Origin: Bacteroidota bacterium
GTDB taxonomy: Bacteria; Bacteroidota; Bacteroidia; Palsa-965
Length of the DNA stretch: 43,650 nucleotides
Direction: 5' to 3'
NCBI GenBank assembly: GCA_013298545.1
Contig: JAAFIA010000038.1
Location: 1 to 43,650, forward strand
The position numbers and the translations under genes were made by a program. The notes below the pieces were generated by a model that saw nothing but the letters and a program-made list of their open reading frames with translations, made no database searches and was not told the origin of the DNA. Below are positions 1-43,650 of this stretch, one piece after another (positions within the stretch are counted from its first letter, which is position 1; every line of letters begins with the position of its first letter).

Positions 1-303
1 TATGTGTCGCCGTATTTTGTAGATTATGATTCGCCCGCTGTTAAGAATTTTCAGCGGCATTATGCTGTTGCATTTCAAGGCGATCCGGGACAGTTTGCCT
101 TCATCGGTTACGATGTGATGTTTTATTACTTGAATGAGTTGCAGCAATCGGGTATTGGTTTTTCTAGTCAGCTTGGAACAAAGTCGTGGGATGGTTTGCA
201 GCAACGTTTTGATTTTTACCGTTCTGATGTAGAGAGTGGTTTTGAGAATCGTGGTGTTCGGGTGGTGAAACTGGAGGATTACAAATACATTCCAGAACAA
301 TAA
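1..303 (+). CDS. 3' end of a possible periplasmic-binding-protein-like gene (partial)
   Basis: The frame is open from the first base and ends with TAA at 301-303, so this is the C-terminal 100 or so residues of a gene that starts outside the window. The fragment mentions a globular domain ending NRGVRVVKLEDYKYIPEQ. The pattern of 'FAFIGYDVMFYYLNEL' followed by a short aromatic-rich tail resembles the C-terminal lobe of the type I periplasmic-binding-protein domain found in Bacteroidota LysM/amino-acid-ABC-like proteins; that is a recollection of family style, not a proven match. It lies 18 bases upstream of hemF on the same strand, so the two are probably co-transcribed. A GTG at position 4 is internal and not a credible start. 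Confidence 0.5.
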   Translation, partial: YVSPYFVDYDSPAVKNFQRHYAVAFQGDPGQFAFIGYDVMFYYLNELQQSGIGFSSQLGTKSWDGLQQRFDFYRSDVESGFENRGVRVVKLEDYKYIPEQ

Positions 304-321
304 ATTTCATAAAAAGTAAGT

Positions 322-1224
322 ATGGGAACGATTACGAAAGAGCAAATTGCGGCTTTGTATCAGCAGGCGCAAGATGCGATTTGTGCGCAGTTGGAGTTGG
401 CCGATGGGAAGGCAAAATTTATGGAGGAAATTTGGGAGCGCGATGGCGGTGGCGGAGGGCGTACACGCATTATGCAGCATGGGAATGCGATTGAAAAGGG
501 TGGGGTGAATTTTTCGGCGGTTCATGGCGAATTGCCAGAAAAAATAATGCAGGCTTTGCGGGTTACGGATAATCGGTTTTTCGCCACAGGTGTTTCGATT
601 GTACAGCATCCGGTGAGTCCAATGGTTCCAATTATTCACATGAATGTGCGTTATTTTGAATTGGGTACAGGCGAATGGTGGTTTGGTGGTGGAATTGATT
701 TAACGCCGCATTATATTGTGGAGGAGGATGCGCATTGGTTTCATGCGCAGTTGAAGGCGATATGCGATAAGTATGATGTTGGGTATTATCCCCGTTTTAA
801 GGCTTGGGCCGATGATTATTTTTTCATTGAGCATCGCGGGGAGACGCGCGGGGTGGGGGGCATTTTTTATGATCGGCAGCAGGGCGATGGTTCACCAGAA
901 GCGAAAAAGCGGTTGTTGGATTTTAGCCTTGAATTGGCCGATATTTTTGGATTTATTTACACCACAATGATCGCACGGAATAGCCATAAAACGTGGACCG
1001 AGCGTGAGAAACAATGGCAGTTGTTGCGTCGTGGACGTTACGTTGAATTTAATTTGGTTTACGATAAAGGAACAAAGTTTGGTCTTGATACACAGGGGCG
1101 CATTGAGTCAATTTTGATGAGCTTGCCAGAACAGGCGGGCTGGTTTTATGATTTTAAACCCGAAGTTGGAAGTGCGGAGGAGAATACGCTGAAATTGCTT
1201 CGTAAAGGGTTGGATTGGTGTTAG
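322..1224 (+). CDS. hemF: Oxygen-dependent coproporphyrinogen III oxidase
   Basis: HemF catalyses the O2-dependent oxidative decarboxylation of two propionates of coproporphyrinogen III to give protoporphyrinogen IX in haem synthesis; it is a soluble cytoplasmic homodimer. The 300-residue length is normal. Family hallmarks are visible: the glycine-rich segment WERDGGGGGRTR near residues 37-48, the GGVNFSAVHG block just after it, the WWFGGGIDLTP segment in the middle, and a C-terminal SLPEQAGWFYDFKP block. The ATG at 322 is preceded by AAGTAAGT and is only 18 bases from the upstream stop. Presence of the aerobic enzyme suggests growth with oxygen. A 150-base gap follows before the next gene, without an obvious terminator. 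Confidence 0.97.
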   Translation: MGTITKEQIAALYQQAQDAICAQLELADGKAKFMEEIWERDGGGGGRTRIMQHGNAIEKGGVNFSAVHGELPEKIMQALRVTDNRFFATGVSIVQHPVSPMVPIIHMNVRYFELGTGEWWFGGGIDLTPHYIVEEDAHWFHAQLKAICDKYDVGYYPRFKAWADDYFFIEHRGETRGVGGIFYDRQQGDGSPEAKKRLLDFSLELADIFGFIYTTMIARNSHKTWTEREKQWQLLRRGRYVEFNLVYDKGTKFGLDTQGRIESILMSLPEQAGWFYDFKPEVGSAEENTLKLLRKGLDWC

Positions 1225-1374
1225 TTTCATTTCATCAATTTGTTCATAAGCTGGTTTATTTTTTTTATCAGGGTATTGACTAATAGAAACTATTGTTCTA
1301 AATTGCACCGGCAAACAAAGAAATTACATTTCGTCTAAACAAATAATTCGTTTGGCGATATAAAACGATACTTC

Positions 1375-4300
1375 ATGAAACTACACTACCTGCGTCCCTT
1401 GGTGTTTTTGTTTCTGCTTTTTACGGCTTCGCGATTGACTGCGCAAGTAGAAACGCATGCTTCACCCAACCCGCATCTTGAAGTGCATGAGCATACAGGT
1501 CCTTATGGCGATTCCTTGGATGGATTTAATCCAGATGCGATTATGGCTCGGGCAAATGCAAAAGGCTTGCAACCTTGGGAAGCGGCTATGTATCTTGGAC
1601 GCATGCAGCGGTTGTACATCAATAAAAAATATGGAATTGGTGAGCAACCAGCCTCTAAAAAAGCACAACAAGCTTCTTCTGAACGTCTAGCTCCAATGAG
1701 CAATGTGGCTCAAGTTCCGTGTACCAATATGGATTTTGAGTTAGGAAATTTTTCAGGTTGGACAGGTGCTATTGGCGATAATAATCTATCCTCACTTGGT
1801 CCACTCCAAAACATTACGCCTGGTATTTTTAGTACAACAGTAGATGCCACATTGAACGATTGCGCAGCGCGGCATACCATTGTTACGGCAGCTTCGGGTA
1901 ATGATCCGTGTGGTGCATTTCCGGCTGTTGCACCCAATGGTGGCTTGTATTCGGTTCGTCTTGGCCAAACTTGTGCTAGTTATCAAGGCGAAATTTTGGA
2001 GCAAACATTTACAGTTGCCCCAGGTAATACAAGTTTTACGTATGATTACGCGGTAGTTTTGAATGATGGTGGCCACTCTGCAGGTGAACAACCTTATTTC
2101 AAGATTGAAATGTTTGACCAATCGGGCAATTTGATTCCTTGCTCACAGTATTATGTTGAAGCGAGTGGTTCTGTTCCTGGTTTTGTGCAGTGTACACCTG
2201 GCGTTTTTTATAAACCGTGGAGTACGGTCAATGTTGATTTATCATCCTATTTAGGCAATAACGTAACGATTCGATTTACGGTTGCGGGGTGTATTTTTGC
2301 TGGCCATTATGGTTATGCGTATATCGATGCCTCTTGTTTGCCTTATCAGATTCAGCAAAATGCGCAGTTGTGCGCTGGCGGGTCTGTGCAGCTTTGTGCG
2401 CCGGCGGGGGCGGCTTCCTATCTCTGGATGCCAGGAGGCCAGACCACACAATGCATAACCACGAGTACACCAAATACATATACCGTAACGATGGTTTCGG
2501 TAACCAATTGTACCACATTGCTTACGCAGGTTGTTACCCTTTATCCGCAACCCCAAGCATCCTTTACAACCACATTTGCCCCGTGTAGTCCAAACTATAC
2601 ATTCAACAATACGTCCACCATATCGAGTGGAAACATGACGTACCATTGGGATTTTGGAGACCCCAATCTAACGAATGATACCAGTAACGTAACAAATCCG
2701 AATTATTTATACAATGCAGGAAGCTACACGGTAACGCTCATAGCCACGAGTAATAATGGGTGCGCCGATACCATAACCCAAGTTGTGAATCCTGGAAATG
2801 GAGGACAGGCCGCATTCTCCTCCTCGCCGGTCTGCTTGAATAATGTAACCACATTTACCGATTTATCCATTGGTGCATCGGCGTGGTCGTGGCATTTTGG
2901 CGAACCCTCTTCGGGGCCAAATGATAGTTCCAATGTGCAGAACCCTTCGCACACCTACAGCGCGCCAGGAACCTATACGGTTACGCTTATTGCGCAAACC
3001 AATCCTTGTCCTTCTACCGTAACACAAGTCGTAACGGTTAATCCATTGCCTGTTTGCTCGTTTACGATGAATCAAATATGCGGTGGGCAAGTGATCAACT
3101 TCACCAATACATCCACGATTTTAGCTGGCGATACAATCGGCGGTTGGTCTTGGAATTTTGGTGATCCGGGTTCAGGGCCAAATAATATTTCTAACCTCCA
3201 AAATCCGCAACACGTATTCAGCGGGCCGGGTAATTATACAATTATTTTGACGGTAACATCGACAGATGGTTGTCAGTGTACATCTAGCCAACAAGTTGTG
3301 GTTGGCCCATCGCCAGTAGCAGCCTTTACTGCAAACAATGTATGTACCAATACGCCAATGTCGTTCACAAACAATTCGCTAAATACCAATACCTACCATT
3401 GGGATTTTGGCGATCCGAATTTGACGAACGATACTTCTAATGTGTTGAATCCACAATGGATTTTTACCAATGCTGGTAATTATACGGTAACACTGATTGC
3501 ATCGCCCGGTTCGCCTTGTGCTGACACAACCACTTTGCTTGTTACTGTTCTTCCAGGCCCAAGCAATGTGTTTTCTGCGCCCGCTGTATGTCTAGGCGCA
3601 ACGACAAATTTTACCAATAATTCAACCATTAGTGTAGGATCAATTACTGCCTACCACTGGGATTTTGGTGTAGCTAATTTGACGAATGATACGTCAAATG
3701 TGCAAACGCCTTCTTACACTTATACTGCCGCAGGAACGTATGTTGTTACGTTAACAACAACCTCAAACAATGGTTGTCAGACAACGACAACGATCAACGT
3801 TACCGTTAATTCCTTGCCAACAGCAGCATTCAGCAATACACCAGCCTGTGCCAATTCGCCGATGGTATTTACCGATTTGTCTGTGGCCAATTCCGGCAAT
3901 ATCGCAAGTTGGGTTTGGGATTTTGGTGATAATTCGCCAAACAGCAATGTTCAGAATCCATCGCATGCGTATGCGAATATGACACCTTACAACGTTACTT
4001 TGATTGTAACTACCAGCAATGGTTGCGTCGATACGATTGTACAGCAAGTTCAAGCCGCACCTGTGCCGCAGGTTCAGTTTACTTCCGATACGCTTGCCGG
4101 ATGTCCTGTTTTATGTGTCAACTTTAGTGACCAATCAACCATTGCTTCAGGAAATATTACAGGTTGGAGCTGGGATTTTGGTGATGGCTCAAACAATGCG
4201 TTTACCCAAAATCCGCAACATTGCTATACGCAAACAGGCGTTTACACGGTTTCGTTGACGGTTTATTCTGCGGTTGGTTGTGCCGATTCGCTGACGATCA

Positions 4301-4869
4301 ACAACATGATTACCGTTTATCCTGTTCCGGTTGCTTCCTTTACGGCCACACCGCAAACCACAACGGTATTGCAACCCACGGTTAATTTTACAGACCAATC
4401 GCAGGGGGCAAATGCATGGCATTGGGATTTTGGCGATGGCGATACGCTTGGTTTATTGAATCCCAATCCTCAACATACATTCTCCAATGAAATTGCGACA
4501 AATTATGATGTTACGTTAACGGTTACGAACCAATATGGCTGTCAGGATGATACAACGATTGAAGTGATTGTTGGGCCAGATTTCACGTTTTTCATTCCCA
4601 ATGCGTTTACGCCGAATGGCGATGGGTTGAATGATGGATTCTTTGGAACAGGTATTGGCATTACCGAATATCAAATCTGGATTTTTGACCGTTGGGGCAA
4701 TATGATCTTTACCACAAAAGATATGACTGAGGCTTGGGACGGAACTGTTCATAAAGCGGGTTCTTCGGGCGAAATTTGCCAACAAGATGTGTATGTCTGG
4801 AAAGTAGCACTCAAAGATGTATTCGATAAGAGCCATAAGTACATTGGCCACGTTACAATCGTTCGGTAA
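1375..4869 (+). CDS. Secreted multi-PKD-domain adhesin-like protein with type IX secretion type B C-terminus
   Basis: This 1164-residue protein has an N-terminal signal peptide ending near TASRLTAQ (about residue 24). After a pro-region and a Cys-containing beta-sandwich-like region (about residues 110-320), it carries about eight PKD domains, each marked by a variant of W-x-FGD and a later YTVTL motif. The last 90 residues form the CHU_C / gliding-motility-associated tail: FIPNAFTPNGDGLNDGF, then FDRWGNMIF and a final VTIVR. This tail is the type B sorting signal for the type IX secretion system, so the protein should reach the cell surface or medium. PKD arrays usually mediate adhesion or polysaccharide contact; the ligand is unknown. 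Near-identical segments (FGDPNLTNDTSNV) recur, indicating internal domain duplication. Confidence 0.93.
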   Translation: MKLHYLRPLVFLFLLFTASRLTAQVETHASPNPHLEVHEHTGPYGDSLDGFNPDAIMARANAKGLQPWEAAMYLGRMQRLYINKKYGIGEQPASKKAQQASSERLAPMSNVAQVPCTNMDFELGNFSGWTGAIGDNNLSSLGPLQNITPGIFSTTVDATLNDCAARHTIVTAASGNDPCGAFPAVAPNGGLYSVRLGQTCASYQGEILEQTFTVAPGNTSFTYDYAVVLNDGGHSAGEQPYFKIEMFDQSGNLIPCSQYYVEASGSVPGFVQCTPGVFYKPWSTVNVDLSSYLGNNVTIRFTVAGCIFAGHYGYAYIDASCLPYQIQQNAQLCAGGSVQLCAPAGAASYLWMPGGQTTQCITTSTPNTYTVTMVSVTNCTTLLTQVVTLYPQPQASFTTTFAPCSPNYTFNNTSTISSGNMTYHWDFGDPNLTNDTSNVTNPNYLYNAGSYTVTLIATSNNGCADTITQVVNPGNGGQAAFSSSPVCLNNVTTFTDLSIGASAWSWHFGEPSSGPNDSSNVQNPSHTYSAPGTYTVTLIAQTNPCPSTVTQVVTVNPLPVCSFTMNQICGGQVINFTNTSTILAGDTIGGWSWNFGDPGSGPNNISNLQNPQHVFSGPGNYTIILTVTSTDGCQCTSSQQVVVGPSPVAAFTANNVCTNTPMSFTNNSLNTNTYHWDFGDPNLTNDTSNVLNPQWIFTNAGNYTVTLIASPGSPCADTTTLLVTVLPGPSNVFSAPAVCLGATTNFTNNSTISVGSITAYHWDFGVANLTNDTSNVQTPSYTYTAAGTYVVTLTTTSNNGCQTTTTINVTVNSLPTAAFSNTPACANSPMVFTDLSVANSGNIASWVWDFGDNSPNSNVQNPSHAYANMTPYNVTLIVTTSNGCVDTIVQQVQAAPVPQVQFTSDTLAGCPVLCVNFSDQSTIASGNITGWSWDFGDGSNNAFTQNPQHCYTQTGVYTVSLTVYSAVGCADSLTINNMITVYPVPVASFTATPQTTTVLQPTVNFTDQSQGANAWHWDFGDGDTLGLLNPNPQHTFSNEIATNYDVTLTVTNQYGCQDDTTIEVIVGPDFTFFIPNAFTPNGDGLNDGFFGTGIGITEYQIWIFDRWGNMIFTTKDMTEAWDGTVHKAGSSGEICQQDVYVWKVALKDVFDKSHKYIGHVTIVR

Positions 4870-4913
4870 TTAAATTCCTTTTGTTATCTTTATCACAAGC
4901 AAACAAAAACACA

Positions 4914-5462
4914 ATGAAAAAAATCTTTTTACTTGCGCTGTTCCTCTTGGCTGGTTTTGCAGCTAAAGCGCAATACACGTTTACCGAAACAGGCCCTAAT
5001 GGTAACAAATTGTCGGAAGGACAATACACTGCTAATCCGGGTTTAATGCCTTCTGACTCGAAAGAAGACATTGCGCGCAAAATGGCGGCTGTTCACAAAA
5101 TCGGTACTTGGAAGTATTGGTTCGATAGCGGTAAAATGGCTGCTGAAGAACATTATACAGCCGCGGGAAAACAAACCGGAATCTGGAAAACGTGGTACAT
5201 CAATGGCCAATTGGCTTCTGTGGTTGACTACACCAAAAACACCGCAGTTTATTACCACGACAATGGACAAAAAAGCAGCGAAGGCAGCGTGAATGGTGTG
5301 ATGCAAGTTGGTGCATGGAAAGGTTGGCATGCTAATGGAAAAATGAATTTTTCGGGTTCATTTGATGCAAACGGTCAAAAGCATGGTGTTTGGACATTCT
5401 GGGATGAAAACGGTGCTGTGATGGGAACTGAAAATTGGAATCATGGTGCTGCAAAAAATTAA
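4914..5462 (+). CDS. Secreted YwqK-type MORN-repeat-variant protein
   Basis: A 182-residue protein with a clear signal peptide (MKKIFLLALFLLAGFAAKAQ, cleavage after about residue 20). The body contains at least four repeats of the G-x-W-K-x-W-x-x-N/S-G-K/Q type (GTWKYWFDSGKM, GIWKTWYINGQL, GAWKGWHANGKM, GVWTFWDENG), the MORN-repeat variant seen in YwqK-family proteins. Some databases call this family an antitoxin, but an exported protein with no adjacent toxin gene does not fit that role. The start at 4914 is chosen because the signal peptide begins there; an upstream in-frame TTG would place extra residues before it. It follows the PKD gene by 44 bases and is closed by a strong terminator, so the two may form an operon. 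Function unknown. Confidence 0.85.
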   Translation: MKKIFLLALFLLAGFAAKAQYTFTETGPNGNKLSEGQYTANPGLMPSDSKEDIARKMAAVHKIGTWKYWFDSGKMAAEEHYTAAGKQTGIWKTWYINGQLASVVDYTKNTAVYYHDNGQKSSEGSVNGVMQVGAWKGWHANGKMNFSGSFDANGQKHGVWTFWDENGAVMGTENWNHGAAKN

Positions 5463-5482
5463 GCACTAAAGAATAAATGTTG

Positions 5483-5514
5483 AAAAAGCGTGATCGAATG
5501 ATCGCGCTTTTTTT
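5483..5514 (+). terminator. Rho-independent terminator after the YwqK-like gene
   Basis: Stem AAAAAGCGTGATC pairs with GATCGCGCTTTTT across a GAAT loop with one G-U wobble, followed by a T run. It starts 20 bases after the stop at 5462. Confidence 0.85.
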
Positions 5515-5625
5515 ATGGTATATTTACATCAATTCTAGTTTAATTTCGTTAAATACAATTTAGCCATTTCCAAACGCATTATGCTTGTGCCAAATCATGT
5601 TTGGCAGCGTTATTTATATTGTTGA

Positions 5626-7566
5626 ATGAAACGTTTCTGTTTAAAATCGGGTTTTGTCTTGTTCTGGTCGATATGGGCTTTTAGCCCTGTCTTGTTGTCG
5701 CAAAATAAAAACGAGAATAAAATCGATACCGAAGTTTTGAGAAAACGTTACGCCATTACGAAAAGCGAAACAGATTGGGTTAAATTAAAGTATTGGGTTG
5801 GAAAATCGGAAAGCATTATGCGCTTGACGTATTGGGATAGCGTGTTGGCGATCGCGAATAAAAAGCAACAACATTTATATACCTGTCGAGCATTGTGGCA
5901 AAAATCAATTGTTTATACTGCTTCTGGCGATATTCCAACAGCACTTGATTTTGCAAACCGTGCTTTAGCGATTGCTGAACAACAGCAGTATCAACAAGAA
6001 ACAATCGAATTGATCAAGAGTCTGGAACATATTTATGCGCGGCAACTTAATCGGGCAAAGTCATTGGAAATGAGTTATCGCGGTTTACGGGTGGCCGAAA
6101 AGATAGATGATAAGCGCGCAGTAATTGATTTTAATTCTTCGATTGCACGTTATTATTGGAGCACAGGAGACTTAGACAAAGCATTGGAAGTACAGCTCAA
6201 TTGTTTAAAATTGGCCAAAGAGATTGTGTACGAGTTTGGTATTTCGAGTGCGCTTGTTGACATCGGTAGTATTTATGTAGCAAAAAATGAAGGTGAAAAA
6301 TCGGTGCCCTATTATTTGGAATGTAAAAATTATGCGCACGTTGTAGCCGGAACAATTTACGAAGCCGATATCTACAATTCGGTTGGGGCCGCATTCCAGT
6401 TTCTAAAGCAATACGATTCGGCTTATTATTATACGCTAAAGGGCTACGAAATAGCTGTTGCGCTTCAGAATAAACAAGGCATGTGCAGTTTGCAATCGTC
6501 GCTTGCGGGCATTTGTTTATTGAAAGGCAACTATACAGAAGCGGAGCATTTGGCTAAAGAGGCACTTGATTTGGCGAATAAAAGTGCGTTTACCGCACAA
6601 GGTATTGAGTTATTAATGTCGCTTAAACAGATCTATGTTAAGCAAGGGAAATATCTTGCTGCGCTTGAAGTTTATGAAGAGTATATTACATTAAGAGATC
6701 GTGTTTCAAATGAGAAAGTGCGCAAAGAGGCTTTAGAAAAAGCATATACTTACGACTTAGAGAAAAAACAAAATGAAAATTTAGTATTGAGTCAACGAAA
6801 CGCCATTCAAAAACTACAACTCAATCAAAGTAATGTTCTTCTGCTGGGTGCTGCGGGAGTGTTTTTAGTTTTACTTGTGATCTTATTTTTATACAAAAGA
6901 CAAATCCGTTACCGCGCCGATTTTTTGCAATTGCAATCAGAGCAACGTTTGTTGCGGTCTCAAATGAATCCACATTTTATTTTCAATTCGCTCAATGCCA
7001 TCAAACAGTTTGTGATGACGGAACGTAATCGCGATGCTGAATTGTACTTGTCTAAGTTTGCAAAATTGATTCGGAATTTATTGGAGCGTAGTATGGAAGA
7101 GAATATTCGTGTAAGTGAAGAAGTGGAAATATTGAAAGGTTACCTTGAAATGGAATCCTTGCGTTTTGAAGATTCATTTCAATACACATTGAGTTGTGAC
7201 GAGTCAACTGAATTTAAAAATTTTCGTATTCCACAATCGATGCTTCAACCACTTGTCGAGAATGCGATTTGGCATGGCTTGTTGCCAAAAGAGAGTAACC
7301 GAAAAGTAACCATAACACTTGTGCGCAATTCCGAAAAAACAATACAATGCACGATTGATGATAATGGTGTTGGACGCAAGGGCAGTGTTAACGCGGTTAA
7401 TAACGATAAGTCAAAATCATTAGCGATACATTTTATTCAGCAACGCCTCAGTCGAATGCGGCCAAGCGATAACGTGATTTGCACCATGCAAATTATCGAC
7501 AAACACGATTCAAAAGGAAATAGCCTTGGAACAAAGGTTGTAATTGTCTTACCAATTTTAAATTAA
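5626..7566 (+). CDS. TPR-containing LytS-type sensor histidine kinase
   Basis: A 646-residue membrane kinase. A signal-like N-terminus (about residues 1-26) is followed by helical tetratricopeptide-like repeats (about 60-370), which should lie outside the cytoplasmic membrane, a short coiled-coil, one transmembrane helix (about 403-422, LLLGAAGVFLVLLVILFLY) and a cytoplasmic His_kinase domain. The phosphoacceptor is His450 within QMNPHFIFNSLNAIKQF. The HATPase part shows LQPLVENAIWHGLLP (about 540-555) and the N/G1 boxes in DDNGVGRKG (about 577-585). This is the standard Bacteroidota LytS/YehU-like layout, with TPRs as putative sensor. The response regulator gene begins 4 bases after the stop, so the two certainly form a two-component pair. 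Signal unknown. Confidence 0.93.
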   Translation: MKRFCLKSGFVLFWSIWAFSPVLLSQNKNENKIDTEVLRKRYAITKSETDWVKLKYWVGKSESIMRLTYWDSVLAIANKKQQHLYTCRALWQKSIVYTASGDIPTALDFANRALAIAEQQQYQQETIELIKSLEHIYARQLNRAKSLEMSYRGLRVAEKIDDKRAVIDFNSSIARYYWSTGDLDKALEVQLNCLKLAKEIVYEFGISSALVDIGSIYVAKNEGEKSVPYYLECKNYAHVVAGTIYEADIYNSVGAAFQFLKQYDSAYYYTLKGYEIAVALQNKQGMCSLQSSLAGICLLKGNYTEAEHLAKEALDLANKSAFTAQGIELLMSLKQIYVKQGKYLAALEVYEEYITLRDRVSNEKVRKEALEKAYTYDLEKKQNENLVLSQRNAIQKLQLNQSNVLLLGAAGVFLVLLVILFLYKRQIRYRADFLQLQSEQRLLRSQMNPHFIFNSLNAIKQFVMTERNRDAELYLSKFAKLIRNLLERSMEENIRVSEEVEILKGYLEMESLRFEDSFQYTLSCDESTEFKNFRIPQSMLQPLVENAIWHGLLPKESNRKVTITLVRNSEKTIQCTIDDNGVGRKGSVNAVNNDKSKSLAIHFIQQRLSRMRPSDNVICTMQIIDKHDSKGNSLGTKVVIVLPILN

Positions 7567-7570
7567 AATT

Positions 7571-8287
7571 ATGTTGCGTGCAGTAATTATTGACGACGAA
7601 AAAGCCGGAATCGAATTGTTAAAAGTTTTGGCTTCTAGAAATGCTGGAATTATAAAAATTATTGGCTCTACGCAGAAGGCGGAAGAAGGCGTTGAACTAA
7701 TTGAGGATTATAAACCAGATGTTGTTTTTCTCGATATTCACATGCCGCATTTGACGGGCTTTGAATTGTTAGAAAAACTTAATTTCCGCAATTTCAAACT
7801 CATTTTTACTACGGCTCATAAAGAATATGCGATTCAAGCTATTCGGGAACAGGTATTCGATTATTTGCTTAAACCAATTGATGATGATGCCTTCAAAGAA
7901 TCTGTCGAACGTTTGTACCGGGAGTTAAATGCGCAGAACGATACACGTAAAACAGATGTACATGAATTCATCGAAATTCAAGTAAAAGATGGGATTCTTT
8001 TCCTCCGACAAAAAGATATTGTGCGTTTAGAAGCATCGCGCAGTTATACCGAGTTTTATATGGACAATGGTGTTAAACACGTTGCTTCCAAAGCCATGAA
8101 AGATTTTGAACAAAAACTCGATGCGCATGTATTTTATCGTTGTCATAAATCGCATCTGGTGAATCTTCAAAAAGTACAGAAATTTATCAATAGCGATGGT
8201 TTTTTCGCACTCATGAGCGATGGCTCAAAACCAATCGTATCGAAAGTTATGAAAGACGATTTTTTGAAGCGATTAAAAGATTTTTAA
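7571..8287 (+). CDS. LytTR-family response regulator
   Basis: A 238-residue DNA-binding response regulator. The receiver domain (about 1-120) has the acidic pair Asp8/Asp9, phosphoacceptor Asp55 in VVFLDIHMPH, the Thr pair in FTTAHKEYAI, and the conserved Lys in LLKPID. The LytTR DNA-binding domain (about 135-235) shows DIVRLEASRSYTEFY, FYRCHKSHLVNLQKV and a terminal block ending FLKRLKDF. It is phosphorylated by the kinase encoded 4 bases upstream and would regulate by binding direct repeats upstream of targets; the targets are not evident here. A diverged copy of its last 21 codons lies at 10311-10373 (see the pseudogene entry), so the genome has or had a close paralogue. Confidence 0.95.
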   Translation: MLRAVIIDDEKAGIELLKVLASRNAGIIKIIGSTQKAEEGVELIEDYKPDVVFLDIHMPHLTGFELLEKLNFRNFKLIFTTAHKEYAIQAIREQVFDYLLKPIDDDAFKESVERLYRELNAQNDTRKTDVHEFIEIQVKDGILFLRQKDIVRLEASRSYTEFYMDNGVKHVASKAMKDFEQKLDAHVFYRCHKSHLVNLQKVQKFINSDGFFALMSDGSKPIVSKVMKDDFLKRLKDF

Positions 8288-8320
8288 TTTTTTGCTTCAA
8301 TAATACCGCTCTTAGATAAT

Positions 8321-8364
8321 CTCAAAAACAGCGTGTCGCGATCAAGAGACACGCTGTTTTTTGA
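8321..8364. terminator. Bidirectional terminator between convergent genes
   Basis: CTCAAAAACAGCGTGTC pairs with GACACGCTGTTTTTTGAG over a 10-base loop, with A and T runs on the outer sides. It lies between the LytTR gene (plus) and the type IX cargo gene (minus) and can serve both strands. Confidence 0.85.
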
Positions 8365-8382
8365 GATACACCCAATTTAGAT

Positions 8383-10152
8383 TTAATCGCGTATTAAGCG
8401 AATTGTTTCATTTGAAATGCCATCGTTTACTTGAATCAAATACACACCTTTCGGTTGTTGTGTCAAGTCCATCGAAATCATTTTATCTGTAACATTAAAT
8501 TCTTCAATAATCAAATTTCCGAGCATATCGTAAACACGAATGTTTTTGGCGTTATTGTTATTGAACGATAGGTTAAATACGCCCAAACTCGGATTAGGCG
8601 AAACGGTTAATTGTGTTGTCTGATTTGCAGCATCGTCATTTATCATTTGCAAACGAAACGGATCATTCATCATAATACCATCATCATCATTCAGAATGAC
8701 ACTGTATTCTTGCCAATCTGAACCATCTATATGTGTTGTGCGTGTAATGCGATAGATATGATCTGCAAAGAAATAACCTGCTGTAAAACTTGGATCACAG
8801 GTAAATGGTTCAACCAAACCGGAATATGAATTTTCTGGTTTGAAACTAGTAAACGACGTAGAACCATCTTCTGTATTCCAACATGCTGGATTGTCAATGG
8901 TATAAATTGGTTCAAATGTAATCGGGTCAAGTTCTTCCAATTTCCATAAGGTTTCAAAGCCGGGGATTGTTGTTTCTTCTGGATTATCAGGTGTTGCTGT
9001 AATCGAAAAACGATTGCTGTGATTATTGGAGCTTATACTGAAACTTCGCGCCTCGCACTTGTAAATACTCAACGTTTTAGATGCCGTAGAAATACCACAA
9101 CCAGCACCGTTTTTAGTGATTACAACTTTGTAGTTATCAAACGTTACGGGGATTGAAACGGGTACCGAAACCAAGGCATTCGCTGCAACAGATGTATTGG
9201 TATAAATTGGATTTACCAGATTGGGGAGTAAATAAATTCTCGCCGTATAAGTTGTTGAAGAACTTGTCGGATTCGATACTTTAAATTTTACAAAGGCCAA
9301 TCCATTGCATGTATAGCGTGTAGATTGTGATACATCCAATGCAGGATATTCTTGATCATAAAAATAGTCCAAGTGTGCATCGCATAAGAAGCCTGATGAA
9401 AAAGGAGACGAACTATTAACGCTATTTTTGGGAGCAGTGAAATAAATGTAGTTTGCACCATTTACCAAGAATTGTGCAGGAAGATTGGCAATGGTATAAT
9501 TCGGCATCCATGGCGACGGATAGTATGTTGGAGCATTACCGAGCATAGACATCGCCTGACTGCTATTGTGCGCGTACAAATTAGAACCTTGATACGGAAT
9601 TTGCCAAAGGCTTGTTGCTCCGGTACCTAAACTCGTCGTCATCGACGATAATTTTCCAACATAATGGCCATTGATATAAATATCATCCACAATCTCGTTG
9701 GCTGTCAAACGATCTACAACGAGGTTGAGTTTGGTGGGTTTCTGACAAGCCGGATAAGTAAGGTTGAATTTCATGCGATAAATATAATCGCCATTGTTTG
9801 CACTCTGGTGTGCTCGCATATCTCCCGGTGAAGCACCTGCATAAAGAATAGGATTGCTATTGATCAACGCTTGTGTAACGGGATGAGGCGTTAACCAACC
9901 TGCATTAGGAGTGATGTCGCTAAAGCTGTAATTGTACGTACTGTTATAGCCCGTTCCAATCTGAACATTTTGATAACCCGTATTGGGTTTTTTAACCATC
10001 CAACGTTGATCGTTGCTCGGCCAATAAATTCGATTTCCTGTTAATGTGTCTATACCTGTTGTGAGGTTTGTAGTTCCCCATTGTTGCCCAAAGGCACTCA
10101 AACTGCTCGCCGATACGAGCAATCCAATTGTTAATTTTTTTAAAGTTTTCAT
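8383..10152 (-). CDS. Secreted protein with type IX secretion type A C-terminal signal
   Basis: A 589-residue exported protein. The signal peptide MKTLKKLTIGLLVSASSLSA ends near FGQ at residue 23. The central part has no fold I recognise; it is rich in Asn, Tyr and Ser and contains a beta-rich region around residues 270-365 that could be an Ig-like or adhesion module. The last 75 residues are a type A sorting domain: LTVSPNPSLGVFNLSF, VYDMLGNLI, MDLTQQPKGVYLIQV and a final IRLIRD. The protein should therefore be secreted through the outer membrane by the type IX system and be surface-attached or released. No enzymatic motif is visible. It is monocistronic, ending at the shared terminator 8321-8364. 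Confidence 0.85.
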   Translation of the reverse strand: MKTLKKLTIGLLVSASSLSAFGQQWGTTNLTTGIDTLTGNRIYWPSNDQRWMVKKPNTGYQNVQIGTGYNSTYNYSFSDITPNAGWLTPHPVTQALINSNPILYAGASPGDMRAHQSANNGDYIYRMKFNLTYPACQKPTKLNLVVDRLTANEIVDDIYINGHYVGKLSSMTTSLGTGATSLWQIPYQGSNLYAHNSSQAMSMLGNAPTYYPSPWMPNYTIANLPAQFLVNGANYIYFTAPKNSVNSSSPFSSGFLCDAHLDYFYDQEYPALDVSQSTRYTCNGLAFVKFKVSNPTSSSTTYTARIYLLPNLVNPIYTNTSVAANALVSVPVSIPVTFDNYKVVITKNGAGCGISTASKTLSIYKCEARSFSISSNNHSNRFSITATPDNPEETTIPGFETLWKLEELDPITFEPIYTIDNPACWNTEDGSTSFTSFKPENSYSGLVEPFTCDPSFTAGYFFADHIYRITRTTHIDGSDWQEYSVILNDDDGIMMNDPFRLQMINDDAANQTTQLTVSPNPSLGVFNLSFNNNNAKNIRVYDMLGNLIIEEFNVTDKMISMDLTQQPKGVYLIQVNDGISNETIRLIRD

Positions 10153-10304
10153 GTTTTTTAATATTTAAAGATGAGGCTTATACTACACGTCTTTTTAAAA
10201 TGGAGTGTAGGGTTTATTAAGAATAAAAGTAACTGGCGCTTTATTATTTTTTTTTCTCATTATCCCAAATCACGTATTCAGTTCCCCAAGTCATATTATT
10301 AACA

Positions 10305-10376
10305 TCCCTGATGAGCGATGGCTCAAAACAAATTGTATCAAAACTGCTGAAAGACGATTTTTTAAAGCGATTAACG
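10305..10376 (+). pseudogene. Fragment of a second LytTR response regulator gene (C-terminal end)
   Basis: Bases 10311-10373 match 8214-8276 of the intact LytTR gene at 56 of 63 positions without a gap, by direct reading. The encoded residues correspond to MSDGSKQIVSK-LLKDDFLKRL versus MSDGSKPIVSK-VMKDDFLKRL. Most changes are silent or conservative, so the piece probably comes from a paralogue that was once under selection rather than from a recent copy of the neighbour. Upstream of about 10305 the similarity stops, and downstream the frame continues into unrelated sequence to a TAA near 10424. It sits in the 427-base gap between two type IX cargo genes, which otherwise shows no gene I can support. 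Confidence 0.7.
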
Positions 10377-10579
10377 TATTTTAGTTTCTGCATACTCCTT
10401 TATCTACAAGCCCTTTGTCGTATATAAAGGAATTAGGGAAATTTGAAACGTACAATCGGAAAGCAGATCATGCGTTTGGGAAAGTTGAATCGTCATGAAG
10501 AACAATTCATAATATTTTTGATTTCAATTGGTTTACGAATCAATTTGAAAATGAAGATTCACTTTTAAAAAACTACGCT

Positions 10580-11608
10580 ATGAAAAAAGTCGCACTCTAT
10601 TTTTTAGTTGCTTTATCTGCCATGGCAGAACGTGCAACAGCACAAACAGGAACATTGACCGGAACGGGTATGTCCATTTGTAATCAATACAGTTTTACAA
10701 TTTGCCCCGTCGATACCATTACACCATTCGATTACGGTGCTCAAAATTATGCTTGCACTGGAGCACAACATGCAGACGTTTCATTTACAACATTAGGTCC
10801 GGTGTGGCGTGTCGAAATATACAGTTGGTCTTTTGTTCCTACTGGCGTTGGAGCAACCCTTACGGGTATTGATCCGTCAAACAATACGATTTCCTTTTCA
10901 TTGCTGGCAAATGATGTGCTTCAACCGATTAATTACACCAATATCCTTGGTGTAGATTATGTGGAGTTTGCAATCAACAACAACCTGACTGGCGTTTTTT
11001 TGAACCGCAATAATTTTCAGCTTATGTTAAATGCTATTGCGCCAATAAATGCATCATTTACCGTTAACACAACAAATGGTGGTTTACAAGCAAGTAGCAA
11101 TGTGGTTGGTAATCATACTTGGATGGTTTACAGCACACCCAACGGAAATGCAGGGCCTTATACCTTTATTGGTACCTACAATACAGCCTCAATAAGCGTC
11201 AATACGGGTGGCCCCTGTTATTATGTAAAGCATCAGATAACCGATAGTTTGTGTGGTTCTGGTTGTGCGGCACAAAGTGTTTGTGGCTTAGATTGTGATG
11301 TTGTTACCGATACAATTCTAGGAAGTGCCGAAAATTTCGCCGAACAAGCACAAATGGGCTTGAACATCTTTCCAAATCCGACCAATAATGAGGTGTTTTT
11401 CGCAGTTGAAACAGCCAATGATGTTGCATTTACCATTTCGATCTACGACATCACTGGAAAAGAAATCGACGTCTTAACCGGTTTGAAAACAAGCAATAAA
11501 AAAGCTACTGTAAGTTGGAATACGGCTTCACTGAGCAAAGGCACTTACCTCGTGAAAATTGTTACAGCAGATATGCAAACGATCAATCAAAAACTAATTG
11601 TTGAATAA
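10580..11608 (+). CDS. Secreted protein with type IX secretion type A C-terminal signal
   Basis: A 342-residue exported protein with signal peptide MKKVALYFLVALSAMAERATAQ (cleavage about residue 22). The middle is beta-rich with scattered cysteines, including a Cys-rich stretch SLCGSGCAAQSVCGLDCD near residues 222-239 likely to form disulfides. The final 80 residues are a type A sorting module: MGLNIFPNPTNNEVFF, ISIYDITGKEID, TASLSKGTYLVKIV and a terminal QKLIVE. No catalytic motif is recognised. The protein is monocistronic, ending at a strong terminator. The start ATG follows an AT-rich leader and is supported by the signal peptide. Confidence 0.87.
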   Translation: MKKVALYFLVALSAMAERATAQTGTLTGTGMSICNQYSFTICPVDTITPFDYGAQNYACTGAQHADVSFTTLGPVWRVEIYSWSFVPTGVGATLTGIDPSNNTISFSLLANDVLQPINYTNILGVDYVEFAINNNLTGVFLNRNNFQLMLNAIAPINASFTVNTTNGGLQASSNVVGNHTWMVYSTPNGNAGPYTFIGTYNTASISVNTGGPCYYVKHQITDSLCGSGCAAQSVCGLDCDVVTDTILGSAENFAEQAQMGLNIFPNPTNNEVFFAVETANDVAFTISIYDITGKEIDVLTGLKTSNKKATVSWNTASLSKGTYLVKIVTADMQTINQKLIVE

Positions 11609-11622
11609 CCCCTAATTTATCT

Positions 11623-11660
11623 AAAACGAGGGTTGTGCAAATTTGCTCAACCCTCGTTTT
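11623..11660 (+). terminator. Rho-independent terminator after the type IX cargo gene
   Basis: AAAACGAGGGTTG pairs perfectly with CAACCCTCGTTTT over a 12-base loop and is followed by a T-rich tail. It starts 14 bases after the stop at 11608. Confidence 0.9.
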
Positions 11661-11670
11661 TCTTTTTGAT

Positions 11671-11805
11671 GTAGAAGCTGTTTAAAATTTATTTTTGAGA
11701 ATCGTTATGTGTCTTTCTGTGCCAGACGAGGCGCGTTTTGCAGGCCATAGTAGAACGACTACGGTCAAAAAACGCAACGAAGGATGAAATTTAAACAGCT
11801 TCGTA
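11671..11805. repeat. MITE-like inverted-repeat element
   Basis: The ends GAAGCTGTTTAAAATTTAT (11674-11692) and ATGAAATTTAAACAGCTTC (11784-11802) are imperfect inverted repeats, flanked on both sides by GTA (11671-11673 and 11803-11805), a possible 3-base target duplication. Inside, GCGTTTTGCAGGCCATAGT pairs imperfectly with ACTACGGTCAAAAAACGC, so the whole 130 bases can fold into one long nested hairpin. It has no coding capacity. It sits 38 bases upstream of nth. A diverged solo end is found at 25262-25280. This resembles a non-autonomous mobile or REP-type element; the mobilising enzyme is not in the window. Confidence 0.6.
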
Positions 11806-11843
11806 TATATGTGTAACTCAAAAATGCCGCGTATTTTTAAACC

Positions 11844-12521
11844 ATGAATAAAAAGGAACGTTTTGAGAAAATTATAGCTTGGTTTGAAACAAACATGCCT
11901 GTTGCCGAAACCGAATTGCAATACGGCAATCCCTACGAATTGTTGGTGGCTGTGATTCTCTCGGCACAGTGCACCGATAAGCGTGTGAATTTAGTAACAC
12001 CAGCCTTGTTTAAACGTTTCCCAGAGCCAGAATCATTGGCGGCTGCTTCTGTTGACGAAGTTTTTTCGTTGATCCGCAGCGTGAGTTATCCCAACAACAA
12101 AGCCAAACATTTGATTGGCATGGCCACCATGCTTTTGAACGATTTTCAAGGCATTGTTCCCGATACGGTTGAACAATTGGTGAAATTGCCCGGCGTAGGT
12201 CGCAAAACGGCCAACGTCATTGTCTCTGTCGTGTATGAAAAACCAGCAATGGCCGTCGATACGCATGTGTTTCGCGTTTCGGCGCGTTTAGGGTTGACTG
12301 TGCGTTCGAAAACCCCTTTGGACACCGAAAAACAATTGGTGAAATTTATTCCCGAAAATCGGCTGGCCATTGCGCATCATTGGATTATTCTGCACGGGCG
12401 TTATATCTGTGTGGCGCGTACGCCTAAATGTGAGGCGTGTGGACTTCGCCCATACTGTGCATATTTTGAAAAACTAGAAAAGAAAAAAACGCGTCCGGCA
12501 AAATCAATTAAGAAAGCCTAG
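11844..12521 (+). CDS. nth: Endonuclease III (DNA glycosylase/AP lyase)
   Basis: Nth removes oxidised pyrimidines from DNA and cleaves the abasic site by beta-elimination in base-excision repair. The 225-residue protein has the helix-hairpin-helix LVKLPGVGRKTANVI (about 112-126) with catalytic Lys121, the catalytic Asp139 in MAVDTHVFRV, and the four iron-sulfur cysteines Cys189, Cys196, Cys199 and Cys205 in the C-x6-C-x2-C-x5-C pattern. A short Lys-rich tail (about 210-225) extends beyond the cluster. The preceding bases hold the MITE-like element, so its promoter may lie within or just after that repeat. Together with the photolyase operon downstream this makes a local concentration of DNA-repair genes. 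Confidence 0.97.
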   Translation: MNKKERFEKIIAWFETNMPVAETELQYGNPYELLVAVILSAQCTDKRVNLVTPALFKRFPEPESLAAASVDEVFSLIRSVSYPNNKAKHLIGMATMLLNDFQGIVPDTVEQLVKLPGVGRKTANVIVSVVYEKPAMAVDTHVFRVSARLGLTVRSKTPLDTEKQLVKFIPENRLAIAHHWIILHGRYICVARTPKCEACGLRPYCAYFEKLEKKKTRPAKSIKKA

Positions 12522-12583
12522 TTGATAAGTCTTTTGACGATTATTTTTAAGGCCGTTTGTTTGGTCTAATTTTCGGACATCAA

Positions 12584-12985
12584 ATGATGATAGAAAAATC
12601 TAGACGCGACCAACGCATTTCGGGCATGCGCGAAATGGTTGTTTTCAATGCCGAATTGGCTCAATGCGAGGAACGCTTTCAGGGCGAAGTTTTACGCCCC
12701 GTGCTCAAATTGCAAAACGATCTAATCATCAGCCTTGTCAAGCATTACCTCAAACGCAAAGGCGATAAATTTCATCACTTACCCGAAAATGATTGGCGCG
12801 AGCAAGTCAGCGATGCCCTTAAAAACGATCACGTTTTTCGCACACAACTTACGGGTTTAGTGATTGGTTTGTTTACGGTTGCCGAAATGGAAGAATTTTT
12901 AGAAAATCAAGAAGCATATAAACGCCGTTTGCAAAGTTTGTTGATTGAACGTGTGGTTTCGCAACGACCGAAAATAGAGGGCTAG
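12584..12985 (+). CDS. Small conserved-looking protein of unknown function
   Basis: A 133-residue protein, mostly predicted alpha-helical from its Glu/Arg/Leu pattern, with no signal peptide, no membrane segment and a single cysteine. I do not recognise the family. The start is ambiguous: ATG at 12584 or 12587 follows an AT-rich stretch, while an in-frame TTG at 12557 would add nine residues and is less likely. It lies 62 bases after nth on the same strand and may be co-transcribed. Its stop TAG (12983-12985) overlaps the stop of the convergent photolyase gene in the palindrome CTAG. The C-terminal segment TVAEMEEFLENQEAYKRRLQ looks like an amphipathic helix or short coiled coil. Confidence 0.7.
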   Translation: MMIEKSRRDQRISGMREMVVFNAELAQCEERFQGEVLRPVLKLQNDLIISLVKHYLKRKGDKFHHLPENDWREQVSDALKNDHVFRTQLTGLVIGLFTVAEMEEFLENQEAYKRRLQSLLIERVVSQRPKIEG

Positions 12986-14526
12986 AGCGTATTGATCGTG
13001 TTTAAGTAATGCGTTGCCTGTTTGATTAAGGCTTGCTGTTCTTCGTGTGGAAATTTATCCCAAGTAACATACGCCATACCAATGCGCGGATTTTTTTCGA
13101 GCAGCTTTCGGTTCTGCTGATAAAAATTCCAATATAAACTATTGAACGGACAAGCGCGCTCGCCATGTTTTTTCTTCCGATCGTAAAAGCACGTTTTGCA
13201 ATAATTGCTCATCTTATCGATGTAGTTTGAGGACCCTGCATACGGTTTTGTGCCTACAATACCACCATCGGCAAATTGGCTCATCCCTCGCGTGTTGGGC
13301 ATTTCTACCCATTCAAGGGCATCGATATAAATGCCCAAGTACCACGCATCAACCTCATTGGGATCAATTCCAGCCAGTAGCGCAAATGCACCCGTTACCA
13401 TGAGCCGTTGAATGTGGTGTGCGTACGCTTCGTTGAGCGATTGACCAATAGCCTGTTTCAAACAATTCATCTGCGTTTCGCCATTCCAAAACCAACTTGG
13501 GAGCGAACGTTTGGCATTGAAAAAATTGAGCAGGGCATATTCCGGCATCTCAGCCCAATAAATTCCGCGTACATACTCGCGCCAGCCCGCAATCTGCCGC
13601 ACAAATCCTTCGACTTGTGCAATCGAAATATACTCTTGATTTTTTTGCCAAGCCGCAATGGCCGCTTCGCACACCTCTGCTGGCGAAATGAGTTTGATGT
13701 TTAACGCAAACGAAAGACGCGAATGAAATAAGAACGGCTCTTGCACACTCATCATATCTTGATATTGCCCAAAATACGGCAATAAAAATTCGCAGAAATG
13801 CGCCACAAGCCGCAACGCATCTGCGCGCGTTGTGGGCCAATTTAAATGTGTGCCATTTTGTTTACCAATGGTCTGAATACCCTGCTGTGCAATCAGTTCA
13901 AGCAGATCGCCAATCGGGTAGCTGGTGTCTGGAATTGGAGGCGGATGCACATTGGCTTTGAAACCACTTCTATTTTCAGCATCATAATTCCAACGACCCG
14001 TCAGGGGTTCATTCCCTTGCATCAAATAGCCTGTTTGCCTTCGTATCATCCGATAAAACGATTCCATCAAATACGTTTTCTTTCCCTCAAAATGATTTTT
14101 CAATGTACTGCGCGTAGTCAAAAAATGCTCGCTCTCTACAACACTTACCGGAATGTTTAAGACCGTTTCCAATTCTTGCAATTCACGATCCAACCGATAT
14201 TCGTCTGGATATTGGTATGCAATGGATTTTGCTTGGTACTGTTGTTTTAATTGCTCCAGGTTGGCCGTAAAATTTTGCTTGTTTTCAACGGCATCGAGTT
14301 TGATGTAGTGAACGCGATGCCCCTTGTTTTCGAGCCATGAAGCAAATTGCCGCATGGCCGAAAAAAACGCTAGAATTTTTTGAATATGATGCACCACATA
14401 ATCCGTTTCCGAACGGATTTCCATGAGTACATAAACTACATGGTCTTCTTTTTTAGAAAACCAAGAATGCTTGGCGTTGAGCTGATCGCCAAGAATCAAG
14501 CGCAATTGAATCGGAGTGGTACTCAT
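12982..14526 (-). CDS. Iron-sulfur bacterial cryptochrome / (6-4) photolyase (PhrB type)
   Basis: This 514-residue protein belongs to the deoxyribodipyrimidine-photolyase-related family, whose characterised member PhrB repairs (6-4) photoproducts with FAD, a 6,7-dimethyl-8-ribityllumazine antenna and a 4Fe-4S cluster. The N-terminus RLILGDQLNAKHSWF is diagnostic. The cluster ligands are visible as Cys355, Cys443, Cys446 and Cys459; their spacing (88, 3 and 13) equals that reported for Agrobacterium PhrB (350, 438, 441, 454). The motif HHIQRLMVTGAFALLAG (about 370-386) holds the conserved His-x-x-x-Arg-Leu-Met of the FAD/lesion pocket. It is the last gene of the photolyase operon, and its ATG overlaps the SRPBCC stop by 4 bases, which implies translational coupling. 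Confidence 0.95.
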   Translation of the reverse strand: MSTTPIQLRLILGDQLNAKHSWFSKKEDHVVYVLMEIRSETDYVVHHIQKILAFFSAMRQFASWLENKGHRVHYIKLDAVENKQNFTANLEQLKQQYQAKSIAYQYPDEYRLDRELQELETVLNIPVSVVESEHFLTTRSTLKNHFEGKKTYLMESFYRMIRRQTGYLMQGNEPLTGRWNYDAENRSGFKANVHPPPIPDTSYPIGDLLELIAQQGIQTIGKQNGTHLNWPTTRADALRLVAHFCEFLLPYFGQYQDMMSVQEPFLFHSRLSFALNIKLISPAEVCEAAIAAWQKNQEYISIAQVEGFVRQIAGWREYVRGIYWAEMPEYALLNFFNAKRSLPSWFWNGETQMNCLKQAIGQSLNEAYAHHIQRLMVTGAFALLAGIDPNEVDAWYLGIYIDALEWVEMPNTRGMSQFADGGIVGTKPYAGSSNYIDKMSNYCKTCFYDRKKKHGERACPFNSLYWNFYQQNRKLLEKNPRIGMAYVTWDKFPHEEQQALIKQATHYLNTINTL

Positions 14527-14990
14527 TTCATGTTGCCGAAAATTTCTTTCAAAACATGAAAGCGATAATCAAAAATACCTTCCAATTTTTTGCGCACAAA
14601 AATGGCATGCGCAAGTGTTCCCAAAAAGCCAAGCGGCAATTTGTAATGAATCAAATCGCGCATCTCAATTCCACCCGGAATCGATTTGATGTAATGTTTA
14701 TGATGCCAAAACGCATAAGGCCCAAATCGTTGTTCATCAATAAAAAAATCGGGCTTTACGGCTTGCCGAATTTCGGTCATCCAAAACATGGGAATGTTTA
14801 AGACTGGGCGCACCGTGTAGGTAATAATTTGTCCGGCATGAACAGGCTCGTCGGCATTTCCCGAAGTGATTTTAAAATCCATATCGGGTGGCGTAATGCG
14901 GTTGAGATTTTTGGGCGATGAAAAAAAAGCCCATGCTTCTTCTGCTGTAATGGGTAGTTTCTGAAAACGTTCGATGGTGTAAACAGGCAT
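14523..14990 (-). CDS. SRPBCC (START-like) ligand-binding family protein
   Basis: A 155-residue cytoplasmic protein with the pattern of the SRPBCC helix-grip fold: an N-terminal YTIERFQKLPITAEEAWAFF helix entry, PKNLNRITPPDMDFKI, central beta strands, and a long C-terminal helix (about 125-155). Such proteins bind small hydrophobic ligands in a deep cavity. Its position between cryptochrome DASH (3-base gap) and the (6-4) photolyase (4-base overlap) suggests it serves that system, for example in chromophore or cofactor handling; this is inference. No catalytic residues can be assigned. Confidence 0.85.
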   Translation of the reverse strand: MPVYTIERFQKLPITAEEAWAFFSSPKNLNRITPPDMDFKITSGNADEPVHAGQIITYTVRPVLNIPMFWMTEIRQAVKPDFFIDEQRFGPYAFWHHKHYIKSIPGGIEMRDLIHYKLPLGFLGTLAHAIFVRKKLEGIFDYRFHVLKEIFGNMK

Positions 14991-14993
14991 AAT

Positions 14994-16430
14994 TTAGTGT
15001 GTTGTAGCGATGAATGAGCAAACAGGTCTTGGATAATCTGTTCCGAGTGTAAGCCCCAATTGGTGAATTGTAGTTTCTGAGTATTCAAAAAAGCGATGCA
15101 AGTATCGTGGTGGAATTTCGTGCAATTCTGGACACCAGTATTTCATAAACTCGCCATGCGTATCGTAGCGTTCGCTTTGGGCGGCTGTATTGAAAAAACG
15201 GTCTTTGCGTGGGTCGTTGCCCACACCTGCAATGTAACACCAATTTCCCCAATTGCTGCAAGGATCATAATCGATTAACTGCGATTCAAACCACGCTGCT
15301 CCAATGCGCCAATCTTGTTGTAGCACATGCACAAAGAAACTGGCTACGTTTTGACGGCCACGGTTAGACATAAATCCTGTATGTCGCAATTCGCGCATGT
15401 TGGCATCAATAAACGGAAATCCGGTTTGCCCTTCGCACCACGATTTTTCGAGCAATTTATTTTCGATGAGTTGAGGTGCAATATTTTTAATTCCGCCCAG
15501 TTTAAAAAATTGTGCGCCATATTTGAGTGTCGCAAAACGAAAATAATCGCGCCAAAGCAATTCGAAGATTAACCAATAGGTAGATTTATTTTTCAGTCGT
15601 GTAGCTTCAAAACGTTTTACTTCTGAAAAAATAAAGCGCGGCGAAATACATCCAAGTGCAAGCCAAGGCGAGAGTTTGGACGAGTAATCTTCGCCAAGCA
15701 TGCCGTTTCTAGTTTCTTCGTATGTTGCAATCCATTCTTTTTGCCAGATGTATTGGTTGAGGTGATCGATTGCTGCTTGTTCGCCACCGACAAATTTTTT
15801 AGCGGCGCGTTGGTCTGTTTGAATTTCAGGATAGGGTGGAAATTGATTTTCAGCGATTGCTTGTTGTGCGTTGGCGGGTAGGGTGGGTAAGTGCGTGGGG
15901 GCGGGGAGGGGTGGCGTATGGTTCCAGTTGCGTTCTACTTGCACCCGAAATTTTGTAAACACATCAGGTAGTTGTGGAATGCTGAAAGGCAAATCTTTTT
16001 TAGCACAAAGCGTCGATTGCCACCAGGAGTCGAACAAAATTCCATGATGAATCAAGGCTTCTTGTAGTTGCTGTTCAATGGTTCGTTCTTCGGGTGCAGC
16101 TTCTTCTGAAAAGTGAATGTGTTTGACGTTTAATTGTTTTGCTAGTTCGGGTAAAACATGTTCTGGAAAACCAATGCGAACGAGCAAATCGCTTCCGATG
16201 TGTTGCAGATTACGTTGCAAATCGCGCACCGACTCGATCAGGAATTTTAAACGAAATGCACCCATTTTGGGAAAACCAAACGACTGTGCTTGAAAAAAGC
16301 GCGGATCAAAAATATAGATTGGAATAACGTGTTCAAATTTTCGGTTGGCCTCGCACAAGGCTTCCTGATCGTGTAAACGCAAATCGTTGCGAAACCAGAC
16401 TAAAACAGATTCTTTACGCATACTGTTCAA
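14994..16430 (-). CDS. cry: Cryptochrome DASH / photolyase-family flavoprotein
   Basis: A 478-residue photolyase/cryptochrome homologue of the DASH class, which binds FAD plus methenyltetrahydrofolate and repairs cyclobutane dimers mainly in single-stranded DNA. The N-terminal antenna domain starts VLVWFRNDLRLHDQEAL. The FAD domain shows EDYSSKLSPWLALGCISPR, the DASH-typical NRGRQNVASFFV (about 377-388), DWRIGAAWFESQLIDYDP and NWGNWCYIAGVGNDPR. Translation may begin at 16430 or at the second Met (16421), the latter placing the conserved strand in the usual position. It lies 10 bases after the DUF2256 stop and 3 bases before the SRPBCC start, firmly within the operon. The folate antenna makes the upstream folE functionally meaningful. 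Confidence 0.95.
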   Translation of the reverse strand: MNSMRKESVLVWFRNDLRLHDQEALCEANRKFEHVIPIYIFDPRFFQAQSFGFPKMGAFRLKFLIESVRDLQRNLQHIGSDLLVRIGFPEHVLPELAKQLNVKHIHFSEEAAPEERTIEQQLQEALIHHGILFDSWWQSTLCAKKDLPFSIPQLPDVFTKFRVQVERNWNHTPPLPAPTHLPTLPANAQQAIAENQFPPYPEIQTDQRAAKKFVGGEQAAIDHLNQYIWQKEWIATYEETRNGMLGEDYSSKLSPWLALGCISPRFIFSEVKRFEATRLKNKSTYWLIFELLWRDYFRFATLKYGAQFFKLGGIKNIAPQLIENKLLEKSWCEGQTGFPFIDANMRELRHTGFMSNRGRQNVASFFVHVLQQDWRIGAAWFESQLIDYDPCSNWGNWCYIAGVGNDPRKDRFFNTAAQSERYDTHGEFMKYWCPELHEIPPRYLHRFFEYSETTIHQLGLTLGTDYPRPVCSFIATTH

Positions 16431-16440
16431 CCGCTATTAC

Positions 16441-16578
16441 TCATTTTGAACGGCGACACCGTTCGCTACAATATTTTACATCCTCCCAAACGCGTTCCCA
16501 TTTTTTGCGCCAACTGAATGGTTTAAGACAAACGACGCATGTTTTCTGGGGCAAAAATGGCTTTTGATGTTTACTCAT
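16441..16578 (-). CDS. DUF2256 family protein, small CxxC zinc-ribbon-like
   Basis: A 45-residue gene, easy to miss because of its size. The protein begins [17 protein letters not shown] and contains the conserved core [17 protein letters not shown] followed by SERCRRSK. Two Cys pairs (Cys14-x2-Cys17 and Cys37-x3-Cys41) could bind a metal ion. This matches the DUF2256 pattern as I remember it (K-x-C-x-x-C-x-x-P-F-x-W-R-K-K-W), a family often found next to cryptochrome/photolyase genes and of unknown role. Its ATG overlaps the TGA of the SDR gene in ATGA (16575-16578), strong support that it is translated. The stop lies 10 bases upstream of the cryptochrome start. Confidence 0.9.
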
Positions 16579-17276
16579 AACAAACGAAGCGCAGACATTC
16601 CGCCATCAACAGCAATAATTTGTCCGGTTATCCAACGATTTTCGGTGAGCAAAAATTTGGCTGTTTCAGCGAGTTGATCTGCTGAACCAACGTGTTGCAT
16701 GGGATGCCGTTTGGCAGATGCTTCGCGTTTTTCAGGTGTTGACAAAAGCGTGGCGGCAAGTGGCGTATCGGTTAATGATGGTGCAATAACGTTGACGGCA
16801 ATGCGTGGTGCAAGTTCGGCGGCCAGTGATCGGGCCAATCCTTCTACGGCAGCTTTTGCTGCGCCAATGGCGGCATGGAAAGGCATTCCGGTTTCTGCGG
16901 CAACGGTGCTGAACAAAACAACGGATGCAAATTCGGCTTGTTTCAATTTGGGTAGCCATGTTTGAATGGCACGAACAGCGCCATAAACATTCAATTCGTA
17001 CGCATTGAAGAAATCGTCGCGACTCAGCCGTGCAAAGGGTTTTAAGACAATGCTGCCTGGGCAATAAATGAGGCCGTCGAGTTGATCGGGAAGTGCGATG
17101 GTGCTCAAGTCGTCTGCGAGTATATCGGCAGGGGTGTGAATGGCTTGCGGGATGGGGTGGGTGGGCCTGCGCGAGATAGAATAAACCGTGTGCCCAAGTT
17201 CGATTAGCGAAAAAGAAAGGGACAATCCGATACCAGATGTCCCTCCAATGATGAGATAATTTTTAGTTTTGTTCAT
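16575..17276 (-). CDS. SDR-family protein lacking the catalytic tyrosine
   Basis: A 233-residue Rossmann-fold protein of the short-chain dehydrogenase/reductase superfamily. The nucleotide-binding motif is [13 protein letters not shown] (about 9-21), the NNAG-equivalent is IYCPGS near 70-75, and the structural Asn96, Ser123 and Lys141 of the active site are present. The tyrosine of the YxxxK motif is replaced by Ile137 ([14 protein letters not shown]), so ordinary hydride-transfer catalysis is unlikely. The C-terminal part reads [13 protein letters not shown] and [15 protein letters not shown], typical of SDRs. I recall similar Tyr-less SDRs near photolyase genes in other bacteria. Both ends overlap neighbours by ATGA (folE at 17273-17276, DUF2256 at 16575-16578), so it is made together with them. 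Role unknown; possibly pterin or flavin binding. Confidence 0.9.
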
Positions 17277-17932
17277 GATCCAATGAGGCGTAAAAGTTCT
17301 TGACGGGTACTTTCAGCATGAAATTTTCCATTGTAACTTGCTGTAACGGTGCTACTCGCTGTATCTTCCACACCACGTGCAGCCACACACAAATGTTTGG
17401 CATCAATAATTACCGCAACATCTTCTGTTTGCAATAAATTTTTTAGTTCCTCGGCTATCTGAACCGTCAAACGCTCTTGTACTTGCGGACGTTTGGAATA
17501 ATAGCGCACAATGCGGTTGAGTTTCGACAAACCGACAACTTTATCGGAAGGCATGTAGGCGACGTGGGCTTTACCAATGATGGGAATAAAATGATGTTCG
17601 CAAAACGAATAAACCGTTATATCGCGCTCAATGAGCATTTCTCCGTAACCGTATTTATTATCAAATAATTTAACATCAGGTTTATTTGCCGGATTTAAAC
17701 CGGAAAAAACTTCTTTCACAAACATTTTAGCAACCCGACGTGGTGTTCCTTGCAAACTATCATCTGTAAGATCAAGCCCAAGCACATGCATGATTTCACG
17801 GAAATTCTTTTCAATCAATTCAATTTTCAACTCATCGTCCATTAAAAAAGCATCTGGACGAATGGGTGTATCAAAACCAGTTAAAATGTGATCGTCATCA
17901 TCACTATCTACCGCAAATTTATGTTTTAGCAT
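17273..17932 (-). CDS. folE: GTP cyclohydrolase I
   Basis: FolE converts GTP to 7,8-dihydroneopterin triphosphate, the first step towards tetrahydrofolate and other pterins. The 219-residue protein contains the zinc ligands Cys111, the His of CEHHF (about 113-114) and Cys182 in AKHLCVAARGVED, plus GKAHVAYMPSDKVVGLSKLNR and RPQVQERLTVQIA. Length is typical for type I enzymes. It is the first structural gene after the ECF sigma factor (49-base gap) and its stop overlaps the SDR start. A folE inside a photolyase operon suggests supply of the folate antenna of cryptochrome DASH, or a dedicated pterin; whether another folE exists elsewhere cannot be seen here. Confidence 0.97.
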   Translation of the reverse strand: MLKHKFAVDSDDDDHILTGFDTPIRPDAFLMDDELKIELIEKNFREIMHVLGLDLTDDSLQGTPRRVAKMFVKEVFSGLNPANKPDVKLFDNKYGYGEMLIERDITVYSFCEHHFIPIIGKAHVAYMPSDKVVGLSKLNRIVRYYSKRPQVQERLTVQIAEELKNLLQTEDVAVIIDAKHLCVAARGVEDTASSTVTASYNGKFHAESTRQELLRLIGS

Positions 17933-17981
17933 ACAAAGATTTTAAGTTAAAATGATATTGTGTTTGGGGCAATTTGACGCA

Positions 17982-18488
17982 CTAATTTTGCATGTCTTTC
18001 AGCGCATCCATCAATTTTTTACGCGCAATGAAAATGCGACTTTTAACTGTTCCAATTGGAAGGTTCATTTCGTCGGCAATTTCTTTGTATTTAAACCCGT
18101 CATAAAAACGTGTAAACGGGATGCGGTATTCTTCACCAAGTTTGGCAATATGGGATTTGATTTCCTTTTCTGCCAATTGCGAGTCTGAACCGTTTTTGTG
18201 GTAAGATGCCTGTTGTTCTGCAATCGAATAATCACGTTTGTTTTGCATGATTTCGCGTGCTTTGACTGTGCGGCGGTAAGAGTTGATAAAAATGTTCTTC
18301 ATAATCATGTACAACCAGGCTTTCAGATTGGTTGCATCAAGAAATTTTTCGCGGTTTGATAATGCCCGCAAATAGGTTTCTTGCAATAAATCAAGCGCAT
18401 CATCTTGATCACTTGTTAGGGTATAAGCATATCGTTTAAGAACAGGGCGAAAGCTAATAAGCTGGGTGTTGAACTCGATTGCTGTCAT
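17982..18488 (-). CDS. ECF-type RNA polymerase sigma factor
   Basis: A 168-residue sigma-70 family protein with only regions 2 and 4. Region 2 (about 10-80) includes FRPVLKRYAYTLTSDQDDALDLLQETYLRAL and the -10-recognition helix AWLYMIMKNIFINSYRR; region 4 (about 110-165) ends in YKEIADEMNLPIGTVKSRIFIARKKL, a standard helix-turn-helix. The ATG at 18488 is preferred over an upstream in-frame Met because the -7 promoter box (18511-18518) would otherwise lie inside the gene. No anti-sigma gene is adjacent, so it is not controlled by a neighbouring membrane anti-sigma. It leads the folE-photolyase operon and probably controls it, autoregulation included; the inducing signal could be light or oxidative stress by analogy with other ECF-photolyase loci. 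Confidence 0.93.
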   Translation of the reverse strand: MTAIEFNTQLISFRPVLKRYAYTLTSDQDDALDLLQETYLRALSNREKFLDATNLKAWLYMIMKNIFINSYRRTVKAREIMQNKRDYSIAEQQASYHKNGSDSQLAEKEIKSHIAKLGEEYRIPFTRFYDGFKYKEIADEMNLPIGTVKSRIFIARKKLMDALKDMQN

Positions 18489-18510
18489 GGCGCGTTGTTT
18501 TTTGTTGAAG

Positions 18511-18545
18511 CAAAGGTATGCAAACATTAAACAAACGACCAAGTA
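18511..18545 (-). promoter_or_regulatory. Putative Bacteroidota promoter for the ECF sigma factor operon
   Basis: On the minus strand TACCTTTG (plus 18511-18518) fits the TAnnTTTG -7 consensus. About 20 bases upstream lies TTGG as a candidate -33 element. Transcription would start near 18505, leaving a leader of about 16 bases before the ATG at 18488. Confidence 0.5.
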
Positions 18546-18756
18546 TTTGTTGAACTATTTTGTTAAAAAGATAAACAAAAAAGCCTAAATAGTTGATAAT
18601 CAAGCCAATTTGTTTTATCTTTTTATTTAAAGATTAAACAAAAGGTCGAATTTTAGTCTTCTTGGTTCTTGTTGCGATGTGGTAGGAATAAAAAAACGCT
18701 GAAAAATAGACACAAAAGCATCTTTCCCCAACGTTTAACGAAAATCCAGAATAATT

Positions 18757-18818
18757 CAAAAAAGAGAGCGGAGAAAGAGTGCGGAGTGCGGTAATCAACG
18801 CACTCTTTCTCCGCTCTC
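18757..18818 (-). terminator. Terminator of the arginine decarboxylase gene
   Basis: A perfect 20-base inverted repeat (18764-18783 and 18799-18818, core GGAGAAAGAGTGCG) with a 15-base loop, followed on the minus strand by TTTTTT (18758-18763). It begins 38 bases after the stop of the decarboxylase gene. The 367-base gap 18489-18855 otherwise holds only the sigma promoter and AT-rich sequence. Confidence 0.85.
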
Positions 18819-18855
18819 CGCTCTAATACGACCGTCTGTGTTTATTAATCGAAAT

Positions 18856-20259
18856 CTAATATCCCAATGTTTTCAACATCGATTTAAAACTTTGCTCTTT
18901 TGCAAACAAACGTGTTGTAATTTCTCCATCCTCATTGCGATCAATCAAGACATGTTTGGGCGCAGGAATTAAACAGTGCTGAATACCGCCATATCCGCCA
19001 AGCGATTCCTGGTAGGCTCCTGTGTGAAAAAATCCAATGTATAATGGTTCTTTTTCATTGGACGAAACCTTCGGCAAAAACACATTGTTGGCATGCGCTT
19101 CTGTATTGTAATAATCCATGCTATCGCAGGTAATACCGCCCAGATTCACCGTTTGGTACTCGCGTTCCCAATGATTGATCCCAAGCATAATAAAACGCTG
19201 ATTGATGCCCCACGTATCGGGCAAAGTTGTGATGAACGAACTATCAATCATATACCACAACTCGCGATCGTTTTGCAATTTCTGATCAATAATCGAATAC
19301 AAAGCCGCACCGCTTTCGCTCACCGTGAAAGATCCAAATTCGGTAAAAATATTTGGCTCTGGAATATCGTTGTTATCGCAGAAATTTTTGATTTGCGATA
19401 CAATTTCCTCAATCATGTATTCATAATCGTACTCAAATCCCAACGACGTTTTTATCGGCATGCCACCACCAATGTTGAGTGAATCCAATTCGGGACAAAT
19501 CTTCTTCAATTCGTAATATACTTTCAAGCACTTGGCCAACTCGGTCCAATAATAAATCGTGTCTTTAATGCCCGTATTGATGAAAAAATGAAGCATTTTC
19601 AACTCAAAACGTGGATTGTCTTTGATCTTCGTTTTATAGAACTCCGCAATATCTTTATCGCGAATACCCAAACGCGAAGTATAAAACTGAAAATTCGGTT
19701 CTTCTTCAGACGCAATGCGAATGCCTAATTTAACTTTTGGAGCTTTTGCATTCTTGGCATAATACTCAATCTCGCTCATGTTGTCGAGCACCGGAACAAC
19801 ATTAAACCCATCGTTGATCAACTCTGTAACCAACTGCTGATACGGTTTACGCTTGTAACCGTTGCAAACAATAAAATTGTTTTTGTCAATCTTTCCCTGC
19901 TTATATAAATCTTTGATGATGTGAATGTCATACGTTGACGAGGTTTCCAAATGCACTTCGTTTTTAAGAACTTCTTCGAGTACGAAAGAAAAGTGACTAC
20001 TTTTGGTGCAGTAACAATACGTGTACGTTCCTTTATAATCAACTTTGGCCATGGCTACGTTGAACCAACGCTTGGCTTTCTGAATCTGAGAACCAATTTT
20101 GGGTAAATAGGTAATTTTGAGCGGTGTGCCATATTTCTTGATAATATCCATCAATGGAATATCACAGAAATGTAGTTCGCCTTCAGTAACGTGAAACCCT
20201 TCTTGGGGGAAATTGAACGTTTGCTCAATCAGGTTCTGGTAAGTATTCTCCATGGACAT
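18856..20259 (-). CDS. speA: Arginine decarboxylase (fold III, Bacteroidota type)
   Basis: A PLP enzyme that decarboxylates arginine to agmatine, the entry to polyamine synthesis. The 467-residue protein is shorter than Escherichia coli SpeA (about 658) but matches the Bacteroidota alanine-racemase-fold type. Likely PLP lysine is Lys86 in YCYCTKSSHF; the phosphate loop is GGGMPI (264-269); the catalytic Cys378 lies in GGITCDSMD. The start could be ATG 20259 or 20253 (MENTYQN); the two are equally plausible. It is transcribed divergently from arginase, with a palindromic operator-like sequence in the shared promoter region, and ends at a strong terminator. Substrate specificity is inferred from family resemblance, and ornithine or lysine cannot be formally excluded. 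Confidence 0.85.
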   Translation of the reverse strand: MSMENTYQNLIEQTFNFPQEGFHVTEGELHFCDIPLMDIIKKYGTPLKITYLPKIGSQIQKAKRWFNVAMAKVDYKGTYTYCYCTKSSHFSFVLEEVLKNEVHLETSSTYDIHIIKDLYKQGKIDKNNFIVCNGYKRKPYQQLVTELINDGFNVVPVLDNMSEIEYYAKNAKAPKVKLGIRIASEEEPNFQFYTSRLGIRDKDIAEFYKTKIKDNPRFELKMLHFFINTGIKDTIYYWTELAKCLKVYYELKKICPELDSLNIGGGMPIKTSLGFEYDYEYMIEEIVSQIKNFCDNNDIPEPNIFTEFGSFTVSESGAALYSIIDQKLQNDRELWYMIDSSFITTLPDTWGINQRFIMLGINHWEREYQTVNLGGITCDSMDYYNTEAHANNVFLPKVSSNEKEPLYIGFFHTGAYQESLGGYGGIQHCLIPAPKHVLIDRNEDGEITTRLFAKEQSFKSMLKTLGY

Positions 20260-20317
20260 GGTCGAAAAGCAGGTTAAGTGAATGTAAACGAAGTGAGTTA
20301 CTTTAATAATTCGGATA

Positions 20318-20349
20318 CAAATGTAAGTTACTTACATTAATCATACAAT
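20318..20349 (-). promoter_or_regulatory. Putative promoter of the arginine decarboxylase gene
   Basis: Reading the minus strand, ATTG (plus 20346-20349) is followed after 20 bases by TACATTTG (plus 20318-20325), a match to the Bacteroidota TAnnTTTG -7 element with a near-consensus spacer. The start would be near 20311, some 50 bases before the ATG. Confidence 0.55.
20320..20338. promoter_or_regulatory. Palindromic operator-like sequence between divergent arginine genes
   Basis: AATGTAAG-TTA-CTTACATT is a perfect 8-base inverted repeat around a 3-base centre. It overlaps the -7 box and spacer of the arginine decarboxylase promoter and lies 28 bases before the arginase ATG. A half-like sequence AATGTAAACG occurs at 20281-20290. 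Size and placement suit a dimeric repressor or activator that would control both genes, for example one sensing arginine or ornithine; the regulator is not in the window. Confidence 0.55.
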
Positions 20350-20365
20350 CAAAAAGGAGGCCAAT

Positions 20366-21319
20366 ATGAGAGCCATTAAAAAATTAAAGTTTATTGAGGT
20401 CAAATCCGAAATCGGAGCAGGCACACGCGGAGCCAGTTTAGGGCCAGATGCAATTCGTATTGCTGCGCTTGATTATGGTAGTAATCTGTTCCGACAGTTT
20501 GAGAATATTGAAGTCAAGAACGAAAACCACTTACTTTTTGAACCTCAAGGTAGTCTTTATGCAAAACGTGCTAAAGGATTGATTACCATGTATGAGCGTA
20601 TTTCATCGGAAGTGAGTAAAGCACTTAAAGCAAATTATTTCCCCATCGTTTTAGCGGGCGATCACAGTACTGGCGGAGCTACAATCGCTGGTGTTCGCAT
20701 GGGCTGCCCTGCTAAAAGTAGAATCGGTGTTATTTGGATTGATGCACATGCCGATTTGCATTCTCCTTATACAACACCGTCTGGAAATATGCACGGAATG
20801 CCATTGGCCATCGCATTAAGCGAAGACAATAAATCCAATCAGATCAATAAACCCGATAAAGAAACCATCGAAAACTGGGCAAAACTCAAAGCTATTGGTG
20901 GAAATGGATCGAATATTCGCTATGACGACCTCGTTTACATTGCCCTCCGCGATGTTGAACCGGAAGAAACGGCTTTGATTAAAAACAATAAGATCAAAGT
21001 CATGACTACTGCCGAAGTGAAACGCCACGGGGTAGAACGCATTGCCCGCGATACACTCGCTTATTTGAAAGATTGTACCCATATCTATATCTCGTTTGAC
21101 GTAGATAGTATGGACTCTTCCATCTCTAAAGGAACTGGTACACCCGTACGCAATGGCATTACCGAAAAAGAAGCCGGATCGTTACTTGCGCGCTTGATCC
21201 AAAACGAAAAAGTAGTCTGTTTCGAGATCTGTGAAGTCAATCCGACACTCGATAAAGAGAACTTAATGGCCGAAAACACCTTCGAAATTCTTCAAAAAGT
21301 AGTCAGCCAACTGACTTAA
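20366..21319 (+). CDS. Arginase family protein (probable arginase)
   Basis: A 317-residue ureohydrolase with both manganese-binding motifs: GDHSTGG (about 98-104), WIDAHADLHSP (about 127-137) and SFDVDSMDSS (about 239-248). The segment PSGNMHGMPLA is the arginase-type signature; agmatinases have a different motif at this position. It would hydrolyse arginine to ornithine and urea, though formimidoylglutamase or agmatinase activity is not excluded. The ATG is preceded at 20355-20360 by a strong AGGAGG Shine-Dalgarno, unusual for this phylum. argS begins 7 bases after its stop, so the two share a transcript, and the decarboxylase gene diverges from it. Confidence 0.87.
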   Translation: MRAIKKLKFIEVKSEIGAGTRGASLGPDAIRIAALDYGSNLFRQFENIEVKNENHLLFEPQGSLYAKRAKGLITMYERISSEVSKALKANYFPIVLAGDHSTGGATIAGVRMGCPAKSRIGVIWIDAHADLHSPYTTPSGNMHGMPLAIALSEDNKSNQINKPDKETIENWAKLKAIGGNGSNIRYDDLVYIALRDVEPEETALIKNNKIKVMTTAEVKRHGVERIARDTLAYLKDCTHIYISFDVDSMDSSISKGTGTPVRNGITEKEAGSLLARLIQNEKVVCFEICEVNPTLDKENLMAENTFEILQKVVSQLT

Positions 21320-21326
21320 AACTGAT

Positions 21327-23114
21327 ATGCAAACACTCGAATCGCTCCTTTCTGGAGCCGTAGCTCAGGCAGTTCAAGCCGTTTTTAACAAAACCATTGA
21401 CCCCGCCTCAGTTGTTTTTCAACAAACCAACCCCCAATTTGAAGGCGATACGACCCTTGTTGTCTTCCCGTATGCCAAAGCCGCAGGCAAAAATCCGGAA
21501 GAAGCCGGAAAAATGCTTGGCGAATACTTGCAAGCACACATTGCCGATGTCGAATCGTTCAATGTTGTTAAAGGATTTCTCAATCTTGTTATTTCCAACC
21601 GTTTTTGGATGGCTAATTTTATAGAAGCCAGTCAAAACGAATCCTTCGGAACTGTTGCACCAACACCCGAAAGTCCATTGGTTGTTGTTGAATACAGTTC
21701 GCCCAATACGAACAAACCCTTGCATTTGGGCCACGTGCGCAACAACTTGCTTGGCTATGCAGTAGGCGCTTTGCTTCAAGCAGCAGGCAATCATGTTAAA
21801 CTTGTCAACCTGGTCAATGATCGTGGCATTCATATCTGTAAGAGCATGTTGGCCTGGCAGAAACTTGGCAACGGCGAAACGCCCGAATCATCCGGCATGA
21901 AAGGCGATAAGCTCGTAGGCAAGTATTATGTCGAGTTTGATAAACATTACAAAGCAGAAATTGCAGCACTCCTTGCCAACGGAAAAACGCAAGACGAGGC
22001 CGAAAAGCAAGCTCCGATGATGACCGAAGCACAAGAAATGCTGCGTCAATGGGAAGCCGGAAATCCTGAAGTGAAAGCCCTTTGGGAAAAAATGAATGCT
22101 TGGGTGTATGCCGGATTTGAAAGCACGTACAAAGCGATGGGCGTGCGTTTCGATAAGTTTTATTACGAATCGCAAACCTATTTACTCGGAAAATCGATTG
22201 TTGAAGAAGGCTTGCAATCAGGCGTTTTGCAAAAACGTACAGACGGTGCTGTTATTCTCAATCTTACCGCCGAGAAACTCGATCAGAAAGTCTTGTTGCG
22301 TAGCGATGGCACTTCGGTTTATATGACACAAGATTTGGGAACAGCGGTAGAACGCCGGAAAGAATTTCCGTTTCAAAAACACATTTATGTAGTAGGCAAC
22401 GAGCAAGAACACCATTTCAAAGTGCTCAAAATTGCGTTAGCAAAATTGGGCCATGCTTGGGCCGATGGGCTGCATCATTTATCGTACGGCATGGTTGAAT
22501 TGCCCGAAGGAAAAATGAAATCGCGCGAAGGAACCGTTGTTGATGCGGATGATTTGATTGCATCTATGGAAGCTGAAGCATTTGCTTTGATTGAAGAAAA
22601 AGGCATTGATAAAGACATGGCAACTGCCGAGAAAGAAAAACTCGCGCATCAAATTGGTATGGCTGCGCTCAAGTATTTCCTACTCAAAGTAGATCCGAAG
22701 AAGAAAATGATGTTCAACCCCAAAGAGTCTATCGACTTGCAGGGAAATACAGGACCGTTCATCCAATACACGGTTGTGCGTATTCGTAACATCTGGCGTA
22801 AATCTGGATTGACGGCGTTGCCAGCATTTCCGGCAACTGTAACCGTTCATCCAAAAGAAAAAGAATTGCTCAAATTACTCGATCAGTTTCCTGCCGTGAT
22901 TCAAAATGCCGCTGCCAATTACAGTCCAGCAGTAATGGCTATGTATTGTTACGATTTAGCAAAAACATTCAATCAGTTTTACGATTTGCACGATGTCTTG
23001 CATGAAACCAATCAAGATATGCAGCATTTCCGTATGGTTTTAATCAAACGTGTAGCCAATGCTATCGAAATGGGTATGGCCATGTTGGGCATTGAAATGC
23101 CAGAGCGGATGTAA
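21327..23114 (+). CDS. argS: Arginyl-tRNA synthetase
   Basis: A 595-residue class I aminoacyl-tRNA synthetase that charges tRNA-Arg in the cytoplasm. The HIGH-equivalent is PLHLGHVRNN (about 131-140), after the typical EYSSPNTNK lead-in. The KMSKS region is degenerate, ELPEGKMKSREGTVV (about 391-405), as usual in ArgRS. The C-terminal DALR anticodon-binding domain ends with FRMVLIKRVANAIEMGMAMLGIEMPERM. An insertion after residue 190, rich in Lys/Glu and Ala, matches the usual bacterial size. It is the second gene of the arginase operon with a 7-base gap and is closed by a strong hairpin terminator. Linking arginine charging with arginine breakdown is uncommon. Confidence 0.97.
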   Translation: MQTLESLLSGAVAQAVQAVFNKTIDPASVVFQQTNPQFEGDTTLVVFPYAKAAGKNPEEAGKMLGEYLQAHIADVESFNVVKGFLNLVISNRFWMANFIEASQNESFGTVAPTPESPLVVVEYSSPNTNKPLHLGHVRNNLLGYAVGALLQAAGNHVKLVNLVNDRGIHICKSMLAWQKLGNGETPESSGMKGDKLVGKYYVEFDKHYKAEIAALLANGKTQDEAEKQAPMMTEAQEMLRQWEAGNPEVKALWEKMNAWVYAGFESTYKAMGVRFDKFYYESQTYLLGKSIVEEGLQSGVLQKRTDGAVILNLTAEKLDQKVLLRSDGTSVYMTQDLGTAVERRKEFPFQKHIYVVGNEQEHHFKVLKIALAKLGHAWADGLHHLSYGMVELPEGKMKSREGTVVDADDLIASMEAEAFALIEEKGIDKDMATAEKEKLAHQIGMAALKYFLLKVDPKKKMMFNPKESIDLQGNTGPFIQYTVVRIRNIWRKSGLTALPAFPATVTVHPKEKELLKLLDQFPAVIQNAAANYSPAVMAMYCYDLAKTFNQFYDLHDVLHETNQDMQHFRMVLIKRVANAIEMGMAMLGIEMPERM

Positions 23115-23139
23115 TAAGAAAATAGGTAATCCATTCAAA

Positions 23140-23177
23140 CAAAAAACTCCTGCGAAAATTTTTGCAGGAGTTTTTTG
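23140..23177. terminator. Bidirectional terminator between argS and a convergent gene
   Basis: CAAAAAACTCCTGC pairs perfectly with GCAGGAGTTTTTTG over a 10-base loop. It lies 25 bases after argS and 34 bases past the stop of the minus-strand gene, with A/T runs serving both directions. Confidence 0.9.
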
Positions 23178-23211
23178 TTGTGGGGTTTTACTACTATTCA
23201 ATTTACACTAC

Positions 23212-24957
23212 TTATTCCTCGTCTTTAATAATTTCAACAGGGAATGCTGCTTTGCCCGATGTTGCATGTTGCGATAACATCACGATTTCATCAATGCAAT
23301 ACTCGATCACAATATTTTTATTGCCTATGAATTGATTTTCTTCATCACGCGTGGTTAAGCTAAACTCGCGTGTTTTACAAGAACATGGATGCAAACAATC
23401 GTAGGAAATAAAACGATCAGGAATAATGGTGGCTTGATACGGTTTCGTAGGCATCGGATCAAAACTCACTTTGGTGATGCGGAAGCCTTTAAACTCAACA
23501 TCGCTAAACGGATTGCAAACCGTGATGAAGAAAACTTCGTTGTCGTGGTTTTCGATCACATCGCGTTTGCTATCGCCCCAATGCAAATAGAATACCGGTG
23601 CCAACGTTGCGTTTTCTTTGATGATTGTAGCGCAAGTCATGGGTGTAAATGGCGAGGCATGACCATTCGGATTTGCTGGAACAATATTGGTTTTTACTTT
23701 AGCTTGCTCCAAGAGATCTTTGTCTTGCTCTTCGGCATTTTCGTTGCAACCATCGCAGCCACAATCGCAATCGTCGTGCGGATCGGTAGGCGTATCGGGT
23801 CGGTTAAAACTGGTGATGATGTTGGGTAAGCCCATTACGCCAACTGTTTTCTCGGTTAATTTGACATAATTCAAATCAACAGTTGGTGTTGCAGTATCAG
23901 AATTGATAATAGCAGCCAAGGTATCTTCAAGCGGTTTTACACCATAGATGACATTGTCTGGCCCTAACTGCAAAGCAGCCATGGCAAAGTCCCAGATATT
24001 GTTACTATTTGCAGACGCTGCAGTATAAGTATGAATCGTTTTAGTTTGATTGCTACTAAACTCATATTGGCAAATGCGTGTTGCGAGATTAGAAACCAGC
24101 GCAGTATAGTATAAGTATTTTGAATTTGGAGAAAACTCAACACCATAGGTATTTACAGTATCTTTTATAACAATTTCATTGCTGATTGTACCATTTTGTT
24201 TATCGAAAGTATAAACAGAGACAGAAAATAAATGATAGTTGGCAAGGGCAAGAAGAGTTCCATCTAAATTTGCTTTCATATAGCCAACATTATCAATCTT
24301 ACTATCAGCCCCCTTCGAATCTTTTAAGTCGATATCGCTATGATGAGCAACACCCGAAGCCGTTACTAAAAAAATGCGTAGTGTGCCGGGGCCATTCCAG
24401 TCTCCACTTCGTTGCAAGGCACCAATCACCCAAAAATCAGTTCCATTGGCATGGCGTATTGCTGTCAATTTTTCGGTTGGGATATACCCTTTCTTTTTAT
24501 CGCCCGCTTGAAGCGTTTGAAAAACTGTGGGTACGGTGTAAGCCCAGTTTGCCGTTGCCGTATCCATAAGAATGGCAGAAATCGGTTTAATCAAGTGTTT
24601 TTTTAATGCATCACGATCGGGCGTACCGCTCATGCCATCAGCACTAAAAACATAATATTTTTTCGGATTGCTTGGATTAGGATCAGCTGGGTCGGGAAAT
24701 AAAATGCCGGATTGTGTAGAAGAATGATGTCCGTTTAACACATTGCTGTGTTTCAAATTGTGTTGGCCATCCCAGATGCTTTGTCCGTTGGTGTAGAAGA
24801 GCAAGTTGCCTTGTGCATCGGCAATAGACGCGCATCCTTCATTGGTTTTCATCGCGCTACCCGGAGCACTCGGGAATGCGGTTGGTCTGTTTCCGTTTAC
24901 AGCGGTGCTGAAATCTAGTCCGGCGTTGTTGCCGAAAATCCATTTTGTGTTTTGCAT
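23212..24957 (-). CDS. Beta-propeller-type protein without signal peptide, Cys-rich linker
   Basis: A 581-residue protein. The first 40 residues and the run NEGCASIADAQGNLLFYTNGQSIWD (split here as NEGCASIADAQGNLLFYTNG then QSIWD) match the beta-propeller entry of Bacteroidota surface proteins, and the next 370 residues keep the propeller rhythm (NVGYMKANLDGTLLA, VEFSPNSKYLYYT). Unlike its relatives it has no signal peptide and no type IX tail. It instead has an Asp/Cys linker DDCDCGCDGCNE near residues 406-417 and a C-terminal beta domain with further cysteines (CLHPCSCKT). Either it is cytoplasmic or the true start lies elsewhere; no upstream in-frame extension with a hydrophobic segment is evident. 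It ends near the shared terminator at 23140-23177. Function unknown. Confidence 0.7.
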   Translation of the reverse strand: MQNTKWIFGNNAGLDFSTAVNGNRPTAFPSAPGSAMKTNEGCASIADAQGNLLFYTNGQSIWDGQHNLKHSNVLNGHHSSTQSGILFPDPADPNPSNPKKYYVFSADGMSGTPDRDALKKHLIKPISAILMDTATANWAYTVPTVFQTLQAGDKKKGYIPTEKLTAIRHANGTDFWVIGALQRSGDWNGPGTLRIFLVTASGVAHHSDIDLKDSKGADSKIDNVGYMKANLDGTLLALANYHLFSVSVYTFDKQNGTISNEIVIKDTVNTYGVEFSPNSKYLYYTALVSNLATRICQYEFSSNQTKTIHTYTAASANSNNIWDFAMAALQLGPDNVIYGVKPLEDTLAAIINSDTATPTVDLNYVKLTEKTVGVMGLPNIITSFNRPDTPTDPHDDCDCGCDGCNENAEEQDKDLLEQAKVKTNIVPANPNGHASPFTPMTCATIIKENATLAPVFYLHWGDSKRDVIENHDNEVFFITVCNPFSDVEFKGFRITKVSFDPMPTKPYQATIIPDRFISYDCLHPCSCKTREFSLTTRDEENQFIGNKNIVIEYCIDEIVMLSQHATSGKAAFPVEIIKDEE

Positions 24958-25261
24958 TGGAGTTTTTTTTAAAGATTCGTTTTGGGTTATTGAAGTGTAA
25001 CACGATTAGCTAATGCGGTGCAATGATGCGGGGATTTAAAAGATAACAATGCCGCTAACTAGTAAAAGGAAGAGATGAGTTTGTAAAACAGAATTTTCAG
25101 TAAGGCTGTTCTTGAAAGATAAAATTTCGGAAACACAGAACGATTGCTTTTGTGTTTTCTTTTTGATATGGCTGTAAGGCTTGTTATTGCTGATAAAAAT
25201 GGGCTTTTGATCGGATGTTTATAGCCGATACTAGTTTGCATTTTTTTTTATAACCAAGGTT

Positions 25262-25280
25262 ATGAAATTTAAACAGGCTC
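25262..25280. repeat. Solo end related to the MITE-like element at 11671
   Basis: ATGAAATTTAAACAGGCTC matches the right arm ATGAAATTTAAACAGCTTC of the 11671-11805 element at 17 of 19 positions. No partner arm is visible nearby, so this may be a decayed copy or a shared end sequence. Confidence 0.4.
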
Positions 25281-25290
25281 TAACAACACA

Positions 25291-25320
25291 AAAAAAGCCG
25301 CCTCAAATCGAGACGGCTTT
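25291..25320 (-). terminator. Terminator of the M48 metalloprotease operon
   Basis: AAAGCCGCCTC pairs with GAGACGGCTTT with one mismatch around an AAATC loop; on the minus strand it is followed by a T run (plus 25291-25296). It lies 20 bases past the stop at 25340. Confidence 0.85.
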
Positions 25321-25339
25321 ACATTATTTATTTTTTTGA

Positions 25340-26170
25340 TCAGAACAGATACGATAGGCCAATGCGTAAATCGAGTAGATTTTGACGGCGGAGATTTTTA
25401 CCCAAAATGTTAAAGAATGAGTTGTAAGAGAGTTCTGCGATGGGTGTTTGCGAGGGAATTAAGTTTGAATATGTTTCTTTATACGAACCGTTGAAAAACA
25501 GAGACATACCGAAAGAATAATCGAGCGCGAAATTGTGTTTGAGCGGAACGTTATTGCCCGAGCGAATGCTGATATAAGTAGCTCGAAATACTTTTTCAGG
25601 CAAAACGAGTGATGCATTGTTTCTGAAATCGTAGTTGTAATAGAAATAAGGAAGCGAATCGTTTTCTGTTTTTACATTCAAGCGTACTTGCCCTATTCCT
25701 AGTTCGAGATATTTTCCGATTGGGGCAATGAAGGCCCCCGTATATTTGCGAATACTTACACCCAGAGTCAGCATATTGGTTTTTATTCTCGACTCTGTAT
25801 ATGATTTAAGCGGATCTGAACCTGTATAATAGTATGCTTGATATGTGCCGTACTGTTCCGAATAAGGGCCATCGAATGTGAGTCCGAAATTGTAGTTTTG
25901 ACGAGCAAAACCAATATTGGCGGCAATTGTTGTGCTTCGTCCCGCAGCAAAAGCAAACGATAAACTATGTTTGAAGGATAGTTTTATACGACTACTTCCG
26001 CTATAATATTCATAAAGAGCTGAAAACTGATCGTAATATACACTTGGGCTTGTCATTACACCGATAGCAAAGCGTTTGCCCTGAAATCCGGGTGCTTGTG
26101 CATTTCCTGTGTTTGCGAAGGCAACTAGAAAAGCTAGTAAAAGCGTAGAAAAAAAGATGTTGTTTTTCAT
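25340..26170 (-). CDS. Probable outer-membrane beta-barrel protein of unknown function
   Basis: A 276-residue exported protein with signal peptide MKNNIFFSTLLLAFLVAF and cleavage after about GNAQ (residue 25). The rest alternates aromatic and polar residues in amphipathic strands (for example FAIGVMTSPSVYYDQFSALY) and ends RIGLSYLF with a C-terminal Phe, typical of integral outer-membrane barrels. No family name is recognised. It is the last gene of the minus-strand operon, only 4 bases after the M48 protease gene, and carries its own terminator. It may be a client or partner of the protease. Confidence 0.8.
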   Translation of the reverse strand: MKNNIFFSTLLLAFLVAFANTGNAQAPGFQGKRFAIGVMTSPSVYYDQFSALYEYYSGSSRIKLSFKHSLSFAFAAGRSTTIAANIGFARQNYNFGLTFDGPYSEQYGTYQAYYYTGSDPLKSYTESRIKTNMLTLGVSIRKYTGAFIAPIGKYLELGIGQVRLNVKTENDSLPYFYYNYDFRNNASLVLPEKVFRATYISIRSGNNVPLKHNFALDYSFGMSLFFNGSYKETYSNLIPSQTPIAELSYNSFFNILGKNLRRQNLLDLRIGLSYLF

Positions 26171-26174
26171 CGGT

Positions 26175-28508
26175 TTACTTTTTTTTAGTGTTACGTTTTT
26201 TATTTTTCATCCGCTTCATCACATCGTACATCTGTGAATCTAAATATCCTTTTTTCGATTTCGATTTCATGGTAACGACATGGCTCATTTCCTGTTTCCC
26301 TGTTTTCACGTTGTAAACCAAAGTGTAGTAATTTGTTTCATAAATAGGACTCATGGCATAGTAAATACCAAAAGGTAGAATTGGAAAATAAAGGATCGAA
26401 ACGAGAATAATAGAGCCTCTATTTTCGCGCTGTTGTTTGTAGGAAAAAACACCTGTGTAGCAAAAATGATCGGTACCATATTTTTCAGCTACGGGCGTTG
26501 CATATTCGCTTTCGAGCGGAATCATTTCCACTTCTTCATGATCCAAACGTTCGCCAATCCAATCGTTGATGGCCGCCATATCATTGAATCGGTCCACTTC
26601 ATTTTCTGCAAATTTTTTAGGGTCGAGTATTTGATAATTTAATCCGGCGAGCGACGCATTTTCACCAATTTGTTGGGAAAACTGCAAGAGTTTTGCTTCC
26701 GATTTAACCAAACGTAAACCCTTACGTTCATCGACTTCAAAAAAGAACGGATCGACAAACACAACCGAATCGATCCCTAAGTTTGGAGCTTCGCCTTTTT
26801 TGTATTGTTTCTTTTGCTGCTTTTGTTGTTTGCGGTATTCGTATTCACTCATTTTTTTACTCGAACCCTCTTTTTCAGCAGCGAGATCAGCCTTCATATC
26901 AGCAGCTATTTGCGCGCTTGCAAACATGTTTTTCAATTCGGGATCGTCCAAGACATCGGCAAATGCAAGCAAATGAAAAATAACTTCTTCTTTGGTTGCT
27001 TCGCGCTGTTTGACAACTTCTTGCTCTTTTTTATCTTTCCGAAGTTTATCGTATTTACTAACATATTTTTTCTCTTCGGGATCGTCTTGTTTCGTATCGG
27101 TATTTTTTTGTTCGGCAACAGCAAGCGTATCTTTTTTTGATTTTTCTTGCGTGATATAATTTTCTTTGGCCTCGCTTAAACGTTCTAAGTTGATTTGTTG
27201 CATGAAAATTAAGTCGCTGCACAAATCGTCGCGCATAGCCATTAGCGTGGGGGAGGGGTTTTGCTTACATACATCAAACAAAAAGCGTAAAGCAATAATA
27301 TGCAGTTGTTCTGGTTCTAGTTGGCGGAAAAAGAATGCCGCGCGTTGGCTTTCACCCTCGATCTTTTTGTAGCTGGTTGAAATATCGCTATACAAACCTG
27401 CATTGCTGTATTTCGCCATACCATACAAGGCTTTAGCCATAAAGGTTTGCGCATGTATATTTTGCGAATCGGTTTCGAGCATGACATACGCATTGTAAAA
27501 TGCATCTACATAATTCCGATCAAGCAGTTGTAAGCGAATTACTTCTTCGCGTGCCGCTAACTGCGCGGCATCGAAAGAGGCCGACGAACCAACAAATTTA
27601 TTCAAACCACAATTGTTTAATGCGGCCAATTGTGTTTCCATGCGCTTACGACGTGTTGCCATATTGGGATGCGTACTAAACTTATCGTCTTCTTCATCTG
27701 TTGAAAAGTCGATCGCAGCTATACTATCCAATTGCAACGCATCCGGTATTTTCATCAACGAATTTTCAAACGCATCGAATTTGAATACAATCTCATTAAA
27801 AGGTAAATGCGAAAATTGTAATACGAATAACGAGTTTAATGCTTCTTCACAACTATACGAAGTACGGCTAAGGCGAATCAAACCAAGCGAATCGGCATCC
27901 AATTCCAACGACTTGCTGTACGTCGATGCTTTTGCAATACGGTCTTCATACGAGTTGTACTTGTAACTTTGATTGTCTGAGAAAATTGCTTCTTGTTCTA
28001 AATACGAATTGAGCGTATGGCGTTTTTCGTAGTGTGAAATCTCGTGCGAAAGCACAAAGGCCAATTGTGCTTCATTTTCTAATTGAGCAATCAAACCAAG
28101 TGTTACGAAAATAATTCCCTGATCGGTACAAAAAGCATTTGCTTGTGGCGACTTCAAGCAGTAGAAGCGAAGCTTTTCACGTAGTTCGGGTTGATCGGCC
28201 AAAACACGGTCGGCAATTTGATTGACATAAACAGTTACCGGATCGCCAAACAAAACTTTACCACTTAGCAATAAATCATCGATCAAATAATTGGTGTTCA
28301 ACAAAAATTCGTCTCGATTTTTTTCTTCCCTTGCGGTTTTTGCTTTTTTCTCATCGCTTTTATCTTGCTCAAATTTGGTAACCGAAAGTGTTCTGAAATC
28401 GGCTGGAATAGGCCCACTGCAACGAAGCGGTTGGTAAGTTTGAGCAAGGCCCGATTGAACACCAAGCAATGCAAAAAAAGCAAACCAGATTTGTATTCTA
28501 AAAAACAT
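26175..28508 (-). CDS. M48-family metalloprotease (periplasmic)
   Basis: A 777-residue exported zinc protease. A signal peptide (about 1-22, ending GVQSGLAQ) is followed by the M48 catalytic domain with zinc-binding HEISH (His155, Glu156, His159) and the third-ligand helix SLELDADSLG (Glu202, Asp206). Unlike membrane HtpX/Oma1 types no transmembrane pair is present, so it probably acts in the periplasm, similar in logic to BepA-type outer-membrane quality control. The rest (about 260-777) is long and charged, with a Lys/Glu-rich stretch (about 470-580) and a C-terminal part of unknown fold with hydrophobic VSILYFPILPFGIYYA. The operon places it next to two barrel-like outer-membrane proteins, supporting a role in envelope maintenance. 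Confidence 0.9.
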   Translation of the reverse strand: MFFRIQIWFAFFALLGVQSGLAQTYQPLRCSGPIPADFRTLSVTKFEQDKSDEKKAKTAREEKNRDEFLLNTNYLIDDLLLSGKVLFGDPVTVYVNQIADRVLADQPELREKLRFYCLKSPQANAFCTDQGIIFVTLGLIAQLENEAQLAFVLSHEISHYEKRHTLNSYLEQEAIFSDNQSYKYNSYEDRIAKASTYSKSLELDADSLGLIRLSRTSYSCEEALNSLFVLQFSHLPFNEIVFKFDAFENSLMKIPDALQLDSIAAIDFSTDEEDDKFSTHPNMATRRKRMETQLAALNNCGLNKFVGSSASFDAAQLAAREEVIRLQLLDRNYVDAFYNAYVMLETDSQNIHAQTFMAKALYGMAKYSNAGLYSDISTSYKKIEGESQRAAFFFRQLEPEQLHIIALRFLFDVCKQNPSPTLMAMRDDLCSDLIFMQQINLERLSEAKENYITQEKSKKDTLAVAEQKNTDTKQDDPEEKKYVSKYDKLRKDKKEQEVVKQREATKEEVIFHLLAFADVLDDPELKNMFASAQIAADMKADLAAEKEGSSKKMSEYEYRKQQKQQKKQYKKGEAPNLGIDSVVFVDPFFFEVDERKGLRLVKSEAKLLQFSQQIGENASLAGLNYQILDPKKFAENEVDRFNDMAAINDWIGERLDHEEVEMIPLESEYATPVAEKYGTDHFCYTGVFSYKQQRENRGSIILVSILYFPILPFGIYYAMSPIYETNYYTLVYNVKTGKQEMSHVVTMKSKSKKGYLDSQMYDVMKRMKNKKRNTKKK

Positions 28509-28557
28509 AAATAGTCATTTTTTAATTTGTGAATGTGTTTTTGACGTAAACATTAGC

Positions 28558-29220
28558 TCAATAGCCACCTATGCGTATTCCAACTCCAGCACTAGCTTGT
28601 AAAGAGAAACGCGACGATTGCCAAGGTTGCTCAAAAATACCTGCCGAAATACCTGCCGAGCCATGAACATAAAAGATGTCTTGTGTATAATAAGCAGAGA
28701 ACATAGGAGTAAGCACATGCGTAGTTTGCGAAAATGTACTTGTTCTTTCCGTCGATTGCCCATAACTATCTGTAAATGTAAATGTCTCAATATTGCGATA
28801 GAACCGAAGCCCAACAATATTTGCTCCTAGATTGAAACGCCAACTTTCGTTTAACAAGAAAAAATCGGGTTGATAACCAACATACATGCCAAAATACCCG
28901 CCTGTTTGTGCTTGTGTTCCCTTTACGAGTTGGGGTTGCACGTAATTAAATTCAGAAAACATTTTTTCGAGTTTACTTGTTTTTGGGAAATAATATTCTC
29001 CAACCAAACCAACGGTAAAGTAACTTTGTATAAACCACAATGCTTGTATGCGTGTACCCAAGAGCATTGGCTCTGGTGTAGCATAGACATTGGCATAATT
29101 TGCATTTGGAAGAATGGGTTTATCTACAACAACAGAAGCGAGTAGGGCAAAATCAAGTTGTGCGTATAGAGGCGATTTTGCTGTACATGTGAGTAAAAAG
29201 AGCAATACTAGCTTTTTCAT
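28558..29220 (-). CDS. Probable outer-membrane beta-barrel-like protein
   Basis: A 220-residue protein with signal peptide MKKLVLLFLLTCTAKSPLYAQ. The mature part is built of short aromatic amphipathic strands (FVGLRFYRN-type, YTQDIFYVHGSAGI, VGIRIGGY), consistent with an 8-stranded barrel, but the C-terminus GGY lacks the usual final Phe. Its start lies 10 bases from the stop of the upstream 541-residue gene, and 49 bases separate its stop from the M48 start, so it is part of the four-gene operon. Function unknown. Confidence 0.75.
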   Translation of the reverse strand: MKKLVLLFLLTCTAKSPLYAQLDFALLASVVVDKPILPNANYANVYATPEPMLLGTRIQALWFIQSYFTVGLVGEYYFPKTSKLEKMFSEFNYVQPQLVKGTQAQTGGYFGMYVGYQPDFFLLNESWRFNLGANIVGLRFYRNIETFTFTDSYGQSTERTSTFSQTTHVLTPMFSAYYTQDIFYVHGSAGISAGIFEQPWQSSRFSLQASAGVGIRIGGY

Positions 29221-29230
29221 ACGGTTTTAT

Positions 29231-30856
29231 TTATTGAAAGACAACACGAGAATACTGATAGACGCGCATTCTTCGTTCACTATACAAAATCAGTTCGTTA
29301 GAACCCGTTTGCTTACATACTTTTGGACGAACAACGACATCGCCTTGCTCGCTTGTCATTAATACTTCGCGATCCACCTTTCCTTGTCCAGAAACTTCTA
29401 CGAGCATAACTACCAAGCCTCTGCGTCCATTCATAATTCTAGGCTCTTTGCCAGTTTCTAAAATAATATTTTCGGGATTGTCGTTGTAAATAAAAAAAAT
29501 TTTATCGCCAATAACAGTCAGCGCGTAAGATGAAAAGTAACCACCATCGTTTTTAGATTTTTGACGTTTAGGTATTTTACATTTCCATTTGAGATCTCCC
29601 GTTGGATCGAAGTTTAAGATTAAAATATCGTTGTAGATATAATAATCAGAACAAGATTCGCTTGTGCCACCGTTTGCTGTAGAAGTTGTTGTACAAACGG
29701 TGTATGTATAATATTGTTCAGCAACTAATGTAACGCTACCACTTTCGGTGATGAGAACCTCGTTCAATTCAAATTGATACAATTCGGGTTCTTGTCCTTT
29801 AGCTTCTTGCTTTTTAGCTTTTTTAGCATCTCGCTCACTCATGTATTGCGTGATAAACTCAGTATCAAATTCAGCCTTTTTTAGATGCTTTATTTTCTCT
29901 GTTTGTCCATCAATAAGCATGTTGAATGCCCCTTTAACACTAAATGTTCCTTTGTCAGAATAAAAGCCAGTAACCAAAATATCGCCTTGAGGTGTTGCTA
30001 CTGCTTTTGCATCAGTAATGAACTTATCGTCTAATTTGAATTCCATATCTGAAATAGTCCGATCATCGGACGTAAAACGATAAAATCTGTAGCTATAAGT
30101 TGGCTTACCTGACCTTCGAGACTCGCGAGATGATTTACGATCTTGGTCAACAATTCCTAAAACATAAACTTCGCCATTATTTTCTAGTCGAATAGATTCT
30201 CGTTTAAACCCAGTAGAAGTTGGAATTTTAAGTTCTTTATCCCATAATTTAGTAAGTTCTGCATTCATCACGCTCACATTAAAAGAACCATCATCTTGCG
30301 CATCATTATCAGATCGAGGAGGCTTATTCCAATACATCATTACTTTCGATTCATCTTCGGAGACAATTAAATTAACGCCATAAATTGCCGAAGCACCACG
30401 CATAGTCGTTTTACTAGGATAGCTGATTTTATTCAACAATTTAAATCCTCCACTTGGAAGTAAGGTTGATTTATTTACTTTTTGATACAAGTGATAAATT
30501 ATGCCTGATTTTAAATCACTAGCCACATAAAAGAAATATAAATTTCCATTGATCAGAAAGGCTTCCGTGAAAAAGGTTTTTAAATCCTTATATTTTTCAT
30601 TTGTTATCTTAATTGACTTATCAATCTGCATTGACTTATTTAGATGCTCAATGTAGTAGGCCATTTTTTTCAGGCGGATCATATAAGCACCTGTTTCGTC
30701 ATTTCCGGCGTTGTATCTAAGTATTGATTTCCCTGGGCTAGACTCGGGACCGTCTTGAATACTTACTTTTTTTGATTTCTGCTGCGCCAGAAGTGATGAA
30801 GAAAAAAGTGCAAATAGGCAAACAAGCGCAACAAGGCGCAATTTTTTTAGCGACAT
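29231..30856 (-). CDS. Secreted protein of unknown function, first gene of the M48 operon
   Basis: A 541-residue exported protein. The signal peptide MSLKKLRLVALVCLFALFSS ends near LLAQ (residue 24), which fixes the ATG at 30856; the open frame runs much further upstream, but that part is a shadow of the preceding gene. The body alternates strands and turns with recurring Leu/Gly blade-like motifs (NNGEVYVLGIVDQD, PQGDILVTGFYSDKG, GDKIFFIYNDNPEN), suggesting a beta-propeller, and has two CxxC-free cysteine pairs. A Lys/Arg-rich segment (about 350-370) breaks the pattern. No family is recognised. It starts the operon with the 220-residue barrel, the M48 protease and the second barrel. Confidence 0.78.
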   Translation of the reverse strand: MSLKKLRLVALVCLFALFSSSLLAQQKSKKVSIQDGPESSPGKSILRYNAGNDETGAYMIRLKKMAYYIEHLNKSMQIDKSIKITNEKYKDLKTFFTEAFLINGNLYFFYVASDLKSGIIYHLYQKVNKSTLLPSGGFKLLNKISYPSKTTMRGASAIYGVNLIVSEDESKVMMYWNKPPRSDNDAQDDGSFNVSVMNAELTKLWDKELKIPTSTGFKRESIRLENNGEVYVLGIVDQDRKSSRESRRSGKPTYSYRFYRFTSDDRTISDMEFKLDDKFITDAKAVATPQGDILVTGFYSDKGTFSVKGAFNMLIDGQTEKIKHLKKAEFDTEFITQYMSERDAKKAKKQEAKGQEPELYQFELNEVLITESGSVTLVAEQYYTYTVCTTTSTANGGTSESCSDYYIYNDILILNFDPTGDLKWKCKIPKRQKSKNDGGYFSSYALTVIGDKIFFIYNDNPENIILETGKEPRIMNGRRGLVVMLVEVSGQGKVDREVLMTSEQGDVVVRPKVCKQTGSNELILYSERRMRVYQYSRVVFQ

Positions 30857-30899
30857 GAGTTTGGTTTTTGGGGTGAATTGATTCAGCGTGTAAAAATAA

Positions 30900-30926
30900 A
30901 AAAGATCGGTTTGGTACCGACCTTTT
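30900..30926 (-). terminator. Terminator after the His/Arg-rich protein gene
   Basis: AAAAGATCGGT and ACCGACCTTTT pair with one mismatch over a TTGGT loop, and the minus strand continues with T residues. It lies 28 bases past the stop at 30954 and separates this gene from the M48 operon. Confidence 0.75.
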
Positions 30927-30953
30927 AATTGATTTATCCTGAAAAATAAAACC

Positions 30954-31853
30954 CTATCGCCGCTTCGCGCCGCCGCCTTTCGCACCACCCCGCGCTTTTT
31001 GTCCACCGCCGCCCTGACGCGCCTGAGTATTGCCTTTGCCACCTTTGCGTGCCTGTGTTGCATTGCCCGACCCCGAATTTTTACGTTGTGTGCCTCCCGC
31101 TTGTGTCCGCGCACCATTATGATGAGCCGCATGACGCGCCCGAACAGTTGGCGATGCCACACGTTGACGATGATAACAACGATGCGCCCGATTGACACGA
31201 TGTACATGAACAACCCGATAATTGACACGGTGATGCACAAAACGCGGATGATAAACGCGCCATGCAACCGGACGCCACGGATGCCATGCGCGCGGATAAT
31301 AGCCCCAACGGTAAGGTGAAACCCAAACAACATACGTTGGCGCAAAAATAAAACGAACACAACGCCATGCCCACACATTGCGCACCAGCGAACGCGAGGC
31401 GATAAAACCTTGTCCGAATTTTTTATCCATTTCCACACCCGCTTCCCCAGGCTCAACGATATAATCCTTTCCATACAAATCTTCGTCGCCAACCAATTGG
31501 ACAACCGCCGACGATTCGCCATCCTTCTCAATTTCAATCACCGCCACATCCTGCGATTCGGTTTCGCTTACCGCAACTTGTAAGGTAATGGCATGTGCGC
31601 CACTATCTGTCCGATCGACCACACGGATATAATCCACTTGGTCATCGCCATTCAAATCTAAATTGTTGACCGCGTTTGTTTCACTGTTCAATGCTGTTTC
31701 AAACGCTTCAACACTTTCTGCCGATTTGAATAAATCCAAAACCGCATACAAATCAAGTTGATCGCCTGGAAGGCCCGTAGAATCCTTATCCTGTGCCTGT
31801 ACTGCAAGGGTTGAAAAACCGGCGAGAAAAATGGAGAGCAATATTTTTTTCAT
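30954..31853 (-). CDS. Secreted protein with acidic N-terminal domain and His/Arg/Gly-rich tail
   Basis: A 299-residue exported protein with signal peptide MKKILLSIFLAGFSTLAVQAQ. Residues about 22-150 form an acidic domain that includes an EF-hand-like LDLNGDDQVDYIRVVD and a strand-rich stretch; residues about 155-230 are rich in Trp, Tyr, His and Arg with periodic P/W (WVSPYRWGYYPRAWHPW); the last 60 residues are a low-complexity Arg/Gly/Lys/Gln tail (QARKGGKGNTQARQGGGG). This three-part layout is seen in a recurrent but poorly understood Bacteroidota family. The charge is sharply polar: acidic first half, very basic second half. Possible roles in metal binding or surface or nucleic-acid contact are speculation. 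Confidence 0.75.
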   Translation of the reverse strand: MKKILLSIFLAGFSTLAVQAQDKDSTGLPGDQLDLYAVLDLFKSAESVEAFETALNSETNAVNNLDLNGDDQVDYIRVVDRTDSGAHAITLQVAVSETESQDVAVIEIEKDGESSAVVQLVGDEDLYGKDYIVEPGEAGVEMDKKFGQGFIASRSLVRNVWAWRCVRFIFAPTYVVWVSPYRWGYYPRAWHPWRPVAWRVYHPRFVHHRVNYRVVHVHRVNRAHRCYHRQRVASPTVRARHAAHHNGARTQAGGTQRKNSGSGNATQARKGGKGNTQARQGGGGQKARGGAKGGGAKRR

Positions 31854-31913
31854 AGCGAATCGTTTTTATAGTGTTAAGACACACCTCAACTGCAAAGGTT
31901 TAACCAAAAAATG

Positions 31914-31951
31914 AAAAACGGAAACCTGCTGATCGGCAGATTTCCGTTTTT
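31914..31951 (-). terminator. Terminator of the amidohydrolase gene
   Basis: AAAAACGGAAA pairs perfectly with TTTCCGTTTTT, with a second inner CTGC/GCAG pair, followed on the minus strand by a T run. It starts 18 bases past the stop at 31970. Confidence 0.85.
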
Positions 31952-31969
31952 GATCGATTCTCTTATAAA

Positions 31970-34900
31970 CTAGTTACCAATTTCGCAGTTGTCGTACATG
32001 TAACTGTTTGTTTCTTCATGAAACTTAAATGTTGGCGAATACTTATTGACTTCCCACCAAAACTTCGTGCGTTTGCGGTCGCCATTTCCGAGTTCGTTCA
32101 TCGTTTCTGTATCATACAAACGGCCATTGGCCATCGTATAACGAACAAATTCGCTGTTGCGAATATCATCAAGCGGATTTTTATCCAACACAACCAAATC
32201 GGCCAGTTTACCCACTTCGAGCGAACCAATCTGATCATCCATACCAATGTAGGAAGCTCCATTCATGGTAGCGCAACGCAATGCCTGCATCGGCGACATA
32301 CCACCTTGCGCCAGCATCCACAATTCCCAATGCGCGCCAAGGCCTTGCAATTGCCCATGCGCACCAAGATTGACTTTAACACCAGCGTCGGCCAATTTTT
32401 TGCACGATTGTGAAATAAGGATATGTCCATTGGTATATTCTTCATCAGGAATCATGGTGCGGTGGCGTGCGCGTGAATCGAGAATGGCGCGCGGATAATA
32501 TTGCATTAAGCGTTTGTGATCGTAAACATTCGTTTTCTGATACCAATAATTTTCACCGTTGATTGCACCATAAGCCACAATCAAGGTTGGCGTGTAGCCT
32601 GTATTGCTTGCTCCCCAGAGTTTCACCACATCATCGTAAACTGGCGCAACCGGAATATTGTGTTCAATACCCGTGTGCCCGTCGAGAATCATGCTCATGT
32701 TGTGGTAGAAAAACGAACCGCCTTCCGGTACAACTTCAACCTGTTGGTTGCGCGCTGCGGTAATCACTTGCTGGCGTTGTTCGCGGCGCGGCTGGTTGTA
32801 ACTTTTTACAGAAAATGCGCCACATGCTTTGGTACGATAAATCGCACTATACGCATCGTCGTAATTATTGATCGTTGCTTTAAAATCGCCCTCTGCGCCA
32901 TATAAAATCCAACCCGTAGAAAAAATACGCGGTCCAACCATGTGTCCTGCACGAACAGCTTCCGATTGCGAGAAAACCATTTCGGTATTCGACGAAGGAT
33001 CATGTGTGGTTGTTACGCCAAAAGCAAGGTTTGCATAATAACTCCATTGCTTCTGCGGACTCAATCCTTGGCGGAAAGTACCCAAATGCGCATGCACATC
33101 GACAATACCCGGCATGATAGTTTTTCCGGCGCAATCCACAACTTTTGCATCAGCAGGAATTGACACATTTTTTCCAAGCGCCACAATTTTATTTTCCTTC
33201 ACCACAATTGTTCCATTTTCGATCACCTCATTTGCTGCATTCATGGTGATGATGCGCGCGTTGGTTAATGCAATTGTTCCTTTCGGTTTATCGGAAGGAA
33301 GCGTAAGGCCAATTTTTAATCCAGTAGAATCGATACCTGGCAAACTATCTGGCGCACCTGCAACAAAATCAAATGTTTTGTTGATCTCGCGTGTGAAATA
33401 TTCGCCACCCAATGTCCAATGCAATTTCTTGCTATCGCTGCTCCAATGCAAACTTTGCCCCGCATCGCGTGTAACCACGTTTGATGGAACTTGGCCCATG
33501 TCTTTGCTCAGATCGAGCGTTTTTCCTGTTGCTGGAAACGCACAGATATACACTTTATGCAATTCGCGAAACGCAATCCATTGGTTGTCTGGACTTGGAA
33601 CAATCTCCCACGCATATTGCGACGAAGCCAAGTTGCGGTGTGTACGCTCAGTCAAATCATAACTACACAATGATTTGGAATCGCCTTGGTCGATGAAATA
33701 CAACAACTGTTTTCCATTTCCAGAAAATTTCGGCGCTTGTGCACCATTGTAGAAATGAAACGTTGCATTGCCGCCAGTTGCAGGAACGGTATATGTTCCG
33801 GGCTTTACCGAAAAGGCAAAACCTTGGTGATCGTTTCCTTCTTCTTTCCAGAACGCAATGGTTTTAGCATCGGGCGAGAATGCAGGTGTGCGGAAAATTC
33901 CTTTTTCAGTCGTAACTTTTGTTGCCTTCGCTGTTTTGAAATCATACACCATGACTGCGCCCATTTGTTCATCGTTCCAAGAAACATACGTGAGCTTAGA
34001 ACCATCAACCGCAAAACTCGGTTCAAATTCAAAATCCATTCCGTTAGTCAAACGCACCGGCTTACCATCAGGCAATTGTTTCTTCCAAAGAAATCCTGCT
34101 GCATTGAAAACAAGCGTTTTTTCGTCAGGCGATGTTACCGCGTTACGAATCATTTTTACATCTGTATTCTCTGGCGCAGCATTGTTTTTGAACCGAAGCG
34201 CATTGTAGATGCGATGTTTGCTCGTAACTGTAAATGGAATATTTTGTGCTTGTGATGTTGTAATATCAACATTGACTAATTTTCCTTTCGCCCAAATCAC
34301 AATGTGTTTATTATCGGGAAGCCAGCTATAACCTGTATAAGCACCAAAAATACACCACGCTTCCATCTGATCTTTGCTGAGTTGATCGTAAACAGGCCAT
34401 TCTTCGCCAGAAGCCAAATCGCGCAAAAACAAGACTGTTTGTTCGCGCACCCGACGCACAAATGCCAACGTTTTTCCATCGCGCGAAATTTGCGGACGAC
34501 AAGCACTTCCTGCACCACCTGTAATCAATTCCGTTTCGCCCGTCTGAAAATCGTAACGCTTGATGACGTAAATCTCGTTGTTCGGATCTTTGTTGTATTG
34601 AAAATACCCGCCCGGATACATGTCTTCGCTATAATACACATAACGGCCATCAGCCGAAACGCTAGGCTCATTCAAATCCTGTTGCTTGTTTTTCTTTTGC
34701 GTGAGTTGAATGCCTTCGCCACCTGTTGTATGATACATCCACAATTCACCAGCACCCAGCGATCGGGTAGAAGTGAAGTGTTTGCGCGCAATGAGGTAAT
34801 TGCCATCAGCACTCCAAACGGCATTGTTGAGCAACCGAAAATTTTCTGTGGTTACTTGTTTGGCCGAACTTCCATCTGCATTCATCGTCCAAACATTATC

Positions 34901-35227
34901 GCCACCGCCACCATCGCTTGTAAACGAAAGTTTTTTTCCATCAGGACTAAAACGCGGTTGCGATTGCCACGCATGACCCGATTGCAAGACCTGTGCAGTT
35001 CCGCCAGCAAGTGGTAGCGAATAAATATCGCCCAATAAATCGAAGGCAATCGTTTTGCCGTCAGGACTCACATCGAGGTTCATCCATGTTCCTTCGTTGA
35101 CTGTAAATTCCACTTCTTTAAATGAACCTGGCGGATTGCTGACATCCCATTTTTTGGGTTTATCGCCACCAGCAGCTAAGAGAATAATTGCAGCAAGCGG
35201 AAGAACCGCAATAAAATATTTTTTCAT
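31970..35227 (-). CDS. TolB-propeller/amidohydrolase fusion protein, exported
   Basis: A 1085-residue exported enzyme. The ATG at 35227 (MKKYFIAVLPLAAIILLAAGG) gives a signal peptide; a longer start would put 12 residues ahead of it. The N-terminal 600 or so residues are two or more sets of TolB-like PD40 propeller repeats (VSPDGKTIAFDLLGD, FSPDGKKLSFTSD, SRDGKTLAFVRR). From about 665 the amidohydrolase domain begins: TIMPGIVDVHAHLGTF with metal-binding His-x-His, GHTGIEHNIPV, LGAHGQLQGLGAH and finally LGSLEVGKLADLVVLDKNPLDD. This fusion is common in Bacteroidota and related phyla; substrate is unknown, often a peptide or cyclic amide. It stands alone between terminators at 31914 and 35262. 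Confidence 0.92.
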   Translation of the reverse strand: MKKYFIAVLPLAAIILLAAGGDKPKKWDVSNPPGSFKEVEFTVNEGTWMNLDVSPDGKTIAFDLLGDIYSLPLAGGTAQVLQSGHAWQSQPRFSPDGKKLSFTSDGGGGDNVWTMNADGSSAKQVTTENFRLLNNAVWSADGNYLIARKHFTSTRSLGAGELWMYHTTGGEGIQLTQKKNKQQDLNEPSVSADGRYVYYSEDMYPGGYFQYNKDPNNEIYVIKRYDFQTGETELITGGAGSACRPQISRDGKTLAFVRRVREQTVLFLRDLASGEEWPVYDQLSKDQMEAWCIFGAYTGYSWLPDNKHIVIWAKGKLVNVDITTSQAQNIPFTVTSKHRIYNALRFKNNAAPENTDVKMIRNAVTSPDEKTLVFNAAGFLWKKQLPDGKPVRLTNGMDFEFEPSFAVDGSKLTYVSWNDEQMGAVMVYDFKTAKATKVTTEKGIFRTPAFSPDAKTIAFWKEEGNDHQGFAFSVKPGTYTVPATGGNATFHFYNGAQAPKFSGNGKQLLYFIDQGDSKSLCSYDLTERTHRNLASSQYAWEIVPSPDNQWIAFRELHKVYICAFPATGKTLDLSKDMGQVPSNVVTRDAGQSLHWSSDSKKLHWTLGGEYFTREINKTFDFVAGAPDSLPGIDSTGLKIGLTLPSDKPKGTIALTNARIITMNAANEVIENGTIVVKENKIVALGKNVSIPADAKVVDCAGKTIMPGIVDVHAHLGTFRQGLSPQKQWSYYANLAFGVTTTHDPSSNTEMVFSQSEAVRAGHMVGPRIFSTGWILYGAEGDFKATINNYDDAYSAIYRTKACGAFSVKSYNQPRREQRQQVITAARNQQVEVVPEGGSFFYHNMSMILDGHTGIEHNIPVAPVYDDVVKLWGASNTGYTPTLIVAYGAINGENYWYQKTNVYDHKRLMQYYPRAILDSRARHRTMIPDEEYTNGHILISQSCKKLADAGVKVNLGAHGQLQGLGAHWELWMLAQGGMSPMQALRCATMNGASYIGMDDQIGSLEVGKLADLVVLDKNPLDDIRNSEFVRYTMANGRLYDTETMNELGNGDRKRTKFWWEVNKYSPTFKFHEETNSYMYDNCEIGN

Positions 35228-35261
35228 GATTGAGATTGGTTGAGATTGCGAATATAAATGC

Positions 35262-35296
35262 AAAACCCGCTTGCAAGTTGTTGCGAGCGGGTTTTT
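35262..35296 (-). terminator. Terminator after the small secreted protein gene
   Basis: AAAACCCGCTTGCAA pairs with TTGCGAGCGGGTTTT with one mismatch over a 5-base loop; the minus strand continues in T residues. It lies 22 bases past the stop at 35318. Confidence 0.85.
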
Positions 35297-35317
35297 ATGG
35301 AGAATTTACACAAGCGG

Positions 35318-35791
35318 TTAGAAACCGACTTTAGGTGATGGTTTTTGTTCGATGAGAACACCCAAGCAACCACCATCGCCAGTAGCACCTTTGGCAACGC
35401 CAGCGCCGGGAATGGTAATGGTAATAACCATGTTGCGAGTCGATTCGCATGAAAATTCCATGTGTGTGGCTTTGTTATCGGTTGCATTGTCGTAAAGCAC
35501 TTCGCCTGTGGTAACATCAGACAATGTAAATCCGATATCGGCACCCAATAATTTATCGTTGCAGATAGAGATGGAATAGTCAAAACCGCCGTAGCAAATG
35601 ACTTTTAGTTTCGATGTTGTTCCTTTGGCGAAGAGGCCACTTTTTGATTGTGAATTGTAAATAAATCCACCTTCAGATGCTTGACTACAACCTTTGCGGT
35701 GAAACGTAACACAAGGGTTTTGCGCATGAATTGGCAAAGTCGTTGCAACCATGGCGAGGAGCATGAGGTATGTTGCTGCTTTCTTGATCAT
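35318..35791 (-). CDS. Small secreted protein of unknown function
   Basis: A 157-residue protein. Translation should start at ATG 35791 (MIKKAATYLMLLAMVATTLPIHA, signal peptide cleaved near residue 23); the frame continues upstream but overlaps the preceding gene. The mature part has five or six cysteines (CVTFHRKGCS, CYGG, CND, CEST, GGCLGV) that could form disulfides, and a strand-rich stretch VKGLSVTTGEVLYDNA-like in the middle. No family is recognised. It follows the lipoprotein gene by 19 bases and ends at a terminator, so the two are probably co-transcribed. Confidence 0.75.
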   Translation of the reverse strand: MIKKAATYLMLLAMVATTLPIHAQNPCVTFHRKGCSQASEGGFIYNSQSKSGLFAKGTTSKLKVICYGGFDYSISICNDKLLGADIGFTLSDVTTGEVLYDNATDNKATHMEFSCESTRNMVITITIPGAGVAKGATGDGGCLGVLIEQKPSPKVGF

Positions 35792-35810
35792 AATATCGTT
35801 GTGTTTCAGG

Positions 35811-36713
35811 TTATTGTGCTGCAATAAAACTTGCGCGGATTTCGGCAATTTTAGTTTTAATTTTCTCGAATTGTTCTTTGGTAATTGCTGTTTTAGCGCC
35901 ACCACCCAGAACACGCTTGCCACCTTTCATGGTCATGCTTCCAGCAGTTGACTCATTTGTTTTCACAGCAGCAAAAAGGGCTTGTAATTCTTTCATCTGA
36001 GCCAAAACAGAAGCTACATCGGCATTTGATTCGTATTTGGTCATGTATTCAACCAAATTGTCGAGCGAATGTTTTTGTTCGGCAACACGAATGGCGGCTT
36101 TGTTGTCTTTGTCAAAATCGCCAACAATATTGCTCATCAGGAACAAACTTTCAACCCAACCACCAGCAAGCATTAAGCTGAGATCAGTACCACGCTTATT
36201 GTCTTCTAGATTTTGGAAAGAAGACAAATACAAATCGTTAGAAATTGCCACAAGCGAATCGGCGTTTCCGGCATTTTTGCCAATGCGTTCTTTGTCTTTA
36301 TCGTTGAGTGATGTAGCCACTTGAAGTTTGTTGCCCATACGCATCACGGTACCAAAGTAGCCGAGAACTTTATCGCTTACATTAAATGTGCTGCAATACA
36401 ACAAGTCGGAAGAATAAATACCGAGGTTAAGCGATTGCGCTTTTTTGCTGTTGTAATTTTTTTCGTTGTCAGGCGAGTTCAGTTGATCTGATTTCACATC
36501 GCCCGTGTTCGCCAATTTCATAAAGGCAAACATTTCGGCAGGAGAAGGTACCTGAACATTTTGTTCGGTAACAGAATCCACGTTAGCGAGTGAATCGGTG
36601 TTAACAGAATCTACAGTGTTGTTGCCGGTTGTATCATTGCTGCACGATGCAAGCGAACAAAACAAAGCGGTTACAGAAATGCCGACAGTCAGCGGCAGGA
36701 ATGTTTTTTTCAT
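35811..36713 (-). CDS. Lipoprotein of unknown function
   Basis: A 300-residue protein with a lipoprotein signal peptide and lipobox LASC (Cys24), then a Asp/Asn/Thr/Val-rich linker (about 25-60) that leads into an all-helical domain (about 60-240). The C-terminus has a second helical region (about 265-300, EQFEKIKTKIAEIRASF). I do not recognise the family. It lies 19 bases upstream of the small secreted protein gene, and a plausible -7 promoter box precedes it (36748-36755). The protein should be anchored in the outer or inner membrane facing the periplasm or the outside. Confidence 0.78.
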   Translation of the reverse strand: MKKTFLPLTVGISVTALFCSLASCSNDTTGNNTVDSVNTDSLANVDSVTEQNVQVPSPAEMFAFMKLANTGDVKSDQLNSPDNEKNYNSKKAQSLNLGIYSSDLLYCSTFNVSDKVLGYFGTVMRMGNKLQVATSLNDKDKERIGKNAGNADSLVAISNDLYLSSFQNLEDNKRGTDLSLMLAGGWVESLFLMSNIVGDFDKDNKAAIRVAEQKHSLDNLVEYMTKYESNADVASVLAQMKELQALFAAVKTNESTAGSMTMKGGKRVLGGGAKTAITKEQFEKIKTKIAEIRASFIAAQ

Positions 36714-36747
36714 ACGAAAAGGCTACAAATCGTTGGTTTTGTGCAAG

Positions 36748-36755
36748 CAAAAATA
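36748..36755 (-). promoter_or_regulatory. Putative -7 promoter box upstream of the lipoprotein gene
   Basis: On the minus strand this reads TATTTTTG, a full TAnnTTTG match, 35 bases before the lipoprotein ATG. No convincing -33 element is seen at the usual spacing. Confidence 0.35.
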
Positions 36756-36863
36756 ACTTTTTATTCGAATCGCCCGCACCTTCGGCAATTAATGTGTTTT
36801 AAAACTTTGGTTTGGTTCGGGCAACGCTTCGATAAAATCTGCGTCTGTTTGGTAAAAAAATAC

Positions 36864-36871
36864 TACTTTTG
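36864..36871 (+). promoter_or_regulatory. Putative -7 promoter box just upstream of bamD
   Basis: TACTTTTG matches TAnnTTTG and ends only 9 bases before the bamD ATG, so the transcript would have almost no leader. No clear -33 element at the usual spacing, which lowers confidence. Confidence 0.35.
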
Positions 36872-36880
36872 CCGTTCGTT

Positions 36881-37690
36881 ATGCGCCAACTCGTCATTTT
36901 CTGTATGCTAACCATCACGCTTCTTGCCGGAGCGTGTAGCGAATTGCATAAAATTCAGAAGAGTACCGATCTCGGTTTGAAGTATGAGAAAGCTGTCGAA
37001 TACTTCAAAAAAGAAGATTACCCGAAAGCGCAAATGCTTTTTGACGAGTTGTATGCCGTAATGCGTACAACCGATAAAGCAGAAGACATTACCTTTTATT
37101 TAGCCTACTGCAATTATCACCAAGGCGATTATATTTTGAGTGGCTATTTATTCCGCAATTTTTTCCGCAGCTTTCCTTTTAGTGCTCGTGCTGAAGAGTG
37201 TTTATTTATGAGTGCTTATTGCCATTTCCTCAATTCGCCGCCGTATATGCTCGATCAGCAAGATACCTATATCGCGATCGAAGAATTTCAGTTTTTTACC
37301 AAGCAATTTCCAGAAAGCACACGCATCGGAGAATGCAATAAATTGATTGATAAACTTCGTGATAAACTGGAGAAAAAGGCATTCATGATTGCTCGGCAAT
37401 ACTACCGCATCGAAGACTACAAGGCTGCCATTACGGCATTTGAAATCCTCATGAAAGATTTTCCCGATACACATTACCGTGAAGAGGCTATTTTCTTGAC
37501 CATGAAATCGTATTACCTCTTGGCCGAAAATAGCGTGGATGCGAAAAAGGCCGAACGTTATGCCGAAGTGGTTACACAATACAACAAGTTTACGACGATG
37601 TATCCTGAAAGTCAGTTTACAGCCGAAGCCAAACGCATTTATCAAAATACCGTTGTTGTTCAGGAACGCATGAAACGCAACGCACAATAA
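36881..37690 (+). CDS. bamD: Outer-membrane protein assembly lipoprotein BamD
   Basis: A 269-residue lipoprotein, BamD of the beta-barrel assembly machinery. Lipobox LLAGAC with the modified Cys at about residue 19 is preceded by a short signal peptide; the following ELHKIQKSTDLGLKYEKAVEYFKKEDYPKAQ begins the TPR-like repeats (about 30-250) that bind BamA and receive unfolded barrel proteins. The ATG at 36881 is chosen over an upstream in-frame codon because it starts the signal peptide. It heads the bamD-omega-coaBC-porD block; the next gene is 46 bases downstream. The promoter -7 box sits almost at the start codon. Confidence 0.92.
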   Translation: MRQLVIFCMLTITLLAGACSELHKIQKSTDLGLKYEKAVEYFKKEDYPKAQMLFDELYAVMRTTDKAEDITFYLAYCNYHQGDYILSGYLFRNFFRSFPFSARAEECLFMSAYCHFLNSPPYMLDQQDTYIAIEEFQFFTKQFPESTRIGECNKLIDKLRDKLEKKAFMIARQYYRIEDYKAAITAFEILMKDFPDTHYREEAIFLTMKSYYLLAENSVDAKKAERYAEVVTQYNKFTTMYPESQFTAEAKRIYQNTVVVQERMKRNAQ

Positions 37691-37736
37691 AAATCAATCC
37701 GAATATTCAGTCAACACCAATAATAACATCCATCAC

Positions 37737-38063
37737 ATGGACTTCAAAAAAACGAACGCCGAATCTACAACCGTTACACGCGATCTTCGTCAACTCGACA
37801 AAGAAACCATTAACATTTACGAATCGGTGGCGATTATTGCCAAACGTGCTAACCAGATTAGCGGCGAGATGAAAGAAGAATTGACCGGAAAACTCAATGA
37901 GTTTGCGACCCATTCTGACAACCTCGAAGAAGTGTTTGAAAACCGCGAGCAAATTGAAATTTCTAAATTCTATGAGCGTTTGCCAAAACCAACAAGCATC
38001 GCAACACAAGAGTTTTTGGAAAACAAAGTTCATTTCCGCAATCCGAGCAAAGAGCAACAATAA
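37737..38063 (+). CDS. rpoZ: DNA-directed RNA polymerase omega subunit (Bacteroidota type)
   Basis: A 108-residue protein matching the Bacteroidota omega pattern: MDFKKTNAESTTVTRDLRQL, ESVAIIAKRANQIS (the conserved omega helix, about 30-43), LEEVFENREQIEISKFYERLPKPTSIAT and KVHFRNP. Omega is a small subunit that assists core polymerase assembly. It is a recognisable Bacteroidota form, located as usual between bamD and coaBC. It starts 46 bases after bamD, probably in one transcript, and is followed after 70 bases by coaBC with its own possible promoter. Confidence 0.9.
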   Translation: MDFKKTNAESTTVTRDLRQLDKETINIYESVAIIAKRANQISGEMKEELTGKLNEFATHSDNLEEVFENREQIEISKFYERLPKPTSIATQEFLENKVHFRNPSKEQQ

Positions 38064-38079
38064 GTTGTTGTTTACACAT

Positions 38080-38116
38080 TACCTTTGGACATGATCTGCG
38101 CTAGCGGGTCATGTCC
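38080..38116 (+). promoter_or_regulatory. Possible coaBC promoter with hairpin near the start of transcription
   Basis: TACCTTTG (38080-38087) fits the TAnnTTTG -7 box. It runs directly into an imperfect hairpin GGACATGATC / GGTCATGTCC (38087-38096, 38107-38116) whose loop contains the palindrome CGCTAGCG. No -33 is visible at normal spacing. The hairpin lacks a T run so is not a terminator; it could be an operator or leader structure. Confidence 0.35.
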
Positions 38117-38133
38117 ATGCTATTTTAAAGAAT

Positions 38134-39333
38134 ATGCTAAACGGAAAACGCATACTGATTGGAGTTTCGGGTGGAATCGCTGCATACAAAGTGGCGTGGT
38201 TGGTGCGTTTGCTCGTAAAAGCAGGTGCTCAAGTGCGTGTTGTGATGACACACGCTGCACATGAATTTGTAACGCCACTCACGCTTGCAACCTTATCTAA
38301 AAATCCGGTTGTTACTGATTTTCAAGCTGGGAAACAGGGTACGTGGAATAACCATGTTGAATTGGGACTTTGGGCCGATTTGCTTGTGCTTGCACCCGCT
38401 ACGGCCAATACACTTGCAAAATTGGCGCATGGTCATTGCGATAATTTGTTGATGGCGGTTGTGTTGTCGGCGCGTTGTCCGGTTTGTGTTGCTCCGGCGA
38501 TGGATGTGGATATGTATCATCATGCTTCGACGCAAGATAATTTGCGTATTTTGGATCAGCGTGGCGTGAAAATTATTCCGCCGGGCGAGGGCGAGTTGGC
38601 AAGTGGGTTGAGCGGGGAGGGGCGACTCGCAGAACCTGAACACATTCTTGCGTTTATCGAGGCAACGCTTGCAGGCAAACAACGTCTTTCTGGAAAACGT
38701 ATTTTGGTTACCGCCGGACCTACATTTGAAGCCATCGATCCTGTTCGTTTTATCGGAAATCATTCTTCTGGAAAAATGGGTGTTGCCATTGCCGAGAAAC
38801 TGGCTAGTGAAGGTGCCGAAGTGTGTTTTATTGCCGGACCCATAGCGATTCCGACGAATCATCCCAACATTAAACGCTTCGATGTTGTGTCAGCGCAAGA
38901 TATGTTTGATTGCGCAACGCAGGAGTTTTTAACTTGCGATGCTGCCATTCTCGCCGCCGCTGTTGCCGATTATCGGCCTAAAAATGTGGCTGCTGAAAAA
39001 ATTAAAAAACAAGCACACGATGTTCCTCAAATTGAACTGGAACAAACACCTGATATTTTAGCCACACTCGGACAAACGAAAAAGCAAACGCAAGTTTTGG
39101 TCGGTTTTGCGCTCGAAACAACAAACGAAATAGAGCACGCCAAACGCAAACTAGAGAAAAAGAATTTAGATTTTATCGTACTCAATTCCCTCCGCGACAG
39201 TGGTGCCGGATTTAAAGGCGATACAAATAAAATTACCATCCTGCATCGCGCCGGAAAAACCATTAACTTTGAATTGAAGTCTAAAAACGAAGTTGCCGCA
39301 GATATTGTGGAGCAGCTTTGTACTTACTTATAA
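38134..39333 (+). CDS. coaBC: Bifunctional phosphopantothenoylcysteine decarboxylase / phosphopantothenate-cysteine ligase
   Basis: CoaBC makes 4'-phosphopantetheine from phosphopantothenate and cysteine in CoA synthesis: the C-terminal CoaB half ligates cysteine, the N-terminal CoaC half decarboxylates the product with FMN. The 399-residue protein has the CoaC lead GVSGGIAAYK, His74 in NNHVELGLWAD, PAMDVDMY (120-127) and LASGLSGEGR (155-164); the CoaB half has GPTFEAIDPVRFIGNHSSGKMG and AAVADYRPKNVAAEKIKK. Compared with E. coli, CoaC catalytic residues Asn125 and Cys158 align with Asp124 and Ser157. I recall the same pattern from other Bacteroidota, but it merits checking. porD follows 4 bases after the stop. 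Confidence 0.95.
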   Translation: MLNGKRILIGVSGGIAAYKVAWLVRLLVKAGAQVRVVMTHAAHEFVTPLTLATLSKNPVVTDFQAGKQGTWNNHVELGLWADLLVLAPATANTLAKLAHGHCDNLLMAVVLSARCPVCVAPAMDVDMYHHASTQDNLRILDQRGVKIIPPGEGELASGLSGEGRLAEPEHILAFIEATLAGKQRLSGKRILVTAGPTFEAIDPVRFIGNHSSGKMGVAIAEKLASEGAEVCFIAGPIAIPTNHPNIKRFDVVSAQDMFDCATQEFLTCDAAILAAAVADYRPKNVAAEKIKKQAHDVPQIELEQTPDILATLGQTKKQTQVLVGFALETTNEIEHAKRKLEKKNLDFIVLNSLRDSGAGFKGDTNKITILHRAGKTINFELKSKNEVAADIVEQLCTYL

Positions 39334-39337
39334 ACGT

Positions 39338-40240
39338 ATGAAAAAAATCGGTTTTATTGCTTTGTTTTCGCTCATCGCCATTGCAGCGCAAGCGCAAGAA
39401 CTCAATTGCCAAGTTCAAGTGGTATCGCCACAAATTCAAGGGACAACCGAGAAACGTATTTTTGATAACCTTCAAAAATCTGCGTTTGAATTCGTCAACA
39501 ATACCAAATGGACCAACGATATTTTTTCTCCTGAAGAACGGATCAGTTGCAGCATGTTCATCAACATCACCGAAAAATTATCGACTGATGAGTATAAAGC
39601 AACCATTCAGATTCAGTCCACCCGTCCAGCATATAAAAGTTCCTACAATTCAGTGATGATTAATCACAACGATCAGGATTTTCAGTTTAAATACATTGAA
39701 TTTCAACCCATCGAATTTGCCATCAATCAACACACCGCCAATCTTAGTTCCGTTCTGGCTTATTACTGTTATGTGATCATTGCTGCAGATTACGATTCCT
39801 ATTCATTAAGAGGTGGAACTGTTTACTGGCAGAAGGCACAAACGATTGTTGCCAATGCTCAAAACGCACCTGAAAAAGGATGGAAATCGTTTGAAGGAAC
39901 CAAAAACCGGTATTGGTTGGTTGAGAATCTCTTGCAACCCACATTTGCGCCCATTCGCGATTGCATGTACAAATACCATCGCCTTGGATTTGATGTAATG
40001 TATCAAGATTTGGCAGGAGGCCGTGCGGCTGTTCTAGAAGCGATACAAACATTAGAAATAATTCATAATCAACGTCCGCTCTCTTTTTCGATGCAGTTTT
40101 TCTTCAATGCCAAATCGGACGAAATTGTCAAACTCTTTTCTGGGGGCCAACCCGACGAAAAAGCGAAAATTGTCAACCTGTGTCAGAAAATTGACCCCGG
40201 CAATGGTGTAAAATATCAGCGTATCAATCAAGCCCAGTAA
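39338..40240 (+). CDS. porD: PorD / DUF4835 type IX secretion-associated protein
   Basis: A 300-residue exported protein with signal peptide MKKIGFIALFSLIAIAAQAQ. The mature part follows the DUF4835 pattern: ELNCQVQVVSPQIQGT, CSMFINITEKLS, an SDEYKATIQIQSTRPAYKSSYNS region and AYYCYVIIAADYDSYSLRGG (split: AYYCYVIIAADYD, SLRGG), with a C-terminal RPLSFSMQFFFNAKSDEIV. DUF4835 is annotated as type IX secretion protein PorD, needed in some species for gliding and secretion, of unclear mechanism. The start at 39338 is fixed by the signal peptide, 4 bases after the coaBC stop. Its presence fits the several type IX cargo proteins in this window. In other genomes recN often follows; here it does not. 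Confidence 0.92.
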   Translation: MKKIGFIALFSLIAIAAQAQELNCQVQVVSPQIQGTTEKRIFDNLQKSAFEFVNNTKWTNDIFSPEERISCSMFINITEKLSTDEYKATIQIQSTRPAYKSSYNSVMINHNDQDFQFKYIEFQPIEFAINQHTANLSSVLAYYCYVIIAADYDSYSLRGGTVYWQKAQTIVANAQNAPEKGWKSFEGTKNRYWLVENLLQPTFAPIRDCMYKYHRLGFDVMYQDLAGGRAAVLEAIQTLEIIHNQRPLSFSMQFFFNAKSDEIVKLFSGGQPDEKAKIVNLCQKIDPGNGVKYQRINQAQ

Positions 40241-40356
40241 ATCCACTTGTTTGAAATTACGGTCCACCTGTATGGAATAATCGACCAATGGTTGTTTAAT
40301 TCGGTTTTTGGTATCATCTTTGGATTCTCAAAAGCACAACCAACCATTAACCAACC

Positions 40357-41436
40357 ATGATTCGCAAATTTTTACGTTTTCCTGCGGTATTTACCATTGC
40401 AACTTTTCTTTTCGGTGGATTAATCACCTTCTCTTCTTGCAAAGTATCGCATACGCAGTTGCAAGTATTGCAACCAGCAGACATTATGTTGCCTGCGCAT
40501 TTTCAAAAATTTATTCTTGTTGATCGTACGCGTCCTCCCAAAACAACACAAGGCCAAGCCATCAATATCATTGAAGGCCTCCTCACGGGCGAAGGTGTTT
40601 TTCAAGATCGTTGGGGAGCAGAAGATTGCCTCGAAGGATTGCGTCAGGAATTGACTCGTACACCACGTTATACCGTTACCATTGCTCCTGTCGATACGTC
40701 TTTGAAAGGAACAGGAACACGCCAGATGGCAGCACCACTCGATTGGAAAACGGTTGCGCGTATGTTGAATAATGACACCGCAACTGCTTTGGTCGTACTC
40801 GAAGCATTCGACTCCAATACCAATATCCTCAATGAAGTAGCGCAAATTCCGCAACGTGCTGCTGATGGCACAACAACCAATGTACCGGGTATTCGTGCAA
40901 TTGGTCGTGTCAATGTGTATTCGGTGTGGCGTATTTATGACCTCAAACACAAAACCATTGTTGATCAATATCCACAAGAAAGTCAGCAACAGTTTGACAA
41001 TACGGGTATCAACGCACAGATTGCAGAATCTGGTTTACCAACCAAACGTCAGATGGTTAGCCGTGCTGGTGTTTCTGCCGGAATACAATACGGTCATCGC
41101 ATTGCTCCGCAGTGGATTTGGGTTGCACGTGAATACTACCGCAAAGGAAATCCTGAAATGAAAAGTGCTGCCCGTTTAGTTCGTTTCAACGGTTGGCAAC
41201 AGGCTACCGATACTTGGAATAAACAAGCCACCAATGCCGATCGTAAAATTGCTGGTCGTGCAAGTTTCAACATGGCTTTAGCAGCCGAACAATCGGGCGA
41301 TATTGATCTCGCTTTGCAATGGATTGACCGCGCGATTCAGTTTGGTGATCGTCGTGCTCCACGTTATCAGCAAATTTTGCAGCAACGCAAGTTTGAAATT
41401 CAGAAGCTCGAAGAGCAAATGAAATCGAAAAAATAA
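40357..41436 (+). CDS. DUF6340-type lipoprotein
   Basis: A 359-residue lipoprotein with a short signal peptide and lipobox FSSC (about Cys28). The sequence LQPADIMLPAHFQKFILVDRT near residues 38-60 and the block AARLVRFNGWQQATDTWNKQATNADRKIAGRASFNMALAAEQSGDIDLALQWIDRA (C-terminal, 270-325; the last part is a TPR-like repeat) agree with the Bacteroidota DUF6340 family. The residues before the TPR are likely a globular domain facing the periplasm. The gene follows porD after 116 bases and ends at a strong terminator. Function unknown. Confidence 0.8.
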   Translation: MIRKFLRFPAVFTIATFLFGGLITFSSCKVSHTQLQVLQPADIMLPAHFQKFILVDRTRPPKTTQGQAINIIEGLLTGEGVFQDRWGAEDCLEGLRQELTRTPRYTVTIAPVDTSLKGTGTRQMAAPLDWKTVARMLNNDTATALVVLEAFDSNTNILNEVAQIPQRAADGTTTNVPGIRAIGRVNVYSVWRIYDLKHKTIVDQYPQESQQQFDNTGINAQIAESGLPTKRQMVSRAGVSAGIQYGHRIAPQWIWVAREYYRKGNPEMKSAARLVRFNGWQQATDTWNKQATNADRKIAGRASFNMALAAEQSGDIDLALQWIDRAIQFGDRRAPRYQQILQQRKFEIQKLEEQMKSKK

Positions 41437-41456
41437 TATATGTTGTTTGGTTTTTC

Positions 41457-41490
41457 AACGCTCAGGTCATATCGATCTGAGCGTTTTTTT
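41457..41490 (+). terminator. Rho-independent terminator after the DUF6340 gene
   Basis: AACGCTCAG pairs perfectly with CTGAGCGTT across an 11-base loop, followed by TTTTTTT. It lies 20 bases past the stop at 41436. Confidence 0.9.
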
Positions 41491-41528
41491 TAGCTTCGTA
41501 TATCCATTGTTGTTTTGCGAAGGCGATT

Positions 41529-41597
41529 AATACCGATAGCATGTCTGTAATAGTCCGATAAAAAATTGGACTAACAGCCATAGCATCGGTATTTACC
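41529..41597. repeat. Long imperfect hairpin upstream of pyrD
   Basis: AATACCGAT (about 41530-41538) pairs with ATCGGTATT (about 41586-41595), and further in TAGTCC pairs with GGACTA, with short bulges between, enclosing a GATAAAAAATT loop. It sits after the DUF6340 terminator and about 95 bases before pyrD. There is no T run, so it is not a terminator. It could be a REP-like element or a regulatory RNA structure. Confidence 0.45.
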
Positions 41598-41676
41598 AAT
41601 CCTCGCGCTACTTTCAGCGCACTGATTTATATCCTGGTACAACATAAATTGGATTAAAATATAAATCAAATTGGTA

Positions 41677-41684
41677 TAACTTTG
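41677..41684 (+). promoter_or_regulatory. Putative -7 promoter box of pyrD
   Basis: TAACTTTG matches TAnnTTTG and ends 7 bases before the pyrD ATG, so transcription should begin at or within a base or two of the start codon. A TTGG sits 24 bases upstream of it, slightly further than usual. Confidence 0.4.
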
Positions 41685-41691
41685 TATCCAG

Positions 41692-42729
41692 ATGTACAAA
41701 TCCATACTCAAACCCATTTTTTTTCTCTTCGATCCTGAACGCATTCATCACTTTGTGTTTCGGTCGATTCGTTTTTTCTTTTTTATTCCTGGGGTAGCAA
41801 CACTCGTTCGTCGTGCATATACCATCGAGGATCCAAAATTGGAAGTCAAACTTTTTGGATTAACATTTCCAAACCCCGTTGGGCTTGCGGCTGGTTTTGA
41901 TAAAGATGCTTTGTTATTTGATGAATTGGGCGCATTTGGATTTGGATTTGTGGAAGTTGGTACGTTGACACCGGTTGCACAACCGGGCAATGAAAAGCCT
42001 CGCATGTTTCGTTTGCCACACGATCAAGGGTTGATCAACCGCATGGGTTTTAACAATGGAGGTGCAGCTGCAGCAGCCTTGCGCTTGGAAAAAAGAAAAA
42101 CAAAAGTCATCATTGGTGGAAACATCGGAAAGAATAAAATCACACCAAACGAACAAGCCGGAGATGATTACGAATTATGTTTTGACGCACTCTATCCTGT
42201 TGTCGATTATTTTGTAGTGAATGTGAGTTCGCCCAATACACCCAATTTGCGCGATTTACAGGATCGAGAACCACTCACGGCTTTATTGCTTCGACTGAAA
42301 AAAAAGAATGCTGCACAAGCGCAACCACGACCCATTCTCCTCAAAATTGCACCGGATTTAACGGATACACAACTCGACGATATCATTGCTATTGTTACGG
42401 AAACAAAAATTGATGGTGTCATTGCCACCAATACAACCATCAACCGCAAAGGGCTGGTATCGGCACAGCCACTCATTGAGCAGGCTGGTGGCTTGAGCGG
42501 AAAGCCACTCACCAAACGTTCGACAGAAGTAATTCGTTACCTGAGCGAAAAATCGAACCGTAGTTTTCCGATTATTGGTGTTGGTGGTGTGCATACGCCG
42601 GAAGATGCGCTTGAGAAATTAGCAGCCGGAGCAAGTTTAGTACAGGTTTATACCGGATTTATATACGAAGGGCCAGCCATTGCCAAACGCATGAACGCAG
42701 CCATTCTGAAAAAGAAAAACAATGCGTAA
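41692..42729 (+). CDS. pyrD: Dihydroorotate dehydrogenase (quinone), class 2
   Basis: PyrD oxidises dihydroorotate to orotate in pyrimidine synthesis, passing electrons to the quinone pool at the inner membrane. The 345-residue length and the N-terminal extension with hydrophobic helices ([32 protein letters not shown]) mark the class 2 membrane-associated form. FMN and substrate motifs are present: [10 protein letters not shown] (about 64-73), [44 protein letters not shown] (about 176-189, with the catalytic Ser) and [20 protein letters not shown] near the end. mvaB begins inside its last codons (8-base overlap), implying coupled translation. A -7 box immediately before the ATG suggests a near-leaderless message. 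Confidence 0.96.
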
Positions 42730-43585
42730 CGCCATTCAACTTGTCGAGTGCCCGCGCGATGCGATGCAGGGCTTGCATACGTTTATTGATACGGATGTAA
42801 AAGCAGCATACATCAATCAGTTGCTTCGTTGCGGATTTGATACCATTGACTTTGGTAGTTTTGTTTCGCCCAAAGCAATTCCGCAACTTCGCGATACGGC
42901 GGAGGTTTTAAATAAACTTGATCTATCAACTACATCATCCAAACTCCTCGCTATCATTGCTAATGTACGTGGTGCTGAAGATGCGGTGAAATTTGAAGAA
43001 ATTCGTTACCTCGGTTTTCCGTTTTCGATTTCAGAAACATTTCAGCAACGCAACACGAATGCTTCGATTGCAGAATCGTTGACGCGTGTGGAGGAAATTC
43101 AGTCCTTGTGTGTAAACCACAACAAAGAACTGGTGGTGTATATTTCTATGGCATTCGGCAATCCGTATGGCGATGCGTGGAGTGCCGATGTGGCGATTGA
43201 TTGGACGAAACGTCTTGCCGAGCTTGGTATAAAAATCATTGCGCTTGCTGATACAACAGGAGTATCGAATCCAGCGAATATTGATTATTTGTTTTCCAAT
43301 ATTATTCCTGCATTTCCACACTTGACGATTGGTGCGCATTTGCATACAACGCCGGATTCTTGGAAAGAGAAGATGGAAGCGGCTTGGCAAGCGGGTTGTC
43401 GCCGCTTCGATCATGCGGTGCTTGGATTTGGCGGTTGTCCGATGGCGGCTGATGCGTTGACTGGAAATATGCCTACGGAGCGGGTATTGGAGTTTTTAGC
43501 GGAGAAAGAAGTTGTTACAGGAATAGATTCGGAAAAATTCGGGTTGGCTTTTGGTGCGGCGGGGGGCGTTTTTGCGGGGGGCTAA
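42722..43585 (+). CDS. Hydroxymethylglutaryl-CoA lyase
   Basis: An HMG-CoA lyase-family enzyme that cleaves HMG-CoA to acetoacetate and acetyl-CoA, the last step of leucine degradation. The 287-residue TIM barrel has the lead-in [10 protein letters not shown] (about 8-17, with the metal-binding Asp and catalytic Arg), the metal-binding His pair in [10 protein letters not shown] and the family signature [10 protein letters not shown] (about 233-242) carrying the active-site Cys. The final [11 protein letters not shown] is truncated-looking but ends at a true stop, 43583-43585. It overlaps pyrD by 8 bases, an unexpected pairing as the pathways are unrelated. mvaB is the usual symbol in bacteria. 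Confidence 0.9.
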
Positions 43586-43593
43586 CAGTATTG

Positions 43594-43650
43594 TTAATTG
43601 GCCGTATCAATCCGAAACAACTGGTTCTTCGTGTCAACCGTAATGATGTA
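43594..43650 (-). CDS. C-terminal end of a minus-strand gene (partial)
   Basis: Reading the minus strand from the window edge, an open frame encodes YIITVDTKNQLFRIDTAN and stops with TAA at 43594-43596. It converges on mvaB with an 8-base gap. The piece is too short to identify; the repeat-like VDTKNQLFRID wording would fit a beta-propeller blade, but this is a guess. Confidence 0.4.
   Translation of the reverse strand, partial: YIITVDTKNQLFRIDTAN

Follow-up and report, generated by a model that had tools for sequence, protein, structure and literature searches.

Conserved twin boxes over the speA promoter of many Bacteroidota point to a putative protein switch for polyamine synthesis

In many Bacteroidota the promoter of speA, the arginine decarboxylase gene, is overlain by two deeply conserved palindromic boxes, which points to a putative protein switch for polyamine synthesis and not to a switch shared by three neighbouring genes. 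Computation over related genomes reveals that these boxes keep a narrow set of spacings, stand in register with the -7 element of speA and are restricted to this gene. Polyamine synthesis is generally tightly controlled. Judged from sequence comparison, the two-box element is a predicted speA operator that often lies beside an arginase-argS gene pair.

The locus and its palindrome

The window, i.e. the whole stretch of 43,650 nucleotides that was analyzed, carries speA in divergent orientation to a gene for an arginase-type ureohydrolase, which is followed after a 7-base gap by argS (Table 1). This layout had been proposed in an earlier note on the same DNA, and its gene calls hold. The NCBIfam SpeA models are the top matches for the speA product, with a score under the equivalog cut-off. 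Between speA and the arginase gene lies an intergenic gap of 106 bp that holds a palindrome. Scans of positions 18500-23400 for sigma-70-type promoters and for terminators gave no more signals than shuffled sequences. A Shine-Dalgarno-like AAGGAGG stands directly before the arginase ATG (20353-20365) and was not seen in near relatives whose speA-arginase gaps were inspected; to our knowledge, Bacteroidota are described as being without Shine-Dalgarno-like sequences. Elsewhere in the window (12982-16430, minus strand), genes for a DASH-type cryptochrome and a photolyase-related protein (DPRP) were found close together with a 155-aa ORF between them, and folE and a gene for an ECF-type sigma factor lie nearby.

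Table 1 Features of the speA locus, in positions of the window
Feature	Positions	Strand	Description
speA	18856-20259	-	Biosynthetic-type arginine decarboxylase, 467 aa, PLP, alanine-racemase fold group
Box 1, proximal to speA	20286-20304	.	Degenerate copy AAACGAAGTGAGTTACTTT as the scan gives it; PWM score 15.0
Box 2, distal to speA	20320-20338	.	Perfect 9+1+9 palindrome AATGTAAGTTACTTACATT, the palindrome of the earlier note; PWM score 27.6, top score
speA -7 element	20325-20318	-	TACATTTG (TAnnTTTG), perfect Bacteroidota -7 match, overlaps box 2
Arginase-type ureohydrolase gene	20366-21319	+	317 aa; nearest solved structures are arginases
argS	21327-23114	+	Arginine-tRNA ligase, 595 aa

The palindrome is exact, as had been described; divided as AATGTAAGT-T-ACTTACATT (9+1+9), its symmetry slightly exceeds that of the 8+3+8 division given before. 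It is the sole perfect inverted repeat in the window with arms of at least 9 bases and a spacer of 0-3. A first-order Markov sequence of the window's composition holds a mean of 1.75 such repeats, or 0.5 with a 1-base spacer, so that the palindrome alone is not beyond chance and one window cannot prove function; its meaning comes from conservation. In its own genome the palindrome occurs at one exact place and at 12 others with 3 mismatches, for which a reversed control pattern gave 28, and no further copy was found at 1-2 mismatches. The additional copies near arginine or polyamine genes for which a genome-wide search had been advised were not found. Box 1, absent from the earlier description, lies 34 bp from the palindrome, centre to centre.

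Among solved structures, bacterial arginases are closest to the window ureohydrolase (1cev, E 1e-42). It scores 217.9 bits against the arginase model TIGR01229, under the cut-off of 227.6, compared to 80 for agmatinase and 88 for formimidoylglutamase. The SGNxHG substrate loop is present: among 167 aligned ureohydrolase loci of Bacteroidota, some of which are the same genome fetched twice, N139 and H141 occur in all 167, and position 137 is S in 142 and T in 25, in a numbering that we take to be that of human arginase. All 167 loci furthermore have His and Glu at the positions of human N130 and D183, presumably contacts to the alpha-carboxyl/amino group. Arginine appears to be the likeliest substrate. 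The own genome harbours three further ureohydrolase-family genes, one scoring best as agmatinase (156.6 bits, cut-off 174.3) and two formimidoylglutamase-like, so agmatine does not necessarily rely on the window gene. A role of the window enzyme as the pathway agmatinase was considered and is less likely, since one of these three has agmatinase as its best-scoring family. No clear AguA, AguB or NspC was found in the own genome, the best E values being 1.6e-16, 2.7e-16 and 5.1e-13, respectively, all far under cut-off.

Conservation of the two boxes and their association with speA

The arginase protein was queried in 59 related genomes, of which 47 matched, and in GTDB contigs, from which the best 80 of 584 relatives were retained. 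The divergent speA/arginase arrangement is common among the loci (L011-L120). A total of 78 divergent intergenic regions, 71 of them unique, was excised; these were found via arginase alone, without selection for boxes. Starting from the window-type palindrome, a weight matrix was refined to the consensus AAWGTAAGTNACTTACWTT, to which 59 of the 71 regions contributed. Boxes scoring 12 bits or more are present in 58 of these 71 unselected regions, on which the single-box matrix was itself trained; the 99th percentile of shuffled regions was 4.6 bits. A second box above 4.6 bits occurs in 42 of the 58, at a distance that was left unconstrained and had no part in the training, and this distance was 33 (30 regions), 34 (9) or 29 bp (3) and took no other value. 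Spacings of 33 or 34 bp, about three helical turns, are thus found in 39 of the 42 two-box regions, in counts that are not independent events as the 71 regions share descent. In four loci (L075, L078, L087 and L092) a 29-bp spacing replaces that of 33/34 bp as a natural variant. The pool was enlarged to 134 unique speA upstream regions, of which 113 carry a box that reaches 12 bits; it is enriched, as 69 of its loci were chosen on account of matches to the two-box model (see below) in their genomes. A second box followed in 85 of these 113 regions, spaced by 33 (70), 34 (11) or 29 bp (3), with one outlier. Relatives that share the gene order thus keep the palindrome, as one half of a two-box pair; such conservation was one of the two points on which the earlier note had staked its proposal.

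With at most one mismatch, the 19-mer occurs once each in 10 of the 59 genomes, in all ten cases between speA and a ureohydrolase gene, and its reversed control gave one match each in 4 of the 59. A two-box sequence model of 58 positions was run against 395 genomes of the class. At E<=1e-4 it matched just 91 genomes, from 26 families, while speA was detected in 339 of the 395. The best match adjoins speA in all 91 genomes. By coordinates, 83 of these best matches lie at most 141 bp upstream of speA, and none is contradictory. For the remaining eight genomes, in which speA coordinates were missing or no speA match was listed, fetched DNA was inspected directly, and in all eight the box was found next to speA, which in some cases is only partly present at the end of a contig. 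A wider arginine regulon was considered and rejected: two-box matches off speA (E>=0.0018) do not recur near related genes, as judged from matches inspected by gene (G000:C91, G014:C50, G035:C154 and G027:C8) or by score only (G042, G044:C19, G050 and G031:C28). Single-box scores of 15-20 are expected by chance a few times per 4.5 Mb.

It had been proposed that three fates of arginine are packaged with one operator, i.e. that speA, arginase and argS are placed under common control by one regulator acting at the palindrome. The boxes indeed lie between divergent promoters, arginase being divergent from speA in 100 of the 113 box-bearing regions, with argS behind it in 69 of those. However, the boxes are kept at speA in genomes whose arginase gene does not adjoin speA or lies elsewhere (G052, G014, G035 and G009; four of four), and among 32 arginase loci without a speA match in the fetched stretch, none of the 31 that could be scored had a box within 300 bp upstream (best score -1.4 bits). 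An arginase-directed -7 element, moreover, is rarely in box register (5/113). Joint control of the three genes through this site is considered unlikely. As the two-box element stays with speA where speA and arginase part, the idea of three fates under one operator fails in general; what stands of it is a likely operator, conserved with the gene order and placed over the decarboxylase promoter, whose boxes track speA. The divergent partner across the boxes varies and includes arginase-argS, argS alone, carbamate kinase-OTC, CtlX and others. In two loci (L195 and L232) it is a gene that we take, from its sequence, to encode a PnuC-like transporter.

Linkage of argS to arginase, which had been called unusual, turned out to be a common arrangement in Bacteroidota, found in 34 of 53 divergent loci and in 69 of the 113 box-bearing regions. 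Pedobacter and Daejeonella display the same gene order, with a speA product 53% identical. Pedobacter resembles the window in the genes and orientation of speA and arginase-argS, but in both genera the region upstream of speA is without boxes. Gene order and operator are therefore separable, as boxes occur without an adjacent arginase and this order occurs without boxes. For divergent gene clusters this means that genes can remain neighbours across relatives without being regulated together. In L108 and G002 (L034) arginase breaks off at residue 286, and from the very same base argS sets in at its residue 38; this junction resembles a joining deletion or could reflect an assembly error.

Promoter register and proposed mechanism

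The Bacteroidota -7 consensus is TAnnTTTG, according to the available part of the source (PMC9723704). The palindrome covers a perfect speA-directed match to it (Table 1), in line with the overlap with the decarboxylase promoter reported earlier. An exact speA-directed TAnnTTTG was found at or near a box in 57 of the 113 regions, at one fixed offset in 53 of the 57. Many regions are without an exact match; with at most one mismatch the fixed-offset element is present in 78 of the 113. Where a region has both boxes together with an exact -7 element, that element falls within the proximal box alone in 18 cases, the distal box alone in 18 and both in 3, so that the box array has no single fixed position relative to the promoter.

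It is considered probable that the two-box speA operator is bound by a putative dimer-forming protein which represses the speA promoter by feedback. We infer the existence of this protein and its oligomeric state, as well as the repression, the ligand and any effect on arginase-argS. The putative DNA-binding protein, acting in trans and most probably a symmetric dimer that assembles into a tetramer or higher oligomer, would bind both 19-bp palindromic boxes cooperatively, about three turns apart and roughly on one face of the helix. Since one box covers the speA -7 element, protein bound there would exclude RNA polymerase, and arginine decarboxylase would be repressed. The role of speA suggests that the enzyme would be under feedback, with the arginine level, agmatine or a polyamine as the signal. 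Effects may extend to the genes on the other side, arginase-argS in this case, because their promoter shares the same ~110 bp, with the element itself dedicated to speA. Most simply, the data are read as steric hindrance at speA, whose repressor would touch both boxes from nearly the same side of the helix; the helix-phase dependence predicted by this reading is directly testable. Against this operator model, 33-34 bp correspond to 3.1-3.2 turns and not to exactly 3, and one clade has 29 bp. The varying position of the -7 element, proximal or distal, counts against simple single-site occlusion, which would prefer a fixed position.

The flanks of 53 loci revealed no recurrent DNA-binding gene, with clusters judged by sequence starts. 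A Fur-like gene lies downstream of speA, with CtlX across the operator, in family f4 (L151, L202, L217, L219 and L230); it follows speA in this family only and was rejected as the regulator for lack of recurrence. In a single genome a gene for a LysR-type regulator (L224:2047-2970) immediately precedes speA, beside the boxes; it was rejected for the same reason.

The protein on the boxes might instead be an activator that recruits RNA polymerase to speA. Lrp-type regulators can activate, as stated in the accessible part of PMC2995911, and in some lineages, namely in the 18 regions with the -7 element in the proximal box only, a box without a -7 element is located upstream of it. However, wherever an exact in-register -7 element exists a box lies on the element itself, which is unusual for an activator, and in 18 regions the second box lies downstream of it. 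Activation is accordingly regarded as improbable. Still less should be expected of a reading in which the palindrome serves chiefly as a core promoter for both directions, the symmetry of two opposed -7 elements being what is conserved, and not a repressor. TACATT is present on both strands of the palindrome, and promoters built on sequence symmetry have been described elsewhere as bidirectional promoters. But the speA-directed TAnnTTTG stands at the fixed offset in 53 regions and its mirror, pointing away from speA at the symmetric offset, in only 5 of 113, and the palindrome is therefore not simply two back-to-back promoters. This reading also does not account for why a second box stands 33/34 bp away, why the inner AAGTNACTT is conserved and why the best two-box matches adjoin speA in all 91 genomes, and it is very improbable. 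That the palindrome is a functionless product of chance, with 0.5 perfect 9+1+9 repeats expected in a window of such composition, is refuted by its conservation over 26 families, its fixed spacing and best matches at speA only, and is given practically no credence.

Comparison with known regulator systems

For the predicted repression of speA through twin boxes, a search of the literature outside full texts found neither a description of the two-box element nor one of a speA regulator in Bacteroidota. The available part of PMC9007349 treats only CtlX, arginase and lactose genes elsewhere, and not the two-box element. With best matches at a single gene over 26 families, the element is a precise bait for capturing its regulator.

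ArgR/AhrC control arginine genes through ARG boxes, which are paired palindromes as well. We take these to differ from the speA boxes in sequence and spacing; the consensus AAWGTAAGTNACTTACWTT fails the TGAATww..wwATTCA-type palindrome, which is presumably the ARG-box consensus. Among the 59 genomes ArgR (PF01316) was found in three (G043, G049 and, weakly, G056), none of them with a strong two-box match, and the own genome is without ArgR. The speA box sequence presumably also differs from the NrdR consensus, and NrdR (TIGR00244) gave one weak match in the 59 genomes, in G043 only, and none in a box-bearing genome. Both proteins are excluded as regulators because they are absent from the box-bearing relatives among these 59 genomes.

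Closer likenesses exist in architecture. Operators of Lrp/AsnC-type regulators consist of regularly spaced palindromic sites with centre-to-centre spacings of two or three turns, and these regulators are often linked to amino acids and act as repressor or activator, as far as the available part of PMC2995911 goes. The speA boxes share such spacing of palindromic sites, but differ in that the element is dedicated to one gene and no Lrp-type gene was found linked at the locus. For NrdR, binding to a box pair is best when a whole number of helical turns, commonly three, separates the two centres, according to the part of PMC12051234 that was available. The likeness to the speA boxes, i.e. two palindromes with centres about three turns apart, is one of architecture only; the helix-phase-dependent repression of a narrow set of biosynthetic genes by NrdR provides a design analogy, with the difference that the target here is speA. 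The parts of the speA two-box system are of known kinds. It is quite possible, if held with some reserve, that many Bacteroidota without ArgR possess a dedicated, undescribed repressor that would have speA as its sole target, sense polyamines or arginine and bind twin palindromes three turns apart, in an NrdR-like design.
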